Assembly (NCBI RefSeq): GCF_900112415.1 | Contig: NZ_FOLV01000006.1 | Location: forward strand, 106,087-170,086 | Length of the DNA: 64,000 nt | Direction of reading: 5' to 3' | DNA from: Bacillus sp. 491mf | Lineage (GTDB): Bacteria; Bacillota; Bacilli; Bacillales; Bacillaceae_G | Shown here: positions 1 to 64,000 of the stretch, piece after piece | Numbering within the stretch: the first letter of the stretch is position 1 | Layout: every line of letters begins with the position of its first letter | Notes under the pieces: model-generated | Told to the model about the DNA's origin: nothing | The model's input: the letters and a program-made list of their open reading frames with translations, nothing else | Databases searched by the model: none | Translations under genes and position numbers: made by a program

Positions 1-423
1 TACAATATTTTTAGTCGCTATATCATTCATTTTTATATCACCGAAACGATTATTCAATGTAATCGTATCTATTTCATTCTTTGGAATAGAAATATAGATA
101 GTACCTTTCTTCCCAAAGCTGAATCCTTCAAGTAATCCCTTTTGGTCTTTCTGATTAATTTCAATTTTCTTCCCATCATTTTTAATTGTTACGGGATCTT
201 TCTTCTTGTCCTTTTGTTTTCCTTCAACTTCGATTGTTATCTTTTTTGACTTCGTATTTTTGAACTTAATATCCCAAGATTCGTTGTTTATCTCTACTTC
301 TTCAATACTATTTGCTTCAAAGGATTTTTCTTTTTCAAAACTCTTTCCTTCTACTTCTTTGAAGCTAAAAACGAATCCGCCAGTTACAAGTAATGCAGTA
401 GAAGCTAGTATTATTTTTTTCAA
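1..423 (-). CDS. DUF4097-like exported protein, C-terminus outside window
   Basis: A reading frame starts at a TTG (421-423) behind a GGGATGGGG ribosome binding site and stays open to the window edge (141 codons). The N-terminus MKKIILASTALLVTGGF looks like a signal peptide or a single membrane anchor. The rest is rich in short beta-strand units such as IEEVEINNESWDIKF and IEVEGKQKDKKDPVTI, typical of DUF4097 putative adhesin-like proteins. It lies directly downstream of an ABC exporter on the same strand, so it may be the last gene of that unit. The family assignment rests on pattern only, because the C-terminal half is missing. Confidence 0.6.
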   Translation of the reverse strand, partial: MKKIILASTALLVTGGFVFSFKEVEGKSFEKEKSFEANSIEEVEINNESWDIKFKNTKSKKITIEVEGKQKDKKKDPVTIKNDGKKIEINQKDQKGLLEGFSFGKKGTIYISIPKNEIDTITLNNRFGDIKMNDIATKNIV

Positions 424-476
424 TTTTTATTCCCCATCCCTTATTGAATTTGAATATTATTCCATCTCTTCTTTGT

Positions 477-1181
477 TTAAGCAACATCGATTTTGTCAAT
501 TTTATGATAAGAAAGATAGCCAATGATTAGACCAAGTAGACAGAATGCAATTGGCACTCCAATAAATTCGAATAAACTAGTCGAACTACCGCCATTAGAA
601 ACAGTTGAGTTTATCAAAAACCCAATCAATACAGCTGAAGTAATTGTTGTAGCAGTTGACTTTTTTCTCATACCAAAATATAAAGGAATTAGGCTTACTC
701 CTGCCATCATAAATGCATGAATAAAAGTAGTTGGAATTGTAGTAATTATTTCATTTATACTAACAGGTGTTTCGAAGAATCCTATAATTGGGTTTAAGAA
801 AAAAGTTAACATACTAATAATAAAAGTAGTGAAAATTATGCTAAAAAAGCAAAATGCAAATACAATTGATAATTTAGCTTGCAATATTTTTTTCCGTTGT
901 AGTGGATAAGTAAACACGAATTGAATCGTTTTGCTTTTATATTCATCAATGACTAAACGCGATAAAATTACACTTGAAAAAATGATAAATGTTATTCGAA
1001 TAAGAATATTCGTTAAAGCCATGAATCCGGCATAATCTGGAAACATTACCTCACTCTCACCTTTAGAACCCACTGCCATAAGACCGACAGCAACAAAAAT
1101 CCCTACAATACAAATTATTAGTCCTTTAAAATAACTAGATAAGTGATGTTTTTTCCATTCTAGTTTCATAATCTTAAACAT
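477..1181 (-). CDS. ABC-2 type transporter permease
   Basis: This is an integral membrane subunit of an ABC exporter with about six hydrophobic segments (for example GLIICIVGIFVAVGLMAV and ITFIIFSSVILSRLVI) and no ATPase motif. The start at 1181 is chosen because GGAGGCGG lies 5 nt upstream; the longer frame to 1196 lacks a site. It overlaps the end of the ATPase gene by 8 bp, so the two are translationally coupled. Size and topology match permeases of the BcrB/YtrC-like lantibiotic and bacitracin resistance type. The substrate cannot be told from sequence. Confidence 0.85.
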   Translation of the reverse strand: MFKIMKLEWKKHHLSSYFKGLIICIVGIFVAVGLMAVGSKGESEVMFPDYAGFMALTNILIRITFIIFSSVILSRLVIDEYKSKTIQFVFTYPLQRKKILQAKLSIVFAFCFFSIIFTTFIISMLTFFLNPIIGFFETPVSINEIITTIPTTFIHAFMMAGVSLIPLYFGMRKKSTATTITSAVLIGFLINSTVSNGGSSTSLFEFIGVPIAFCLLGLIIGYLSYHKIDKIDVA

Positions 1182-2097
1182 GTTGACCGCCTCCATTAAT
1201 AAGGTTTAAAAAGTACTCTTCTAAATTGTGTTGTTTTCTTTCAATTCTCTTTACTATGACGTCATTCAATATCAATTCTTTATTAATTTGATATTGAGAA
1301 ATGGCTTGTTCAAAAATCCGAATCGTATTTTGGTTCACTATTTCATACTTTTTAATTCCCAATTTATCTTCCAACACCTGTGTCGTTTTCTTGAAATTGT
1401 CTACTTCGATTTCAAGATATTCGATATTTTCTTTTCTGATTTCTTCCATTTTTACTTCTTTTAATAATTTACCCTGATTAATAATGCCTATAGTATCTGC
1501 AATAGATTCAATTTCTGAGACAATATGACTTGAAATTAAAATGGTAATTCCGTATTCCTTTTTTAAATGTAATAAGAGCTCTCGAATGTCTTTAATACCA
1601 ATTGGATCAAGTCCATTGATAGGTTCATCAAGGATTAAAATTTCTGGTTTCGTAACAATCGCCCGCGCAATCCCTAATCGTTGCTTCATCCCTAACGAAA
1701 ATTCATGAATTTTTTTATTTGCCACCTCTTTAAGTCCAACAATTTCTAAAGCTTCACCCACCGCTCTTTCATCATGATATCCGATGTATTCACAGTGAAA
1801 TTCTAAATTTCCCTTTGCTGTTAACCGATCATAAAACACTGGGTATTCAATGATGCTGCCTATTTTTTCTAAATATTGATAAGATGTTGGTAAAACAGGC
1901 TGATTTAATACAATGATTTCACCTGAAGATGGTTTTACTAAATTTAAGATCATCTTCATAATAGTTGTTTTTCCAGCCCCATTTGGTCCTAGAAAACCAT
2001 AAATTTCTCCTCTGTTAATTTTCATATTGACATTAGAAACCGTTTCAGTTCCCTTAAACGACTTACTTAATTTGTTAATTTTAATAATAGTTTCCAC
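1174..2097 (-). CDS. ABC transporter ATP-binding protein (BcrA-type)
   Basis: The 307-residue protein has Walker A (GPNGAGKTT), Q-loop, ABC signature (FSLGMKQRLGIARA), Walker B (EILILDEPING) and the switch histidine (ISSHIVSEIE) in the right order. The C-terminal ~90 residues are the extension common in BcrA-like exporter ATPases. It powers the permease encoded just downstream. It is divergent from the response regulator gene at 2261. That layout is common for antimicrobial-peptide-sensing systems, so the two-component pair probably controls this exporter. This is inferred from position. Confidence 0.92.
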   Translation of the reverse strand: METIIKINKLSKSFKGTETVSNVNMKINRGEIYGFLGPNGAGKTTIMKMILNLVKPSSGEIIVLNQPVLPTSYQYLEKIGSIIEYPVFYDRLTAKGNLEFHCEYIGYHDERAVGEALEIVGLKEVANKKIHEFSLGMKQRLGIARAIVTKPEILILDEPINGLDPIGIKDIRELLLHLKKEYGITILISSHIVSEIESIADTIGIINQGKLLKEVKMEEIRKENIEYLEIEVDNFKKTTQVLEDKLGIKKYEIVNQNTIRIFEQAISQYQINKELILNDVIVKRIERKQHNLEEYFLNLINGGGQHV

Positions 2098-2260
2098 TCA
2101 TTATCCCTCCTACTTTATATCGATATGTTAAAATAAGCATAACGAATGAAAGTAAAATCAAAGTAAACTCTATGGAAAATGCTTGTAATATTTTTTTATT
2201 AGGATACACATCTACAGAAAATAAATTGATATGATGAATTTGAAATGAGGGGAATTTGAA

Positions 2261-2980
2261 ATGGAATCTGCAAAAATATTAGTAATAGATGACGAAGTTG
2301 GTATATTGAAATTATTAGAAATAATACTAAGGAAAGAGAATTTCATTCATATAGAAACTACCTCAACAGGCAAAGATGCGCTGCAACGTATCAAAGAAAA
2401 TGTATATGATATTATTTTGCTTGATATCATGCTCCCAGATATAAGTGGATTTGAACTATGTACGGAAATTCGAAAAAATACAAATACACCCATCATTTTT
2501 ATTAGTGCGCGCTCGACTGACTTCGATAAATTGACCGGTTTAGGAATAGGCGGAGATGATTATATTACAAAACCTTTTAATCCTTTAGAAGTAATAGCTC
2601 GAATTAAAGTCATCCTTCGTCGTCAAAAAATGTATGAGAGTTCACAACAACAAAGTACTTTATACAATTATGACTACTTCACTTTTAATCCTGAATCTGC
2701 GACATTAACAGTTAAAAACTATTCGGTAGAATGCACAGCAAAAGAACTGGAATTACTACATTTCTTTTGCAAAAATCCGAATCGTATTTTCACGACTGCT
2801 CAGCTTTACGAATTTGTATGGGGAAACGATGTTTTTGGAGAAGAAAAAACCGTCACGATCCATATATCCAAACTGCGAAAAAAACTTGGGGATGATACAC
2901 GCAAACCAAAAATCATTGTAAATTTACGAGGAATTGGCTATAAATTTATTCCTCCAAATGAGGCACTTATATGCGAATAA
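2261..2980 (+). CDS. OmpR/PhoB-family response regulator
   Basis: The receiver domain (residues 1-120) has the acidic pair DD (10-11), the phospho-acceptor Asp55 in LLDIMLPD and the conserved Lys in ITKPF. A winged-helix domain follows (about 140-232), ending in the typical RKKLGDD...NLRGIGYKF motif. The ATG has a GAGGGG site. The stop region overlaps the histidine kinase start by 10 bp, so the pair is co-translated. Its likely targets are its own operon and the divergent ABC exporter at 477-2097, inferred from the shared 160-bp intergenic region. Confidence 0.93.
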   Translation: MESAKILVIDDEVGILKLLEIILRKENFIHIETTSTGKDALQRIKENVYDIILLDIMLPDISGFELCTEIRKNTNTPIIFISARSTDFDKLTGLGIGGDDYITKPFNPLEVIARIKVILRRQKMYESSQQQSTLYNYDYFTFNPESATLTVKNYSVECTAKELELLHFFCKNPNRIFTTAQLYEFVWGNDVFGEEKTVTIHISKLRKKLGDDTRKPKIIVNLRGIGYKFIPPNEALICE

Positions 2981-4074
2981 AAACTCGATTTACATTCCAT
3001 TTAGCAATAGGACTTATTCTTTGGATGCTTGTAACCGGTTTTTGCATTGTCATTATTGTTGAAGGTATTCTTCCGCTGTTCGGTATCATTGTTAATGAAA
3101 ACACTGAAGGTTTGTTTGTAGCCGGGATTTTTGTTATTAGTACAATTATTTGCATTGTCTTATTTGGATGGTATTTTGGTGGTCCAATTGGATTCATAAT
3201 GACTTGGATCCATCAACTCTCACAAGAAAACTATAAGCAACCTATAGATTTGCAAAGAGTTTATACACGAAAAGGAAAACTTCGTAAGCGTTATCTACTA
3301 TATCAAGAGGTACTTCAACAGCTCCAAATATTATCTGGAAAATTACAAGCTTCTGAAATAGAAAGAGAAAAAATAGAGCACGCCAAACAAGAATGGATTG
3401 CTGGTATTTCGCATGATTTAAAAACACCACTAACATATATTAAGGGGTATTCGGCACTTTTATTAAATGATCAGTATGAGTGGTCAAAAGAAGAGGTTCA
3501 ATCTTTTATCCAAGAAATTGATGATAAAGGAAAACATATGGAAGAATTAATTCAAGATTTAAGCCTCGTCTTACAATTAAATTGCACTGAAGGTAAGTTA
3601 CCGTTAAATAAGGCGAATCAAGATTTAGTTGAATTTACAAAACGAGTTGTTGCCGATATTAGTCACGATCCACAAGCGACGAACTATAGTCTTCACTTTA
3701 AAACGAAAACACCTGTCATTCACGCTGAATTTGATTATAAATTTATGCAGCGTATCTTACAAAACATTTTAATGAATTCAATTTTACACAATCCTGAACA
3801 CACCGATATATACACAACACTTTCTGACGATGACAAAAATGTAGTAATCCATATTATGGACAATGGCGTTGGCATGTCCTCTCATATGCTAGAAAATCTA
3901 TTTCAACAATATTACCGTGGAACAACAACTGATTCTTCCTCTGAAGGTACTGGACTTGGAATGGCGATTGTCTATAAACTTGTACTTGCTCATAATGGCA
4001 CAATTTCTGTCGAAAGCGAACTTTCGGAAGGTACATCATTCAATATTGTATTACCGAAAAAAGGACGTCCATAA
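2971..4074 (+). CDS. Membrane sensor histidine kinase
   Basis: Two N-terminal membrane segments (about 10-32 and 48-68) flank a very short extracytoplasmic loop. This fits an intramembrane-sensing kinase that detects through a partner transporter. A linker and coiled coil lead to the H-box GISHDLKTPLT (His148). The ATPase domain carries the N-box (NILMNSILHN), G1 (DNGVGM) and G2 (GTGLGMAI). It phosphorylates the preceding regulator. The stop codon lies inside the terminator hairpin. A degraded copy of this gene's 3' end lies at 7916-8022. Confidence 0.92.
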   Translation: MRIKTRFTFHLAIGLILWMLVTGFCIVIIVEGILPLFGIIVNENTEGLFVAGIFVISTIICIVLFGWYFGGPIGFIMTWIHQLSQENYKQPIDLQRVYTRKGKLRKRYLLYQEVLQQLQILSGKLQASEIEREKIEHAKQEWIAGISHDLKTPLTYIKGYSALLLNDQYEWSKEEVQSFIQEIDDKGKHMEELIQDLSLVLQLNCTEGKLPLNKANQDLVEFTKRVVADISHDPQATNYSLHFKTKTPVIHAEFDYKFMQRILQNILMNSILHNPEHTDIYTTLSDDDKNVVIHIMDNGVGMSSHMLENLFQQYYRGTTTDSSSEGTGLGMAIVYKLVLAHNGTISVESELSEGTSFNIVLPKKGRP

Positions 4075-4098
4075 GACAATATGTCTTAAGACGTCCTT
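4061..4098. terminator. Bidirectional terminator between kinase and alr
   Basis: AAGGACGTC pairs with GACGTCCTT, and an inner TAAGACA/TGTCTTA pair extends the stem. It lies between convergent genes and can serve both. It includes the last codons of the kinase gene. Confidence 0.8.
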
Positions 4099-4105
4099 AT
4101 CTGTA

Positions 4106-5284
4106 TTATAGACTTTTTCGTAGTTCGTTTATTATTTCAATTGGCTTATCATCTTTTATATAGATACGAGGTATCCTTCTACTTAACATACAAGTAACCT
4201 CATAGTTAATCGTACCTAATGTATCTGCAATCTCATCTACATTAAGCGATTCCTTGCCTTGACTTCCATAAAAAACTACTTCATCACCAACATGTACAGG
4301 CAATGCCTTTGTAACATCCAGCATTAATTGATCCATACAAATACGACCAATAACAGGCACACGAATTCCGTTAATCAACGCATATCCTTTATTAGATAAT
4401 TGACGATTGTAACCATCCGCATATCCAATTGGTACAGTCGCAATCCATTCCTCACCCGTTGTTACGTACGTATTCCCATAACTTACACCACGATTTTTTT
4501 TCGCTTGCTTAATATGAGCTACTTTCGACTTTAATGATAATGCGGGCTTTAAAGACACGGCTGTATGATCTACCTCTTTTGAAGGATACATACCATAAAT
4601 CCCAATTCCAACACGAACCATATTTTGAAATGTATTACCAAGCTCCATTGATCCAGCACTGTTTGAACTGTGAATATAAGGAAGATGAATTCCTAGCTCT
4701 TTTGCTGTATTTACAGCTTGCTCAAATAAACCCGTTTGCATATTTGTATATGTTTTATCAGCTTCATCAGCTGTAGAGTAATGTGTAAACATACCTTCTA
4801 CTTCTATATGTTTCATGTTTTTTAGTTCTTCTAAAAACAGCAAGACTTCATCTTCTTGTAGACCAATACGGCTCATTCCTGTATCGATTTTCACTTGAAT
4901 GCGTGCGCTCTTTTCAAGCTGATTAGCAATATCATTGATACCCTTTAAATCCTCTATTCTATATACCGTTATCATGATATTATACTCAATAGCATCTTTA
5001 ACAGCTTCAACCGACGTATAGCCTAAAACTAAAATCGGTACAGTCACTCCTGCCTCGCGCAGTTCAATTCCTTCATCTACAAATGCAACAGCAAGTTGAT
5101 GAATTCCTGCTTCAATTGCTGCTTTCGCCACTTGAACTGCTCCATGGCCATACCCATTCGCTTTGACAGCTGCCATCATTGTAATATTTTCATCGTTCAC
5201 ACGCTTTTTAAATTCACTCACATTATGTTTTACAGCATCTAAATTCACTTCAACAATTGTATCTCTTCCATATCTCGAACTCAT
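4106..5284 (-). CDS. alr: Alanine racemase
   Basis: This is a PLP enzyme interconverting L- and D-alanine for peptidoglycan. The 392 residues match the family length. Lys41 in AAVKANGYGHG is the PLP lysine, and the catalytic tyrosine lies in GVSYGNTY near residue 275. The SRIGL and RICMDQ motifs are also present. The start has a TAGGAG site. It is the third gene of a MocR-ddl-alr series, 47 bp behind ddl. This makes a D-Ala to D-Ala-D-Ala module, probably the second alr of the genome since B. cereus group strains usually carry two. The terminator at 4061-4098 closes the unit. Confidence 0.95.
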   Translation of the reverse strand: MSSRYGRDTIVEVNLDAVKHNVSEFKKRVNDENITMMAAVKANGYGHGAVQVAKAAIEAGIHQLAVAFVDEGIELREAGVTVPILVLGYTSVEAVKDAIEYNIMITVYRIEDLKGINDIANQLEKSARIQVKIDTGMSRIGLQEDEVLLFLEELKNMKHIEVEGMFTHYSTADEADKTYTNMQTGLFEQAVNTAKELGIHLPYIHSSNSAGSMELGNTFQNMVRVGIGIYGMYPSKEVDHTAVSLKPALSLKSKVAHIKQAKKNRGVSYGNTYVTTGEEWIATVPIGYADGYNRQLSNKGYALINGIRVPVIGRICMDQLMLDVTKALPVHVGDEVVFYGSQGKESLNVDEIADTLGTINYEVTCMLSRRIPRIYIKDDKPIEIINELRKSL

Positions 5285-5331
5285 CGGTCTAAACTCCTAA
5301 CTCAATAGTTGCTTTCCATTCTATTTCTAGT

Positions 5332-6246
5332 TTAAAAACCTTCGTTTCTCCTAGTCTGTAAAGAGACTTCAATAATCATATCCAATAGCTTGCTATAAGA
5401 GATTCCCACCGCTTGAGCGCTTTTTGGTAGTAAGCTATTTTTTGTCATCCCTGGCAATGTATTCACTTCCATGACATATGGGATTCCATCTTTTATAATC
5501 ATATCAACTCTAGCATAAACACTGCATTTTAATGCCTTATAGCATGCCATTGCAGCCTCAGCGACACGTTTTTGAGTTGTGACTGGAAGTTCTACAATCT
5601 CTTCAATCGTAGCCGCATCATCGTATTTTGCATGATAGTCAAAAAACTCCGCCGTATGTTGAATTGAAATAATCGGTAAAAGTTTTCCGTCTAAAATGGA
5701 ACAAGTAATTTCTTCGCCCTTTATATATTTTTCAATTACAATTTCAGAATCCCATTTGAATACCTCCACAAGCGAGGATAATAAAGCATCCTTATCATAT
5801 ACGATTTTTACTCCTACACTAGAACCACCTGAATTTGGTTTTACAACTAATGGATATCCCATTTTGTCTATTTCTTCAAGTTGAAGCTCTTCCATATTTG
5901 AAATATGAAGCCAATCCGGTGTTTGAATACCCTCATAACGAATCATTTTTTTTGACATATTTTTATCCATACAAATACCGCTTGATAGCATGTTACTTCC
6001 GGTATATGGAACGCCGAGAGTTTCTAGTGTACCTTGAATCGTGCCGTCTTCTCCGTATTTTCCATGAAGTGCTAACAGCGCAATATCAAGATTGCTTATC
6101 TTTTCAACAAGCTCTTTTTTGTCATTAAGTCTAATAGGAACAACTTCGTACTTACTATTATCCAAATGTGCAATCATTTCTTCCCCAGTCATGAGGGACA
6201 CTTGTCTTTCGGAAGATACGCCTCCCATAATCACGCCAACTTTCAT
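5332..6246 (-). CDS. ddl: D-alanine--D-alanine ligase
   Basis: This ATP-grasp enzyme joins two D-alanines for the cell-wall pentapeptide. Visible motifs are the N-terminal GGVSSERQVS, LALHGKYGEDGTIQG, the ATP-binding VVKPNSGGSSVGVK and the metal-binding VMEVNTLPGMT. The 304 residues from the ATG at 6246 match the family. This ATG has a GGGAG site and overlaps the MocR stop codon as ATGA. A TTG five codons upstream would sit inside the binding site and is rejected. The overlap means ddl translation follows that of its probable regulator. Confidence 0.95.
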   Translation of the reverse strand: MKVGVIMGGVSSERQVSLMTGEEMIAHLDNSKYEVVPIRLNDKKELVEKISNLDIALLALHGKYGEDGTIQGTLETLGVPYTGSNMLSSGICMDKNMSKKMIRYEGIQTPDWLHISNMEELQLEEIDKMGYPLVVKPNSGGSSVGVKIVYDKDALLSSLVEVFKWDSEIVIEKYIKGEEITCSILDGKLLPIISIQHTAEFFDYHAKYDDAATIEEIVELPVTTQKRVAEAAMACYKALKCSVYARVDMIIKDGIPYVMEVNTLPGMTKNSLLPKSAQAVGISYSKLLDMIIEVSLQTRRNEGF

Positions 6247-7700
6247 TTTTTCAACTCCCAATTTTCATTTTTTAAGGTATCACCAATTATTTTAATTCCA
6301 TGAACAATATCCTCTTCTTTTAACCGCGAGAATCCTAATCGAAATGTATTACTTCCTCCTCCATCTGAGTAAAAAACATCTCCTGGAGAAAAAACAACTC
6401 CCTTTTGATAGCATTTTTTCAAAAGCATACGTGAATCCAGTCCTTTTTCTAATTCTATAAAAAGATGTAGTCCACCATTTCCAGTCATTCTTTTAAAAGG
6501 AATATATTGATTGCAAGTATGAACGGCTAGCTCATATTTTTTCTTATAAACTGACCTCGCCTTTTTTAAATATTTTTCGAAATAACCATCATGTAAATAT
6601 TGATAAAGCACTGCCTGATCCAGTGTTGATGTATGAATCGTTCGCGCCCTTTTCACACTTTCCAAACAGTGGATTAATTCCTTATCTGCTAAAATCCATC
6701 CAACACGTAACCCTGGAAAAAGAATTTTTGAAAAACTGCTAATATAGACAACATTGTTGCCAGGTCCAGCAAAAGTCATTAAAGGAGCTAAATGAGAACC
6801 TGAATAACGTAATTCCTCATTAAACCCATCCTCCACGATAGGAATTCGATATTTTGAAAAAAGTTTCATAATCTCAGTTCTTTTTTCCGAGGATGTGACA
6901 ATCCCAGTCGGATTGTGATAAGACGGGATTAAGTATGCAAAATCAAAGTCCGTTTCGGATAAGCTTTTCTCAACTTGATCAATATCAATACCATCATCCT
7001 TCATTTCTATCCCGTGTATATCAAATCCATGTAAACGAAAAAGTTTTAGTGCCGCATGATGAGTAGGGTTTTCACAAATAATACGTCTAGATTTTTTAGC
7101 TAAAGAAGACAATAAAATATCCAAGCCCTCGGTGAATCCATTCGTAATAAGAATATCTTTATTGGAAATGTCTACTCCTTTCATTTCCATATAGTGAAGA
7201 AGGTAATCAATTAGAGGTTTATAGCCTTTGGCATATCCGTAGTTCAATACGATGTCTCCTTCAATAGACATTCGAGTCAGAAAAGCCCGTTTAAAATTTT
7301 CAACATCAAACAGCTTTTCGTCCGGAGCGATGCTATTGAAGGAAATCATACCTTTTTCCCAACGAACGCCGTGCTTCATTAAATCTAATTCATCAGCTAG
7401 CAAAGTAGCTTCATTTATCTTTTCTTTCCAGTTTAGTTCGATGGATGGAGTTTTGGACGTTTCAATTTCTCCTACAAAATTTCCTTTTCCCTTTATTGCA
7501 TATATTAGACCAGCTTGCTCTAAATCCGCGTAAGCAGTCAGAACAGTATTTCTGCTGACCGATAATAATTTACTAAGTTCTCGGGTAGATGGAAGCTTTT
7601 GATGCTCCAGTAAGTGTCCTTTCATAATCATCTTTTTTAAATAATCTTTTAATTGAACATACACAGGACGATCATCCACAATTTTAAAATCATTAAACAC
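6243..7700 (-). CDS. MocR-type regulator of the ddl-alr operon (DdlR-like)
   Basis: An N-terminal GntR winged helix (residues 10-75, LPSTRELSKLLSVSRNTVLTAYADL) is fused to a fold-type I aminotransferase domain (about 110-480). The PLP lysine is in SSFSKILFPGLRVGW and the aspartate in IVEDGF. MocR proteins sense PLP adducts of amino acids. Members named DdlR, described in Brevibacillus and Clostridioides, control ddl. The coupling to ddl and alr here makes D-alanine or its dipeptide the likely effector, by inference. It starts at GTG behind AGGGGG. The inverted repeat upstream is probably its own operator. Confidence 0.88.
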   Translation of the reverse strand: MFNDFKIVDDRPVYVQLKDYLKKMIMKGHLLEHQKLPSTRELSKLLSVSRNTVLTAYADLEQAGLIYAIKGKGNFVGEIETSKTPSIELNWKEKINEATLLADELDLMKHGVRWEKGMISFNSIAPDEKLFDVENFKRAFLTRMSIEGDIVLNYGYAKGYKPLIDYLLHYMEMKGVDISNKDILITNGFTEGLDILLSSLAKKSRRIICENPTHHAALKLFRLHGFDIHGIEMKDDGIDIDQVEKSLSETDFDFAYLIPSYHNPTGIVTSSEKRTEIMKLFSKYRIPIVEDGFNEELRYSGSHLAPLMTFAGPGNNVVYISSFSKILFPGLRVGWILADKELIHCLESVKRARTIHTSTLDQAVLYQYLHDGYFEKYLKKARSVYKKKYELAVHTCNQYIPFKRMTGNGGLHLFIELEKGLDSRMLLKKCYQKGVVFSPGDVFYSDGGGSNTFRLGFSRLKEEDIVHGIKIIGDTLKNENWELKK

Positions 7701-7778
7701 TTCCTTGCCCCCTTGTTATCATTTTTACATAACTATATCTATCTCAAAAGGTCCACAACGTATGTATTTTCTTTAACC

Positions 7779-7814
7779 AGTGGTATGGTGGTCTAAAGTA
7801 CCATTCATACCACT
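7779..7814 (-). promoter_or_regulatory. Probable MocR operator of the ddlR-like/ddl/alr operon
   Basis: AGTGGTATG (7779-7787) is repeated perfectly in inverse as CATACCACT (7806-7814). Inner GGTGGTCTA (7787-7795) and ACCA copies lie between. A further GGTCCAC lies at 7750-7756. GGTCTA and GGTAT cores resemble MocR-family sites (GabR ATACCA, PdxR GTGGWCTA). It lies about 80 bp upstream of the regulator's GTG. The promoter hexamers are not clear; a TATAGT-like -10 lies nearer the gene. Confidence 0.6.
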
Positions 7815-7915
7815 TTGTAATGAAGAATGTTGCAAGTTTGAATTCACTTCAGCTTCTTATCCAATAATAATTAAGACTTTTTAATTATCAATCTTCATTA
7901 TAAATAATACATTAG

Positions 7916-8022
7916 TAGATGGGACAATCTCTGTCAAAAGCGGACCTTAAAATGGGACAGCATTCAATATTTTCTTACCGAAAAAAGGACGTCAATCAGA
8001 CAATAAGTCTGAAAACGTCCTT
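7916..8022 (+). pseudogene. 3' relic of a second histidine kinase gene
   Basis: The conceptual reading GTISVKSGP-stop-NGTAFNIFLPKKGRQ aligns with the C-terminus of the kinase at 2971-4074 (GTISVESELSEGTSFNIVLPKKGRP). The similarity continues through the downstream terminator, which has the same GGACGT stem and a CAGAC inner stem. An in-frame stop and the loss of everything upstream show it is dead. It probably records a former paralogous two-component gene removed by deletion between repeats. Confidence 0.75.
7984..8022 (-). terminator. Terminator of the EamA gene
   Basis: AAAGGACGT/ACGTCCTTT with inner TCAGAC/GTCTGA, followed on the minus strand by a T-run. It derives from the kinase terminator and now serves the transporter at 8051-8968. 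Confidence 0.7.
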
Positions 8023-8050
8023 TCATTTTTAAGAATGAAATATAAAAACC

Positions 8051-8968
8051 TTACATCTCTTTTTTCAATAGCTTTCCATGTTTCCAATACAACTCAAGTG
8101 TGGATCGATTCGCCATAAAAACACCGATTAATATGAAGAAAGCTCCAATTCCCATCACTGGTTTGATTGGTTCATCTAAAAACATATAGCCTATTATAAC
8201 AGCGATTAATGGCGAAACATAAAGCCAAGTAGATGGAAATACAGGATTGGTTTTGGATAATAGCCAATAGTATAGGCCATGCCCACCTATTGAACCTATA
8301 AATATTAAATACAGAATTGGCCATTGAACGCTCCATGTAGTTAAGACAGATAAATTCGGATGTTCTAATAAGAGAGAACAAACAATTAGTAATAGACCTC
8401 CATATAACATTTGAATACCATTAATCAAAAATGGCGAGACATCTAGTAAATCTGCTAAAATTTCCTTTGAATGAATAGTGCCCATTCCGTAGAAAAATTC
8501 TCCTACTAATATAACAAGGCAAGCAATGCTCCAAGTATAAGAAAATTGCTGTTGTAACCCTGGTAAAGAAATGCATACAACTCCTATAAGAGCAAGTATA
8601 AGGGCAAAAAGTTGTTCCCTTCTCAATTTCATTTTCGTTCGTTTCGTTTGAAGCAATAAAATCATCATTGGGCCTGTAGCCGAAAGAACAGCTGCTAATC
8701 CTGATGAGATGTACTGCTCTGCCCAATATAATGTGGCAAAAGTCATAAATGTAAGACAAAATCCAGCAAATATAATTCTTTTTGTTAAAAGGTATGGTAT
8801 GACTTGCTTCTGTTTCACGATAAAAAACATGATGACAATTATGCCTGCGAGAAAGAAACGAATACCCGCTGAAAAAAGCGGCGGAGCCCCTGCTACAATC
8901 CCTATTTTAATTGTTAAAAATGTCGTCCCAAAAATGACACAAATAAGAAGATAATTAAAAATAACCAT
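8051..8968 (-). CDS. EamA/DMT-family transporter
   Basis: The 305-residue protein has ten predicted membrane segments in two EamA repeats (first half IFGTTFLTIKIG to VLSATGPMMILL; second half FFYGMGTIHSK to IGAFFILIGVFMA). Family members export amino acids and related metabolites. It is transcribed divergently from a MocR regulator at 9117. That pairing usually means the regulator senses the exported compound or its precursor. No substrate can be assigned. Confidence 0.9.
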   Translation of the reverse strand: MVIFNYLLICVIFGTTFLTIKIGIVAGAPPLFSAGIRFFLAGIIVIMFFIVKQKQVIPYLLTKRIIFAGFCLTFMTFATLYWAEQYISSGLAAVLSATGPMMILLLQTKRTKMKLRREQLFALILALIGVVCISLPGLQQQFSYTWSIACLVILVGEFFYGMGTIHSKEILADLLDVSPFLINGIQMLYGGLLLIVCSLLLEHPNLSVLTTWSVQWPILYLIFIGSIGGHGLYYWLLSKTNPVFPSTWLYVSPLIAVIIGYMFLDEPIKPVMGIGAFFILIGVFMANRSTLELYWKHGKLLKKEM

Positions 8969-9015
8969 GCTGCTTCCCCCTTTTCATTCTTGAAGTGAGT
9001 ATAGAGGAAACAGTG

Positions 9016-9044
9016 TATAACAGTACATCAAGCTATATAACAGT
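9016..9044. promoter_or_regulatory. Direct-repeat operator between the EamA and MocR genes
   Basis: TATAACAGT occurs at 9016-9024 and again at 9036-9044, 20 bp apart, on one face of the helix. Direct repeats two helical turns apart are the usual binding pattern of MocR dimers. It lies in the only shared intergenic region of the divergent pair. Confidence 0.55.
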
Positions 9045-9116
9045 TGTATGTATTTTATGTTGATTATAAAGTTTTTTTCAGTTTAAATGAAAATAAAAAG
9101 AAGATTAGGTGAGATA

Positions 9117-10553
9117 ATGAAGATTGTACTCCGAAAAGAATCTAATATACCGTTCTACCAGCAAATATGCGAGCAAATCGTTCAGCGTATTCAAGGTGGC
9201 ATGTTAGCGGATGGAGACGCTCTCCCTTCTCTACGTACCATGGCAGAGGATTTAAAAATAAGTATATTGACGGTTCGTAAAGCATATAAACATCTTGAGT
9301 CAAAAGGTTATGTATACATACAACCAGGAAAAGGGGTTTACATAAAAGGAAAAAGAAATACGCCTCTAAACATACATGCTCCTTATGACTGGCAACATAT
9401 GAAAGCTGTTAATGTAATAAGATCTCAATATATCATCAATCGCCACAAAAAGTATTATGATTTTTCTCAGGCCATTCTCTACCCACGCCTTTTACCTAAT
9501 CCGTTTCTATCAGGCGAAATGCAAAAAATATTAGACGAAGACAAAATGATTTTAGCCACATACGGACCTGTACAAGGTGATGAAGAGCTTCGCATGGAAA
9601 TTTGCACATATTTAAAAGACTATCAAGGATTGAACGCTGATCCTGTTTATTTATTAATTACAAGTGGTGCCCAGCAAGGAATTGATTTAATCACTCAAAC
9701 ATTATTAAAACCAGGGGACACGGTAATTGTAGAAAGTCCGTGCTACGGTGCAGCCATTGATGTGTTTGTTAACAAAGGAATCAACGTTATTTCCATTGCG
9801 CTTGATGAACAAGGCATCCGTTCTGATTTATTAGATGAGGTATGTCAAAAGAATAAACCAGTTTTGTTATACGTAAATCCTGCCTTTCATAACCCTACTG
9901 GGATATTAATGAGTGAACAAAGACGAAAAGAACTTATAGAGTTAGCAGAACTTTATCACTTTTTTATTATAGAAGATGACTCTTTTAGTGAGATTTATTT
10001 TGATGATGTTAAACTTCCGCCTCCCCTTAAATATTTCGACACAAATGGTCATGTGATTTATTTAAAAGGATTTAGCAAAACGTTAGCACCTGGGATTCGT
10101 ATTGCAGCAATTCTAGCCGAAGGACCTGTATTTGATTGGTTATATGCCACAAAAGCATTAATGGATATAGGAAGTCCGCAGTTAACGCAAAAAGCTATTT
10201 TACCTTTTTTACGGACAGAAAGAATGAAGAATCATATAGCAAAACTACGAACTGCCTTACAAATACGTCGTGATACTACAATAGAAATACTTGCTTCCTT
10301 AAAAGGTATAATTCATTTTCAAATACCAAAAGGCGGCTTTAATTTATGGATTTCCCTTCCGAATTCAATGAATTCATTTACATTACTAAAAAAAGCAAAT
10401 GAAGCTGACATTTCTTTTTTACCCGGAGCAGCTTGCTTTGTTCATGAACCGAAACACGAATATATGCGTATCAGTTACTCCATGCTAAATAATCAAGATT
10501 TAATTGTTGGACTACAAAAGCTACATGAAATAATTTTAGATTTTCAAAAATAG
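9117..10553 (+). CDS. MocR-family PLP-dependent transcriptional regulator
   Basis: A GntR winged helix (residues 8-75, LPSLRTMAEDLKISILTVRKAYKHL) is fused to an aminotransferase-like domain. That domain has NPAFHNPTG, IIEDDSFSEI and the PLP lysine in KGFSKTLAPGIR. The ATG at 9117 follows AGGTGAG; the longer frame from 9087 has no such site. It is likely to regulate the divergent EamA exporter in response to an amino compound. It is the second of three MocR genes in the first 26 kb and not closely similar to the one at 6243. Confidence 0.88.
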   Translation: MKIVLRKESNIPFYQQICEQIVQRIQGGMLADGDALPSLRTMAEDLKISILTVRKAYKHLESKGYVYIQPGKGVYIKGKRNTPLNIHAPYDWQHMKAVNVIRSQYIINRHKKYYDFSQAILYPRLLPNPFLSGEMQKILDEDKMILATYGPVQGDEELRMEICTYLKDYQGLNADPVYLLITSGAQQGIDLITQTLLKPGDTVIVESPCYGAAIDVFVNKGINVISIALDEQGIRSDLLDEVCQKNKPVLLYVNPAFHNPTGILMSEQRRKELIELAELYHFFIIEDDSFSEIYFDDVKLPPPLKYFDTNGHVIYLKGFSKTLAPGIRIAAILAEGPVFDWLYATKALMDIGSPQLTQKAILPFLRTERMKNHIAKLRTALQIRRDTTIEILASLKGIIHFQIPKGGFNLWISLPNSMNSFTLLKKANEADISFLPGAACFVHEPKHEYMRISYSMLNNQDLIVGLQKLHEIILDFQK

Positions 10554-10568
10554 ACACATTAATACTCC

Positions 10569-11075
10569 TTATTCTTTAGAAATATATTGCCGCAGTACCC
10601 TTTCCAACACTTCACGTGTAACCGGCTGTGCTTGAGCGGTTAATTGATAACCAATGCGCCCGTTTGGTTCTGCAGTTGCTTGCTGTAAAGTTTGAATGTC
10701 ATGAATTCCTTGTACCCGTAAATGCATATATAATTGCTGCTCTGTCAGTTTAGCGCGGCTTAAGTTATTCTTTAAGATTTTTCCATCTTTTATAATAACA
10801 ATCTTGTTACCATCTAGAAATCGTTCCACTTTTCGTGATTTCACTTCTAAATAATGAATGATCAGTAAAACAATAGAAAATGTACACGCGGTTAATATTG
10901 TTGTCCCTACCTTCTTACTTAACACCGGTTCTACTATAATGCGTCCAATACCTACAATGACAATAATTTCAGCTCTTGACATTTGACTAAGAGACTTACT
11001 TCCCGCAAATTTTAAAACGATAACACCTGTAACAATTAATATCATGCTTTCAAGAACAATATTCATATAGTCCAT
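10569..11075 (-). CDS. DUF421 (YetF/YdfS-like) membrane protein
   Basis: The 168-residue protein has three N-terminal membrane helices (residues 7-24, 35-52, 60-78). A small cytoplasmic domain of alternating strands follows, with the family motif VERFLDGNKIVIIKDGKI and the LSRAKLTEQQLYMHLRVQGI segment. This is the DUF421 architecture found in several paralogues in Bacillus. YetF-type proteins act in the spore or forespore membrane in some species, but no role can be fixed here. It appears to be a single-gene unit. Confidence 0.85.
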   Translation of the reverse strand: MDYMNIVLESMILIVTGVIVLKFAGSKSLSQMSRAEIIVIVGIGRIIVEPVLSKKVGTTILTACTFSIVLLIIHYLEVKSRKVERFLDGNKIVIIKDGKILKNNLSRAKLTEQQLYMHLRVQGIHDIQTLQQATAEPNGRIGYQLTAQAQPVTREVLERVLRQYISKE

Positions 11076-11142
11076 TCCTTTTACAGCAATTTATACACAG
11101 TATTACCATCTTCAAATTAATTTTAATCGTGTTTATCAATTG

Positions 11143-11188
11143 AAAAAGAGTATGTTCAAAACGAATTGTTCCAAACATACTCTTTTTC
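11143..11188. terminator. Terminator downstream of the ArsR gene
   Basis: AAAAAGAGTATGTT pairs with AACATACTCTTTTT and a T-run is present on both strands. It ends the SRPBCC-ArsR operon, which reads leftward. Confidence 0.8.
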
Positions 11189-11206
11189 ATATAGAAGAAA
11201 ATGATT

Positions 11207-11578
11207 TTATTCCTCTTGTCTATTCAATTTTGTTTCAACAATTTTCAAGACACTATTCTCCCCATTTTCAACTACATGTTTCAAAATGGAGAGTTTATTA
11301 TTCCAAAATTGTTCGTAAAACGAGAGCCACTGCTTTAATTCTCTTAAAGGCTCTGGTTGCAGCTGATAAATTTTTTCTCTTCCTACCTTCTTTCCACTAA
11401 CTAACTTCGCCTCTGAAAGAATGTGAAGATGTTTTGTAACAGCTGTTCGACTAATCGGAAAATGAGATGTTATTTCTGAAATAGGCAATTCTTTTTCAGC
11501 CAGTAATCGAAGTACTTCTCTACGAGTTGGATCAGCAATCGCTTGGAATACATCGTAATTTTCAGCTGATGGAGACAT
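11207..11578 (-). CDS. ArsR-family metal-independent repressor
   Basis: The 123-residue winged helix contains VFQAIADPTRREVLRLLAEKELPISEI and the recognition helix ISRTAVTKHLHIL. No metal-binding cysteines are present, so it belongs to the ArsR subgroup paired with AHSA1/SRPBCC proteins. The ATG follows directly on the TAA of the preceding gene (TAAATG), so the two are one unit. It probably represses the operon through the duplicated AACCTTTTGGTT boxes at 12032-12074. Confidence 0.88.
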   Translation of the reverse strand: MSPSAENYDVFQAIADPTRREVLRLLAEKELPISEITSHFPISRTAVTKHLHILSEAKLVSGKKVGREKIYQLQPEPLRELKQWLSFYEQFWNNKLSILKHVVENGENSVLKIVETKLNRQEE

Positions 11579-11998
11579 TTAGCCTTCAATAACCTTTTTA
11601 AGTTTTTCGTTCACGATGGCCATCCAACCAAATGCCATATTCTCACGAATAACAGAACTTTTCTCATTCGGCTTTGGAAGGATAAAGTCAGGCTCTTTCC
11701 AGCCACCATGAATAAGTGTAAATTCAGTCTTATCGCCTAAATCTTTTAAAATGAATGAAACGATCCAGCCATCTGTATCCCATGCAAATGAAAGATGATG
11801 AGGAGCATCAAATTCTAATACTTTACATGGAGATGGTCCAAAAGGAGATTGGATATGAAATTCATGTCCTACTTTTGGTTGAAAATCATTTGGCATAAAC
11901 CATAATGCAATACCTTCTGCAGTTGATACTGTATCCCATACTTTTTGAATAGGCGCTTCTAGCACGATTGTTTGCTTAATATCTTGTAATGTATTCAT
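11579..11998 (-). CDS. SRPBCC/AHSA1-domain protein
   Basis: The 139-residue START-like hydrophobic-cavity protein has the family pattern [30 protein letters not shown] at the N-terminus. [15 protein letters not shown] and a C-terminal helix ([16 protein letters not shown]) follow. Such proteins bind small hydrophobic ligands and often share an operon with an ArsR regulator, as here. The ligand is unknown. The gene precedes its regulator in the operon. Confidence 0.87.
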
Positions 11999-12031
11999 AT
12001 TACTTTTCCTTCTTTCTTAATTTCAAAATAC

Positions 12032-12074
12032 AACCTTTTGGTTTCACTTCAATATAATATAACACCTTTTGGTT
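12032..12074 (-). promoter_or_regulatory. Duplicated ArsR-type operator upstream of SRPBCC-arsR
   Basis: The palindrome AACCTTTTGGTT (12032-12043) recurs as ACCTTTTGGTT (12064-12074), 31 bp or three helical turns apart. The first copy lies about 35 bp upstream of the start codon. Symmetry and spacing suggest two repressor dimers. Confidence 0.65.
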
Positions 12075-12142
12075 ACATGTCAATGTTCATTAATCTTATA
12101 ATCCTGTAAATATCGAAAACGGAATGTAATAACTATAAAACA

Positions 12143-12167
12143 GAATAAACACAATTTATGTTTATTC
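12143..12167 (-). terminator. Terminator of the SDR gene
   Basis: GAATAAACA and TGTTTATTC form a perfect 9-bp stem, followed on the minus strand by a T-rich tract just past the gene at 12191. Confidence 0.6.
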
Positions 12168-12190
12168 TTTCCTACATTCATCAAAACTCT

Positions 12191-13069
12191 TTATAAAGTA
12201 TGTTTTACATGTTCTTCAAAATATTTTCCCCAGTCAGGCTGTCTTCCATCTATATCTTTAAATTTATATTCTCTTGCTAATTCCCACGAACTAAGTGCTT
12301 TTCCCGTTTTCTTATGAACATTAGAATCGCTCGCTAAAGCGGCAATTGCTCTTCCAATAAAAAATGGTGTTTCTGATGCAATAAAATGCGGATCTTTTTT
12401 TGCTCCTTCTTGCCAATTACTTTCGGTCACACCGAATATATCTAACATCGCTTCAGAGCGTAAAAATCCGGGGCTTACTGCAACAGATGTGATGTTGTAG
12501 GGAGCTAAGTCTCTTGCCATTGCCTGAGCTAAATGAATTGTGGAAATTTTAGCGAGGCTATAAAACATATTCCCTCGATATTCGTAATCAACACCATCTG
12601 TAATCTCAATAACGAGCCCTTTCTTATTTTTTACCATAAGCGGGATACCGTAATGACTTGTTATAATATGAGAATGTACAGCGGTTGTTTGCATTTGAAT
12701 TCCATTATCTAAATTATGTTCCCAAAATGGGACATTCCACTCTGTCAGTGGATCGCCTCCCCATACATCATTCACTAAAATATCTAACTGTCCATTTTGC
12801 TCTTTTTCAATTTTTACAAATAAAGCTTCAACCTCTTCTTTCACAGTATGATCAACGCGAACAGCAATTCCTTTTCCACCTTGTTTCGTTACAAGTTCAG
12901 CCGTTTCTTCGATCGTCTCCGTTCTTCCCATTGATGATAAGTTTCCTTTTGTACTTCTTCCTGTCACATAAACAGTAGCACCAGCTTCACCGAGCATCAT
13001 CGCAATGCCTCTACCAGCACCGCGTGTTCCACCTGCTACTACTGCAACTTTCCCTTGTAATGGTTTCAT
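12191..13069 (-). CDS. Short-chain dehydrogenase/reductase
   Basis: The 292-residue NAD(P)-dependent oxidoreductase has the Rossmann motif VAGGTRGAGRGIA (residues 11-23). TGR follows at the end of beta-2, which suggests NADPH. The NAG-like strand is altered to LVNDVWGG. The catalytic Tyr-x-x-x-Lys reads YSLAK (about 170-174). It is slightly longer than classical SDRs because of a C-terminal extension. It sits alone between terminators. The substrate is unknown. Confidence 0.88.
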   Translation of the reverse strand: MKPLQGKVAVVAGGTRGAGRGIAMMLGEAGATVYVTGRSTKGNLSSMGRTETIEETAELVTKQGGKGIAVRVDHTVKEEVEALFVKIEKEQNGQLDILVNDVWGGDPLTEWNVPFWEHNLDNGIQMQTTAVHSHIITSHYGIPLMVKNKKGLVIEITDGVDYEYRGNMFYSLAKISTIHLAQAMARDLAPYNITSVAVSPGFLRSEAMLDIFGVTESNWQEGAKKDPHFIASETPFFIGRAIAALASDSNVHKKTGKALSSWELAREYKFKDIDGRQPDWGKYFEEHVKHTL

Positions 13070-13296
13070 ATATTTCTCCTTTACATATTATTTACTTACA
13101 TTTCATTTCAAGAACGAGTCCCTTTCTTCTTCATTCTGCCATTTAAATTCAACATAAACTACTTTATTTTCATTATTTTTCTATAAAAATAATATATTCT
13201 TAATATACACACGGAAATGTGGTAATATTTGTATATGAATAAAATATTCCTCAATTCTGTTAGGAGAACATCTCACACAATAAAGGAAGTGGTGTA

Positions 13297-13749
13297 ATGA
13301 ATTGGAAAATAAGACGAGACCGAGGATATTGGTATATGATGATTGGAACTATCCTGTTATCTAATACACTCCTCTCTCTTCCACTTTTGTTAGATAAAAC
13401 ATTGAACTCTGTTGATTGGCTTATCATTCCTAGTTTCATTTTAATATTTGATTTATTTATGCTATGGATTATTTTCGGCATTCGTTATGAATTACGAGAA
13501 AAGAGTTTATATGCAAGATGTGGTCCTTTTTATTGTAATGTTCCCTATGAAAATATTACAGGGGTTCATCCAACTGATGATATGCTTATCGGTTTTCGCC
13601 TAGCAGCTGCATTTCACGGTGTAGAAATCCACTATCCAAAAGCTTTGCTTGGCAGTGTTAAATTGTCACCAGAAAATGAAGAACTGTTCATACAAACTAT
13701 CCTTGCTAAGTGTCCGCATTTACAAAATAGTAAAATGAAACAGCACTAA
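13297..13749 (+). CDS. YyaB-like bacterial PH-domain protein
   Basis: The 150-residue protein has two membrane helices (about 10-32 and 40-60). A bPH_6/DUF1200-like domain follows: YELREKSLYARCGPFYCNVPYENITGVHPT, then the GVEIHYPKALLGSVKLSPENEELF signature. AAAGGAAG precedes the ATG. The family is common in Bacillus and membrane-bound, with no defined function. It sits just upstream of the glycine riboswitch promoter but is not part of that unit. Confidence 0.8.
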   Translation: MNWKIRRDRGYWYMMIGTILLSNTLLSLPLLLDKTLNSVDWLIIPSFILIFDLFMLWIIFGIRYELREKSLYARCGPFYCNVPYENITGVHPTDDMLIGFRLAAAFHGVEIHYPKALLGSVKLSPENEELFIQTILAKCPHLQNSKMKQH

Positions 13750-13786
13750 TTCAAAATGTAGTTACTCTTACACAGAAATTTCTTTC

Positions 13787-13816
13787 TTGACTTACCATAT
13801 AATCCATGACTATAAT
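13787..13816 (+). promoter_or_regulatory. SigmaA promoter of the riboswitch-agcS unit
   Basis: TTGACT (13787-13792) and TATAAT (13811-13816) are 18 bp apart, 35 bp upstream of the first aptamer. Confidence 0.75.
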
Positions 13817-13849
13817 TACTCATGTTAATTTCATAGCATTCGGATGAAC

Positions 13850-14060
13850 CATACAGGAGAAGATCTTTTGATCTACCGATGGGGCAAAAAGCTGGTCGGA
13901 CAGCTTTGAAACTCTCAGGTCTTGTATTCAAGTAGAACTGTATGGGGACGAATCTCTGGAGAGACTCCCTTCTGTTGCATAGCAACATGAAGGAAACAGG
14001 GCACCGAAGGAGCAAATCCGCCATTACAGCGGATAATCTCTCAGGTAAAAGGACAGAGAC
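13850..14060 (+). promoter_or_regulatory. Tandem glycine riboswitch
   Basis: There are two successive gcvT-type aptamers. Aptamer I is closed by ATACAG/CTGTAT (ending near 13943) and contains GGAGAAG, ACCGATGGGGCAAAAAG and AAACTCTCAGG. Aptamer II is closed by TCTCTG (13953-13958) and CAGAGA (14054-14059). It contains GGAGAGAC, CACCGAAGGAGCAAATCC, ATCTCTCAGG and AAAAGGACAGAGA. These are the family's consensus blocks. It precedes a sodium/amino-acid symporter. For an uptake gene, an OFF response to glycine is expected, in contrast to the ON switch of gcvT. Confidence 0.95.
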
Positions 14061-14074
14061 AAGCGACAGAAAAT

Positions 14075-14100
14075 ACCGATTCCCGAATCGGTTTATTTTT
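14075..14100 (+). terminator. Riboswitch expression-platform terminator 1
   Basis: ACCGATT-CCCG-AATCGGT is followed by TTATTTTT, 15 nt after aptamer II. This is a transcription-terminating platform. Confidence 0.75.
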
Positions 14101-14121
14101 CTATTCCTTGTATCTCCAGAG

Positions 14122-14157
14122 ACCATTTCGTTTACATGAAATGGTTTTTTATTTTTT
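14122..14157 (+). terminator. Second terminator-like hairpin before agcS
   Basis: ACCATTTC pairs with GAAATGGT and is followed by TTTTTATTTTTT, only 17 nt before the agcS start codon and partly abutting its AAAGGAGAG site. It could be a second platform element, or it could sequester translation. Confidence 0.65.
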
Positions 14158-14173
14158 CTAAAGGAGAGTAAAG

Positions 14174-15541
14174 ATGGAAACAGTGAATCAAGTATTAGAA
14201 GTAATCAATCATTACGTATGGGGGCTGCCGACACTCGTGCTGCTTGTTGGGACAGGAATCCTCCTTACAGTACGTCTACGAGGCCTACAATTTACCAAAC
14301 TATTATATGCTCATAAGCTAGCATTCAGAAAATCAGAGGACAACTCATCTAAAGGAGATATTAGCCATTTCCAAGCGTTAATGACCGCCATGTCTGCTAC
14401 TATCGGGATGGGCAATATAGCTGGCGTTGCAACCGCCGTGTCTATCGGGGGACCTGGTGCAGTGTTTTGGATGTGGATTACCGCCTTGTTTGGAATGGCA
14501 ACAAAATATTCTGAAGCGATTCTTGCCGTTAAATATCGCATGCATGGCACTAACGGGGAGTACTCTGGTGGTCCGATGTATTATTTAGAACATGGATTAG
14601 GAAAGAAATGGCTTGCTACATTATTTGCTATTTTCGGAACAACAGCTTCATTTGGAATCGGAAATATGGTTCAATCGAATTCAGTGGCTGAGGCCATGAA
14701 AATTAATTTTTCCGTATCCCCTGTCGTAACAGGAATCGGAATAGCTCTTTTCATCGCAGTTGTTATTTTAGGCGGAGTTAAAAAAATTGGAAAAGTGACT
14801 GGTTTTTTTGTTCCAATTAAAGCTTTCTTTTATATCATCGCTGGACTTATTATTATTTTTTATCATATAGATCAAATTCCTACAGCATTCCAGCTCATTT
14901 TCTCAGGTGCTTTTCATGGCACTGCAGCTGCTGGAGGCTTTGCCGGAGCAACCGTTGCTTCCGCTATTCAAATCGGGATGGCACGAGGTGTGTTCGCAAA
15001 CGAAGCCGGACTTGGAAGTGCACCGATTGCTGCCGCAGCAGCAAAGACTGATTCCCCCGCTAAACAAGCACTCGTATCTATGACGGGAACTTTTCTTGAT
15101 ACATTTGTCGTATGTACTATCACTGGTTTAGTACTTATTACAACAGGTGCTTGGAATTCTGGTAAAACAGGTGTTGAAGCAACGACGTTTGCATTTCAAA
15201 CTGTATTTGGAAGCGCCGGAAGTATAATCCTTGGTATTGCGATTATTTTATTTGCATATTCAACAATGTTAGGTTGGTCATATTATGGCGAGAAATGCGT
15301 TGAATATTTATTTGGCCATAATGCGGTTCGTTACTATCGTCTCATTTTTATCAGTATAATCATGTTTGGAGCAAACTTAAAATTAGGTCTCGTTTGGACA
15401 TTTTCTGATATTGCAAATGGACTAATGGCAATTCCTAATTTAATTGGGCTAATTGGATTAAGCGGGATTGTTGTTTCAGAAACAAAGCGGTTTTTACAAG
15501 TAGAAAAAACAAACAATTCCAACAATAGGATCGCAAGTTAA
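14174..15541 (+). CDS. Sodium:alanine/glycine symporter, AgcS family
   Basis: The 455-residue inner-membrane carrier has around ten helices. It carries the family signatures ATIGMGNIAGVATAVSIGGPGAVFWMW, GTNGEYSGGPMYYLEHGLGKKW, ARGVFANEAGLGSAPIAAAAA and YYGEKCVEYL. It imports D/L-alanine or glycine with Na+. The tandem glycine riboswitch directly upstream makes glycine the probable physiological substrate. The start has a strong AAAGGAGAG site. It is a single-gene unit closed by a terminator at 15549. Confidence 0.95.
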   Translation: METVNQVLEVINHYVWGLPTLVLLVGTGILLTVRLRGLQFTKLLYAHKLAFRKSEDNSSKGDISHFQALMTAMSATIGMGNIAGVATAVSIGGPGAVFWMWITALFGMATKYSEAILAVKYRMHGTNGEYSGGPMYYLEHGLGKKWLATLFAIFGTTASFGIGNMVQSNSVAEAMKINFSVSPVVTGIGIALFIAVVILGGVKKIGKVTGFFVPIKAFFYIIAGLIIIFYHIDQIPTAFQLIFSGAFHGTAAAGGFAGATVASAIQIGMARGVFANEAGLGSAPIAAAAAKTDSPAKQALVSMTGTFLDTFVVCTITGLVLITTGAWNSGKTGVEATTFAFQTVFGSAGSIILGIAIILFAYSTMLGWSYYGEKCVEYLFGHNAVRYYRLIFISIIMFGANLKLGLVWTFSDIANGLMAIPNLIGLIGLSGIVVSETKRFLQVEKTNNSNNRIAS

Positions 15542-15548
15542 ATTGGAA

Positions 15549-15588
15549 AAAGGCTGTATAGTGATGGAATACTATACAGCTTTTTCTT
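15549..15588 (+). terminator. Terminator of agcS
   Basis: GCTGTATAGT pairs with ACTATACAGC, flanked by A- and T-runs. Confidence 0.85.
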
Positions 15589-15976
15589 TAAATCGAAGGC
15601 TTTACCGAAAAATATTCATCTCTATCTAACCTAGAAAATAAAGACTGAATTTTTTTAATTTTAAGAGTAGGATTTCCCTAAATAACCTAGAAGTATACAG
15701 TATATAAATTCATTTTGATTTTTCGACACATAAGTTACTGCCATGCATAGTCAGAGGCTTTCACATAACAAAAATGAAGGTGCTCTTTCAATTTATACTT
15801 AATATAATAGTAAGAATTAAATCCCTCAACATTACAAATACTGATTACCTCCGAGATTACTATTCTACTGAAATAAAACGAAGGAACCGATTCTTACTTT
15901 GGATAAATTATTAACATACATTCTACCTATCAAAGTGAATGAACTAGAAAACGATAATAAAATTAGGAGGATTCCG
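15589..15976. other. Non-coding stretch upstream of the MoxR operon
   Basis: It is AT-rich with no open frame of note. It presumably holds the operon promoter. A short stretch near 15726 (ACATAAGTTACTGCCATGCA) resembles one near 44145. Nothing else is recognised. Confidence 0.4.
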
Positions 15977-16939
15977 ATGACGCAGCTTGATTCACTACAT
16001 CGCATTGTAGAAAAAATAATCAACAATATTGAAACATTAATGGTCGGAAAACGAAAAGAAACGATCCTAGCCTTGACAGCTCTCTTAGCTGAAGGTCATG
16101 TATTATTAGAAGATGTTCCCGGTGTCGGGAAAACAATGCTAGTACGGGCTCTTTCTAAATCAATCGATGCCGATTACAAGCGAATTCAATTCACACCTGA
16201 TTTACTGCCGTCAGATGTAACAGGTGTTTCTATTTATAATCCAAAAGAACTGCAATTTGAATTTAAACCTGGACCAATTATGGGGAATTTTGTGCTTGCT
16301 GATGAAATTAATCGCACATCACCGAAGACACAATCTGCCTTACTTGAAAGCATGGAGGAAGGCAATATCACAATAGATGGCATCACAAGACCGTTACCAA
16401 AACCGTTCTTTGTAATGGCTACGCAAAATCCGGTCGAATATGAAGGAACATATCCTTTACCGGAAGCTCAGCTCGATCGTTTCATGTTGAAGTTAAAAAT
16501 GGGCTATCCTACACCTGAAGAAGAATTTGAAATTTTGAACCGTATGCAAAAAGCAAATCCACTCTCTCGTTTACAAGCTATTACTACAATAGAGGAATTA
16601 CTAAATTTACAACAATGTGTACAGGACGTAAGCATAGACAAATCAATTAAACATTACATTGTAAAGCTTGTTAATCAGACTCGTTCTTATAGTTCTATAC
16701 AGCTAGGTGCTAGTCCACGCGGCTCAATTGCTTTAATGAAAGCTTCACAAGCTTATGCATTCATCCATGGCAGAAATTATGTTATTCCAGACGATGTAAA
16801 ATTTTTAGCTCCTTACGTTTTAGCTCACAGACTCATTTTAAAAATGGAAGCGAAATTTGAAGGTATAACGGGAGAAAAAATCATCGCAAAAATCGTTGCT
16901 CGAACCACTGTTCCAACTCAAAGGACGATGAATTTTTGA
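15977..16939 (+). CDS. MoxR-family AAA+ ATPase (YeaC-like)
   Basis: The 320-residue AAA+ chaperone has Walker A GVGKT in EDVPGVGKTMLVRAL. Walker B is LADEINR, and sensor motifs are in ATQNPVEYEGTYPLPEAQLDRF. The C-terminal helical domain begins with SRLQAI. The ATG at 15977 is chosen because AGGAGG precedes it by 6 nt; a TTG at 15899 has no site. The MoxR-DUF58-transglutaminase order equals B. subtilis yeaC-yeaD-yebA. MoxR proteins act with vWA-like DUF58 partners in maturation of envelope complexes. Confidence 0.92.
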   Translation: MTQLDSLHRIVEKIINNIETLMVGKRKETILALTALLAEGHVLLEDVPGVGKTMLVRALSKSIDADYKRIQFTPDLLPSDVTGVSIYNPKELQFEFKPGPIMGNFVLADEINRTSPKTQSALLESMEEGNITIDGITRPLPKPFFVMATQNPVEYEGTYPLPEAQLDRFMLKLKMGYPTPEEEFEILNRMQKANPLSRLQAITTIEELLNLQQCVQDVSIDKSIKHYIVKLVNQTRSYSSIQLGASPRGSIALMKASQAYAFIHGRNYVIPDDVKFLAPYVLAHRLILKMEAKFEGITGEKIIAKIVARTTVPTQRTMNF

Positions 16940-18153
16940 TGAAACGACTACTAGGAACAGTTTATCATGTTGCAAAGTTATTACTAATCCCTTTCTGCCT
17001 TGTCTTAACATTTGTGTATGCCATGCTGCAGGGAGGTTTTGTAAGCTGGTTTTTGTTTTACAGTACAATTCCTTTCTGCCTTTATTCATTACTACTTCCC
17101 TTCTTTGCATTACGGGACGTTGAAGTGAGTCGAATAACGAATCAAAAGGAATACATGGCCGGTGAAGCATTCTTAAGCACGATTACACTAAAAAGAAAAC
17201 TTCCTTTTCCTATCCTTTATTTAATTGTGGAAGATGAACTACCACCACACTTTACAAGTTGTAAACAAACAAAGGCGAATAAGGTAATTCTCTTCCCTGG
17301 ATTTAAGCGCCATATTTCGTATCAATATGTCATTGACACAATTCCTAGAGGAGAGCACACTTTTTCGAGCGTACGTATAAAAACAGGCGATCTATTTGGT
17401 ATTACTAAAATAGAAACAACTTTTTCAGTTTCTGATACGTTTTTAGTCTATCCTCGATATGTAGATATAAAGTATCGACAATTAGAAAATAATTTCGAAC
17501 AAGGAGCACTTTCAGCAAATATACATTTAGCAAAGGACTCTACAGTCTCTGTCGGTGTCAGAGACTATATACCTGGTGATCGTTTTTCTTGGATTGATTG
17601 GAAAACAACTGCACGAACAAATAATATTATGACAAAAGAGTTTGAGCAACAGCGTAGCAATAATATCATGATATTTATGGACAGAACTCCATCTCCTCTA
17701 TTCGAATCAGTCGTTTCGTTTACCGCCTCGATTGTGAAGGCTGTTCTAAAGCAAAATTCACCAGCCTCATTTGTGTCTGTCGGCAAAGAGCGAACGATTT
17801 TCCCCTTAGATAATGGAGATATTCAATTGCAACAAATCTTTTGTCATTTAGCGAAAGTACAAGCAGACAGCATATTCCCGTTCTCTAAAAGTGTAGAAAT
17901 GGAATTAAGAAAAATGTATCAGCCAATCACAATTTTACTTGTAACAAGTGATCTTTCTCCCGATATTCAAAAAGCGGCTGATTGTGCAGCAATAAGAAAT
18001 AGAAAATTAATGGTGTTTGTCGTAAAAGAAAAAGCAAACCAACTTTCACATCAAGAACTAAGTATGCTAGAAACTCTACAAAAACGAAAAATAATTGTAA
18101 AAGTGGTTCATGAAAACCATTATACGAACGTGTTTTTTGAGGTGAGCAAATGA
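16939..18153 (+). CDS. DUF58 family protein (YeaD-like)
   Basis: The protein of about 404 residues has two N-terminal membrane helices (14-55). A beta-rich region (DVEVSRITNQKEYMAGEAFLSTITLKRKLPFP) follows, then the DUF58 signature VGVRDYIPGDRFSWIDWKTTARTNNIMTKEFEQ, which leads into a vWA-like fold. The ATG overlaps the MoxR stop (TGATG), so it is translationally coupled. It probably forms a membrane complex with the flanking MoxR ATPase and transglutaminase. Confidence 0.9.
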   Translation: MKRLLGTVYHVAKLLLIPFCLVLTFVYAMLQGGFVSWFLFYSTIPFCLYSLLLPFFALRDVEVSRITNQKEYMAGEAFLSTITLKRKLPFPILYLIVEDELPPHFTSCKQTKANKVILFPGFKRHISYQYVIDTIPRGEHTFSSVRIKTGDLFGITKIETTFSVSDTFLVYPRYVDIKYRQLENNFEQGALSANIHLAKDSTVSVGVRDYIPGDRFSWIDWKTTARTNNIMTKEFEQQRSNNIMIFMDRTPSPLFESVVSFTASIVKAVLKQNSPASFVSVGKERTIFPLDNGDIQLQQIFCHLAKVQADSIFPFSKSVEMELRKMYQPITILLVTSDLSPDIQKAADCAAIRNRKLMVFVVKEKANQLSHQELSMLETLQKRKIIVKVVHENHYTNVFFEVSK

Positions 18154-20378
18154 CAATATTTCAAGCGGAAAATCAACGGAACATGAGTAGACTTTTTATA
18201 CATATATGCGGATTTCTTCTTTTACTAGAGTGGGTAAGACCGCTTATAGGTATTACAAATGTAGGTAGATTAGATATTTTTGTAATATTTATAGGGATTT
18301 GCTTCACTCTCCCTTTTTTTCAAATAAAATGGAAAATTCCGATAAAGATTGTAACAATCTTCATCATCATTAATTCTCTATATTATAAAAAAGCTTTTTT
18401 TAATCCATCTTGGCTGACAGCATTCTTTACTGATATTTCTCAAAACACGTCCCTATTTTTTCAAGGTAATTTACTGGATATTTCTCCAGTTTTCCCAACA
18501 TTGTTATTTTTTCTATCATTTTGGTTTTTATCTTCACTCATCTCTTATTGGATGATTCATAAAAAACGTGGGTTGTTATTTCTATTTGTGACTATCATTT
18601 ATATATCGACTTTTCATAACTTCTATTTATACAACTCAAAATATGCGATTATTCGTACGGTTGTCATCGGCTTTTTTATGCTGAGCCTTTTGCAAATTGA
18701 ACGGATAAAGGCAAGTGAACAATTACAACATTATGATAGACATCTCACAAAATTACTTAGACCTCTTGCGATATTTATTGTATTATCAACATCTGTTGCA
18801 TACTTTGCTCCAAAATTCGGTCCTCAATGGACCAATCCGTTAAATTTTTTGAAATTCAACACATCAGAAGTCAGTAAAAAACAAGAAGTTTCTAAAATCG
18901 GATACGGTTTAAATGACTCGCAATTAGGTGGGCCATTTCAGCCAGATAATACAGTTGTTTTTACAGCGCAAACGCAAAACAAACAATATTGGAGAGTGGA
19001 AACAAAAGATTTTTATACAGGAAAAGGCTGGGAAGTTTCGGAAAATCCCAAAAAGCTTTCTTTTCAAAAGAAGAATGACGTCGTGAAATGGTATGAACAA
19101 AATACAAAAACAGAAGTATCTACAGCATCAATTACAATACAAAAAAGTTACCCTCATCTAATTTATCCGGCAGGTTTACTATCAGTTGAGGCTGCTACTG
19201 ATGTATCATACAGAGTTGACTCGTTGTCAGAAAAAATTTATACGTTTAACGGAGACTCTCCTACTGCTATAAATTCGTATAAAGTAACATATGAAACTCC
19301 GCAGTTTTCTATAGAAGATTTAAAAGCTGTAAAACCGAATGAAGGTCATGAAACAAGTTCTTACTTCCTAACAAAGTACACACAACTTCCCGAATCATTA
19401 CCACAGCGAGTAAAGGACTTGGCTGCCACCCTTACCAATGATAGAGATAATCGATATGATAAAGTATTAGCTATCGAAAATTACTTCACAAACAATTCAT
19501 TTGTATACGAAACAATGAATGTCAAGGTGCCTGCTAAAGGTCAAGATTATGTAGATCAATTTCTTTTCGATACAAAAAGCGGCTACTGTAATAATTTTTC
19601 GACGTCCATGATCGTCTTACTTCGTGCCGCCTCGATTCCCGCTCGTTGGGTAAAAGGCTATACAGAAGGAACTCTTGACAATACATTTACCGGCTTAGAA
19701 GGTGATAACGTTTATTTAATTGCAAACAATAACGCACACTCTTGGGTCGAAGTATACTTTCCGGGATACGGATGGATTCCGTTCGAACCAACAAAAGGAT
19801 TTACCAATCCCTATAATTTTATTAATAATACTCCTGCATCTACTTCACAAAATAGGGAAGAAACTAATTCTAACAACGGGCAAATACAGAAGCGGAACAA
19901 TGAGGCAAGGCTCAAAAGTTTAATAGAAGATACAGATGTAGTCTCTACTAAAAAAATCACAAATTCTAATAATGGATTTTCTTGGTGGTACGTATTCCTC
20001 CTTGCGATACCGATTAGTATCCTGGGATATATTCTCTTTATTATTAGAATGAAATGGATTACATTTTTTATAATCCATTTCTATAAATACCGAAAAAGTG
20101 ATACAGTATATCCGAAAGCCTACAATGCACTTTTAAAACAATTTGCAAGAATCGGTATTCCCCGTAATGAAAGTCAAACATTACGAGAGTACGCACTGCG
20201 CATCGACATACTTTACAACTCGACTGATATGCAACAACTAACTCTCAGTTATGAAAAAGCCATGTATCAAAAAGAGCATGCCACAGCCGAGTGGGAAAAA
20301 TCTGTACACTTATGGGAAGTACTTATGAAAAAATCGGCCTCTCAGCCGAAATCAACTGACTTCGATGTAGTGATTTAA
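18150..20378 (+). CDS. Membrane transglutaminase-like protein (YebA-like)
   Basis: The 742-residue protein has six or seven N-terminal helices (20-215). A large extracellular part carries a transglutaminase core with Cys in KSGYCNNFSTSMIVLLRAASIPARW and His in NNAHSWVEVYFPGYGWIPFEPT. A late helix (about 605-630) leads to a C-terminal DUF4129 region. The ATG overlaps the DUF58 stop as ATGA. In B. subtilis this trio precedes guaA; here a terminator and unrelated genes follow. It probably crosslinks or hydrolyses peptide bonds at the cell surface. Confidence 0.9.
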   Translation: MTIFQAENQRNMSRLFIHICGFLLLLEWVRPLIGITNVGRLDIFVIFIGICFTLPFFQIKWKIPIKIVTIFIIINSLYYKKAFFNPSWLTAFFTDISQNTSLFFQGNLLDISPVFPTLLFFLSFWFLSSLISYWMIHKKRGLLFLFVTIIYISTFHNFYLYNSKYAIIRTVVIGFFMLSLLQIERIKASEQLQHYDRHLTKLLRPLAIFIVLSTSVAYFAPKFGPQWTNPLNFLKFNTSEVSKKQEVSKIGYGLNDSQLGGPFQPDNTVVFTAQTQNKQYWRVETKDFYTGKGWEVSENPKKLSFQKKNDVVKWYEQNTKTEVSTASITIQKSYPHLIYPAGLLSVEAATDVSYRVDSLSEKIYTFNGDSPTAINSYKVTYETPQFSIEDLKAVKPNEGHETSSYFLTKYTQLPESLPQRVKDLAATLTNDRDNRYDKVLAIENYFTNNSFVYETMNVKVPAKGQDYVDQFLFDTKSGYCNNFSTSMIVLLRAASIPARWVKGYTEGTLDNTFTGLEGDNVYLIANNNAHSWVEVYFPGYGWIPFEPTKGFTNPYNFINNTPASTSQNREETNSNNGQIQKRNNEARLKSLIEDTDVVSTKKITNSNNGFSWWYVFLLAIPISILGYILFIIRMKWITFFIIHFYKYRKSDTVYPKAYNALLKQFARIGIPRNESQTLREYALRIDILYNSTDMQQLTLSYEKAMYQKEHATAEWEKSVHLWEVLMKKSASQPKSTDFDVVI

Positions 20379-20402
20379 CTTTGATAAAGTGAGTTGAAAG
20401 AA

Positions 20403-20440
20403 AATGCCTCAAAGACTATGTTCTTTGAGGCATTCTTTTT
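20403..20440 (+). terminator. Terminator of the MoxR-DUF58-TGase operon
   Basis: AATGCCTCAAAGA pairs with TCTTTGAGGCATT, followed by CTTTTT. Confidence 0.9.
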
Positions 20441-20470
20441 AAGTTAACATAGTGGAGAGATAGCTAACTT

Positions 20471-20899
20471 CTAATCTCCTCCGCCATCTCCCCCACCATC
20501 TCCGGAACTACCACATCCGCTATCACTGCTACTATCACACCTATTATCATTGTCCCCAAATCCCCACGATGAATCTGAAGAACTATTTCTTGATTTTTTT
20601 CTTCTGTTCGTCTGCTTATTAATCCGATCTTCCTCCTCGAACAGTACAAACAATGCTAAATATAGAAATAACAATACTATCATTACTAGAAAAAGCAGCA
20701 TCGAATCCAAAAAACTAGTAGGTTTAATTTCTATAAATAACACACTCCATATACACGCTGCTATTACTCCATATATTATTTTAGCTATCAATCTTTTTAT
20801 TCTATTATACGAATTGGTTTCCGAGGCCATTTTTTGCATTCTAATTTTCTTCTGCCTTTGATTATATTTCTTTTGTTTTCTTTTTCTTTTTTTACTCAT
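20471..20899 (-). CDS. Small membrane protein with Ser/Gly/Asp/Cys-rich tail
   Basis: The protein has a very basic N-terminus (MSKKRKRKQKKYNQRQKK) and two membrane helices around residues 38-58 and 64-86. Its C-terminal low-complexity tail is built from SSDS, CGSSGDGGG and similar units. The start at 20899 has GAGGGGA upstream. Architecture resembles small glycine-rich-tailed membrane proteins widespread in Bacillus. No function is assigned. The tail may be variable between strains. Confidence 0.7.
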   Translation of the reverse strand: MSKKRKRKQKKYNQRQKKIRMQKMASETNSYNRIKRLIAKIIYGVIAACIWSVLFIEIKPTSFLDSMLLFLVMIVLLFLYLALFVLFEEEDRINKQTNRRKKSRNSSSDSSWGFGDNDNRCDSSSDSGCGSSGDGGGDGGGD

Positions 20900-20945
20900 A
20901 TTTCCCCTCATGTTTCATTATCATTAACTTCATCAATAATAATAA

Positions 20946-21422
20946 CTATATTTTATTTCCTACAAGTTTTAAAAACTCCATAATTTGCTTAATATGATGG
21001 TTGTCATGTTCCACCATTCCTTTGAAATATTCATTTACTGTCATTTCATTTGACCCTATTTTGAAAGTAATCCCTAAATTTCTATCTACTAACAAATCAA
21101 ATAATCTTTGTCTTGTTTTACAGACCTCTTGAATTAGTTGTACCTTATTAATTCCTGAATGTGCATACTCCTTTGCCAATCTGTTCATATTGTCTACATT
21201 CATGTTAGATTTTTGAAGTAACTCCCCATTCATCATTCCCTCAAAGCGTTCTTCTAATATATATCGATCCCAATACATGAAATGAGCGATAATTGCAGCC
21301 GGTGACCATTTCCCTTCGTAAATAGGACTAAAAAATATCTTTTTACTTACTACATCTAATGAATTAACAAAAGCGATTAACTGATTTAGTTCCCCAATAA
21401 CAGAATGAGTTGAATTTTTCAA
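20946..21422 (-). CDS. DinB/YfiT-like metal-dependent protein
   Basis: The four-helix-bundle DinB fold carries the histidine triad that binds a divalent metal: IIAHFMYWDRY (first His) and VEHDNHHIKQI (last two). The TTG at 21422 is taken as start because AAAGGAG lies 9 nt upstream; the GTG at 21449 would place that site inside the gene. DinB proteins in Bacillus include bacillithiol S-transferases, which conjugate the thiol to electrophiles, but that specific activity cannot be read here. Confidence 0.82.
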   Translation of the reverse strand: MKNSTHSVIGELNQLIAFVNSLDVVSKKIFFSPIYEGKWSPAAIIAHFMYWDRYILEERFEGMMNGELLQKSNMNVDNMNRLAKEYAHSGINKVQLIQEVCKTRQRLFDLLVDRNLGITFKIGSNEMTVNEYFKGMVEHDNHHIKQIMEFLKLVGNKI

Positions 21423-21586
21423 AATTCTCTTCTCCTTTGTCTTAAACACGTATAATCCCGTTCTAATTTTAGAACAGGGTTATACATGTTTTACTTCACC
21501 ATATTTAAAACTATAACAATAACGCCTGTTTGCCAGAAATCAATAATTTTTGTCGCACTTTTCAAGTTAAATGAATGAATGGCTAC

Positions 21587-22144
21587 TTAGCGGTAAGTGT
21601 CATGATTTGGTTGAAACAAATCCTCTTCGGTAGTCCGAACAACAGAAAAATTATCAACATTGTAATGACCATGAAGTATTTTATTGTGATGACTGATTAT
21701 CTTTTCAGCAGATAGAATTGAAGAATCTGTCGTTGAATGGCCATCCCCAACTAAAGTTACGTCAAAATGATTCACCGTTGCAGTTCTAACCGCCGTGTCA
21801 ATACAATGTTCTGTTTTACATCCCATCATAACAAGATGTTCAATCTCGTTTTCTTTTAAATAATCCATTAATGGTGTATCATAAAAGGCATTTGTAGCTG
21901 CTTTATCAAATATCTTTGCATCTACCGGTACATTTATTTTCGGGTGTATTTGAAACCCGGGACCTTTTCCTTCAGCAACATCCTTATCCCTAATAAAGAC
22001 AATTAAAGTGTGTGACTCTAATGCCTTATTAACAACTAAATTAATGTTATCTAATAATACTTCTTTATTAAACACACTTTTTGTTTCATTATTACCATCA
22101 ACTAATTCTTGTTGTACATCAATAATAAGCAAAGCTTGTTTCAA
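21587..22144 (-). CDS. Isochorismatase-family cysteine hydrolase
   Basis: The 185-residue protein has the catalytic triad of the family: Asp9 in LLIIDVQQELV, Lys in the KAATNAFYDT segment and the nucleophilic Cys in MGCKTEHCIDTAVR. The family includes nicotinamidases and related amidohydrolases; the substrate is not determined. It starts at TTG with AAGGGG 9 nt upstream. A 16-codon open frame with its own strong binding site lies 18 bp upstream on the same strand. Confidence 0.9.
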   Translation of the reverse strand: MKQALLIIDVQQELVDGNNETKSVFNKEVLLDNINLVVNKALESHTLIVFIRDKDVAEGKGPGFQIHPKINVPVDAKIFDKAATNAFYDTPLMDYLKENEIEHLVMMGCKTEHCIDTAVRTATVNHFDVTLVGDGHSTTDSSILSAEKIISHHNKILHGHYNVDNFSVVRTTEEDLFQPNHDTYR

Positions 22145-22161
22145 TAGAAAAACCCCTTTTC

Positions 22162-22212
22162 TTAATAATTTTTACACATGTTTTCCATAACTTTCTTCAC
22201 TGTAATATTCAT
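22162..22212 (-). CDS. Possible 16-aa leader peptide upstream of the hydrolase
   Basis: ATG at 22210-22212 follows AAAGGGGGCGATATT, a very strong ribosome binding site. The frame reads MNITVKKVMENMCKNY and stops 18 bp before the TTG start of the next gene. It may be a translated leader coupling or attenuating the hydrolase, or the tail of a decayed gene. There is no other evidence than the site. Confidence 0.4.
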   Translation of the reverse strand: MNITVKKVMENMCKNY

Positions 22213-22496
22213 AATATCGCCCCCTTTATCTGTTAATCTCATTTCGTTATCGAACTAAAAAATCCTCTTTTTCAATAAAAATATGCGCCCATAATACAAT
22301 GACTAAATTATCTTGATGTTTGGTTTCGTTCATAAATAATTTTTAGTAATTTTTACATAGCATAATTTATACTCAATAAAAATAGAAACAGGATGTTTAA
22401 ACGATCCAATCAGACCAACTAAAAACCAAAGTATATCTTTTTATGGTAATATGAGGAAGAGGAAGTAATTTACTTTATTCTAAAGGGGACGTTTAA

Positions 22497-23426
22497 ATGG
22501 CAACAATAAGGATTAAGAAAGCATCTATTATAGAAGCTGAAACATTAACAGAGATATCAAAAAAGACCTTTAATGAAGAAGCAAAAAAATGGCTCCCAGA
22601 CAAAGGGCGCATAACGGACTATAACATTCAACCACCAGGATATGCTTCAATTGAAATGACTAAGTATATGATCAAGGAGTTAAATTGCTTCAAAATTATA
22701 TACAACGAAACGATTGTGGGTGGAATTATTGTCACGATTTCAGGTCAGTCTTTCGGGCGAATAGACCGTATTTTTGTAGATCCTAGCTATCAAGAGAAAG
22801 GCATAGGATCAAAAGTCATAACTTTAATAGAAAAAGAGTTTTCAAATGTGAGAACTTGGGATCTTGAAACATCTAGTAGACAAATCAAAAACCATTACTT
22901 TTATGAAAAAGTGGGATATAAAGCAACCTTTAAAACAGAAGATGAATATTGTTACATAAAGAGAATAGACGCTTCAGTGAAAGTAGAACACTTAATTGAA
23001 AATAAGGATATTTCAGATACCCAATATGAAAACTGTAATATGGCTAAGACAGAGTGTTATCAAGTAACTCTAAAAGGGAGTTCTTTTAGCAACAGTAACA
23101 TGATGAGCAGCCATATTAATAACTGTAATCTTAGTCATTCAAAGTTTCACAATATAAATTTTAGAAACACATTATTTGCTGATTTAAATTTTTCTAACAG
23201 CGAAATGGCTTTAGTGACTTTAGATGGGGTTCGCTTCGCTGATACAAATCTTGAAGATGAAGATAATCCAATTACGTTTAATAGATGCAATCTTAAAGGT
23301 AGTAAAATCACTCATAGTAATCTTAGGAACGTGGAAATACAGCATAGTGATATAACAGGTATGAAGATAAATAATATCCCTGTTGCAGATCTTCTTGAAT
23401 TGTATAATCGAGTATATAGAAAGTAA
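22497..23426 (+). CDS. GNAT acetyltransferase fused to pentapeptide repeats
   Basis: Residues 1-155 form a GNAT domain; the acetyl-CoA loop lies in RIFVDPSYQEKGIGSKVITLIEKE and the strand NHYFYEKVGYK follows. Residues 175-295 are pentapeptide repeats with a central aromatic or aliphatic residue (CNLSH SKFHN INFRN TLFAD LNFSN), predicted to form a right-handed quadrilateral beta helix. Pentapeptide proteins of the Qnr/MfpA type mimic DNA. The fusion may position the acetyltransferase, but the target is unknown. AAAGGGGACG precedes the ATG. Confidence 0.87.
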   Translation: MATIRIKKASIIEAETLTEISKKTFNEEAKKWLPDKGRITDYNIQPPGYASIEMTKYMIKELNCFKIIYNETIVGGIIVTISGQSFGRIDRIFVDPSYQEKGIGSKVITLIEKEFSNVRTWDLETSSRQIKNHYFYEKVGYKATFKTEDEYCYIKRIDASVKVEHLIENKDISDTQYENCNMAKTECYQVTLKGSSFSNSNMMSSHINNCNLSHSKFHNINFRNTLFADLNFSNSEMALVTLDGVRFADTNLEDEDNPITFNRCNLKGSKITHSNLRNVEIQHSDITGMKINNIPVADLLELYNRVYRK

Positions 23427-23658
23427 TCAATTAATGAAGCATGCGGTTTTTCCGTTTCACTGGCGGTATCTCATTTATTCCTTTACCGTATTACATTAAT
23501 CCTATATTTTTTAGTATGTTATAAACGTTAAAAAACGTACTAAAAGATTTCCAATCAATGAACACGTAATCTTACTCTTTTTGTATTACACTTGATTCAC
23601 GGTGTTTAAAAGAATTGTTTTGTTTAATAAGCCGATTTCCAATTGACAATGTACATGC

Positions 23659-23686
23659 ACTCTTTAACTCCACAACACATAATGTA
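23659..23686 (+). promoter_or_regulatory. SigmaK/E-like promoter of the yjcZ-type gene
   Basis: AC at 23659-23660, 17 bp, then CATAATGTA (23678-23686) fits the sporulation mother-cell pattern AC-N16/17-CATAnnnTA. It lies about 70 bp upstream of the YjcZ start. The other 230 bp between 23427 and the promoter show nothing recognisable. Confidence 0.5.
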
Positions 23687-23757
23687 ATGTAAATCCGCTG
23701 TGTTATTTCAAGTTTGACTCTTATTGTTTGTTTCCTTATCAAAAGGAGGAATGTAGT

Positions 23758-23898
23758 ATGGGTTTTGACGGTGGTTGTGGAGGCTTCCGGGGTGGATTCG
23801 CCTTACTAATTGTGTTATTTATCTTATTAATCATAATCGGTTGCTCTTGTTGGGGCGGCGGTTATGGCGGTGGCGGATACGGATACGGATGCTGCTAA
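23758..23898 (+). CDS. YjcZ-family sporulation micro-protein
   Basis: This 46-residue protein has a glycine/cysteine-rich N-terminus (MGFDGGCGGFRGGF). A single membrane helix, ALLIVLFILLIIIG, follows, then a tail of CSCWGGGYGGGGYGYGCC. This helix-plus-Gly/Tyr/Cys pattern defines the YjcZ-type sporulation proteins of Bacillus spores. AAAGGAGG precedes the ATG by 7 nt. A sporulation-type promoter lies upstream and a hairpin downstream, so it is a monocistronic unit. Confidence 0.9.
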   Translation: MGFDGGCGGFRGGFALLIVLFILLIIIGCSCWGGGYGGGGYGYGCC

Positions 23899-23903
23899 GA
23901 GAA

Positions 23904-23928
23904 GGCACTCAATTCGAGTGTCTTTATT
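23904..23928 (+). terminator. Terminator of the yjcZ-type gene
   Basis: GGCACTC-AATTC-GAGTGTC followed by TTTATTTATTT. Confidence 0.7.
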
Positions 23929-24101
23929 TATTTGTCTAGTATCTTCGCCCTCCCTTCGCTACAAAATGAAATATTGAAATAAAAAGAGCGATTTGCTGTA
24001 CGCTCATTTTTGATGTCTTTTGAGTTCAAACTCTACATTGATAAAATAGCTTTATTAACCAAATTGTTTAGTAAAAAAGTTAAAATAAGCCTGCCTCTGA
24101 A

Positions 24102-25445
24102 TTATATACGTTTCATTTCATCGATAATTTTACATATTCCCTCTTCAATCCATTCTGTTTTTACATTCGACACATTCAACTTCAATATTTTTTCTTTTGG
24201 AAACGAAGATAAATAATTTTTCTCAATCGAATCTACTAATACTTTATTCTGTAGCAACTTTCGGATAAGCGGTTGAACGATAACCTTCTTATTTAAAATG
24301 ATGTGGGTATGCACACACGGCAAATTGGCATCATGATATTGAAACAGCTGTTTGTTCATACTATTCCATTCTTTCAAAGAAGCAGCTAGCCTCTTGGATC
24401 TTTCATAATAGGAAGCACGAATTTTTTGCTTATGCCGTTCAAACATCCCGCTTTTTATGTAAATTTCTAGAGCTGCTTGTGAAATCATCGAGCTATCAAT
24501 ATCTTGTAATTTTTTATATGTTAAGAAACTTTCAGTTAAACAATCAGGTATAACAGCAACACCAACGCGGAGCCCAGGAAAAATAACTTTAGAGTAACTT
24601 TTCAAATAAATAACATGGGCGGAATCATCATAACTATACATTGGATCTGCTTTAGCATCTCTTTCTAAATCTGCCAAATAATCATCCTCCACAATAAAAA
24701 CATCATACTTCTTTGCTAAACGGACGATAGCTTCCTTTTCTTTCTTAGAATACGATGTTCCTAATGGATTTTGAAATCTCGGCATTGTATAAAAGAATTT
24801 AATATCTTCTGTTTTAAATATATATTCTAATTCGATCAAGTTGATTCCTTCGGCTGATCGTTCGATACCAATTACAGGTATACCATGCGTTTCTAAATAT
24901 TCGATAAGCAAATGATAACTGGGCTGTTCAATTAGAATTGTTTTCTTTTTATTTGGAAATGGAATAGAAGTTAACAAAGATAATGCCTGCTGCACACCTG
25001 ATGTTATAATAATATTTTCTTCATTCGTAAATACTTGATAGTTTGTTAGTTGTCTTTGAACAATTCGAATTAACGATGGCAAACCTTTCGGAGTCCCGTA
25101 AATAAACAAGTCATTTTTATATGTATCAATTGCTTTGTTTATACAATGCTGGAAATCTAAATACGGAAAAATATCTGGATCAGGTGCAGATGATGCAAAG
25201 TCTATGACACTACTATGCCTAGCATGATTTTCATTTGTTTTTTTCACAACATAGTATCCGCTTTTCAAAACGGAGTATATCAAATGTCTTTTTTCTAACT
25301 CTTGAAGGGCACGAATAATGGTACTTTTCGTGCATTGATAGCGGGCACTTAAAGAGCGAATAGAAGGTAATTTATCGCCTTCTTTAAATTCACCAATTTG
25401 AATTAACTTTTCTAAATCATTAAAAATAATTACATACTTATACAC
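24102..25445 (-). CDS. MocR-family PLP-dependent transcriptional regulator
   Basis: A GntR winged helix (residues 5-68, LPSIRSLSARYQCTKSTIIRALQEL) is fused to an aminotransferase domain. That domain has MPRFQNPLG, IVEDDYLADLE and the PLP lysine in KSYSKVIFPGLRVG. GTG start behind GAGAGGGG. It is divergent from an EamA transporter at 25575. It is the third MocR gene of the window and repeats the regulator/exporter layout seen at 8051-10553, so the two pairs may be distant duplicates with different effectors. Confidence 0.88.
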   Translation of the reverse strand: MYKYVIIFNDLEKLIQIGEFKEGDKLPSIRSLSARYQCTKSTIIRALQELEKRHLIYSVLKSGYYVVKKTNENHARHSSVIDFASSAPDPDIFPYLDFQHCINKAIDTYKNDLFIYGTPKGLPSLIRIVQRQLTNYQVFTNEENIIITSGVQQALSLLTSIPFPNKKKTILIEQPSYHLLIEYLETHGIPVIGIERSAEGINLIELEYIFKTEDIKFFYTMPRFQNPLGTSYSKKEKEAIVRLAKKYDVFIVEDDYLADLERDAKADPMYSYDDSAHVIYLKSYSKVIFPGLRVGVAVIPDCLTESFLTYKKLQDIDSSMISQAALEIYIKSGMFERHKQKIRASYYERSKRLAASLKEWNSMNKQLFQYHDANLPCVHTHIILNKKVIVQPLIRKLLQNKVLVDSIEKNYLSSFPKEKILKLNVSNVKTEWIEEGICKIIDEMKRI

Positions 25446-25470
25446 GTTTACACCCCTCTCCTAATATTTT

Positions 25471-25482
25471 TGTACCGGTACA
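25471..25482. promoter_or_regulatory. Palindromic operator candidate TGTACCGGTACA
   Basis: A perfect 12-bp palindrome lies 26 bp upstream of the MocR start codon. An ACCA...TGGT pair (25524-25542) lies nearer the EamA gene. Either may bind the regulator. Confidence 0.45.
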
Positions 25483-25574
25483 GATTGTATATATTTGTAT
25501 TGTAGCACCCACAAGAAAACATTACCATTTACATATACTGGTCAGTAAGAAAATTGATGATACGAGGTGTGACT

Positions 25575-26507
25575 ATGACTCAAACAAAAAAAGCATACGC
25601 CGCTGCAATTCTTTATACATCTATTATTGGTTTTTCATTTATGTTTGTAAAATTAACCCTTACCATTACAGGGCCGCTAGATACATTAGCTCATCGGTTT
25701 ACTATTTCTTTTCTAACCGCATCAATTCCAGTACTATTCGGTTTTATCAAATTAAATGTTACACTTAAAAATATGCTTTCTATTTTACCTGTTGCCATTT
25801 TTTATCCAGCACTATTCTTTACATTTCAAGCATTTGGATTAGTGTATACATCTTCTTCGGAAGCAGGAATTATTCAAGCAACCATTCCAATTTTCACAAT
25901 GGTATGCGCCTCTTACTTTTTAAAAGAGCGAACAACAATTTGGCAAAAGATTTCGCTTCTTTTATCCGTATCTGGGGTCATTTATATTTTTGCGATGAAA
26001 GGACTAGGCTCTCATATTACTAGTTTTACCGGTGTTATACTGATTCTCCTATCAGCATTATCGTCAGCTGGTTATAACGTTCTAGCACGAAAAATGACAA
26101 AACAAATTCGATTAATTGATGTAACGTATATGATGACTGTAATTGGATTTATTTGTTTTAATACATTATCAATCGGGAACCATATTGCAACTGGAACTAT
26201 GCATCTATATTTTAAACCCTTTACAAGCCCGTTATTTCTCGCTTCCATTTTATATTTAGGAATTCTATCCTCACTCTTAACAGCATTCTTATCAAATTAT
26301 GCTTTATCCATTGTAGAAGCATCAAAAATGAGTGTATTTAGCAATATGTCTACTTTAATTACAATGTTCGCTGGTGTAATCTTCTTACATGAAGAGATCG
26401 CATATTACCATATTATTGGAGCGATCATGATTATTCTCGGCGTATTAGGTACAAATTTTTTAGATGAAAAATTTGTGTCCGCGAAGAAGAAAAATGTTAG
26501 TTTGTAG
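25575..26507 (+). CDS. EamA/DMT-family transporter
   Basis: The protein of about 310 residues has ten membrane helices in two EamA repeats (SIIGFSFMFVKLTL ... YTSSSEAGIIQATIPIFTMV; LSALSSAGYNVLARK ... IIGAIMIILGVLGTNFL). The ATG at 25575 follows GAGGTG by 5 nt; the TTG and ATG further upstream lack a site. The substrate is probably an amino acid or related amine, judged from the divergent MocR regulator. A strong terminator follows. Confidence 0.9.
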   Translation: MTQTKKAYAAAILYTSIIGFSFMFVKLTLTITGPLDTLAHRFTISFLTASIPVLFGFIKLNVTLKNMLSILPVAIFYPALFFTFQAFGLVYTSSSEAGIIQATIPIFTMVCASYFLKERTTIWQKISLLLSVSGVIYIFAMKGLGSHITSFTGVILILLSALSSAGYNVLARKMTKQIRLIDVTYMMTVIGFICFNTLSIGNHIATGTMHLYFKPFTSPLFLASILYLGILSSLLTAFLSNYALSIVEASKMSVFSNMSTLITMFAGVIFLHEEIAYYHIIGAIMIILGVLGTNFLDEKFVSAKKKNVSL

Positions 26508-26512
26508 AAGAA

Positions 26513-26546
26513 AAAGCCTGTTTTGACTTTAATCAAAACAGGCTTT
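26513..26546. terminator. Bidirectional terminator
   Basis: AAAGCCTGTTTTGA pairs with TCAAAACAGGCTTT between convergent genes. Confidence 0.85.
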
Positions 26547-26581
26547 CAACGATGTTAGCTGCTCTATTCATTATTTTATAA

Positions 26582-26995
26582 CTACTCTTGTGCCTCTAAT
26601 TTAAGTATCGCTCCAAAATATTGCGAAGCAGTCGTAAAAGCAATAAATGCACAAAGCTCACTTAATTCATCTTCACTAAAATATTCCCTCAAAATATCAA
26701 AAGTTGCATTCGATATATCTCCCTTTTGCTTCAAAAATACCTCTGCGAATCCTACGGCCATAGATATTTTTTCATTAAACTTATCAAACTCAGGTTTTCC
26801 TTTTGCTTTACAATACTCACAACCATTACTTTGTGCTAACGTTCTCCTTACTTGTTCCTTTAACTCAGCAGATAGCAATCCCTCCTTTTCTAATACATCT
26901 CCTAATTGAGACCACCCTTTCATCACTTCTATGTTATGCCCTAACAGTCTCTGAAATGGTGTTTCTCCGAAATTTGATTCAATAATTCTTGCCAT
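26582..26995 (-). CDS. Carboxymuconolactone decarboxylase (AhpD-like) family protein
   Basis: The 137-residue all-helical protein has a CEYC redox motif in SNGCEYCKAKGK (residues 59-62). This places it with AhpD-like peroxidase-reducing or CMD-fold proteins. The downstream helix ELCAFIAFTTASQYFGAIL is typical of the trimeric fold. It is divergent from an Lrp/AsnC regulator, which may control it. The redox partner is unknown. Confidence 0.82.
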   Translation of the reverse strand: MARIIESNFGETPFQRLLGHNIEVMKGWSQLGDVLEKEGLLSAELKEQVRRTLAQSNGCEYCKAKGKPEFDKFNEKISMAVGFAEVFLKQKGDISNATFDILREYFSEDELSELCAFIAFTTASQYFGAILKLEAQE

Positions 26996-27116
26996 TTAAA
27001 ATCCCCCCTTGTTATATTAATAATAGAAAATAAAATCATTAAATTACATTAAATCAATAACGAATTAACGAAAAATATTTTAAATAATTAACGAAAAAAG
27101 AGGATTTATTTTAAAA

Positions 27117-27557
27117 ATGAAAATAGATAATATTGATAGAAAAATAATAGATGAATTACATAAAAATAGTCGGTTATCAATGAGTGAAATTGGCAGAAGA
27201 ATTAATTTATCTTCACCTTCCGTAACAGAACGAGTAAGACAAATGGAATCATTTGGAATAATAAAAAGATATACTTTAGAAGTTGATTATGAGAAATTAG
27301 GTTTACCTATCCAATGTATCATAGAAGCAACGGTTAAAAATGGAGACTATAAATCATTTAAAAATTATATAGAGAAACTTCCAAACGTAGAATTTTGTTA
27401 TCGTATAGCAGGAAATGCTTGTTATATGTTAAAAATGCAATTTGAAAATTTCGCCCAAGCTGAGGAATTCATTGATAATGTAAATCCAATTGCACATACT
27501 GTTACACATTTTATTTTTTCACCGATTCAAACAAATTTACGAATAAATACCGACTAA
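27117..27557 (+). CDS. Lrp/AsnC-family transcriptional regulator
   Basis: The N-terminal helix-turn-helix reads DRKIIDELHKNSRLSMSEIGRRINLSSPSVTERVRQMESFGII. A RAM ligand-binding domain follows (residues 65-140; IEATVKNGDYKSFKNYIEKLPNVEFCYRIAGNACYMLKMQ). The length of 146 is standard. Members respond to amino acids. The divergent CMD-family gene at 26582 is the nearest candidate target. Confidence 0.92.
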   Translation: MKIDNIDRKIIDELHKNSRLSMSEIGRRINLSSPSVTERVRQMESFGIIKRYTLEVDYEKLGLPIQCIIEATVKNGDYKSFKNYIEKLPNVEFCYRIAGNACYMLKMQFENFAQAEEFIDNVNPIAHTVTHFIFSPIQTNLRINTD

Positions 27558-27932
27558 ACATCTGCCTAAAAATTAATAAAGTTTAATACGGAGTAGCGTT
27601 ACATCACCATCAAGCTAAGAAAATAGACCGACCCCAAAACGAAAAAATGTGTTTTTTTGTTTCAATTTAAGCACAACTTCAATTATGCTTCTCAGATAGT
27701 AATAAAATTGCAAGAATCTATCGATGGGATTAATGTGGCAAGGGTGTCTAAATCTATTTTATTATGCCATTCACAAGTTGATGAGTACTATAATTCGCTA
27801 TTAGGCATTGTACATTAAGAAATATAGGAGTATGTTTAGGTTTAATTGACCTAGACATACTCCTAATCCTTTTTCCTCATTTGCCAATCTGTTTATATTT
27901 TTTTCAAACTTTGCAACAGAGCCTAATTTTGT
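27558..27932. other. Worn intergenic DNA with gene and IS debris
   Basis: Around 27609 the sequence CATCACCATCAAGCTAAGAAA resembles IS231-type (IS4 family) ends as I remember them, at low confidence. From about 27690 to 27817 an open stretch without ATG ends in SILLCHSQVDEYYNSLLGIVH and a stop. Its S-x-x-x-D spacing recalls Spo0E-like phosphatases but is too short to claim. A hairpin at 27825-27865 follows. Confidence 0.3.
27825..27865. terminator. Strong hairpin terminator
   Basis: TAGGAGTATGT and ACATACTCCTA, with inner TAGG/CCTA, are followed by ATCCTTTTT. It ends transcription from either side. Confidence 0.75.
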
Positions 27933-28202
27933 CTATTCGTTTCGAATTGCTGCTGCAACCCCAGAAATCACTAATGAAATTACAGGGAATATAATATTCC
28001 AAGAGGACAAAAAAAATCCATTTTCAGGATAATAGTGTTTGAAATACCAAATTTCATATAAAGCATTTAAAAATAATGTTATTAAAGGGCCAATAAATAT
28101 CTTTTTTACAAGAACAGATGCTAAAACACCTAATCCAATGACTATCAGTGGAATAATGACCAACTTCATAATAAAAGGGTCTATTGGCTCAATAACTTCC
28201 AT
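27933..28202 (-). CDS. DUF2651-like (YbeF-type) membrane protein
   Basis: The 89-residue protein has three membrane helices (about 11-30, 33-52 and 63-85), reading MEVIEPIDPFIMKLVIIPLIV at the start and SSWNIIFPVISLVISGVAAAIRNE at the end. The ATG at 28202 is preferred because AGAAGGA lies 4 nt upstream; the frame extends to 28244 without a site. The size and the PENGFFLSSWNI segment fit DUF2651. The function is unknown. Confidence 0.65.
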   Translation of the reverse strand: MEVIEPIDPFIMKLVIIPLIVIGLGVLASVLVKKIFIGPLITLFLNALYEIWYFKHYYPENGFFLSSWNIIFPVISLVISGVAAAIRNE

Positions 28203-28318
28203 AATATCCTTCTTTCCATTTATTAACGTTATGTTGTAATACATTATTTGTATTTATAACGCTACAACTTCCTTTAATTATATTTATTAAGTAGTAGATG
28301 ATATGAGTTTAGAAAAAA

Positions 28319-28702
28319 CTAATTGATATAAAATGAATCATGAGATACTGACATTAAATAATAGAAAATAGCCCCTAATATTCCAGTAGTAAAAATAATA
28401 AATCCCATATTGCGTATGCTTTTAATTTTTGCCTGTAGTCCATTGAATCCTGCTAATAACCCTGTTAAAGAGAATAGGATCCAGTATAGAATGGTTGGAA
28501 TAGAAATAATTTTTTCTCCATCAATCCCCATACCCCAAAAAACAAAAGGTAGCACAACAAAGGAAAGAGTAAGTAATCCCATTATAACCGAGAATAATTT
28601 ACGATATTTAATCCCTGTAACAATTAGGAAAATCCCACCAAAAATTCCACATAATACGAGAATAGGCATAAAGAAAATCCAAAGTAGACTCAAGATGTAC
28701 AT
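28319..28702 (-). CDS. Four-helix membrane protein of unknown function
   Basis: The 127 residues are almost entirely hydrophobic, with four membrane spans (about 4-28, 38-58, 68-88, 97-118) separated by short charged loops. AGAAGGAG precedes the ATG. I do not recognise the family. It is co-directional with the DUF2651 gene 117 bp downstream, and the two may form a unit. Confidence 0.7.
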   Translation of the reverse strand: MYILSLLWIFFMPILVLCGIFGGIFLIVTGIKYRKLFSVIMGLLTLSFVVLPFVFWGMGIDGEKIISIPTILYWILFSLTGLLAGFNGLQAKIKSIRNMGFIIFTTGILGAIFYYLMSVSHDSFYIN

Positions 28703-29121
28703 ATATAATCTCCTTCTAGTTGATAAATTGTATTTCGAAAATTGTTAAATGATACATAATAATAAGACAAAGCCCTGCATCCTACTTCATAGGAACAATA
28801 GGACTTTTTAATTGCATAACATAGTCCGTTTAAGAGCAAGAGTGGTGTTTCCACACCTTCCAACGTACAACAGGTTAATTGAGTGACAGATTATGCTACA
28901 TGTAATCATTACTGTACGCTCAAAGAAAGGGAAAACCCTCCTAATGTAGGTATGTTAGGAATGTACTTCATATGTAATTATTTATTTTTACATAATTCCA
29001 TTTACTTTTCATGTATCTTTAGCAGTTGTTTTTCCTATATCCCTAGCAAAAGTTTTTGGGATAAAATAAGCACATCCTAATAATAAGGTCAGAGTTAACA
29101 ACATTAATAAAATATTTTTAT
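28703..29121. other. Intergenic stretch with a possible coding remnant
   Basis: On the minus strand about 29122-29005 reads IDKNILLMLLTLTLLLGCAY...ARDIGKTTAKDT and then a stop: a hydrophobic tail without a start, out of frame with the XRE remnant next to it. The rest (28703-29000) shows nothing recognisable. Confidence 0.35.
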
Positions 29122-29264
29122 CTATGTATTCCCCTTCTCGATTTGAACAAGCTTTTTCTTTGAAATGCCGAGAACTTCATCCATTTTATCCTGCGTATAC
29201 CTTTTTCAGTACGAATTAACTTTATTTTCGTTGAAATGATTTCGATTATAAGCTCCTTATTCAC
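29122..29264 (-). pseudogene. Frameshifted XRE-type regulator remnant
   Basis: GTG at 29264 behind GAGGGGAA starts NKELIIEIISTKIKLIRTEKG. A one-base shift near 29200 then restores YTQDKMDEVLGISKKKLVQIEKG, a classic XRE helix-turn-helix, ending at a TAG soon after. The full-length protein would be much longer, so both the shift and the missing C-terminus mark it as dead. Confidence 0.7.
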
Positions 29265-29416
29265 TTCCCCTCGCCTAAAAAGTAACTTGCGTATTGTTCA
29301 GTGTAATTTTACACCATCATTGTTCCTTTTTCAACCCAATTTTTTCCTAGACCTTAAAAAATCGACGGTCACCTAATGTTTTAATTTTTGTACATATCAT
29401 CTTCTAACGAAAACAC

Positions 29417-29474
29417 CCCCTGTTAATTACAAACAACATAATGTAGCGCAGAAATTTTTTATAATTAACAGGGG
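29417..29474. repeat. 13-bp perfect inverted repeat with 32-bp loop
   Basis: CCCCTGTTAATTA (29417-29429) and TAATTAACAGGGG (29462-29474) lie about 135 bp upstream of the carboxypeptidase frame. It could be an operator, a terminator for leftward transcripts or a small mobile-element scar. Confidence 0.5.
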
Positions 29475-29607
29475 TGGAATTTTGTAGTGGAATATAAATA
29501 ATTTCTGTTAAAATTACATATATTGGATGTTTTTTGAGTCTAATCAATGTCTATACTACATACGTAAATTATTTTCTGTATCAAAAATGTAATTAGGAGA
29601 TGAATAT

Positions 29608-30930
29608 ATGAATTTATATTCTGTTCGTATACGTGGTAATTCACACGAAAAATTACTCTTGTTAAAAAAATTCAATTTAGATTTACAATATCGTGTAGCG
29701 AAGAAAATAGACACGGATTCCTATGAAGTCCCCGGAATTCTAACAGATAATCAAATTGATAAAGTCAAACAGGCTGGTTATCACATATAAGTTATTGATG
29801 ATTTGAATACCATTACCAAGGACAGAAAAAAAGAAATATCTTCTGGCAATCGATTTGCTACTTCTAATCTCATGTCAGAAGCGGAAACAGTTCGTGGAGG
29901 CTATATGACAGTAGACGAGATAGAAACTGTACTCAAACAACTAGCCAACCAATTTCCAAACTTAGTAACCTTGATTAAACTTCCTAATCAAACATGGGAA
30001 GGACGTACTTCACATGCTATATGTTTAAAAGCTGGAACCAATTCAAATAGAACGGGAGTTTTGTTTACAGGTAGTGTGCACGCCAGAGAATGGGGCGGTT
30101 CCGATATATGTATCAACTTTTTACGGCAGTTAATTACAGCTTATCAATCTCACACTCCACTTACCTTTGGGAACAAAACATATACATTTGACCAAATTCG
30201 TAATTTTATGGAGAAACTTGACATTTTTGTATTTCCTGATGTAAACCCAGATGGGAAAAATTATTCACAGACAGCAGAGACAATGTGGCGAAAAAATCGA
30301 AATCCAAATACAAGTACAGGTGGTCAGAATTTCGGAGTAGATATCAATCGGAACTTTGATTTTCTCTGGAATAGTGGAATCGGAACATCGAATGATCCAG
30401 CAAAAGAGATTTATAAAGGCACAGTACCTTTTTCGGAACCTGAAACAAAAAATGTGAAGTATCTCTTAGATACTTACCCTAATATTCAATATTATGTGGA
30501 TATCCATAGTCATGGGGGAATGATATTATGTCCTTAGGGTGACGATGATAATCAAGAAACGGATCCGAACCAAAACTTCCATAATCCAATTTTTGACGGA
30601 AAACGTGGAATAGCAAACGATACAGAGTATCGAGAATATATATCTAGTATAGACCAAAATACTTTAGTCAATTTGGCCACACAAATGAATAACGCTCTTC
30701 ATGCTGTACGTGGTAAGTCTTATAATGTTCAACAAGGAATAGAACTATATGCAACGTCAGCAACTTCGGAAGATTACGCCTATAGTCGTCATATTATTGA
30801 TTCAAATAAAAGTAAAGTTTATGCTTTTACAATAGAATTTGGTCAAGAATTTATCCCACCCTACGAGGAAATGTTACTCATTATAAAAGATGTAAATGCT
30901 GCAATGACAGAGCTTTGTTACACTATCTAA
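29608..30930 (+). pseudogene. M14 zinc carboxypeptidase with two in-frame stops
   Basis: One uninterrupted frame of 441 codons is broken only by TAA at 29788-29790 (after AGYHI) and TAG at 30535-30537 (after MILCP). The second replaces what is most simply a Trp codon (LCP-W-GDDDN). Zinc ligands in SVHAREWGG and YVDIHSHGG and the catalytic Glu in FTIEFGQE are intact. The start has TAGGAG. Residues 1-60 look like a prosegment with no signal peptide. Absence of frameshifts suggests recent loss. Hairpins at 31089 and 31182 follow. Confidence 0.85.
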
Positions 30931-31088
30931 AATAACGCATAAATAAACAAAGAGAAGATTCAACAAAATGTAAATACTTGTTGCGTGATTTGGTTTCATT
31001 GCTACACAGACCCCAATACTCAATTTAAAGTATATTGATATTTCATGTTTTTAGATACTTTTTTAGTGTTGAATTCTATCTAATAGGT

Positions 31089-31118
31089 CCCATAAACGAA
31101 CGTTTATGGGGCTTTATT
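31089..31118 (+). terminator. Terminator downstream of the carboxypeptidase
   Basis: CCCATAAACG-AA-CGTTTATGGG followed by GCTTTATTTA. Confidence 0.75.
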
Positions 31119-31181
31119 TACTTATATCCAAATAAAGAAAAATACAATGCAAATTCAGTTTCAAAATCATCCTCAAAGAAT

Positions 31182-31225
31182 AAGGGGCCAAACATATTAT
31201 GCATAAATAATATGCTGGACCCCTT
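31182..31225. terminator. Long imperfect hairpin
   Basis: AAGGGGCCAAACATATTAT pairs with ATAATATGCTGGACCCCTT with two mismatched pairs and is followed by TATATTTTAAG. It is probably a terminator and perhaps a repeat element. Confidence 0.5.
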
Positions 31226-31341
31226 ATATTTTAAGTTTTTTTGAATTTATGTCTTGATAATTTCAAAACAGTACATCTTTTTTATAACCGGTACGACTTT
31301 ATTTCAAATCCACAAAAATTGAAATACATATTATTAATTAC

Positions 31342-32109
31342 TTATACTCTCTTATAAACTTTCATTCCAAAAATATATGAAATTATTATGATTAGTACCA
31401 TCCAACCAATTGAAATCCATAAATCATTTCCAGCAGCATGTGATTGAAGTAGATTTCTTATTGCTTGAATAATTGGCGTCATTGGTTGATTTTCTGCGAA
31501 GAGACGAACTAACTTTGGCATTCCATCGACAGGCACAAATGCAGAACTGACAAAAAGCATCATCAGTAAGATGTAAGAGAAGGAACTGGCTCCTTCAATA
31601 CTTCCGGCGGCCAACGCAAAAGGTACTGAAAGCCATGTTAATGTAAGAGAAAAAAGAATAATTAAAAATCCTACAAGAAGCCATTCAGAAAATGTCGCAT
31701 TACTTCTAAATCCAGCTAAAAAACCTACTATTAAAACTGCAATTATAGAAACTGACATAAAGATAACAGAAGCTAAAACGTGGCCACCTAATACGGATGA
31801 TTTTGATATAGGCATTGACTTAAATCTGTCAAACATCCCTGATGTTTTATCTAAGTTAATTCGTAATGAAGTATAAGCTGATCCGCTGGCAATCGTCATT
31901 AATAAGATTCCAGGAAGCACATAATTTATATAATCCTCTTGAGACACTCCTTGAATTTGGATGGCTCCTCCAAATATATAAACTATTCCTAATAACATCA
32001 TAACTGGCATAGCAATAACGGTAATAAGCGTGTCGATACTTCGCATATTATGTTTAATAATTCTATTGGCAAGTGCTAATGTATCTCCAAAACTCTGTAT
32101 GATTTGCAT
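31342..32109 (-). CDS. ABC-2 type transporter permease (DrrB/YadH-like)
   Basis: The 255-residue membrane subunit has six helices. It carries the ABC-2 signature region around GTTFSEWLLVGF...PFALAAGSIEGASSFSYILLMMLFVSSAFVPVDGMP. The ATG overlaps the ATPase stop (TAATG). It is the last gene of the PadR-DUF1048-ATPase-permease operon, a conserved layout for drug or antimicrobial export in Firmicutes. The substrate is unknown. Confidence 0.9.
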   Translation of the reverse strand: MQIIQSFGDTLALANRIIKHNMRSIDTLITVIAMPVMMLLGIVYIFGGAIQIQGVSQEDYINYVLPGILLMTIASGSAYTSLRINLDKTSGMFDRFKSMPISKSSVLGGHVLASVIFMSVSIIAVLIVGFLAGFRSNATFSEWLLVGFLIILFSLTLTWLSVPFALAAGSIEGASSFSYILLMMLFVSSAFVPVDGMPKLVRLFAENQPMTPIIQAIRNLLQSHAAGNDLWISIGWMVLIIIISYIFGMKVYKRV

Positions 32110-33032
32110 TATTTTCTTCCTTTCGTAAGGGTAATAAATACATCATCAAGGGTTGAGGTTATCATTTTGAAGGTCTTGAGTTCAATATTTTCAGTTGTGA
32201 GGGCATTTAATACGTTTAAAGTTGTTGTTATCTCCTCTGTTAAATCAATGGAAATCTCATAATCTACTCTTTTTACAGGAGAATATGATTCTAAAAGTTT
32301 TAAAGCTTTCTCAGCGTCTTGATTTCGATTAAATACAAGTAGTAATTTATCTGCTCCAGCAATACGTTTCATTTCATCTGGGGTCCCTCCTGCAACAATT
32401 TTACCTTCACGTAAAAAACCTATTTGATCGGCTAAATAATCTGCTTCCTCTAAATATTGGGTCGTTAAGAAAATTGTTTTCCCTTGCGACTTCATTTCTT
32501 TAATCGTATCCCAAAGATCCTGTCTGCTTTTAGGGTCCAATCCTGTGGTAGGTTCATCTAGAAAAATGAATTTTGGATTCCCAACTAAACTCATTGCTAA
32601 GTCAAGGCGGCGTCGCATTCCTCCTGAATACGTTGAAACTGCTTTATCTTTGGCTTCAGTCAGATCAAACTTATCTAACAGGCTTTCTACAGCTTTTTTA
32701 GGATTTTGTTCATGTCGCAGTTTTGCAATCAAATGAAGATTTTCATATCCAGTAAGAACACCGTCAACTGTGGTATTCTGTGAACTAAAACTAAATAACT
32801 TTTTTACCGCCATAGGATTGTCAGCAACATTAATATCATGAATGGTCACCTTGCCGCCATCACTATTAAGTAGCCCCGTAACAATTTTTAGTAGGGTACT
32901 TTTCCCAGCACCGTTCGCCCCTAATAAGGCATAAATGGAGCCTTGCTTCACAGTGATACTGACATTTTTTAAAACCTCATTCCCTTTAAAACTCTTTTTT
33001 ACATTTTTGATTTCAAGCACAGTTGGATTCAT
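32109..33032 (-). CDS. Daunorubicin-type ABC exporter ATPase (DrrA-like)
   Basis: The 307-residue protein has Walker A GANGAGKST, signature YSGGMRRRLDLAMSL, Walker B FIFLDEPTTGLDP and a switch region TTQYLEEADYLAD with Gln-Tyr in place of the usual Ser-His, as is normal for DrrA-like proteins. The C-terminal extension (residues 220-305) matches this subfamily. It is co-translated with the permease and preceded by DUF1048 and PadR genes. Confidence 0.92.
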   Translation of the reverse strand: MNPTVLEIKNVKKSFKGNEVLKNVSITVKQGSIYALLGANGAGKSTLLKIVTGLLNSDGGKVTIHDINVADNPMAVKKLFSFSSQNTTVDGVLTGYENLHLIAKLRHEQNPKKAVESLLDKFDLTEAKDKAVSTYSGGMRRRLDLAMSLVGNPKFIFLDEPTTGLDPKSRQDLWDTIKEMKSQGKTIFLTTQYLEEADYLADQIGFLREGKIVAGGTPDEMKRIAGADKLLLVFNRNQDAEKALKLLESYSPVKRVDYEISIDLTEEITTTLNVLNALTTENIELKTFKMITSTLDDVFITLTKGRK

Positions 33033-33043
33033 GGCTCGCTCCT

Positions 33044-33358
33044 TTATTCAATAGAATCTCTTAATTTCTTTCTTAATTTGTCAATCCATGTTTCTTCTGG
33101 AAACTCGGCTAGGAATGAGTCTGCAAATTCTGCTATATCATTTCCTACTACATCTCGTACGCTTAATCCATCACTGGCACTATTCTCGAACATCTCTAAT
33201 ATATTCTTTAATAGCTCCAACATGCCTGATCCCTTAGCAAAGTTCCACATATAATTTTCAATTGCTTTCATAGCCTTTTTGTATTCTCCAGGTAATTCAT
33301 TCACTCTTTTTTGATATGCACGAAATTCCCGTTTTTCTTTAATCATTTTTTTAATCAT
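33044..33358 (-). CDS. DUF1048 protein
   Basis: The 104-residue helical protein reads KREFRAYQKRVNELPGEYKKAMKAIENYMWNFAKGSG in its first half and DVVGNDIAEFADSFLAEFPEETWIDKLRKKL at the end. The family nearly always lies between a PadR regulator and an ABC exporter, as here. It overlaps the PadR stop by 8 bp and lies 11 bp before the ATPase. Its role is unknown. Confidence 0.85.
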   Translation of the reverse strand: MIKKMIKEKREFRAYQKRVNELPGEYKKAMKAIENYMWNFAKGSGMLELLKNILEMFENSASDGLSVRDVVGNDIAEFADSFLAEFPEETWIDKLRKKLRDSIE

Positions 33359-33680
33359 TTTTTTGCTCCTTTATTTCATTCATTTTTTCTTCTAAAAATG
33401 ACCAGCGTTGCCAAAAATCATTTAATTCTTGTTCTCCTTTCGCATTTAGTGTGTAGAATTTTCTCGCGGGTCCAAGCTCAGATTTTTTCTTCTCAATCTT
33501 CACGAGTCCTTTTTTCTCTATTCGAACAAGAATGGTATAGACAGTTCCTTCCACAATATCATCAAAACCTAACTCATTTAGATACCTAGTTATTTCATAC
33601 CCATAGGTTTCACCTGTTTGAATCTTTTGAAGTACAACTCCTTCAAGAACTCCCTTAAGCATTTCAGTTAAATCCTTCAT
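33351..33680 (-). CDS. PadR-family transcriptional repressor
   Basis: The protein of about 109 residues has the PadR winged helix (KGVLEGVVLQKIQTGETYGYEITRYLNELGFDDIVEGTVYTILVRIEKKGLV). A C-terminal dimerisation helix, GEQELNDFWQRWSFLEEKMNEI, follows. The ATG at 33680 follows GGAGGAAAT. It presumably autoregulates its operon through the palindrome over its own -10 box and is relieved when the exported compound binds. Confidence 0.9.
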   Translation of the reverse strand: MKDLTEMLKGVLEGVVLQKIQTGETYGYEITRYLNELGFDDIVEGTVYTILVRIEKKGLVKIEKKKSELGPARKFYTLNAKGEQELNDFWQRWSFLEEKMNEIKEQKND

Positions 33681-33717
33681 ATTTCCTCCTCGCATCTACT
33701 TAGCATTACTTAGTACT

Positions 33718-33751
33718 ACTATATAGTATTACGGAGTAGTTTATGTGTGAA
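33718..33751 (-). promoter_or_regulatory. PadR operon promoter and operator
   Basis: On the minus strand, TTCACA (33746-33751), 17 bp, then TACTAT (33723-33728) form a sigmaA promoter. The perfect palindrome ACTATATAGT (33718-33727) covers the -10 box, and AGTACT/AGTAATACT half-sites flank it. This is ideal for repression by PadR. Confidence 0.65.
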
Positions 33752-33796
33752 TTATTTTTTTAGTTATAATTAAAGTATGGAAGGAAGTGCAAAACT

Positions 33797-34500
33797 ATGG
33801 AATTCGAAACAGTTATGCAGGAGCTTGAAGCCCTCGGTAAGGAACGAAAAAAATATACATATCCAATGGTGCGCAGGAGCCGCTTTTTGGCGTAGCTACA
33901 GGTGCAATGAAACCAATCGCAAAGAAAATAAAAATAAATCAACGTTTAGCTGAAGAACTATATTCCACAGGTAACTATGATGCAATGTACTTTGCAGGCA
34001 TTATTGCAGACCCAAAAGCTATGAGTGAGTCGGATTTTGATCGTTGGATGGATGGGGCGTATTTTTATATGCTGTCTGATTTTGTGGTGGCAGTAACTTT
34101 AGCAGAATCAGATTTTGCACAAGACGTTGCTGATAAATGGATTGCAAGCGGTGACGAACTGAGAATGTCAGCCGGCTGGAGTTGCTACTGCTGGCTTTTA
34201 GGGAATCGCCTAGACAATGAATTTTCCGAAAGCAAAATTTCCAATATGGTTGAAATTGTGAAAAATACGATTCATGATTCGCCAGAACGAACGAAATCCG
34301 CTATGAATAATTTTCTATACACCGTAGGGATTTCATATTTGCCGCTACATGAAAAGGCAGTCGAGAGCGCAAAGGAAATAGGTACAGTAGAAGTAAAACG
34401 GGACAAGAAAAAAAGCAGTTTCCTAAATGCTTACGAAAGTATTCATAAAGAAATTGATAGAGGGCGGATTGGTTTCAAACGTAAATATGTAAGATGTTAA
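33797..34500 (+). pseudogene. DNA alkylation repair (AlkD-like HEAT) protein, frameshifted
   Basis: ATG at 33797 opens MEFETVMQELEALGKER, then a run of seven A (33847-33853) shifts the frame. The continuing frame reads KKIYISNGAQEPLFGVATGAMKPIAKKI and runs intact to 34500. The second part has the alpha-helical repeat pattern and conserved WSCYCWLLGNRLDNEF and DSPERTKSAMNNFLYTVGISYLPLH segments of the AlkD-like family. One base in the A-run would restore a protein of about 234 residues. The cause could be a true mutation, slippage or a sequencing error. Confidence 0.8.
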
Positions 34501-34503
34501 AAA

Positions 34504-34701
34504 TTAGCTTAGTATTGGGGTGTTGATCCAAGAAGGATTAACACTCTTTTTGTTGAAGTTACTGAACTGACGGGAAAATATTTTATTTAGATTGTCTTCG
34601 TTTGTTTCGTCACAATACCAAAGACTCGTCCATTTCTTCAGAGTGCGAACACAATATAATAAAAACATTCCATATGCGAGTATTAATGTTAACCAAACCA
34701 T
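34504..34701 (-). CDS. Possible small membrane protein
   Basis: The 65-residue frame has a strong AAGGAG site 7 nt before its ATG and one membrane helix (MVWLTLILAYGMFLLYCV), followed by a polar tail. Its 3' part runs through a hairpin at about 34514-34545 that also ends the AlkD-like gene, so the real protein may be shorter or decayed. I do not recognise it. Confidence 0.4.
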   Translation of the reverse strand: MVWLTLILAYGMFLLYCVRTLKKWTSLWYCDETNEDNLNKIFSRQFSNFNKKSVNPSWINTPILS

Positions 34702-35020
34702 GTGCTCACTCCTTATCTTTTAGTCGATTCTTATAATGTTAGTTTAACCCTTTTGTTTCAATGTAGAAATTCATTTCCCTTACATTTCATTATTGTAATT
34801 TAGTCCACCAACCTTGAATGTTTATTTTAATAAACCCACATTTATTATGTAAATTCTACATAATAAAAAGCACCTATTATCATAGGTACTTCAAGTTGAT
34901 ACATATGTAGCTGAGTAAATGAAAAGTCCATTTCAATCATATTTTTTGCCTTAGAGGCTTTTATTTTAAAATTACTTATCCAGTTTTTTTAAATATCTTT
35001 AGAAGAGTAAAAAACGTTAT
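34702..35020. other. Intergenic stretch
   Basis: No gene is seen. It contains the VanW-gene terminator (34868-34891) and AT-rich DNA. Confidence 0.5.
34868..34891 (-). terminator. Terminator of the VanW-family gene
   Basis: AAGCACCTA and TAGGTACTT form a stem, followed on the minus strand by TTTTTATT. Confidence 0.65.
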
Positions 35021-35845
35021 CTATAAAGAACCCACAATTTTCTGATTATCTACTTCATATTTTACTAAGCAATCATTTTCCATGACTAGCTCTTTGCCAA
35101 CTAAATTACCTGTGACACGATCAACTATTTTTTTATAAATTTTATTTTGCCTATATACTTGCCCATCTGCTTTTTTTACAAAACGATGATCTTCTTCGAC
35201 GATAGAATACTTATATGGAGGATACTGGGATGCTCTAATTTCTCCGTATATGTATTCTTCGTCAAGATGTAGATTAACTTGATAGGTAATATTTGAATTG
35301 TTTCTCAATTTAAGATCAATAATACCATTCATCAAAGTGGCACCTGTTCCAAATGGAATCACACGTCCATAGTCTGGGAATGGATCGAAACTATGACGAT
35401 ATCTTTCCACTGTTTCCAACTCTGAATGAAGAAACATCCAGTAGAGAAGATTTCCTAACTGACAGAGGCCTCCACCTATTCCCTTTATCGCTTCGCCATT
35501 CATTAAAATAATTCCTTCTTTATATCCAGCCTTTTCACTGGCATTTCCAACAAGATGCCAAAATGAAAATGTTTCTCCCGGTTTAATTACAACCTGATTT
35601 ATTTTGGAGATTGCTAGCTTCAGATTGGTAATTTTGTTATATTGCAGCTGCATATCCGTATCACCTAATTTTCTAATAAGCAAAGATTTATGTTTATAAA
35701 TCCTGTAAGGTAATGAATTTTGCTCAAATGTTTTTGAAAATTTATGACCTGCAAGACCGTCACTTATTTTTTTAAACAGCCTACGTTGTCTAATTCTAAT
35801 AGGAATTAAAAGCGGAAATCTTTGTGTTAATAATTTTCTTGCCAT
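35021..35845 (-). CDS. VanW family protein
   Basis: The protein has the VanW core VIKPGETFSFWHLVGNASEKAGYKEGIIL, then GIGGGLCQLGNLLYWMFLHSELETVERYRHSFDPFPDYGRVIPFGTGATL (residues 90-185). The cytosolic basic N-terminus has no signal peptide. A GGAG site lies 11 nt before the ATG at 35845; an ATG at 35869 is upstream of that site. VanW accompanies some glycopeptide resistance clusters, but most homologues, like this one, stand alone and have no proven activity. Confidence 0.85.
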   Translation of the reverse strand: MARKLLTQRFPLLIPIRIRQRRLFKKISDGLAGHKFSKTFEQNSLPYRIYKHKSLLIRKLGDTDMQLQYNKITNLKLAISKINQVVIKPGETFSFWHLVGNASEKAGYKEGIILMNGEAIKGIGGGLCQLGNLLYWMFLHSELETVERYRHSFDPFPDYGRVIPFGTGATLMNGIIDLKLRNNSNITYQVNLHLDEEYIYGEIRASQYPPYKYSIVEEDHRFVKKADGQVYRQNKIYKKIVDRVTGNLVGKELVMENDCLVKYEVDNQKIVGSL

Positions 35846-35950
35846 TGAGAGTAGAGCTCCTTTATACATTATTCATCTATTTATTAAATTCAAAGTTTGG
35901 ATATTCGTCTGCCCTTTTCGGCTGATAATCATAGAGAACAATTGGTGTAT

Positions 35951-36982
35951 CTATTTTAAAAATGTATCGCACATCCATTTATTAAACTTTTCCTTCTCTT
36001 CAAATTGTGGATAATGAGCTGATTTCTCAAAGGGAATAAATTCTTTTTTATCAGCTTCAACTATATCAAAATATTTTCTTGCTGCATTAGAGGAAGTCAT
36101 ATAATCATATTTACCCATGATAAAATAGCACGGTATTTCAAGTTTTGTTACTAATGTAGGTAATGGTTTATTTAAAACTTCCTTTAACAAACTGGTTTGC
36201 GAATAGGATACTCCATAGTTATAACGAATTACATCTAATAAGTTATACTCATTACTAAACAACATACCTATGTTATTACCATCAGGATTGTCAATAAGCC
36301 TTGAACCCCCACCATATTTGTTAACATAATTTCGCGGGGTAAATGTATCGCCATTTTTGATTTTTTCAGTTAACCCTTGTAAATATAAAACATCATCCGT
36401 ATTACCATTATTTTGAGCCTGATTAATGGTGTAGTTCAAACTGTCAATCTCGCTTTCTACGGTATCACTCATTTGTCCAATACCAATATATGCTTCAAAT
36501 TTTTCAGGAGCTTTATAAGCAGCTTGCATTCCAATATATGTACCATAAGAATGACCAATTAGAATTACCTTTTCTTTTCCAAATCGTTCCGATATATAAT
36601 CCGTCATGGCCAATAAGTCCTTCACCAGTAAGTCTGCTGAAAGATTAGAATAGTCCTCAAAAAAGTGATATGATTTTCCAAATGCTCTTTGATCGTAATT
36701 TACAACCGTAAAATTGTTTTCCAATAAGTCTTGGTACTTATCGGCATATGGTATTTCTGGACATCCAGGTCCTCCATGTACAAAAATAATAACTGGATTA
36801 TCCTTATCTTTGCCACGTATCATAATTTCATGACTACTTCCATTTATCTCTACTTGTTCTAATACACTTATACTGTTATTACCTTTTATATGTGAAGTCC
36901 ATGTTGGGAAAAAAAGTGCTATGATTAATACTGTTAAAACAATTAATCCGACAAATTTTATTAATTTTATTATACTTTTCAT
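35951..36982 (-). CDS. Membrane-anchored alpha/beta hydrolase (proline iminopeptidase-like)
   Basis: The 343-residue protein has an N-terminal signal anchor (FVGLIVLTVLIIALFF, residues 10-25). The alpha/beta-hydrolase domain has the oxyanion motif HGGPGCPE, the nucleophile elbow IGHSYGTYIG, the acidic residue in MGKYDYMTS and the catalytic His in KSAHYPQ. HGGPG is typical of S33 peptidases. It is probably an extracytoplasmic esterase or peptidase. Confidence 0.88.
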   Translation of the reverse strand: MKSIIKLIKFVGLIVLTVLIIALFFPTWTSHIKGNNSISVLEQVEINGSSHEIMIRGKDKDNPVIIFVHGGPGCPEIPYADKYQDLLENNFTVVNYDQRAFGKSYHFFEDYSNLSADLLVKDLLAMTDYISERFGKEKVILIGHSYGTYIGMQAAYKAPEKFEAYIGIGQMSDTVESEIDSLNYTINQAQNNGNTDDVLYLQGLTEKIKNGDTFTPRNYVNKYGGGSRLIDNPDGNNIGMLFSNEYNLLDVIRYNYGVSYSQTSLLKEVLNKPLPTLVTKLEIPCYFIMGKYDYMTSSNAARKYFDIVEADKKEFIPFEKSAHYPQFEEKEKFNKWMCDTFLK

Positions 36983-37356
36983 ATGCCCCTTCCTGCTTAA
37001 TGTATTTATTAGTCTTGGTTAAAGTAACTTATTACCTTTATTCATAGGATTTTCTCCCTCTTTACTTTAACATAGTTGAAACAAAAATAGGTTACATTAT
37101 CTATAAAATTTCCCATTAACATCCAACAAAAAGATTGCTATTTTTTGGAAATAGTTGCCACGTTTCTTTAAAAAATAAATACCTAAGGAAAAAGTATCAC
37201 AATATTTTCACATACGTCGCATCTTTTATACAAACCGTGGCTTTATCTCAAAAACACAAATAAAACATTGTGTAAGCAAACCTTTATTTGTGGATTAAAG
37301 GTCCTGTAATTATTGAAAATGATACAATTAGAGAAAAAATGTGGAGGGGATCTTTA
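36983..37356. other. Intergenic stretch
   Basis: AT-rich, with the hydrolase promoter presumably near its left end. Nothing else is recognised. Confidence 0.4.
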
Positions 37357-37491
37357 GTGGAGATAAGAAAATATAATTCTGATGACATCAAACAATTTAC
37401 AGATTTAATGCCAGATTTAGGTTATCCTAGTTCACTAGATGAAATGAAAGTAAGAATGGAACGTATTATCCTTAACGTTGTAGATTCGTGA
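37357..37491 (+). pseudogene. N-terminal stub of a GNAT acetyltransferase
   Basis: GTG at 37357 follows AGGGGA by 6 nt and opens VEIRKYNSDDIKQFTDLMPDLGYPSSLDEMKVRMERI, the standard start of a GNAT domain. It stops after 44 codons, before the acetyl-CoA-binding region. The following bases belong to an unrelated frame, so the gene was cut by a rearrangement. Confidence 0.65.
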
Positions 37492-37760
37492 ACGGGAATG
37501 TCGATGCTGTTAAGAGTGAAACTAAGGGGGTAGGGAAAGCTAGAAATGTTGAAGAAGGTTCTGCATCTGACTCATATTTGTATTAAAAATATAAAGAATC
37601 ATTGGTGAAAGATGATGTATTGAATAATTCTGAGGAAATTATAACAGGCGATAAATTCGGAGATAAAAAATTAATTGCTGAATTAACTAAGGATGGAAGC
37701 AATATTGAAGATTGGTCTAAAATGGAGTCGGAATATTCATATACAAATGATAATAACTAA
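37488..37760 (+). pseudogene. C-terminal remnant of a polymorphic-toxin-like protein
   Basis: A frame overlapping the GNAT stop reads NGNVDAVKSETKGVGKARN, then DSYLY, an in-frame TAA (37584-37586), and continues KESLVKDDVLNNSEEIITGD to a final stop. The hydrophilic G/K/N/D-rich style and a sudden start without ribosome binding site resemble the C-terminal cassettes of LXG or Rhs toxins. I cannot name the toxin family. Confidence 0.4.
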
Positions 37761-38012
37761 TCAGAATAAGGTAATTAACATATAAAAGATAATTAATCAA
37801 GAAAGATAATAGATACAATTATAATAGAATAGAAAACGAAGTACGAGCTTAGGCGAAATGACATTTTACGGGGCGACGAATATAAACACATGGATTGTAT
37901 ATTAAATTAATGAACTCGTACAAACTCGTAAGTTTTAACGTAGTAGTTGTCACGACATATAAGAGGTGTCTACGATGAACTGGACCACTGATATGAGACA
38001 GGAATAAAACAC
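37761..38012. other. Intergenic, partly IS-derived
   Basis: AT-rich DNA without genes. The last ~80 bp up to 38012 probably are the non-coding end of the IS3-type element whose transposase tail follows. Confidence 0.4.
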
Positions 38013-38177
38013 CTATGCTACCTGTTCCCGATACTCAATCGGGGACAGGTAGTTTAATTTTTTAAACGGTCGCATGTAATTATAATAATGCATGAAATCA
38101 TTCACTTTTTCTAGTACAATAGAATTTGTAAGGCGTACCCTTTTTTGGGTATAGAATTCTTCGTGTTGATAAAATGC
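38013..38177 (-). pseudogene. IS3-family transposase C-terminal fragment
   Basis: The minus strand reads AFYQHEEFYTQKRVR, then HYYNYMRPFKKLNYLSPIEY to a TAG at 38013. This is the end of an rve integrase domain, with the typical YN-x-x-RP-x-K-LNYLSP-x-EYR motif. No upstream part remains. Its last codons contain a 15-bp inverted repeat (CTACCTGTTCCCGAT and its complement, 38018-38052) with one mismatch. Confidence 0.85.
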
Positions 38178-38305
38178 AGGTTTAAAAGATTATTCCGACT
38201 ATAATACTGTTATAACCAGTGTTATTTTTTCATTATCCCAAAAGGTTGAATGCCATCGACAACTTTTCAGAAAAAATTCTTTATTTGGTTCGGTAAACTC
38301 CGCCA
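38178..38305. other. Short spacer between IS fragment and NmrA gene
   Basis: No feature is recognised. Confidence 0.4.
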
Positions 38306-39172
38306 TTACCGGAAGTTTTCTACATACTCACACAGAAAATCGTCTAGCGTGCGGGGCTCTCTACCAAGCAAATGCTTCACAGTGTCCATAGGTTTTTCCG
38401 GTAGCGCCACCGACATAGCCTGAATTTCCACAATATGATTTGCGAGCCAAGGAGGCATATGTTCATGTTCGATTAGATTGCGTCGTAATACTTGAGAATC
38501 CATGTTGATATAGCGAATTGGCCTCCCCAGCAGAACGGATAGTTTACTTGCAATCTGTGGATAGCTGAATATCTCAGAACCGGTAAGTGTGTATACTTTG
38601 CCAGTTACCCTACTGTTAGTCAAAGCTTCGGCAGCAACATCTGCAATATCTCGGCAATCAATGAAGTTACATGCGATATCATCCATGGAACCATAGAAAA
38701 CATTCTGGGCTATAATTGTCGGTGCGAAGCGCAGTAAGTTCTGCATAAACGCATACGGGCGTAACACCGTATGCTTAATACCCGATTCGAACAAAATTCT
38801 CTCAATTTCATGATGCCAACCTGCTACTGCCACTGGAGCATTTCGGTCAAAAACTGGACTGGATATCTTTACGATGTGCTCTATTCCGACTTCCGTGGCA
38901 ATATGAATAATAGAAGTCTCTAATTCAATTTGTCTTGGACTGTTGGACATCGCAAGGAAGAGCTGGCTTGCTCCTGTAAACGCACGGCGCAGCGATTCAG
39001 GATCAGTTGCATCAGCCGATACGATTTCAATAAGTGACTGGTCTAAATCGCCAATCTGCATAAATACCTTCTCAGGATCCCTGCTCAGCGCTCGAACAGG
39101 AACACCAAAATTAACTAAACGTTTCAAAAGTGCTCTACCAATTGTACCCGATGCCCCAATAATGACAATCAT
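38306..39172 (-). CDS. NmrA/QOR2-type NAD(P)-binding oxidoreductase
   Basis: The 288-residue atypical SDR has the N-terminal GASGTIG motif (residues 6-12). The DLDQSLIEIVSADATDPESL segment follows, then the substrate-lobe pattern LRPYAFMQNLL, the same layout as quinone reductase QOR2 and NmrA-like sensors. It overlaps the upstream membrane-protein gene by 4 bp. The DNA is visibly less AT-rich than the surroundings from here to 40394, so this MarR/membrane/oxidoreductase cassette was probably acquired. Confidence 0.87.
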   Translation of the reverse strand: MIVIIGASGTIGRALLKRLVNFGVPVRALSRDPEKVFMQIGDLDQSLIEIVSADATDPESLRRAFTGASQLFLAMSNSPRQIELETSIIHIATEVGIEHIVKISSPVFDRNAPVAVAGWHHEIERILFESGIKHTVLRPYAFMQNLLRFAPTIIAQNVFYGSMDDIACNFIDCRDIADVAAEALTNSRVTGKVYTLTGSEIFSYPQIASKLSVLLGRPIRYINMDSQVLRRNLIEHEHMPPWLANHIVEIQAMSVALPEKPMDTVKHLLGREPRTLDDFLCEYVENFR

Positions 39173-39669
39173 TTTCTGTCCTCTCCTTTGAATACAAAAA
39201 TTTTTTTAACATTAAGACGCCATCGCCATGTTATGATTGTGCTCGCAATCATTGCAGATAGCGGAAAATCAATCCATACCCGATCGAACCAAATAAAATG
39301 ATTAAACGGCCCTAGTAAACAAGATGCCGACCACGCAGCGAACAGTCCAAACATAGTCCCTATCAAAGTAAAAATCCCCACAACAACTAAGTGATTTGCA
39401 CCGATAATCCAGCGATTATGAATCCCTCGGCTTCGTAACCAAAGGCCAAACATCCAGGCTACTATGGCTGATGTTCCTCCAATCGTTGTTAGTGCCCCAA
39501 TCTGTAGACCCTTGTCGGCAGTGATCAATCCCCCAATCCCTGCCATGATGGCAGGGGCAACATAAGCCATCAACACTTCACGCCACAATACAAAAGGCTT
39601 TACATTGGAATCCACACTCGTAATAGCATATACACCTTCTGTTTTATTCAGATATTTCATGTCCCTCAT
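39169..39669 (-). CDS. Membrane protein of MarR cassette
   Basis: The 166-residue protein has four or five membrane helices (about 30-50, 60-78, 88-110, 128-150). The ATG at 39669 follows AAAGGAGG. It is not recognised as a named family. Its stop overlaps the start of the NmrA-like gene, so the two are co-translated. The leader upstream is a near copy of the MarR gene leader, suggesting common control. Confidence 0.75.
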   Translation of the reverse strand: MRDMKYLNKTEGVYAITSVDSNVKPFVLWREVLMAYVAPAIMAGIGGLITADKGLQIGALTTIGGTSAIVAWMFGLWLRSRGIHNRWIIGANHLVVVGIFTLIGTMFGLFAAWSASCLLGPFNHFIWFDRVWIDFPLSAMIASTIITWRWRLNVKKIFVFKGEDRK

Positions 39670-39672
39670 ATA

Positions 39673-39775
39673 TTCACCTCCTTTCTTTTTTGAAATCATT
39701 TAGCAATCTATTCACATCATATAATTAGGAACCTAACCATATGAGGATGAAAATAGGCTAGCTTTACTAGCCCTT
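39673..39775 (-). repeat. Duplicated leader, copy A (membrane protein gene)
   Basis: It shares GATGAAAATAGGCTAGCTTT-ACTAGCCC exactly with copy B and is similar through ATAATTAGG to the ribosome binding site. It contains TTAGGAACCTAA (inverted repeat) and the hairpin GGGCTAG-TAAAG-CTAGCC. Confidence 0.7.
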
Positions 39776-39800
39776 TTTAGCTGTTGTTCATAAGTTTCTT

Positions 39801-40394
39801 CTATTCGTCTAGTTCATCCGTAAGTGCTGAGATGCCTTCTGTCACTCGGCCAAGCAGGTCAAGAAATACACTGCGCTCCTCGATACTAAGTAAGCCGACC
39901 ATAGCTTCTAGCCTTGCGAAATGCTCTGGAGCCATTTCACGAAGCTTCTTCGCTCCTTGCTCCGTTAAAATGACCGATTTTTGACGCCCATCTTTTGAGC
40001 TAGGTCGACGGGATACGAGGCCATCTCGCTCAAGGGTATCAATTAGACCTGTCACTGTAGCACGTGTCACACCTAAATGTTCAGCTAATTGCGAAGGTAA
40101 CGCTTCTCCTTCGTTATCTTCAAGGTCTGCCAGTAAACGATAGCGTCCTGTTGATAAACCAAATCTAGAGAAATGAATCTCCGTAGCATGTCCAAGCTTA
40201 GTTCCTGCTGCCATTAGCCTAACCGCAACGAGAACAGCTTGGGCGTCAATATCTAAATTATAACGATCAATTTGACGCTTAGATTGTATAAGTGTAGGAA
40301 CCGCATCATTGTAATTTATTACTTTAGTATCGGAAACAGCAGGCGGAACAACATAAACATCTTCCGTTTTTTCCGAATCTTTCATATTGCTCAT
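39801..40394 (-). CDS. MarR-family transcriptional regulator
   Basis: The 197-residue protein has a long N-terminal extension (about 55 residues) before the MarR fold. The winged helix reads LPSQLAEHLGVTRATVTGLIDTLERDGLVSRRPSSKDGRQKSVILTEQG. A dimerising C-terminal helix pair follows. It probably represses itself and the downstream membrane/NmrA pair, since both units start with related leaders carrying TAATTAGG motifs. The ligand is unknown. Confidence 0.9.
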   Translation of the reverse strand: MSNMKDSEKTEDVYVVPPAVSDTKVINYNDAVPTLIQSKRQIDRYNLDIDAQAVLVAVRLMAAGTKLGHATEIHFSRFGLSTGRYRLLADLEDNEGEALPSQLAEHLGVTRATVTGLIDTLERDGLVSRRPSSKDGRQKSVILTEQGAKKLREMAPEHFARLEAMVGLLSIEERSVFLDLLGRVTEGISALTDELDE

Positions 40395-40397
40395 GTA

Positions 40398-40499
40398 TGT
40401 ACCTTCTTTCTTCTTTTAAATCGTTAAGCAGTTACTTTTAGTACACATAATTAGGGAGTTAATTATATAGTGATGAAAATAGGCTAGCTTTACTAGCCC
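40398..40499 (-). repeat. Duplicated leader, copy B (marR gene)
   Basis: It contains ATAATTA-GGGAGT-TAATTAT, a perfect inverted repeat, and the same GGGCTAG-TAAAG-CTAGCC hairpin as copy A (28 identical bp at 40471-40498). A TTGACA lies near 40543-40548 upstream with CATACT/TACTAT 18-20 bp further, giving a likely promoter. Confidence 0.7.
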
Positions 40500-40581
40500 G
40501 CATTATAATTATATATAGTATGGCACCTAATCATTTTTTATGTCAACAAATTTTATTAACATATTTTCAATTTTAAAATGT

Positions 40582-40818
40582 TCAGTCTCGAATGATTCCA
40601 TAACTTGACCCTAGCATTACTTCTTTCCCATTTTGATTACGATATACTGACTTTATTTCTACCTTTTTAAAACCTTCCATTTGTTCAACATTTGTAAGAG
40701 TTATTTCGCATGTAATGGTATCTCCAGTAAAAACAGGTCGAATAAATTCAGTTACCATTTCTCTTGCGATGTAATTTACATCACCACCAATTTTCGTTCC
40801 TATACTTGCAGTTAATAA
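40582..40818 (-). pseudogene. Hotdog-fold (MaoC-like) dehydratase, 5' part lost to IS66 relic
   Basis: The remaining 79 codons read LLTASIGTKIGGDVNYIARE, then FIRPVFTGDTITCEITLTNV and NQNGKEVMLGSSYGIIRD to a stop. This is the second half of a MaoC-like acyl-CoA hydratase/thioesterase hotdog domain. The frame is cut exactly at the terminal repeat of the IS66-type element. No N-terminal half is found on the other side, so the insertion was followed by a deletion. Confidence 0.75.
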
Positions 40819-41428
40819 GTAAACGTCAAGGAACTCCAAAATATACAATAGAAGTTGATTTTGGAGTTATTTTTTGTTTGCTTCACTTTTTTTCGGCACT
40901 CTACAGCTAGATGGTAAATCCTTTGACCACGGCAAGACTTTATCAATTTCTTCTTTATTGTTTAAATTGATGTTGGGAAGTGTTTCAAACAAATAACGAA
41001 GATAATGATAGGGACTTAGATTGTTCTCTTTTGCGGTTTCCACCACACTATACATGATCGCACTTGCGGAGTAAAAGGCGTATCTAATTCAATGGTTGCT
41101 TCTTGCATGTGAATTCGAATCGTAGCATGTATGTTTTCTTCTACGTCAGGGACATTCATAGAAAGCCAATTCACACGCTCATTTACATTTTGCGCTTCCG
41201 TTTCAGGCGATAATTTTTGCAGCCAGTAATATAGCCGATGAACCGGTAGGTTCTGTTTTTGACACCAGGCAACTTTTGATAATCCACTGTTTTTATAGTC
41301 TTGAATATAAGTTTCCCATTCTTTCTTTAATCGGTGTCTTTTCATAAAAAAAACTCCATATAAAGTATGTAAGGAGATTATCTCATGGGTTATTTACAAA
41401 TAGTAGGTGGGGAATATTTGACGTTTAC
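40819..41428 (-). mobile_element. IS66-family deletion derivative
   Basis: GTAAACGTCAA (40819-40829) and TTGACGTTTAC (41418-41428) are perfect 11-bp terminal inverted repeats. Inside, a TnpA-like start is joined to a TnpC end; tnpB and most of tnpC are missing. The 610-bp element keeps both ends and so could be moved by a complete IS66 relative. No 8-bp target duplication is seen. Confidence 0.75.
40867..41345 (-). pseudogene. IS66 tnpA start joined to tnpC end
   Basis: From 41345, KKEWETYIQDYKNSGLSKVAWCQKQNLPVHRLYYWLQK is the TnpA (Orf1) helix-turn-helix region. From about 41070 the other frame reads SASAIMYSVVETAKENNLSPYHYLRYLFETLPNIN and ends at 40867 after WSKDLPSSCRVPKK, the conserved TnpC C-terminus. 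The two parts are out of frame, so there is no functional product. Confidence 0.85.
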
Positions 41429-41752
41429 GTAGATTCGCATCGATGATACCTCTTTATCAAGTAAACGCACTAAAATCTTAGTAACAGGATATAACATATT
41501 AATCATGGATAATATGTTATATCCCGTATCCTTTAATTATATATAAATTCAAATTAAAAACCTGACATAAAACCCTTTTCTTTTTATATGGTAGAGAGTG
41601 TCTGGCTATGCGTAGAAGCGGTCAGTTCCTTTTTCTGCCACATGCGATATTCAAACAAAGAGAAAAAAAGTAGCAGGTTACTTTTTGCTTTGCATGGCGA
41701 CGAATTGTCTGTTGGAAAGTCAAGTTGGACTTATATATAAGTCTTTCTATAA
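41429..41752. other. Intergenic with hairpin
   Basis: It contains a strong hairpin (41487-41524, GGATATAACATATT/AATATGTTATATCC). A stretch near 41610 (TAGAAGCGGTCAG) recurs inverted near 44233. No gene is seen. Confidence 0.4.
41487..41524. terminator. Hairpin terminator
   Basis: GGATATAACATATT pairs with AATATGTTATATCC over 14 bp; T-rich DNA follows on the plus strand. It probably terminated a gene now lost. Confidence 0.55.
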
Positions 41753-42568
41753 TCACTTTTCTTCTACTCTATCTAACCATTCATTTATTAGCGAATGAAA
41801 TAAAGCATCTTGCTCGATCTGCAAGTTATGTCCTGCTTTATCTAAAACTGCAAAAGTGGCTCGTGGATATTTATCAAGCAGATTCCAAGCGTCTCTATAG
41901 CCTGTTACGGAATCCTGTTTACCCAATAAAAAAAGGCTTGGTTTTTCATACAGCGATATCTGGCTATCCACCTCAAACGAAAAAGCATATTGCTTCAATA
42001 TTTTTGTTAAAAAGGCCTCATCTGCTAACTTAATACCTGCAATAATCTCTTCAAGATAGCGCTGCCAATTATATTCGTTAAGCACAACAAATTTCGAACT
42101 GAAATTTTCACGTTCCTCCGTATTTAACTGAGATAAAAATTTATTATCTCGGTAAATAACCGTATGCGGTGGAACCTGCCTCATACTTGCATCCGGAATA
42201 ATCAGTGGACAAATAAATGCAACGCCATCTATTTTTTCCTTTCTTTTAGATATAACACCTCTAGTTATGTAACCTCCGTACGATTCACCTGCGATTAAAA
42301 AAGATTCATCTGGAATAATTGTATCTATAAATTTTAAAACAAGATCTAACATTCCATCTGAGTTTTGAATAGATGCGTGTCCCTCCGTTTTTCCCATACC
42401 CGGCAAATCGATATAAATTCGTTTCCAACCTTCTCTTTGTGAAAAAACAGGCTCCATACAACCTGACATTAGTCTATGATCAGGAGTAAAACCATGAAGC
42501 ATGATTATCGGTTTCCCAGAACCATAAATTTCATAATGAACTTTGACATCCCCTATTAAGCACTCCAT
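41753..42568 (-). CDS. Alpha/beta hydrolase
   Basis: The cytosolic enzyme of about 271 residues has the HGFTPDH oxyanion region, nucleophile elbow AGESYGGYI (Ser), acidic residue in LLGKQDSVTGY and catalytic His in KAGHNLQIE. The ATG at 42568 follows GAGGTG by 7 nt; the frame continues to 42634 with no site. The layout fits general esterases or C-C hydrolases. The substrate is unknown. Confidence 0.88.
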   Translation of the reverse strand: MECLIGDVKVHYEIYGSGKPIIMLHGFTPDHRLMSGCMEPVFSQREGWKRIYIDLPGMGKTEGHASIQNSDGMLDLVLKFIDTIIPDESFLIAGESYGGYITRGVISKRKEKIDGVAFICPLIIPDASMRQVPPHTVIYRDNKFLSQLNTEERENFSSKFVVLNEYNWQRYLEEIIAGIKLADEAFLTKILKQYAFSFEVDSQISLYEKPSLFLLGKQDSVTGYRDAWNLLDKYPRATFAVLDKAGHNLQIEQDALFHSLINEWLDRVEEK

Positions 42569-42920
42569 AATTATCCACCTCGAAAATCTCAATATTTTTA
42601 ATACTATAATAAGATAAAGGCTAATTATTTCCAAGCAATTAATCTTATGATTCTTATTGTTAGTTAAAACTTATATCTCTTTTCATTCTGAATGAAGTTC
42701 ACATAATATAATTATGTGATTACTATATACTTCCTATTAAATGCTTACTTGTAAAAAGTTTTCTGAGAAGCTATTTTATTTTTTTATTAGAGTCACTATC
42801 TAGAAACTGTGGATTTACAACATTAAGGAAATTCCAATTGAATGCTTAGAAAAAATGTTCCAGAAGAAACAAAAAAATTTAGCGCAGGCCTTTACCAGGT
42901 AGTTTGTTATTGTACAAAAA
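42569..42920. other. Intergenic stretch
   Basis: It contains a short plus-strand open tail (IKEIPIECLEKMFQKKQKNL, about 42822-42881) without a start, perhaps gene debris. Otherwise empty. Confidence 0.35.
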
Positions 42921-42967
42921 AATCACTATTCTCTCATTTCTTCTAAATCGATGAGAGAATAGTGATT
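42921..42967 (-). terminator. Terminator of the crystallin-like gene
   Basis: AATCACTATTCTCTCAT pairs with ATGAGAGAATAGTGATT over 17 bp. Confidence 0.8.
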
Positions 42968-43000
42968 CTGAAACTTATTCACCTGATCAATTGAAATCTC

Positions 43001-43597
43001 TTACTTGATTTCAATTGCTGAAGTTATATCGTTCCAATCCGCAGCTAGATTTGCAGTTTTACCATACCAATCGGAGTGTCTAAATAAGACTCCTTTGCCA
43101 TACCCTTGAGTTGAAGTATGCTCCCATAGCGTAGTCGAATAACTTGCAGAAGGTGATGCCGTACTTATGGAAGAAATTCTGTCATTCCAGCTAGAAGGTA
43201 AGTTTTTAAAGCCAGAACTCCAATAAATATATTGTCCACCTTTATTTGCATGCTCATAGAAATCGGTACTTCCAGGGCCGCTACCTAGAGGGTTTATTTG
43301 ATTTTTAAGTCTTTGTTTATCTTTTTCGATGAAAGCTTCCAATGTTTCTCTGCTCGTAAACCCATATGCTAGCCAATCTCCATTTTTATTCTGTTTAGGC
43401 AGAACCATAGTTACTTTTATGTCTTCGTTGAACTTATTATTCAATTTAGCCACGGAATCTACATTCTTTTCATCTACAGTTACATAGTCGAAAGATTTAA
43501 TCGTATTATCTTTTTCCGCACTTGCTGATATCGTTCCCAACCCTCCAGTTAATGCAAAACCAGCTGCTAGTGCTCCTACTACTAACTTCTTGAACAT
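43001..43597 (-). CDS. Secreted beta/gamma-crystallin-like protein (I36 inhibitor type)
   Basis: The 198-residue protein has a clear signal peptide (KKLVVGALAAGFALTGGLGTISASA, cut after ASA). A middle region (30-95) follows. Two crystallin-like motifs then occur: YEHANKGGQYIYWSSGFKNL...WNDRISSI and EHTSTQGYGKGVLFRHSDWY...WNDITSAI. The N/D-N/D-x-x-S/T-S pattern (NDRISS, NDITSA) is the calcium-binding signature. The same fold occurs in peptidase inhibitor family I36. It starts behind AGAGGAG and is probably a stable extracellular Ca-binding or inhibitory protein. Confidence 0.8.
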   Translation of the reverse strand: MFKKLVVGALAAGFALTGGLGTISASAEKDNTIKSFDYVTVDEKNVDSVAKLNNKFNEDIKVTMVLPKQNKNGDWLAYGFTSRETLEAFIEKDKQRLKNQINPLGSGPGSTDFYEHANKGGQYIYWSSGFKNLPSSWNDRISSISTASPSASYSTTLWEHTSTQGYGKGVLFRHSDWYGKTANLAADWNDITSAIEIK

Positions 43598-44353
43598 ACA
43601 ACCATCTCCTCTTAGCTTGGATTTTTTGGTACAACTAAAATGTAAGTTGTTTTTGTAATTTTGTAAATATTATTAATTTTTAGAAATAAAACGCAGAATA
43701 TTCGTTGTTTTCTATTTAATTTTTAGAAAAAAATCACATTATTAACAGTGTTATGATGAATGTGTCAGCCTCTGTTAATATTTTATTCCACATCAAAATA
43801 TGGTATTGCTAACACTTCCCTAACCTTAAAAAGAGTATAAGAAAGCCTCTAATACAATGAAGATCTTTTTCAAGTGGAGAAAAGAGAAATATCATATGCA
43901 GCGCGATAATATATTTCACAGTCACTTAAAGAGCTAGATGGAACTTTTTCAAAGGATAGGAACTTGCCTATATTGGTTCTATTAGCTTGAATAAGGAAAC
44001 AATAAAACATTTGATGAAAAGGTAGAGACAATGCATTTTTAAAGTGTTAAAAATCCAATCATATTACAATTGACTTGTTAAGAAGTTCATAAAAAAGACC
44101 TCAAGTAAGAGGTCTCAATTATATAAATCTATATTAATTTTCCGTCATATAAGTCGCTGCTATGCAGAATACAACATAACCTGTACTCGTATCCCCCTTT
44201 TATTTTCAACTTCGCATGTGATGGAATAGCCCCTGACCGCTTCTAAACACGGCCAAATGCTCTCCCCTTCCTTTAATAAGAAAGGGGATTTTATGCCATT
44301 TTTTAACTTATATGTATATAGAATTAGTTAGTTCTAGTAAAATAGCTATCTAA
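43598..44353. other. Long non-coding stretch
   Basis: No gene with a ribosome binding site is seen in 755 bp. It holds two hairpins, GACCTC/GAGGTC (44097-44114) and CCCCTT/AAGGGG (44264-44287). The presumed promoter of the crystallin-like gene lies at its left end. Confidence 0.5.
44264..44287. terminator. Hairpin terminator
   Basis: CCCCTTCCTTT and AAAGGGG form a stem and loop. ATTTTA follows on the plus strand. Confidence 0.5.
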
Positions 44354-44773
44354 CTATTGATTTCTGAAATCAAATTTTTCATTAGGGACATGTAGGGTTT
44401 TTCCGTTAATAATTACAGTATCGTTATCTATCCATTCAATATCTGCAGTCTCCTCACGATAGTTCCAATAGATATTTTTCGCTTTATTTTTTCTGTTGTT
44501 AAATACTAATTCGCCTCTTATAGCAAATGAAGTCGTGGCTCCCCCATTTGTAAGGTAAGTTTTTAAAGTGTAGTTTCCATCTGGAGATGTTTTTTCTGTA
44601 AGATAATCCCCAGTTGGCAATCTATTCATATCAAAAAACGCCCAATATACCCCATATCCAATAAGGCCAACAAATAATAGGCTACCAAAAAGAAATATTT
44701 GTAATGCCTTTTCCCACTTTTCTTTTTTATTAAGTTGGTAGTCACAGTATGTCCTCCTTATTGAATACACCAT
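44354..44773 (-). CDS. DUF5412 family protein
   Basis: The 139-residue protein has one membrane helix (LQIFLFGSLLFVGLIGYGVYWAFF, residues 24-47). The extracytoplasmic DUF5412 domain follows: TSPDGNYTLKTYLTNGGATTSFAIRGELVFN and NIYWNYREETADIEWIDNDTVIINGKTL. It faces outward and is probably anchored by the helix. The role is unknown. It is co-directional with the M3 peptidase gene upstream, separated by 35 bp. Confidence 0.78.
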   Translation of the reverse strand: MVYSIRRTYCDYQLNKKEKWEKALQIFLFGSLLFVGLIGYGVYWAFFDMNRLPTGDYLTEKTSPDGNYTLKTYLTNGGATTSFAIRGELVFNNRKNKAKNIYWNYREETADIEWIDNDTVIINGKTLHVPNEKFDFRNQ

Positions 44774-44808
44774 TTCCCCCGTAACTACTTGTCCAAATCC
44801 CTTGCACC

Positions 44809-46503
44809 TTATTCCTCTTCCTCAAGTAGCTCCAACTCTTTCTTCACAAACTCCATCAACTCTTTAATTGTTTGCGCCGAAAAGTCAAAACGAATACCTG
44901 CCGCTTCATATACTTCTTTTACTGATTTTGTACTACCTAAAGATAGCGCTTCTTTATAATGAATGAAAGTTTGTTTTGGATTTTCTTTATATTGCTTGTA
45001 CATTTGCAGAGCGCCTATTTGTGCAATTGCATACTCAATGTAGTAGAATGGAACCTCAAAAATATGTAAAATAGACAACCAATTTGTCTCTAGCCAATTT
45101 TCATACCCTTCCCAATTCACAAGGTTAGAGTCATATGTTCTTGCTAGTTCTTTGAATTTCCTTCTTCTTTCCGCATGTGTATGGTTTGGATTTTCGTACA
45201 TCCAATGCTGGAATTGATCGACTACAGTAATTATAGGTAAGTATTGTATCATCAATCGGAGTTGCTCACGCTTTGCTCTTTTGAAATCTTCTTGATCTGG
45301 GTAAAATGTATTCCAATAATCCATCGTTAGGAGTTCCATTGTTGTACTGGCTAATTCTGCTGATTCCATTGGGACATTTCGATATGGCTCTAGTTCAATG
45401 TCTTTCATAAGTTCATGATGAATACAATGACCCATTTCATGTAACAGTACCACGACATCATCTTGTGTGTTACAACAATTCATGAAAATAAACGATTGTT
45501 TTGAAGCAGGTAAGGATTCACAAAAACCTCCTGGGGCTTTTCCTTTACGACTTTCTAAATCTAAGAGATTTTTTTCTTTCATTTCATGTAGTAATGCCGA
45601 AAAATGAGAATCAACATTTTCTAAAATATGAAAACACCCTTTTACTAACTCGTTTACATTTTGTACTGGTTGTAAAGGTTCCTCGTTTATTGGAACTGCT
45701 CTAATATCCCAAGGTCTAAAAGTATGTAATCCCAATATTTTTTGTTGTTTTTCTTGAAGCTTCTTCTGTAACGGAACAACATATTGACGCATTGCTTCTG
45801 TTAACTCAAGACAATCCGCTGCCGTATAATCAAACCGTTCATATTTTTTAAACATATAATCGCGATAATTTTGCAAACCAACGTTTTGAGCTTTTTGATG
45901 CCGTAGTACAATTAACTTATCCATTATGATTTGAAGATCATCTTCAACGGATAACATACTTTCATGAATAAGAGTCATTGCATTTTTTCTAACCGTACGA
46001 TCAGGATTTTGAACATACACCCGCATGTCGCTTAATGACTTTTCTTTACCTTCCCACATTACAGTTAAGTTACCTGTAATCTCAAAATACTTCGTCACTA
46101 ACTCATCCTCTTCAATTTCTAAAACTATATTTTTTTCACTGAACAAACTAATCGTATTTTCTATTTTTTTATTCAACAAACTAAAAAATTCAGGATCTAG
46201 CTCCATACGGAATGGAGATTCATAGTATTTATTGTTTAGTAAACTTTTGTAGCGTTTCACTAATGGCTGCACATGCTTTTGATCAAAGTCAAAAGCTTCT
46301 TTTGCTTGCTTGTTATCAGTGTTACACTGAAATTGAATATAATGTTGTTTAAGTTGTTCTTCTACTTCATCTAAAAGCCGCGACTGTCGCTTCAACCACT
46401 CTTCAAGTTCCCCGCTACATTGAATCTCTGTTTGTAATAAATCTTCAAATTGTTTTTGTAGCGTTTCCAAATCTCCAATAACGAAATATTCAGTATTAAC
46501 CAT
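44809..46503 (-). CDS. M3-family oligoendopeptidase (PepF-like)
   Basis: This cytosolic zinc metallopeptidase of 564 residues cuts short peptides. The zinc site LLHEMGHCIHHELM (HExxH) lies near residue 350-360, and the third ligand Glu is about 25 residues later in PMESAELASTTMELL. The YAIAQIGALQMYKQYKENP region matches the family C-terminus. The ATG at 46503 follows AAAGGGTG; a TTG two codons upstream is rejected. It is somewhat shorter than classical PepF (about 600). Confidence 0.92.
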   Translation of the reverse strand: MVNTEYFVIGDLETLQKQFEDLLQTEIQCSGELEEWLKRQSRLLDEVEEQLKQHYIQFQCNTDNKQAKEAFDFDQKHVQPLVKRYKSLLNNKYYESPFRMELDPEFFSLLNKKIENTISLFSEKNIVLEIEEDELVTKYFEITGNLTVMWEGKEKSLSDMRVYVQNPDRTVRKNAMTLIHESMLSVEDDLQIIMDKLIVLRHQKAQNVGLQNYRDYMFKKYERFDYTAADCLELTEAMRQYVVPLQKKLQEKQQKILGLHTFRPWDIRAVPINEEPLQPVQNVNELVKGCFHILENVDSHFSALLHEMKEKNLLDLESRKGKAPGGFCESLPASKQSFIFMNCCNTQDDVVVLLHEMGHCIHHELMKDIELEPYRNVPMESAELASTTMELLTMDYWNTFYPDQEDFKRAKREQLRLMIQYLPIITVVDQFQHWMYENPNHTHAERRRKFKELARTYDSNLVNWEGYENWLETNWLSILHIFEVPFYYIEYAIAQIGALQMYKQYKENPKQTFIHYKEALSLGSTKSVKEVYEAAGIRFDFSAQTIKELMEFVKKELELLEEEE

Positions 46504-46518
46504 GTGCAAGACACCCTT

Positions 46519-46767
46519 TCATACGATATTGTTCGCAACAAGTTTCAAATGCTCAGCAGGAATAATATGCTTCACTGTTTCCTGCAAATCCTCTGCCATC
46601 ACTTCTTCAATATACTCTAAAGCGACTTCTAATATGCTGCACTCCATCGTTTCCACATTAAGCAGAGAATAATGATCATTTTTCTTAATCACCAAATATC
46701 TATGATCTTCTGTCACTAGTAATGCACCTAACCGAATGCCTAGTTCTCTATTATCTTCAAATTTCAT
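46519..46767 (-). CDS. Small protein of unknown function
   Basis: An 82-residue acidic protein (MKFEDNRELGIRLGALLVTE...) with a predicted beta hairpin followed by helix. The ATG at 46767 follows GGGAGGAAT; the longer frame to 46851 has no site. It lies 15 bp upstream of the oligopeptidase and in the same direction, so the two are probably co-transcribed. I do not recognise the family. Confidence 0.6.
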   Translation of the reverse strand: MKFEDNRELGIRLGALLVTEDHRYLVIKKNDHYSLLNVETMECSILEVALEYIEEVMAEDLQETVKHIIPAEHLKLVANNIV

Positions 46768-46840
46768 ATATATTCCTCCCATCCTTAATAAAATTTTACA
46801 ATAAAAGGATATAAGAAGATACAAAAATATACAGTTCACA

Positions 46841-47476
46841 TTAATTCGCAATAAAAGGACATTTTCTTATATATAAAGGACTAGCAATTTGCTTAATAAG
46901 AAAATCAGCAATATCACTATTATAAATCTTCAAACCAGGAATATCTCTTAAACTCTCTTTTATGCTACCAGTGGCTACTCCTTCCACTACAAATGGTAAA
47001 CGGACAAATGTCCAATCAAGGTTACTTTCTAACAACAGATTTAACTCTTTATACTTGTCTTTCATCATATTTGGAAAAAGAATTCGAAACATCCTTGCTC
47101 CCATTTTATTTAGAAAACTCTTTTTATCTCCTGGTACATCGACTGATCCACCAGAGACCACAATATATCTTAAAATATGTAACTCATTCATTACAGTAAG
47201 AATATTATTGGTTGCACTGCTAAAAATGAATGACTCTTTCTTCGGTTTACCTAGAGTACTAATTACTGTATGGCAACCATTAAATAAAGTTCGAATCACT
47301 TCTACATCTCTCACATCACCTTTTATAATTTCAACATGTTTATAAAACGCCTTAAATTGTTTTGGATTTCTTGTCAGAACTCGAACTTGATAACCTGCTT
47401 CTAAAGCTTTTTCCACAACGTATCGGCCTGCTTTCCCAGCTCCACCAATTACTGCAATTTTATTTTGCTTTTGCAT
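46841..47476 (-). CDS. NmrA-like NAD(P)-binding protein (YwnB/BVR-B type)
   Basis: The protein of about 211 residues begins KIAVIGGAGKAGRYVVEKALEAGYQVRVLTRNP, a GGxGxxG Rossmann motif followed by an Arg-rich NADPH specificity loop. IIKGDVRDVE and the HTVISTLG strand come next. It matches the short NmrA or flavin-reductase-like subfamily. ATG at 47476; AAGGGG lies about 13 nt upstream, rather far. The 60 codons that extend the frame upstream show no domain. Confidence 0.83.
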   Translation of the reverse strand: MQKQNKIAVIGGAGKAGRYVVEKALEAGYQVRVLTRNPKQFKAFYKHVEIIKGDVRDVEVIRTLFNGCHTVISTLGKPKKESFIFSSATNNILTVMNELHILRYIVVSGGSVDVPGDKKSFLNKMGARMFRILFPNMMKDKYKELNLLLESNLDWTFVRLPFVVEGVATGSIKESLRDIPGLKIYNSDIADFLIKQIASPLYIRKCPFIAN

Positions 47477-47767
47477 GTAACAAATCAATCCCCTTTTTGT
47501 TTTAAATACTCTATTGTATATAAAGAAAAGAGACATACATTCGTATCTCTCTTCTTGTTGCACACTTTTCATTTTGCCAACTTGACAATGTAATATCTCA
47601 CTTCTTAAAGCAAAATTCGATAAAATCGTAACTAATGTACCACTCAAGATAAGCAAGTACCCTAAGTTAATTTGTTCCTATTTCTTACGTACTTCTTTAA
47701 TTAATAATTTGTGTATAAAAAGAATAAAGATGTTTAATTTTCACTGATGAATCCTCGTTTTACGATT

Positions 47768-47947
47768 TTTATCCCGCATTAACGGGCAGTAATACTCCCC
47801 CCTCAAAGTTCGGCGAAAGCATTGTCCAGCTCTAGCGGCTCGTTCAGAAGTTAGGTGGGAGATAAACTGCCCGTAAAAGCCCGATTGGTTCAACTAATAA
47901 TCAGTGGGGGATGAAGAAAACCCCCACTGATTAAAGTTTCACTTTAT
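47768..47947 (+). repeat. bcr1 repeat, copy 1
   Basis: It begins TTTAT-CCCGCATTAACGGGCAG and ends AAAGTTTCAC-TTTAT. It contains ACTGCCCGTAAAAGCCCG and the hairpin AATCAGTGGGGG/CCCCCACTGATT. The TTTAT at both ends is the target duplication reported for bcr1 as I recall. Its apical loop carries an extra TTGTCCAGCTCTAGCGGCT segment. It lies just past the end of the cysteine hydrolase gene. Confidence 0.85.
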
Positions 47948-47960
47948 ACAATCGTTCATT

Positions 47961-48476
47961 CTAAGATTCATCTCCTATCAATTTTAAAAATCTATGGTTC
48001 CATATATTTTCATAAAAATCAATCGTCTCTTTTGCAGACATAAATGGATTATTCAAAGTAGAAGTTGCTTTCTGTACCATGAAATTTTCGTATCCCAATC
48101 CATGAGCAAATTTAATTGTAGCATCCATACAGTATTCTGTTTGGGCACCGCAAAATTCAATACGCTGTACAGCTAATTGGTCTAAAAGATTTTTTAAGTT
48201 CGTTTTGTAAAAAGAATTTGCATGTATCTTCCTTACAAAAAAATCTAGCTCTTGAACATCTAGATTGGCATTAATAGCCCATGGTTCTTCTTCAGGTACT
48301 AATTCTTCATCACAATGTTGAACAAAAATAATCGGTTTATGTAATTTTCTATATAAAGTAATTCTATTATTTACTTTAGTGAGTAAATTTTGTAAATCAA
48401 ATAAATGATCTCCACTGTAACATACACCATTTTGTAAATCGATAACAATTAAAACATCTGCACAAGTCTCCATTAT
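47961..48476 (-). CDS. Isochorismatase-family cysteine hydrolase
   Basis: The protein of about 171 residues has Asp in LIVIDLQNGVCYSG, the Lys region FVRKIHANSFYKTNL and Cys in EFCGAQTEYCMDATI. GAQTE and the nearby Cys are typical of the isochorismatase-like group. The ATG at 48476 follows AGAGGT by 7 nt. It is a second family member in this window, unlike the one at 21587 in detail. The substrate is unknown. Confidence 0.85.
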   Translation of the reverse strand: MMETCADVLIVIDLQNGVCYSGDHLFDLQNLLTKVNNRITLYRKLHKPIIFVQHCDEELVPEEEPWAINANLDVQELDFFVRKIHANSFYKTNLKNLLDQLAVQRIEFCGAQTEYCMDATIKFAHGLGYENFMVQKATSTLNNPFMSAKETIDFYENIWNHRFLKLIGDES

Positions 48477-48608
48477 TTTTACCTCTTTCATTTTACAGTA
48501 TGTTAATAATTCTATCATTTGAGAATGTATTATACACTCTTATTTCGTAATAAATTGTAGAAAAATACAAAAAATCAAAAACCTTACATTCAGTATACTA
48601 GACAACAT

Positions 48609-48648
48609 AAAAAGATGATATGAATATCCAATTTCATATCATCTTTTT
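48609..48648 (-). terminator. Terminator of murB
   Basis: AAAAAGATGATATGAA pairs with TTCATATCATCTTTTT, with T-runs on both strands. Confidence 0.85.
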
Positions 48649-48759
48649 AAATAACTATTTTATTTGTTAAATAATTTTATTATTTTTTAATTACGTTATT
48701 ATTCGTACATAATTAGCCTTTTTTATCACGAGTTACCAAAACATTTCTAGAGACGTTTA

Positions 48760-49677
48760 CTAATTAGATTTTAAATCTTCTCCAATAATCTTAACTTCAG
48801 TTTCTAATTCTACGTTAAATTTAGATTTTACCGTTTCCTGCACATATCGGATAAGGTTTACATAATCACTTGCTGTAGCTTCATCTACATTCACCATAAA
48901 TCCAGCATGCTTAGTAGATACTTGGGCACCACCTATTTGTTTTCCTTGCAATCCACTATCTTGTATTAACTTACCAGCAAACATTCCTGGAGGACGTTTA
49001 AATACACTGCCACAAGAAGGATATTCTAATGGTTGTTTTGATTCACGCAAAAATGTCAATTCATCCATCTTTTCTTTGATTATATTGTATTCACCTTCTT
49101 GTAAAGCAAATGTTGCTTCTAACACAAGATATCCTTCTCTAGAAATAGAACTGTTTCTGTATTCTAATTCTAAGTCATTTTTAGTTAAATTCAGAATTTC
49201 GCCATTTCTAGTTAACACTAATACACTTTCAATCACATGTGATACTTCGCCACCATATGCTCCTGCATTCATATATACTGCTCCGCCAACTGTTCCTGGA
49301 ATGCCACAAGCAAATTCTAAACCAGTTAGATGATTTTCCAATGCAAATCTAGAAGTATCAATAATAGTTGCTCCGCTTTGAACAATGATCTTATTATCTT
49401 TCAATGCGATATTAGTTAATTTAGTTAAATTCAGTACAATCCCTCTAATGCCGCCATCTTTAATAATTAAGTTTGAACCATTACCTAAAATAGTAAAATC
49501 GATATTATTTTGACTTGCATATTTTATTACTTCTTGTACCTCTTCATACGTAGTAGGCAAAACAAAATAATCCGCATTTCCACCCGTTTTAGTGAAAGTG
49601 TACTTTTTTAACGGTTCGTCTTTTTTAATTTTAGTATTATCTAATATATTCAATAAATCGTTGTATACTTTGTCCAT
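48760..49677 (-). CDS. murB: UDP-N-acetylenolpyruvoylglucosamine reductase
   Basis: This FAD enzyme reduces UDP-GlcNAc-enolpyruvate to UDP-MurNAc in peptidoglycan synthesis. The ~305-residue type II MurB has the FAD-binding motifs [19 protein letters not shown] and [21 protein letters not shown] and the catalytic serine in [11 protein letters not shown]. The C-terminal Glu lies in LETEVKIIG. The ATG at 49677 has AGAGG 8 nt away. B. cereus group genomes carry two murB genes; isolation from other mur genes suggests this is the second. Confidence 0.95.
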
Positions 49678-49879
49678 TTCCATAACCTCTTTACCTAGAA
49701 TCTGTCTTATCCATTATAATGCATTTCTTTTCAAAAAGACTAATGTATTATTTTTGAAAAGATTCAAACAATAGTTCGTGGTTAGGAAAGGCCTAACTAT
49801 TTTGTGAAAATAATCAATTTTTTCAGTGGATATACTGTAAACTCTTCTTTGAATGTATTGCAAATTTATAGGATAACTT

Positions 49880-50392
49880 CTATCTTACTACAAGTGCCTC
49901 TCTCATCATTTCAACTGGATACTTCGGTAACTTCAGCATAATTTGATCGTTCAGCCATTGATTCATTGCCGCTAAATCTATAAACTCTTCCTTTTTTTCT
50001 ACTAATTCATGATAAAAATAATGATCTACAGCGAAAATAGACTCATTTATTTGTGAAATAATACTGCGATTATTTGTTGCAGCATATTGTACAGTTGAAT
50101 CTTGATTTAAGTATTGTTCAATTATCTCAGGTTCGATTCCATCTAATAATAAGATTGTTGTTAAATTCTTCTTAAATAAAAGATCTAAGTTTTGCAAGTC
50201 TTTCTTTAATACCCCGTAAATAACAAAGTGATATCTTGTAGCATTATTCATAATCATTACACATTTTTTTCGGCCAATCTTAAAAAGATTCGCATGCCAA
50301 CAATATAGTGGGTTGAAATCAGCAGCATCTACTTTCTGTACTTTTATTTTCATTTCATCAGCTAATTTTTTTGTACATTGGATTAGTTGCAT
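49880..50392 (-). CDS. DUF6933 family protein
   Basis: The protein of about 170 residues opens MQLIQCTKKLADEMKIKVQKV and continues FNPLYCWHANLFKIGRKKCVMIMNNATRYHFVIYGVLKKD, the hallmark of DUF6933. The ATG at 50392 follows GAGGAATAT; the frame upstream to 50434 lacks a site. It is an acidic or neutral cytosolic protein of unknown role. Confidence 0.78.
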   Translation of the reverse strand: MQLIQCTKKLADEMKIKVQKVDAADFNPLYCWHANLFKIGRKKCVMIMNNATRYHFVIYGVLKKDLQNLDLLFKKNLTTILLLDGIEPEIIEQYLNQDSTVQYAATNNRSIISQINESIFAVDHYFYHELVEKKEEFIDLAAMNQWLNDQIMLKLPKYPVEMMREALVVR

Positions 50393-50608
50393 ATATTCCT
50401 CATTCTTTTTTAAAATTAATTTTTTATTTTTCATCTTTATTCTGTGAAAAAACCATTACTTCTATTTGGTTTGTTCTTAAATTATACACTTTTTGTAACT
50501 GTAGCTTTGAAATAAAAGTGAACAAAAAGTCACAATCAGTAACTTAATGAATTCTTCATCAGGTAATCAAAGACTTATCAAAAAACTTGATTTGAAACAA
50601 AATGTTCA

Positions 50609-51208
50609 TTAGCTCGGATTATATTTATTTTTAAATTCCGTTTTTGCAATTTCAGTATATTTGTTAACAAACTCTGTTTTTGCTTCCGTATATCCGTCTC
50701 TGTTATGTTTATATTTATCTATTAAGCTCATTTTCAAGTTACCATATTCTTTGGCAACATCTTTATGTAGTTGTAAATAATCTCTAAAATACAATTCATT
50801 CCAATTACCTATATACCGAACATGAATATGAAATACTTTTTCAGCAAATCCATTTTCGTTATAACCTTTCATAAACATCATATGAGGTGCTGGCTTTTGT
50901 GATTGCTTTTCCATAATATATCCGTTTTTCCCCAACATACTAACTAAAAATTTCAAATCGCAGTCTTCTGTTATTTCAAGCAAAATATCTATCGTTGGCT
51001 TTGCTAATAATCCGTTAACAGAAGTACTCCCTATATGATTTATTCGTTCGATATATTGATTACCAATTATAGCGCTAAGCAATTTTTCTTCTTGTAAATA
51101 CCAATCTTTCCATATTGGATTATGTTTCTTCAGTATAATCGGAAATAGTTCCCACAATTCCTCAAGTGACATTTCTGATAAACTCTTCCCCACTATGCAA
51201 TCCTCCAT
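50609..51208 (-). CDS. GrpB family protein
   Basis: The 199-residue protein is of the nucleotidyltransferase-like GrpB fold: INHIGSTSVNGLLAKPTIDILLEI is the GSTS-x-x-G-x-x-AKPxIDI signature, and EKVFHIHVRYIGNWNELYFRDYL is also typical. Position 3 bp behind the DUF3221 gene suggests co-transcription. CoaE-GrpB fusions exist in other bacteria, but the activity of stand-alone forms is not known. Confidence 0.87.
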   Translation of the reverse strand: MEDCIVGKSLSEMSLEELWELFPIILKKHNPIWKDWYLQEEKLLSAIIGNQYIERINHIGSTSVNGLLAKPTIDILLEITEDCDLKFLVSMLGKNGYIMEKQSQKPAPHMMFMKGYNENGFAEKVFHIHVRYIGNWNELYFRDYLQLHKDVAKEYGNLKMSLIDKYKHNRDGYTEAKTEFVNKYTEIAKTEFKNKYNPS

Positions 51209-51211
51209 CTC

Positions 51212-51610
51212 TTAATCCTGAATCTTTTCTATCTTTGTAACCTGTATCTTCGCAGGATAAGATTCAAGTATTTCACTATACCATATTTCCACTTTATCAC
51301 CTGTTTGTAATCCCTTTTCTATACTTGCATTATTAAAGTGTAAAATAGCGTCAGCGGGAATTTTTCTTTTTAATCGTTCTTCCAAATGTTTTCTATCGTA
51401 AGCATCTTTTATATGTTTCTCTTCAATGAAATAAACGGTATCTCCCTTAAGTAAAATATAACCATCTATCCCTTTAGAAACTGCACTATTACTTGTTTTC
51501 ATTGTAGATCTTGTTAATTCACTATTTGTATCTATTTTCCATGTTAAAACAATCATGAAAATAATTAAAAAAACTATAATTATACCAACAAAATTTATAC
51601 TATTTTTCAT
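51212..51610 (-). CDS. DUF3221 family protein
   Basis: The protein of about 132 residues has one membrane helix (FVGIIIVFLIIFMIVLTW). The DUF3221 domain follows: GIDGYILLKGDTVYFIEE, IPADAILHFNNASIEKGLQTGDKVEIWYSEILESYPAKIQVTKIEKI. The start at 51610 (or 51616) follows GGGTG. It is membrane-anchored with an extracytoplasmic OB-like domain. No function is known. Confidence 0.8.
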   Translation of the reverse strand: MKNSINFVGIIIVFLIIFMIVLTWKIDTNSELTRSTMKTSNSAVSKGIDGYILLKGDTVYFIEEKHIKDAYDRKHLEERLKRKIPADAILHFNNASIEKGLQTGDKVEIWYSEILESYPAKIQVTKIEKIQD

Positions 51611-51679
51611 CTTCATCACCCAAAATGACTTTTCTAAAAAACTTATTAACAAATAGTTGGAATACTATAAGTGTAATCC

Positions 51680-52384
51680 CTACACTTTCATTTCTTTTGT
51701 AACATGCAGTAAAAATGCAACTATATATTCGCATGCCTTCTCACAAGCTAACATTTTGAACACTTTTTGTTCTTCTACTGTTTTATCATTTGCTTGATCT
51801 GAAGCAGCTTTTAAGCAAAGAAATGGTTTTTCATTCACATAACAAACGTAAGAAAATGCAGCAATTTCTTGATCGACCGCAAGGGCTCCGTATACTGTTT
51901 GAAGTAGTTCCCTCGTTTCTGAACTACGAATACGCTGGTCACCCGAAACGAATGTCCCATAATGAGAGTTGTAAACTAATTGCAACTTTTTCATTTCTTT
52001 TATCAATTGTTTAGAAGGTTGAATACTTGCTGCTCTGCCTGTATACAAATCAAACGGATCCATCCCCGTTCCTGCTCCTGTAACATCATGTTGCATCACT
52101 TTAGTAGCGACAATAATATCACCATTTTTCACCTTGTTTGATAAACTGCCGCAAATTCCGGTCATAAATAGCTGCTCAGGTTGAAATTCACTAATCAAAA
52201 GCTGAACACAGCTTGCACATTGTACTTTCCCGACTCCAGTAATGACAGAAATCAATTCAATGCCGTTCAGATTATGAAAATGAAATTCCCAAGCTGCTCG
52301 TTTTTCTTTCCGATAGCTTGGATAATATTTATGTAAATACGTAAGCTCTGGTTCCCATGCTGCCACGATAGCAATTCGGTTCAT
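51680..52384 (-). CDS. MTA/SAH nucleosidase-family phosphorylase
   Basis: The 234-residue protein has the PNP-UDP phosphorylase fold. Catalytic Asp lies in ASDQANDKT. The purine-site motif is VDQEIAAFS instead of the usual E-M-E-G-A-A, and FMTGICGSLSNKVKNGDIIVAT matches the family. It is similar to MtnN but the altered motif suggests another nucleoside. It is a stand-alone gene, unlike the mtnN of the methionine salvage region. Confidence 0.82.
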   Translation of the reverse strand: MNRIAIVAAWEPELTYLHKYYPSYRKEKRAAWEFHFHNLNGIELISVITGVGKVQCASCVQLLISEFQPEQLFMTGICGSLSNKVKNGDIIVATKVMQHDVTGAGTGMDPFDLYTGRAASIQPSKQLIKEMKKLQLVYNSHYGTFVSGDQRIRSSETRELLQTVYGALAVDQEIAAFSYVCYVNEKPFLCLKAASDQANDKTVEEQKVFKMLACEKACEYIVAFLLHVTKEMKV

Positions 52385-52485
52385 GGATATAAGTCCTTTC
52401 CTACTTTTTCTTTTCTTAAATGTAGCACATATCCGAAATATAGTTAACGATAATTTAATTATGTTTTTTAATGTTATAATTATTT

Positions 52486-52522
52486 TTTGTTTATTGACAG
52501 GGCGGGCCCACCAATAAACAAA
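52486..52522. repeat. 11-bp perfect inverted repeat before the lectin pseudogene
   Basis: TTTGTTTATTG (52486-52496) and CAATAAACAAA (52512-52522) flank a GC-rich loop with GGGC/GCCC. It ends at the ATG of the lectin frame and overlaps its ribosome binding region. It could hide the start or be a regulator site. Confidence 0.5.
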
Positions 52523-53184
52523 ATGAATCCTTCAAGCTATTTTGATATTAAAAGTGATGAACGTTGAAAAGACAAAATTTCTTTGAACCAACAGCATCAT
52601 ATCCATATTATCTAACCAAATCGAACTACAGAAATAGTAGTCAGCGAGTCACCTGGCAATGGGAAGACCTTGGTGGAGTTATCATTGATGCACCTGCGGT
52701 CACGTCCAAGCATATGAACAACCTAGAAGTTTTTGGGCGCGGAACCGATAATCATTTGTGGCATAAGTATAGGAATGGTTCAAGTTGGAGCGACTGGGAA
52801 GATCTTGGTGGTACCCTTTCCGCCGGTCCAGCAGCTGTTTCTCGGGCAGAAAATTTAATCGACTGTGTTGTACGTGGAATGGATGGTCATGTGTATCATA
52901 AATCTTTTGATCGTTATGGGTGGAGTGATTGAAAAGATCTTGGAGGTTTTATCATCGGTGCACCCGCAATCTCGTCCTGGGGACGAGATTCACTATATGT
53001 TTTTGGGCGCGGAGGCGATAATAAATTACGGACTAGGCATTGGGATGGGCAATGGTGGCCCGAGTGGCAAGAAATTGGTGGTCCCATTATTGCCTCTAGC
53101 CCAGCAGCTGTTTCTCGGACATATGATTACATCGATTGTTTTGCACGTGGAACCAATAATCAATTGTTGCATGCGTATGTCTAA
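52523..53184 (+). pseudogene. PLL-type (DUF346) beta-propeller lectin, broken
   Basis: ATG at 52523 reads MNPSSYFDIKSDER, then a one-base shift leads to KRQNFFEPTASYPYYL and four repeats. Typical units are WEDLGGVIIDAPAV, LEVFGRGTDNHLWHKYRNGSSWSDW and DCVVRGMDGHVYHKSFDRYGWSD. A TGA at 52930-52932 sits where the repeat needs Trp (WSD-W-KDLGG). Such propellers bind fucosylated sugars in Photorhabdus. Two lesions mean it is inactive. An IS3 tail lies downstream. Confidence 0.8.
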
Positions 53185-53250
53185 CTTTTAAGTAACATGA
53201 GTGTTGAAAACTGCCTTTAAGCCAATTTTCCGGACACAAAATAGTTAAAT

Positions 53251-53397
53251 CTAACCTACTTCTATTGCTTGGGGAATTTTATAACCAATGCTACTAAGGA
53301 TTCGCTTACGGTTATAAAATTCCTCAATGTATGAAAATAGTGCTAGATTTACTTTTTCAAACATGACATATTGTATGTTGTATGCTTCTTTTCCCTT
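53251..53397 (-). pseudogene. IS3-family transposase C-terminal fragment
   Basis: The minus strand reads KEAYNIQYVMFEKVNLALFS, then YIEEFYNRKRILSSIGYKIPQAIEVG to a TAG at 53251: the end of an IS3/IS150-type integrase. It differs from the fragment at 38013. The sequence between 53200 and 53250, with TTGTGTCCGG on the minus strand, is probably its terminal region. Confidence 0.82.
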
Positions 53398-53412
53398 CTA
53401 ATTAATGGCATT

Positions 53413-53955
53413 TTAGTAAACTTGCTCCTTAATCATTCCCTCTTTCTCCTCTTTATACCATTTGCGAAGTTGATTAATGTGAGCCTGATGATATCTATTA
53501 TGATCTGCTATATGCCAAATGCCCCATCGGATAGTTGCTGTTGCTCCATTTTCATAATTAACTAGTTTATTCAATTGTTTGTCAGTTAACTGTAAGCAAA
53601 TAGATTTAAACATGTTGAATACCTCATCATAATCCGATAGAATTCTTTCCAATGAAACCCCATAAATCAATGGAATTTCATTATTTTTATCCAACATAGG
53701 TCCGTACTTATCTTCAAAAAGCTTTGGTACTAGCTCACCTTTAATCCTAAAAGCCCAATTAAGATCTACATATGTCAAATGCCTTATTAATTGTGCTGTA
53801 CTGTTATATTTCTGATTTGGCCCCTTATAATCTAATTCTTCCTGTGACATACCTGCAACAATGGATATTAACCGCTTATAATTACCATCTACAACAGAAT
53901 AAAGCATACCTACAATAGGGTCCATTTGGGATTCACCTTTTAAATCTAAAATCAT
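53413..53955 (-). CDS. DinB-family protein
   Basis: The protein of about 180 residues has the DinB four-helix bundle: LIRHLTYVDLNWAFR supplies the first His and IWHIADHNRYHQAHINQL the other two of the metal triad. The W-x-I-x-H-x-x-x-H-R-x-x-H pattern is strong. The ATG at 53955 follows AGGTGGGG by 4 nt. It is a second DinB gene in this window. Its substrate is unknown. Confidence 0.85.
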   Translation of the reverse strand: MILDLKGESQMDPIVGMLYSVVDGNYKRLISIVAGMSQEELDYKGPNQKYNSTAQLIRHLTYVDLNWAFRIKGELVPKLFEDKYGPMLDKNNEIPLIYGVSLERILSDYDEVFNMFKSICLQLTDKQLNKLVNYENGATATIRWGIWHIADHNRYHQAHINQLRKWYKEEKEGMIKEQVY

Positions 53956-54390
53956 TAATCCCCACCTCACTTAAAATGAAATGAAAGCTTTTGCTCTACG
54001 ATAATACAATTCAACTTTAGCAATATTACTATTACTGGTTCAATTTAGGCTACTGTATTAAAATCACATACTACTAAATTATTTGGATCGTTTACGAAAT
54101 CATCATCTACTCACCTCTCTATTTGAATTCTTACTTAAATGGTAAGATCATGAAACCATATTCTCCTAAATTATAACATTCCATAATTCAATTATGGTAT
54201 GCTGTCGTTTTATAATAAAGTTATTTCTACTTAAAGATTTTCATTATGATTTCGTACAATAATAAATAAAAAGACTCTTACAAGTGTACGAGTCTTCTAA
54301 ATCCTAATGTAGTTTTAAAGTTAATATTTTATCGTCTATTCGCCCTGTACCAAGAGTAGTAACATGATAGCTTCCATTTTCTATACTAGA
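53956..54390. other. Intergenic stretch
   Basis: AT-rich, with the hairpin at 54271-54296. No gene is seen. Confidence 0.5.
54271..54296 (-). terminator. Terminator of the immunity-gene array
   Basis: AAGACTC and GAGTCTT form a stem followed on the minus strand by TTTTTATTTATT. It lies 95 bp past the last immunity gene. Confidence 0.75.
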
Positions 54391-55005
54391 TTACACATCG
54401 ACAACTTCATCCCAAATATTAATATCATTTTCATCTAAAATTGCTTTTATTTGATCTTTTTCAAATACTACAAGGTATTCAGCAGGCAATGTTAAAACTT
54501 GAACAATAGAAGGCCTCAACTTTAAAAGTTCATATGCATAAAACGCTTCTAACTCTTCTGTATTGTCCTCATCATTAACAGGGCCTATATACCAACCGGA
54601 GTCACCTGTTTCACAATTTTTTGTTCTCTCTAAGTAAATATCATCTAACTGCAATACATTTTTTGCAGCGACAATTTTGTCACAAAAACGCAGCAATTCC
54701 CCTTCAACTTTTAATTGCTTTACACAACGAACTTGTTTCAATAGAATCCATAAAGAAATTGTTAAATCATCCGTCATATCTTCAAATGGATTCTTTGTAT
54801 AATCATGTACAATAATATGATATCCATCTTCCCTTTGATCAAGAAAGTAAATCGACCACCCAACTTGCATAGAAAACCCATCTATTAATCGATCATTTTC
54901 TACCTCAGATAGAAAATGAAATAACCCCTCTACCTGCACCGCTAAATACTCTTCTGCCTGAGTAATGAAAGTTTTATCCCCGATATTTTTAATAAACTTT
55001 TCCAT
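54391..55005 (-). CDS. Imm33-like (DUF2185) immunity protein
   Basis: The 204-residue acidic protein has a C-terminal domain, DDIYLERTKNCETGDSGWYIGPVNDEDN through LPAEYLVVFEKDQIKAI, that fits the DUF2185/Imm33 pattern (GDSGW core). Residues 1-110 are an extra N-terminal domain without a name. It is the last of four co-directional genes with immunity-like features. That context supports the call more than the sequence alone. Confidence 0.6.
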   Translation of the reverse strand: MEKFIKNIGDKTFITQAEEYLAVQVEGLFHFLSEVENDRLIDGFSMQVGWSIYFLDQREDGYHIIVHDYTKNPFEDMTDDLTISLWILLKQVRCVKQLKVEGELLRFCDKIVAAKNVLQLDDIYLERTKNCETGDSGWYIGPVNDEDNTEELEAFYAYELLKLRPSIVQVLTLPAEYLVVFEKDQIKAILDENDINIWDEVVDV

Positions 55006-55054
55006 TTACGTTCTCCTGTACTCATTTATCTGCAATATACGTAATCATTTTATA

Positions 55055-55786
55055 CTACTCTTTTTTTACTAAAGCCCAAATTCCATACTGATTATAAAAC
55101 AGTTCATCTTCTGCAAAATGTCTACACTCCGTATGTTGCAATATAAAATGAGGATTATTTTCATCTAGGCTGAATGTAGAATAATCCGTTAGGCTAGGCT
55201 TTTCAATGAGATTATACAAACAAAAAACGTTCATTAATTCTTGAGCATATTGCGGCGTTATTTGATCTTTAAAAGTAATTACATCCGGGAGCCCAAAGCA
55301 ATGCATACCACATGTATAGTAAAAATCATCTTCTTCAATCACTGTCACAAAAGCTTGAAATAATTCTACCGCATCATCTGTATGATACATACGATTCCAG
55401 TTTTCAATTGTATTTGCAGTACCTGAAGATTCAACCTTCACGCCAAGTCCTCCAGATTTTACAAGTGCATTTGCAGCATCAACTAACTTTCTTATCTTTT
55501 CAATCGAACCTCCGTCCCCAATTAAATACAGAGTTAAAGAATGTTTTCTAATAAAATCAAGGTCTTCCTCAGTAAATGAATTGTATCCAGCAATTTCAAA
55601 AGCTTCTGCTACTCGTTCATCATGCTCATATATATCAACTTCAAAAAACATACTCGGATCCCCTAGTTTACTAATATAATTCCCAGCGAACATATATCCC
55701 TCGCTTTTTCTTACAATCGCTTCAATAAGTTCACTTCTATTCTTCCATAAACCAGGTATACATAATACAACTTTTGAACTTTCCAT
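55055..55786 (-). CDS. DUF4261 domain protein
   Basis: The 243-residue protein has VVLCIPGLWKNRSELIEAIV at the start, TFKDQITPQYAQELMNVFCLYNLIEKP in the middle and HTECRHFAEDELFYNQYGIWALVKK at the end, which match DUF4261. DUF4261 proteins are found in immunity-gene clusters of Bacillus and are suspected immunity factors. It is cytosolic, acidic and without membrane helices. ATG with a GGGGGAGAATG-type site. Confidence 0.75.
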   Translation of the reverse strand: MESSKVVLCIPGLWKNRSELIEAIVRKSEGYMFAGNYISKLGDPSMFFEVDIYEHDERVAEAFEIAGYNSFTEEDLDFIRKHSLTLYLIGDGGSIEKIRKLVDAANALVKSGGLGVKVESSGTANTIENWNRMYHTDDAVELFQAFVTVIEEDDFYYTCGMHCFGLPDVITFKDQITPQYAQELMNVFCLYNLIEKPSLTDYSTFSLDENNPHFILQHTECRHFAEDELFYNQYGIWALVKKE

Positions 55787-55851
55787 CTCATTCTCCCCCT
55801 ACCCACAGCCTCATATAAAAACAAGTACAATTTCTTATCCAATTGTTTCAG

Positions 55852-56058
55852 TTATTCTTTTTCTTTCTTATAACTTAATGCACTTTCTACTACTTCTCCA
55901 GGTGTTAATTCTATATCATTCCAAAATATTAAATCACTAGGTGCCGGATGTGGAACACCGCTATTATTGAATTCATTCACATATTCGCTATGTTCTGTTT
56001 CTGGTAAATCAAGATTATAGATCTTTTTTACAAGTTCAATAAGTTCCTCTTTGTTCAT
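55852..56058 (-). CDS. Colicin/pyocin-type immunity protein
   Basis: This small acidic protein of about 68 residues reads MNKEELIELVKKIYNLDLPE and later VPHPAPSDLIFWNDIELTPGEVVESALSYKK. The HP-x-x-SDLI core, helices and size match the E-type colicin DNase immunity proteins, which bind and block HNH nuclease toxins. Start at 56058 (ATG) or GTG 56070 behind GAGGTG. No cognate colicin-like nuclease is seen on the same strand; the decayed HNH toxin lies 700 bp away. Confidence 0.72.
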   Translation of the reverse strand: MNKEELIELVKKIYNLDLPETEHSEYVNEFNNSGVPHPAPSDLIFWNDIELTPGEVVESALSYKKEKE

Positions 56059-56092
56059 TTTACTTTCCACATTGTTCAACACCTCAAAGCTA

Positions 56093-56482
56093 TTAATAAT
56101 AAGATACAGCACCAACAAATATAAATTCTAGATCCTCATATGTATCTTTTACTCTCTCTGCATCGTAACGAAAATCATACAGTAATATAACAGAATTCGT
56201 ACTGTCCCCTACATTTACCTTTTTCATTAAATCTTTAAATCTCGGAATAATAATCTCACTATAAGAGAAATCCTGTAAAATCTCTTCTATATGTATTTTA
56301 GGTTCCTCATAAAACATAATTTCTATATTATCTTCATCATAGTAACCAAAACCGAAATTGACTCCAAATTTTGAATCTATACTATCTCCATCTTCTGTAT
56401 ATTCCGTATCAACATATTCTTGAAGCTGATTAAATGATTGACTCGTTCCAAGCCATAACGAAGCCATCCCTTTATATTCCAT
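56093..56482 (-). CDS. Imm22-family immunity protein
   Basis: The 129-residue acidic protein has SLWLGTSQSFNQLQEYVDTEYTEDGDSI, then FGFGYYDEDNIEIMFYEEPKIHIEEILQDFSYSEIIIPRFKDLM and NSVILLYDFRYD, the pattern of Imm22. The ATG at 56482 follows AAGGAG. It is the first gene of the minus-strand array and overlaps nothing; the next gene lies 35 bp on. Its toxin is not in the window. Confidence 0.72.
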   Translation of the reverse strand: MEYKGMASLWLGTSQSFNQLQEYVDTEYTEDGDSIDSKFGVNFGFGYYDEDNIEIMFYEEPKIHIEEILQDFSYSEIIIPRFKDLMKKVNVGDSTNSVILLYDFRYDAERVKDTYEDLEFIFVGAVSYY

Positions 56483-56723
56483 ACCGTCTCTCCTTATCCA
56501 TACTATCCATCGTATAAAAACTTCTTCTCTCGCGTAAACGAACATAATCGCTATTTCTGTAGCGCTATAACACTTCCTATAATACAAGTACACTTTTAAC
56601 ATTTTTTATCTTTTTTATCAATCGGATATAATTCTTCCATTTCAAACATGTCAATTTTAATATAATTCATTTCCTATTTATCAAAGCAAACATTCCTATT
56701 ATTAGGAAAAACTTATTGAATAA

Positions 56724-57425
56724 TTGAATTTTTCGCTCAAAAAGCATTTTATTCCCAAGAGGTTTTTCCATAATGTAAATATTACCAGAAATAAAAAAAT
56801 CTCAATTTTGAATTTTATCAAGAAATCTTTATGTAGTATTGTAACAGACTTTGCATATCCTTATTTTGGACATTGGTATCACGATAATATCTTTGATAAT
56901 TTAGGTGTTATATGGACAGGCCCCGAAATTCGTGTAGGAAATTCAAAATTCGAAGAGGTGCCAGCTGAAACTAAATTTTGGAGTTATTTTGGACAAGCTG
57001 TAGCATATTATACAACTGATTTTAAAAACCCAGCAACAACTAATTGGTCAGAACCTTATGTTGCAGTGAATAGATCAGGAAGGCCATTGCCTGATTACCA
57101 AGATCCATGATCTAAGAAAAAAGCATCTGATGGACTTAGAACTGATTGGGTTCTAGTACCTGCTGATAAAAGAGTTGTGTACGGAGGCACAGAAAGCGGC
57201 ACTGCAATAAGAGAATTTATAAATATGGTAATCCAAACTATATATGGGATGGGAAAATTCCTGGTTACAAACAAATGCATCATATAAAACCTAGAGAATT
57301 TGGTGGTACAAATGATATAGATAATTTTTTTACCAATTCCTGAAGCGGAACATAGTAAGATATCTGGATGGTTTGCTGGATACTATGATAAAAGCTCAAA
57401 AGATATTGACCCAAGTGATGAATAG
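56724..57425 (+). pseudogene. Decayed HNH-nuclease toxin C-terminus
   Basis: The reading passes FAYPYFGHWYHDN, WTGPEIRVGNSKFEEVP, then GRPLPDYQDP with TGA (57108-57110) where Trp is expected. After SKKKASDGLRTDW a one-base loss near 57225 leads to YGNPNYIWDGKIPGYKQMHHIKPREFGGTNDIDN. An extra T in a T-run near 57330 then gives IPEAEHSKISGWFAGYYDKS. HHIKPREFGGTND is an HNH/LHH-type nuclease motif. Three lesions make it inactive, and the N-terminal delivery domain is absent. It lies 33 bp before an SMI1 immunity gene. Confidence 0.78.
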
Positions 57426-57457
57426 TATTTTTATAATAAAGGAAAGGAGGTAAAAAT

Positions 57458-57973
57458 TTGAAAGAGTATAGTGTTAAAAATACACTTGATACATTAAAAA
57501 GTCGTTTAAATGAAAAAGACGAAATAGTGGTTCAATCTTTTAACGGATATTATTATACTGCTGAATGTACGTTTAATGAACCAGCCACACAGGAAGAAAT
57601 ACATACATTCATTCGTGAAACAGGTTGGATTGTGCCAAATGATTATAAAGAATTTTTATTATTGCATAACGGAGCTTATTTCTTTTCTTACGAATATGGA
57701 ACTGCATTTCATTTTTATTCGCTTATGGAAATTCTAAAACGCTATGATAAAGAGTTACATGGAGATAGGTATCCTATTGGTAATTGTCCAGATCGAGGAT
57801 ATATTGTAATAAGTAATGCAAGATGCCAACAAAATAATGATAAATATATGATGTTAAATGGTATTGAATTAATTGATTTTCGATGTGATTTTCAAACCTG
57901 GTTAGATAGAATGATTGTGGCACAGGGAGAATGTTATTGGGAGTGGGTTAGTAAAATAATATACCCTGATTAG
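57458..57973 (+). CDS. SMI1/KNR4-family immunity protein
   Basis: The 171-residue protein has the SukH/SMI1 core TQEEIHTFIRETGWIVPNDYKEFLLLHNGAYFFSYEYGTAFHFYSLMEIL (residues 45-100). CPDRGYIVISNARCQ and a C-terminal FRCDFQTWLDRM follow. This superfamily neutralises nuclease toxins. It starts at TTG behind a perfect AAAGGAGG. It is intact although its HNH toxin gene is broken, so it now serves as orphan immunity. Confidence 0.87.
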   Translation: MKEYSVKNTLDTLKSRLNEKDEIVVQSFNGYYYTAECTFNEPATQEEIHTFIRETGWIVPNDYKEFLLLHNGAYFFSYEYGTAFHFYSLMEILKRYDKELHGDRYPIGNCPDRGYIVISNARCQQNNDKYMMLNGIELIDFRCDFQTWLDRMIVAQGECYWEWVSKIIYPD

Positions 57974-57976
57974 AGT

Positions 57977-58134
57977 TTTATCCCGCATTAACGGGCAGTA
58001 ATACTCCCACCTCAAAATTCAGCGAAAGCAAAGAAGTTAGGTGGGAGATAAACTGCCCGTAAAAGCCCGATTGGTGAGGGCTAATAATCAGTGGGGGATG
58101 AAGAAAACCCCCACTGATTAAAGTTTCACTTTAT
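57977..58134 (+). repeat. bcr1 repeat, copy 2
   Basis: The shortest complete copy (148 bp between the TTTAT repeats). CTCCCACCT/AGGTGGGAG pairs perfectly in the central stem. It begins 4 bp after the SMI1 stop codon. Confidence 0.88.
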
Positions 58135-58195
58135 CTCTCTTTTTTAATTATATACAGGTAAGGTTAAAATAACGTACTATTATCTGTAGCAAATA

Positions 58196-58235
58196 AAAAG
58201 GAAGAACCTTACTTCATAAGGAATCTTCCTTTTTT
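58196..58235 (-). terminator. Terminator of the cysteine desulfurase gene
   Basis: AAAAAGGAAGAACCTTA pairs with TAAGGAATCTTCCTTTTT. Confidence 0.85.
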
Positions 58236-58267
58236 ATTTTGAGAACGTAGTCTCATTGATAGTATTA

Positions 58268-59419
58268 TTAAAAACCCTGTTGTACACAATAAATATCGTT
58301 AATCTTCGCTACAATCTCATCAACAGCGTACAAGACTTCTTCTTCACTTAAATATGGACTAATTGATATACGAATGGAACTATTTGCTTCTTCTTTTGTT
58401 AATCCAATCTCTTGTAACACATATGACGGTTCTAAACTACTTGAGTTACAAGCAGATCCTGAAGAGATAGAAACAGTTCTCATACCTGCTATAAGTGTTT
58501 CTGAACTAATGTTTGGAATCATTATATTTATAATATGAGGTATACTATTTTCCATGCATACATTTACGCAAGAATGAGGTATTTCTTGTTGAATTCGCTT
58601 TACAACAATTGTTCTTAATCTCTTTACCTTTTCATAATTTTCTTCTAGTTCTAATATAGCAATATCACTTGCTGCTCCCAGACCAGCTATTAGTGAAGTC
58701 GGTAATGTCCCACTGCGTAAATATGTTTGTTCACCACCAAATAGTAAAGGCCGGAAGTCTTTCTGTTTGTGTCCATTTACATATAAAACGCCTATGCCTT
58801 TTGGTCCATAGATTTTATGTCCCGATAAAGATAGAGCATCGATATCTAATTTTTTTACATCGATTGGTATTTTTCCAAAAGCTTGAACAGCATCTACATG
58901 TATCAATGTTTTATACTTTCTGCACAGAGCAGAGATTTCATTGATAGGCTGAATTGTCCCAATTTCAGAATTAACATATGCAAAACTAACAACCCTTGTA
59001 TGATCATCTAACAAGTATCGCAATGAATCTAAACAAATCGTTCCATCACGATTAATATCCACATATTTTACGATAATCCCTCTTCTTTGTAACTCTTTTC
59101 CGACTCCTAGAATCGATTTATGATCTATAGGAGAGAGAATTACATTTACCGGTTCTTGTTCATAATAATCAATGGCTCCTAATAATGCCAAGTTATTACT
59201 TTCTGTTGCACCTGAAGTAAATATTATTTCTTCTTTATCGGCACCAATAGAAGTGGCAATTTTACTTTTCGCTTGATCAACTGCATACTGTGCTTTTTTT
59301 CCCATCACATGCTGAGACGATGGATTTGCAAATTCTGTTTTCATGTACTTCTCCATCACTTCAACCACTTTATTATGACATGGAGTGGTAGCAGCATAAT
59401 CTAAGTACACTTGTCTCAT
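58268..59419 (-). CDS. Cysteine desulfurase (NifS/IscS-like)
   Basis: This PLP enzyme converts cysteine to alanine plus enzyme-bound persulfide. The 383-residue protein starts MRQVYLDYAATTPCH. Conserved motifs are TSGATESNNLA, the His of IDHKSI, VDAVQAFGKIPIDV and the PLP lysine in LSLSGHKIYGPKG (Lys202). The active-site loop SSGSACNSSS holds Cys324. The ATG at 59419 is 9 nt from AGGAGG. It ends a unit of tRNA-Cys and an unknown gene, from which a bcr1 insertion separates it. No scaffold or tRNA-thiolase gene adjoins. Confidence 0.94.
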   Translation of the reverse strand: MRQVYLDYAATTPCHNKVVEVMEKYMKTEFANPSSQHVMGKKAQYAVDQAKSKIATSIGADKEEIIFTSGATESNNLALLGAIDYYEQEPVNVILSPIDHKSILGVGKELQRRGIIVKYVDINRDGTICLDSLRYLLDDHTRVVSFAYVNSEIGTIQPINEISALCRKYKTLIHVDAVQAFGKIPIDVKKLDIDALSLSGHKIYGPKGIGVLYVNGHKQKDFRPLLFGGEQTYLRSGTLPTSLIAGLGAASDIAILELEENYEKVKRLRTIVVKRIQQEIPHSCVNVCMENSIPHIINIMIPNISSETLIAGMRTVSISSGSACNSSSLEPSYVLQEIGLTKEEANSSIRISISPYLSEEEVLYAVDEIVAKINDIYCVQQGF

Positions 59420-59433
59420 AAACATTGTCCTCC

Positions 59434-59637
59434 TTTATCCCGCATTAACGGGCAGTAATACTCCCGCCTCAAAATTCAGCAAAAGCATTGTCCAGCTCTA
59501 GCGGCTAGAATCTCCGGCGTTTCCGCTTTTCTTAAGAAATTAGGCGGGAGATAAACTGCCCGTAAAAGCCCGATTGGTGAGGGCTAATAATCAGTGGGGG
59601 ATGAAGAAAACCCCCACTGATTAAAGTTTCACTTTAT
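59434..59637 (+). repeat. bcr1 repeat, copy 3, inserted between operon genes
   Basis: It is flanked by TTTAT on both sides. The left end directly abuts the cysteine desulfurase ribosome binding site. The right TTTAT overlaps the stop codon of the gene at 59637-60530. The central stem is CTCCCGCCT/AGGCGGGAG, a compensated change relative to copy 2. The apical loop is longer and carries TTGTCCAGCTCTAGCGGCT plus CGGCGTTTCCGCTTTTC. Confidence 0.88.
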
Positions 59638-60530
59638 TAAGAAGAAAACACAGAGAAATTAATAGGCTTTTCATAGATTTCTTCCTTGGACATTTCACCG
59701 CTTCCTCCCGGATCTGCAACGATAACTTTCATACCTGTTAAATTATATAGATTAAGAGCAATTTCAATCCCTGTACGTACTGGCTGGTAACACTCCCCAG
59801 GCGCGAATAACAACAATGCTCTATAACCCGCTTTATATACCTCAGCAATCATTTCTGTAATTTCTCCTGCACATCCAGTTACACCGCAACTAATTAATGT
59901 TTTATAATTTCCATCTTCATCTAAAAACGATACTTCAGATTGATTGTCTTGATCATTTAACATTCTTTTTTCTAATTTTCCTTCTTTTACTAGCTTACTA
60001 GCGCTTTTTTGAAATCTATATTTAAGCCAAGTTTCCGGAAAAAAGATTGGATTTTTTCGGCTAGACAAAATACTTTGTTGATTAAAATACTTACTCTTTT
60101 CTAAACTTGTAACGTAAGCCTCTGGAATTTCTGTATATCTTTCATAAAATTCTTTACGAAGATCGCTAACACTTGCATTTGTAGAAGGGACATATTGCCA
60201 ATCATTAATTAATAACAGGAATTTAATGTCTTTAAATTGTTCATAAAATTGCTCCCCTAACTGAATTCCAATATCCCAAGTATACATAGGGAATATACCT
60301 ACTCTGCGTGAAATTCTCTCTTTCATTACGTCTGTTTTCTGCTCTTCGGTAATTCCAGGAGTTAAGTTATTCGTTTCTTCATTAAAGAAAAGCATAAAAT
60401 GTCCTGACATAATTACTAATTTTTCTTGAGTGGTATTTTTTAATTCTTCACTGATTAATTTGATCATTTCTTCTTCTGATGCAACTAATTGATGAATTCC
60501 TTTCTTTTTTACATGAATTGAATTTGACAT
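59637..60530 (-). CDS. Unrecognised three-cysteine protein in a tRNA-Cys operon
   Basis: The 297-residue cytosolic protein (MSNSIHVKKKGIHQLVASEE...) matches no family I recognise. Residues 35-115 look alpha/beta with hydrophobic strands (LVIMSGHFMLFF, IKFLLLINDW). Three cysteines cluster in the C-terminal third: Cys215 and Cys220 (ISCGVTGCAG) and Cys247 (FAPGECYQP), suggesting a metal or persulfide site. VADPGGSGEM follows. GGGGG lies 7 nt before the ATG, and the tRNA 3' end is only 25 nt upstream, so tRNA and gene share a transcript. Cysteine desulfurase follows. Confidence 0.75.
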   Translation of the reverse strand: MSNSIHVKKKGIHQLVASEEEMIKLISEELKNTTQEKLVIMSGHFMLFFNEETNNLTPGITEEQKTDVMKERISRRVGIFPMYTWDIGIQLGEQFYEQFKDIKFLLLINDWQYVPSTNASVSDLRKEFYERYTEIPEAYVTSLEKSKYFNQQSILSSRKNPIFFPETWLKYRFQKSASKLVKEGKLEKRMLNDQDNQSEVSFLDEDGNYKTLISCGVTGCAGEITEMIAEVYKAGYRALLLFAPGECYQPVRTGIEIALNLYNLTGMKVIVADPGGSGEMSKEEIYEKPINFSVFSS

Positions 60531-60555
60531 ATGTTATCCCCCTTAAAATGGATAG

Positions 60556-60626
60556 AGGCAGTGCTTGGATTTGAACCAAGGAATTAGGTTTTGCAGACCT
60601 ATGCCTTACCACTTGGCTACACTGCC
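60556..60626 (-). tRNA. tRNA-Cys (anticodon GCA)
   Basis: A 71-nt cloverleaf with acceptor GGCAGTG/CACTGCC, D stem GCC/GGC and anticodon stem TAGGT/ACCTA around loop CTGCAAA. T stem is CTTGG/CCAAG around TTCAAAT. The discriminator is U73, as needed for CysRS. All stems pair fully, though acceptor and T stems differ from the usual Bacillus tRNA-Cys (GGCGGCA...). The 3' CCA is not encoded (CTA follows). It lies alone in the 5' leader of a protein gene, not in a tRNA cluster. Confidence 0.95.
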
Positions 60627-61111
60627 ATTTCATAAAGTTTAGCTGCCAATTTGAAACTTGCCTATCACGTTGTTAATGGTATTATTAGTAAAACGAATCG
60701 TCAATAAATATTTTGAATATAATTATTTTTCTCAACATTAAAGTGAATACCTAGAAAATCTATTGAAAATAAAAGCATTCAAATAAAACAAAGGGATATA
60801 CATACGATTCTAAAATAGGAGTTTTTTTAAAATATAACCACATAACATTTTTTCTGTTTTATGAGTAATTACTCTGGATAAATTTCTCAAATTATATTCA
60901 ACTTTTTATTTTGCAAATCTAAGCTATATTATGCTACGGTTAGTTATGATTTTTAGAAATTTTTGGTTTATATACGCGAAAGAATTTTCCAACTTATAGA
61001 AATCCAAAAATAATTTAATCGTATGTAAACAGTTAAATATCAAAACAACAACAAGCAACATTACAAATAAAAATCCTTAATAGTGAAAATTTATTAAGAA
61101 AGGAATTCTTT
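60627..61111. other. Divergent intergenic region
   Basis: It holds the tRNA-Cys promoter on the left and presumably the EamA promoter on the right. About 350 bp of AT-rich DNA between show nothing recognisable. Confidence 0.5.
60676..60704 (-). promoter_or_regulatory. Promoter of the tRNA-Cys operon
   Basis: On the minus strand TTGACG (60699-60704), 17 bp, TACCAT (60676-60681). Transcription would begin near 60669, about 43 nt before the tRNA. Confidence 0.5.
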
Positions 61112-62068
61112 ATGTCTAAACAAACACTTGCTTATATTCAAATTTCATTTGCAATGATTGCAATTGGAAGCTTTGTGGTTGTTAATAAATTCATTATTAA
61201 AGAACTTCCCATATTTATTGCTTCTGAGCTTAGATTATTAATTGCTTGCCTCATACTACTTCCTTTATTTTTATATAAAGGAGAAAAAATGCCGAAACTC
61301 GTAAAAAAGGATTACATCATATTTTTTCTTCAAAGTTTTATAGGTGTGTTCTTATTTAGCATATGCACGTTATATGGACTAAGAAAAACAACAGCTTTAG
61401 ACAGCGGCATTATTATGAGTTGTACACCTGCAATAATGGCTTTAATCTCTTATTTTTTTCTAAAAGAAAAACTAGGAATTCATAAAATAGGAGGAATTCT
61501 TTTAACCATTTTAGGTACATTATCTATTAATGTTTTTGGACAGTTTTTAAATTTTAATGAAAACTCCCATTCATTAATAGGAAATATACTAATCTTTTGC
61601 GCTGTTATTGGAGAAGCAGTTTTCTTTTCATTTGGAAAATTAATTTCCACATCTTTAAGACCTTTAACAATAACGACAATTATGAGTTTGACAGGCGCCG
61701 TATTATTTTTGCCTTTGGCAATGTATCAGTCCTTACATTTTAACTTTTTTACTGTCTCTCCATTGATATGGTCGCTAGTACTATATACGGGGATTGTAAT
61801 TACTGTGCTAGCAGTTCTATTAATGAACCAAGGATTAGAAGTAGTATCAGCGGGAACCGCAGCAGTATTTACTGCTTTAATGCCGATAAGCACCGTCGTT
61901 TTATCAGCCCTTATCTTACATGAACCTCTTTTCTGGTATCATATTTTCGGTATGCTATTGGTTATGGGGGGGATTTTTGTGATTACGAACTCTTCAAGTA
62001 AAAGTACAGTTACAAGTAATGAAATATTTCCAAAAAGCAGGAACGAAAATATGAGTTCTGATGCATGA
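61112..62068 (+). CDS. EamA/DMT-family transporter
   Basis: The 318-residue protein has ten membrane helices in two EamA repeats (SFVVVNKFIIKELPIFIASELRLLIACLILLPL; FCAVIGEAVFFSFGKLIS ... IFGMLLVMGGIFVIT) and a short polar tail. AAAGGAATTCTTT precedes the ATG. It is the third EamA gene of the window. Unlike the other two it has no MocR partner. It is divergent from the tRNA-Cys operon. The substrate is unknown. Confidence 0.9.
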   Translation: MSKQTLAYIQISFAMIAIGSFVVVNKFIIKELPIFIASELRLLIACLILLPLFLYKGEKMPKLVKKDYIIFFLQSFIGVFLFSICTLYGLRKTTALDSGIIMSCTPAIMALISYFFLKEKLGIHKIGGILLTILGTLSINVFGQFLNFNENSHSLIGNILIFCAVIGEAVFFSFGKLISTSLRPLTITTIMSLTGAVLFLPLAMYQSLHFNFFTVSPLIWSLVLYTGIVITVLAVLLMNQGLEVVSAGTAAVFTALMPISTVVLSALILHEPLFWYHIFGMLLVMGGIFVITNSSSKSTVTSNEIFPKSRNENMSSDA

Positions 62069-62191
62069 GTTTGAATGCAAATTAAATGACAAATTTATAC
62101 CCACTTAATACGCGATATCTTCAATAAGAATTTAAAAACAATAACAAGAGTCTTTTTTACATAACTTTTGAAAAACACATTCTTGCATAAA

Positions 62192-62236
62192 AAGAAGCAT
62201 AAACCTGCATAAAATGCGAAGTTATGCTTCTTAATT
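62192..62236 (+). terminator. Terminator of the EamA gene
   Basis: AAGAAGCATAA pairs with TTATGCTTCTT, followed by AATTTTATT. Confidence 0.75.
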
Positions 62237-62260
62237 TTATTAAATAAATACTTTTGGATT

Positions 62261-62440
62261 TCATCTCAAAGTTACCTCGACGTTAATTTCATCCTCTTCG
62301 TTTGTATGAGGATTCGTATGTATTGTAGAAGTATCAAATACAAACTCCTGATTTACAGTTTGCGAGGTATTTTTGAAGAAACTTTATTTCAAAGCTACAA
62401 CTCGCTCTATTTTGAAATTTTCTCCTTCTTTATCTTTATC
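62261..62440 (-). pseudogene. Unidentified gene tail with in-frame stop
   Basis: The minus strand reads NFKIERVVALK, TAA, then SFFKNTSQTVNQEFVFDTST, NEEDEINVEVTLR and TGA. There is no start. The alternating polar/hydrophobic pattern suggests a beta-rich protein. I cannot name it. It is cut by the bcr1 copy next to it. Confidence 0.4.
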
Positions 62441-62443
62441 GTC

Positions 62444-62555
62444 ATAAAGTGAAATTTCCATCAGTGGAGAGTTTTTTCATCTCCCACTGATGGTTAGCCC
62501 GCCCAATCGGGCTTTTACGGGCAGTTATCCCCTACCTATCTATCTTCCCTAAAAA
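62444..62555 (-). repeat. bcr1 repeat, copy 4, truncated
   Basis: Reverse orientation: ATAAAGTGAAA at 62444, then hairpin ATCAGTGG/CCACTGAT, then CGGGCTTTTACGGGCAGT. It lacks the distal half; a GC-rich repeat segment (AGCGGAAGCGGCTTGCTCAG) and then the IS1182 element follow. Confidence 0.75.
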
Positions 62556-62630
62556 AGCGGAAGCGGCTTGCTCAGAATCGCAGGACACCCACGCCCCCGA
62601 CGAGGCCACTGAAAAAGTCCTCATAGTTCA

Positions 62631-62678
62631 AAAAGTGAAAGCTTCCCCGATGAAATCGAGGAAGCTTTCACTTTTTTT
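62631..62678 (+). terminator. Protective terminator at the IS1182 left end
   Basis: AAAGTGAAAGCTTCC pairs with GGAAGCTTTCACTTT, followed by TTTT. It lies between the IS end and the transposase and blocks read-through from outside, a known way to limit transposition. TATAAT follows at 62682. Confidence 0.85.
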
Positions 62679-62716
62679 ATGTATAATGGTTGTACTAACT
62701 CTAGGTGGTGTCTCGG

Positions 62717-64000
62717 ATGATTTCAAAACAACAACCTCTTAACCTTAGCCCATTCATGGCGATTTACGATATCGTCGTGCCAAAAGATAATATGCTTCGT
62801 CAATTTAATGAAATGGTTGATTTTTCTTTTGTGTTAGAGGAATTAAAGAATAAATATTGTCTCGATAACGGTCGCAATGCAGTGCCGCCCGTTCGTATGT
62901 TCAAATATTTATTGTTGAAATCCATTTTTGATTTATCCGATGTAGATGTTGTCGAACGCTCAAAATATGATATGTCTTTTAAATATTTCTTAGATATGGC
63001 GCCAGAAGATATGGTGATCGACCCTAGTTCGTTAACGAAATTTCGCAAGCTTCGTTTAAAAGATGTAGGGTTACTTGACATGCTCATCCAAAAAACAGTA
63101 GAAATTGCACTGGAAAAGGACTTGATTCAAAGTAAATCCATTATTGTTGATGCTACACATACAAAAGCACGCTTCAATCAAAAATCACCGAAAGAATTTT
63201 TAATGGAGAAATCAAAACTACTCCGCAAAGCGGTTTATCAAATTGATGAAGGAATGAAAGAAAAATTCCCACCTAAAACAACGACGAATGAATTAGGTGA
63301 TGAACTTGAATATTGTCAAAAAGTTATTGAAGCGGTAGAAAAAGAAGAAATGATTCGTAAATATCCAAATGTGAAAGAAAAACTCAACTATTTGAAGGAA
63401 ATTGTAGAAGATCACCAAGAACACCTTCAATTTTCACAAGACCCTGATGCACGAATTGGGCATAAAACAGCCGACTCCTCCTTCTTTGGATATAAAACAC
63501 ATATTGCGATGAACGAAGAACGTATGATTACAGCTGCCGTAATTACAACGGGTGAAAAAAGCGATGGAAAATACCTTCAAACATTGATTGAAAAGAGTCA
63601 AGAAACAGGTATGAAAATCGATACAATTATTGGAGATACCGCTTATTCGGAAAAAGAGAATATTCAATATGCGAACGAACATAAATTACAATTAGTATCA
63701 AAATTAAATCCAAATATCACACAAGGCACACGTCAAAAAGAAGATGAATTCGAGTTTAACAAGGATGCCGGCATGTACGTGTGTAAAGCTGGGCATATGG
63801 CCATTCGTAAAGCACGAGAAGGAAAGAAAAATACAGGTAAAAATCAGAGAGATACCTATTACTTTGATATAGAAAAATGTAAACGATGCCCTTTTAAAGA
63901 AGGCTGTTATAAAGAAGGCGCAAAATCAAAAACGTATTCAGTCACGATCCACTCAACAGAACATAGTAAACAAAAAACTTTTCAAGAAAGCGAGCTGTTC
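62717..64000 (+). CDS. IS1182-family transposase, partial
   Basis: ATG behind AGGTGG; the frame is open for 428 codons to the window edge. The N-terminal DUF772-like domain reads NAVPPVRMFKYLLLKSIFDLSDVDVVERSKYDMSFKYFLDM. DDE residues lie in IIVDATHTKARF and IGDTAYSEKENI. A Cys cluster (CKRCPFKEGC) follows. The last catalytic Glu and C-terminus lie outside. It appears intact. Confidence 0.92.
   Translation, partial: MISKQQPLNLSPFMAIYDIVVPKDNMLRQFNEMVDFSFVLEELKNKYCLDNGRNAVPPVRMFKYLLLKSIFDLSDVDVVERSKYDMSFKYFLDMAPEDMVIDPSSLTKFRKLRLKDVGLLDMLIQKTVEIALEKDLIQSKSIIVDATHTKARFNQKSPKEFLMEKSKLLRKAVYQIDEGMKEKFPPKTTTNELGDELEYCQKVIEAVEKEEMIRKYPNVKEKLNYLKEIVEDHQEHLQFSQDPDARIGHKTADSSFFGYKTHIAMNEERMITAAVITTGEKSDGKYLQTLIEKSQETGMKIDTIIGDTAYSEKENIQYANEHKLQLVSKLNPNITQGTRQKEDEFEFNKDAGMYVCKAGHMAIRKAREGKKNTGKNQRDTYYFDIEKCKRCPFKEGCYKEGAKSKTYSVTIHSTEHSKQKTFQESELF

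Follow-up and report, generated by a model that had tools for sequence, protein, structure and literature searches.

A tRNA-Cys gene encoded ahead of an LPD16-family protein and a cysteine desulfurase in Bacillota, and its possible role in a sulfur-directed biosynthetic cassette

The window analyzed here, a 64,000-nt stretch of the Bacillus sp. 491mf genome, contains a compact gene group on the minus strand. A tRNA-Cys with a GCA anticodon (60555..60626; ARAGORN; Rfam tRNA, 72.2 bits) is followed after 24 nt by a gene for a 297-amino-acid protein of the Pfam family LPD16 (59637..60530; E 7.2e-10) and, downstream of it, by a gene for a cysteine desulfurase of the NifS/IscS/DndA type (58268..59425; Pfam Aminotran_5, E 1.5e-78). 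The two protein genes are separated by a 202-bp repeat copy (59436..59637, strand not assigned) that carries a 46-bp insertion; the repeat is interspersed, with further full or partial copies at 57979-58134, about 47770-47943, and 62448-62546. Upstream and divergent, on the plus strand, is a gene for an EamA (DMT) exporter (61112..62068; Pfam EamA, E 4.2e-43). The first-pass annotation had described a promoter, the tRNA, and the two genes in this order on one strand; ARAGORN and Pfam bear out the tRNA and the genes in this order. The candidate promoter TTGACG-17-TACCAT (60676..60704, minus strand) is weak, with 9/12 matches, and a second promoter-like site, TTGAGA-17-AATATT (60735-60707), lies upstream of the tRNA. 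Since the region holds 11 promoter-like sites against a mean of 15.2 in shuffled sequences, neither is distinguished from chance. A sequence scan found no terminator-like site between the tRNA and the LPD16 gene.

The desulfurase has the fold family of NifS and IscS, and both its PLP lysine (K204) and its catalytic cysteine (C326) are conserved in all 48 aligned family members. Its score against the NCBIfam DndA model (351.3 bits) is below the cut-off of 480, and in PADLOC it scored 436.9 bits with the SspA model and 432.4 bits with the DndA model. Members of the EamA exporter cluster also occur within the fetched stretches of loci L001, L002, L004, L048, and L049. More generally, the LPD16-desulfurase pair is adjoined by ATP-grasp, methyltransferase, nonribosomal peptide synthetase (NRPS), and exporter genes that vary by lineage.

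The first-pass annotation had made its idea depend on homologues of the 297-residue protein generally retaining both partners. This held for the desulfurase, which co-occurs with the LPD16 gene in 48 of 50 loci (the homologue at L031 has none next to it), but not for the tRNA, as 43 of the 50 loci lack a local one. The tRNA is thus a Bacillota feature, supplemented by an odd, anticodon-less, tRNA-Ala-like gene in Brucella pecoris, the sole local tRNA-like gene outside that phylum. Within Bacillota the linkage is complete: a tRNA-Cys, in one to four copies and at some loci as two to four in tandem, is found just upstream of the LPD16 gene and on the same strand in 6/6 loci, ending 24 to 34 nt before the start codon in five of them and 256 nt before it in Halalkalibacter. 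In Photorhabdus and Xenorhabdus the cassette has a conserved leader that is not tRNA-like; a tRNA-like fold considered for it was rejected, the consensus being nearly devoid of covariation (covariation term, -0.14). An Rfam search at E up to 10 found no tRNA in L004, L005, L007, and L008. The cassette is patchily distributed (2/398, 1/104, 1/347, and 1/41 sampled genomes, every one an already known member). Among plasmids, searches for LPD16 homologues recovered just the two Priestia records, a result that did not change when the Brucella homologue served as query, and the operon DNA matched no plasmid record. At the sensitivity of the searches used, viral contigs yielded no confirmed relative and phages no match.

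The tRNA in the window is, as had been noted, the only one that ARAGORN detects there, and it lacks an encoded CCA, its 3' end reading T and then CTAT. It has U73, a 4-nt variable loop, and the T-stem CUUGG/CCAAG. With U33 present and its stems fully paired, it could function in decoding. Position tables confirmed that its stems differ, in a compensated manner, from those of ordinary Bacilli tRNA-Cys. Which of these differences are diagnostic was assessed with 24 distinct tRNA-Cys that resemble the Halalkalibacter gene and, as a wider control, 19 more distant Bacilli genes. Pairs 50-64, 6-67, and 27-43 separated the operon types from the first set but failed in the second, where 10/19 genes lack C-G at 50-64, 10/19 have U-A at 6-67, and U50, U6-A67, and A27-U43 are all found in ordinary tRNAs. 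We therefore claim only pair 51-63 and U33 as discriminating. The former is U-A, A-U, or a C.A mismatch, and hence weak, in all seven operon tRNA types, and U33 is absent from some copies. Two of the 19 wider control genes have U.G at 51-63 (L150 and L156); the isolated gene L156 lies on a 3.9-kb contig (L159), none of whose open reading frames of at least 80 amino acids is LPD16-like by eye. The GCA anticodon and U73 are kept in 7/7 operon types, and G18-G19 of the D-loop is retained in all of them, unlike the loss that marks non-proteinogenic tRNAs. The Halalkalibacter operon tRNA is 85% identical to one unrelated housekeeping tRNA-Cys and 85% identical to one Paenibacillus copy. The Bacillota operon tRNAs may go back to one capture, in which case the seven types do not represent seven independent events.

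The AlphaFold model of the LPD16 protein (mean pLDDT, 83.5) is predicted by Foldseek and VIA-align to adopt the catalytic Rossmann fold of class I aminoacyl-tRNA synthetases, with ArgRS ranking first, followed by CysRS and MetRS, among the matches listed. The two predicted models have most of their alignment rows in common. No cyclodipeptide synthase or TyrRS/TrpRS fold appears among the 50 matches listed for each. The catalytic-domain match extends to residue 286-290 of the 297, so that an anticodon- or tRNA-body-binding domain is lacking. None of the 47 family members carries a HIGH (H.GH or HIGN) or KMSKS (KMSK or K[MLFI]SKS) signature; the loop past the last Rossmann strand reads GGSGE and is variable thereafter. 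C215, C220, and C247 are invariant in the family alignment. A Pfam scan with the E limit relaxed to 1 yielded nothing but LPD16 and a single unrelated match below threshold, with no cyclodipeptide synthase profile; NCBIfam gave no match, and a profile search of solved structures reached a best E of 0.034, which was set aside. Profile-profile alignment (hhalign) with ArgRS and CysRS from the fetched genomes detected no sequence similarity, so the suggested kinship to these enzymes comes from the predicted fold and not from sequence. Literature searches returned nothing on an LPD16-desulfurase-tRNA system beyond LPD16 as a domain in PMC5512222.

With a confidence that we would put at about even, we believe that these genes form a mobile biosynthetic cassette in which a dedicated Cys-tRNA, the LPD16 protein, and the desulfurase make a small, sulfur-containing molecule for export, and that, as part of this same explanation, it has spread horizontally across unrelated bacteria. 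The core of this proposal, dedicated use of Cys-tRNA with desulfurase-derived sulfur, was already put forward in the first-pass annotation; it fits the tRNA linkage in 6/6 Bacillota loci, the tandem copies, the non-housekeeping sequences, the synthetase-like fold, and the exporter and tailoring neighbors, but is set back by the 43/50 loci without a tRNA. In Bacillota, the tRNA encoded just ahead of the genes would be charged by the host CysRS, as suggested by the GCA anticodon and U73, while the weak or mismatched T-stem pairs, plus the loss of U33 in some copies, would exclude the Cys-tRNA from EF-Tu and the ribosome. LPD16, with a predicted class I fold but neither ATP signature motifs nor tRNA-body-binding domains, might accept the cysteinyl group from the tRNA. 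Persulfide sulfur would be provided by the adjoining desulfurase, possibly onto the three invariant cysteines, which is the least certain step. Judging from the neighbors, tailoring of the building block may then fall to an ATP-grasp ligase, a methyltransferase, or an NRPS, depending on lineage, before export. Phyla without a local tRNA would draw on housekeeping tRNA-Cys.

One may, at rather low probability, go a step further and view LPD16 as a new aminoacyl-tRNA-consuming family, with a predicted ArgRS/CysRS-type fold, in which sulfur from the desulfurase is joined to the cysteinyl moiety carried by a non-decoding tRNA-Cys dedicated to the purpose, this tRNA serving as an operon-encoded acyl carrier. 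The released product could be, for example, a cysteine thiocarboxylate or an amino-acid persulfide, and the Brucella pecoris element would be a parallel case built on a different tRNA that has lost its decoding function. We consider it unlikely that LPD16 is instead an MshC-like ATP-dependent ligase or a HUP-fold thiolating enzyme, adenylating a carboxylate for persulfide sulfur insertion, with the tRNA topping up a Cys-tRNA pool drained of cysteine by the pathway. The predicted fold is CysRS-like, as in MshC, but the HxGH and KMSKS patterns are missing from all 47 members, and a top-up tRNA should have U33 and ordinary T-stem pairs, which the operon copies do not keep. An exported product that inhibits CysRS or traps tRNA-Cys, with the variant tRNA escaping it, would account for the adjoining exporter and the multiple tRNA copies; we find such self-protection improbable, as copies without U33 should decode, and hence protect, poorly.

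The first-pass annotation had also offered tRNA thiolation and cis-acting processing as possibilities, both of which are opposed by the missing U33 in some copies, by the tandem arrangement, and by how strongly the leaders of other phyla differ. Desulfurases are known to feed tRNA thiolases, and the predicted synthetase-like fold suggests tRNA binding; still, thiolation or another modification of tRNA-Cys by the pair is quite improbable, given that the exporter, NRPS, methyltransferase, and ATP-grasp neighbors would be hard to fit into such a function and that the tRNA is missing at most loci. Just as improbable is a role of the tRNA in cis within the mRNA leader, such as a processing or stability signal: strand, spacing, and the lack of a terminator-like site in the window are in its favor, against which stand two to four tandem copies, retention of GCA and U73 in every type, and, in other phyla, the absence of a tRNA apart from the Brucella gene. 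Genomic islands are frequent at tRNA genes and the cassette is patchy, but that the tRNA is there by chance, for example as an integration site, is highly improbable because it accompanies the cassette in all six Bacillota loci and, in Halalkalibacter, Paenibacillus, and Caldalkalibacillus, is distinct from the native tRNA-Cys located in tRNA arrays elsewhere.

Should the biosynthetic reading be correct, LPD16, a Pfam family of unknown function, would be assigned a role and would add a fold lineage to the few known to channel aminoacyl-tRNA toward small-molecule synthesis. The exclusion of a charged tRNA from translation could then be put to a direct test in cells that naturally possess both a housekeeping tRNA-Cys and a dedicated one, and unexplored, probably sulfur-containing metabolites would await in Paenibacillus, Priestia, Photorhabdus, Xenorhabdus, and rare actinomycetes.

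Several known systems share features with this cassette. MshC, the cysteine ligase of mycothiol biosynthesis, differs from LPD16, which lacks HIGH/KMSKS-like patterns and detectable sequence similarity to CysRS; the loss of these motifs argues against an MshC-type, ATP-dependent activation of cysteine. Cyclodipeptide synthases, according to PMC7566563, take aminoacyl groups from aminoacyl-tRNA and have a Rossmann fold akin to class I synthetase catalytic domains, as LPD16 is predicted to have. They resemble TyrRS/TrpRS, whereas LPD16 is nearest ArgRS and then CysRS/MetRS among the matches listed, and, unlike them, LPD16 matches only its own Pfam family above cut-off and has a desulfurase partner. 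SbzA of SB-203208 biosynthesis is an IleRS-like, aminoacyl-tRNA-dependent natural-product enzyme (PMC12945691); the class I resemblance is shared, tRNA dependence and a natural-product role being proposed for LPD16, but SbzA retains the full IleRS architecture and LPD16 is a catalytic domain only. PEARL TglB starts from Cys-tRNA in the making of 3-thiaglutamate, a sulfur-containing amino acid analogue (PMC9016710); a conversion of Cys-tRNA to a sulfur compound is likewise proposed for the LPD16 cassette. Unlike LPD16, TglB is a ligase related to LanB, and it works on a peptide scaffold. The cystocin/puromycin-like clusters (CstB, Pur6; PMC11641026) encode tRNA-Cys or a similar RNA in some hosts and lack it in others, include a methyltransferase, occur in actinomycetes and in Xenorhabdus/Photorhabdus, and have aminoacyl-tRNA as the proposed amino-acid donor. 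The present cassette likewise has tRNA-Cys inside the cluster (6/6 Bacillota loci), a host-dependent tRNA, a methyltransferase, and a Xenorhabdus/Photorhabdus and actinomycete spread. In contrast, its tRNA is found in Bacillota, and it combines a 297-residue, class I synthetase-like protein with a cysteine desulfurase where Pur6 is an 84-kDa protein of only partial, gingipain-like structure. Finally, the extra, non-proteinogenic tRNA-Gly of Staphylococcus aureus, as presented in PMC4052509, have a weak T-stem pair (A51-U63) and are thought to avoid EF-Tu. By analogy, the operon tRNA-Cys, also extra and with weak T-stem pairs, may do the same; unlike them, they keep G18-G19 and sit in what may be a mobile biosynthetic cassette.

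In all six Bacillota loci, a tRNA-Cys(GCA) gene lies just upstream of the LPD16 gene (the 297-codon gene of the window and its homologues) on the same strand. In the window, the tRNA (60555-60626, minus strand), the sole tRNA detected in the 64 kb, is followed by the LPD16 gene (59637-60530, minus), which starts 24 nt past it, and, beyond a 202-bp repeat copy, by a cysteine desulfurase gene (58268-59425, minus); an EamA exporter gene (61112-62068) is divergent from this operon. The stretch between tRNA and LPD16 gene showed no terminator-like site, and the promoter-like sites upstream of the tRNA lie in a region no richer in such sites than shuffled sequence. The repeat belongs to an interspersed family of approximately 156 bp, possibly akin to the bcr repeats known from the Bacillus cereus group, with copies or part copies at 57979-58134, 59436-59637, about 47770-47943, and 62448-62546; the operon copy (59436-59637) carries a 46-bp insertion that partly recurs in the 47.8-kb copy. 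Elsewhere in the window, immunity-like genes at 54391-57973 (Imm33-like, DUF4261, Immunity protein 22 [DUF4284], and SMI1/KNR4) are perhaps remnants of a polymorphic-toxin locus, and two overlapping frames at 52564-53191 (122 and 108 aa) look by eye like pieces of a single lectin-like gene.

The operon tRNA is present once in the window, Halalkalibacter, and Caldalkalibacillus, twice in Paenibacillus, and, on plasmids, four times in Priestia megaterium (145-nt period) and twice in P. aryabhattai. In five of the six loci, 24 to 34 nt separate the last tRNA from the start codon; in Halalkalibacter the distance is 256 nt and is partly taken up by a decayed second copy (L001, 5815-5871), which matches at 47 of 59 aligned columns and whose alignment scores 33, compared with at most 19 in 500 shuffles. 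No tRNA was found in 43 of the 44 non-Bacillota loci (one, L030, covered over 316 nt upstream). In six genomes without an operon tRNA, a search with a tRNA-Cys pattern, which would miss a degenerate tRNA, located ordinary tRNA-Cys genes (one or two per genome), none of them at the operon. Twelve Photorhabdus and Xenorhabdus loci (alignment A3) share a conserved leader of approximately 120 nt that is not tRNA-like. In Brucella pecoris, a tRNA-like gene (L042, 5861-5936) lies 40 nt upstream of the LPD16 homologue; it scores 29.6 bits against Rfam, barely over the cut-off, is 76% identical to the tRNA-Ala(GGC) of the same genome, has its anticodon arm replaced by a 16-nt stem capped with a GAAA loop, and carries G3:U70 and a discriminator U (U73-CCA).

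The window protein matches Pfam LPD16 at residues 100-196 (E = 7.2e-10), with a single extra Pfam match under its cut-off; NCBIfam and PADLOC scans with E up to 1 gave no match. Scanning 84,980 species, with sensitivity to close relatives only, retrieved 47 loci, which together with two Priestia plasmids and the window make 50. Alignment A1 comprises the window protein and 46 others that are 48 to 66% identical to it (L033, L047, and L049 are omitted), and the fold prediction is based on the same alignment minus the plasmid row (A2). At a contig end of Pseudomonas guariconensis (L047, 4937-5392) lies a partial, more distant relative (41%). The hosts are Bacillota, Gamma-, Beta-, and Alphaproteobacteria, and Streptosporangiaceae; no relatives were found in the viral and phage collections searched. 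Sampling by taxon recovered only members that were already known: two among 398 genomes of the class Bacilli and a single one in each of the Paenibacillus family (104 genomes), the Brucella order (347), and the Halalkalibacter family (41). This patchy distribution fits horizontal spread. The protein tree unites Caldalkalibacillus and Priestia (99/97), groups the window with Halalkalibacter (96/83), and joins Paenibacillus to the latter group (99/94); the five Bacillota form a single clade with weak support (47/31).

In the three hosts compared, the operon tRNAs are not copies of host genes, and the hosts' own tRNA-Cys genes lie in tRNA arrays away from the operon. In each, the closest relative of the operon tRNA is another operon tRNA: 85% versus 66% to the host gene in Caldalkalibacillus; 94% to the sister copy and 85 to 86% to other loci versus 72% for Paenibacillus copy 1; and 88% versus 82% in Halalkalibacter, to whose operon tRNA an unrelated housekeeping gene is also 85% identical. 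None of the seven distinct operon types has lost GCA or U73. A first control consisted of 24 distinct tRNA-Cys sequences, from 35 genes, close to that of Halalkalibacter; every operon type departs from all of them at pairs 50-64, 51-63, and 27-43, and from all except two at 6-67. Since this control had been chosen by similarity, a wider one was fetched from 20 places among weaker matches, 18 of which gave 19 tRNA-Cys genes, some near-identical. U50, U6-A67, and A27-U43 are present in these ordinary tRNAs, are therefore not diagnostic, and were dropped. By sequence comparison, only 51-63 and U33 survive as marks. U33, the base of the U-turn in nearly all decoding tRNAs, occurs in 43 of 43 controls, but Paenibacillus has C33 in its two copies and Caldalkalibacillus has G33; the loss affects both branches of the protein tree, with different bases. 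Pair 51-63 is C-G in 41 of the 43 controls and in none of the seven operon types: the window has U-A, Caldalkalibacillus and Priestia share A-U, and Halalkalibacter and the two Paenibacillus copies have a mismatched C.A. These T-stem types agree with the protein tree except that the window has its own type despite grouping with Halalkalibacter. According to the literature, 49-65, 50-64, and 51-63 set EF-Tu affinity (PMC11231383, PMC8219837), and an S. aureus tRNA-Gly used for the cell wall is described with A51-U63, the same pair as in Caldalkalibacillus and Priestia (PMC4052509). An isolated further tRNA-Cys in a Bacilli genome (L159, 2589-2662), whose pairs 50-64 and 51-63 are U-A and U.G, is perhaps another specialised tRNA; the small genes adjoining it have no apparent relation to the LPD16 operon.

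A desulfurase-family gene immediately follows the LPD16 gene in 48 of 50 loci, and all 48 keep the PLP lysine and catalytic cysteine. The exceptions are L047, at its contig end, and Photorhabdus thracensis (L031, 6001-7554), where a methyltransferase follows directly. Further neighbours, clustered into families with Pfam run on a single representative of each, vary with lineage. A D-Ala-D-Ala-ligase-like ATP-grasp gene is found in five loci (both Priestia plasmids, Brucella, and the Pseudomonas loci L004 and L047, the L047 gene falling in the cluster of that in L004), and a SAM methyltransferase gene in 14 (eight Photorhabdus, four Xenorhabdus, and two Burkholderia). Of 27 actinomycete loci, 26 carry an NRPS condensation-domain gene that precedes the LPD16 gene in the same orientation, 25 an AMP-binding gene (so placed in 14), and 26 a member of a family represented in L027 by an ABC-2 transporter. 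EamA exporters of a single cluster lie within the fetched stretches of the window, Halalkalibacter, Paenibacillus, L004, and both Priestia plasmids. Taken as a whole, the cassette looks like a module that supplies a building block within small biosynthetic clusters with an exported product.

The analysis shows the linkage, the copy numbers, the differences among the tRNAs, the gene partners, a predicted class I synthetase catalytic-domain fold, and the loss of its HIGH/KMSKS signatures. We propose that CysRS would charge the operon tRNA, which would then avoid EF-Tu; the LPD16 protein would take the cysteinyl group, desulfurase-derived sulfur would meet it, and the resulting product would be exported. 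The window tRNA may decode, because its stems are intact and U33 is present. The main rival explanation holds that the LPD16 protein is an ATP-dependent MshC-like or thiolating enzyme and that the tRNA merely supports the pool.

Our literature searches for the LPD16 cassette found no paper. In PMC11641026, tRNA-Cys genes are already described within cystocin-like biosynthetic clusters; its authors propose aminoacyl-tRNA as donor for the Pur6/CstB enzyme, which is unrelated to the LPD16 enzyme, and note that the tRNA is encoded by only some hosts and that the rest may rely on tRNA of their own. CDPSs and SbzA show that a class I synthetase fold can be repurposed for work on aminoacyl-tRNA (PMC7566563, PMC12945691). 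The LPD16 cassette is of the same kind as these systems but differs in that its enzyme belongs to another, unnamed family, a desulfurase is its partner, and decoding defects recur in its tRNA.
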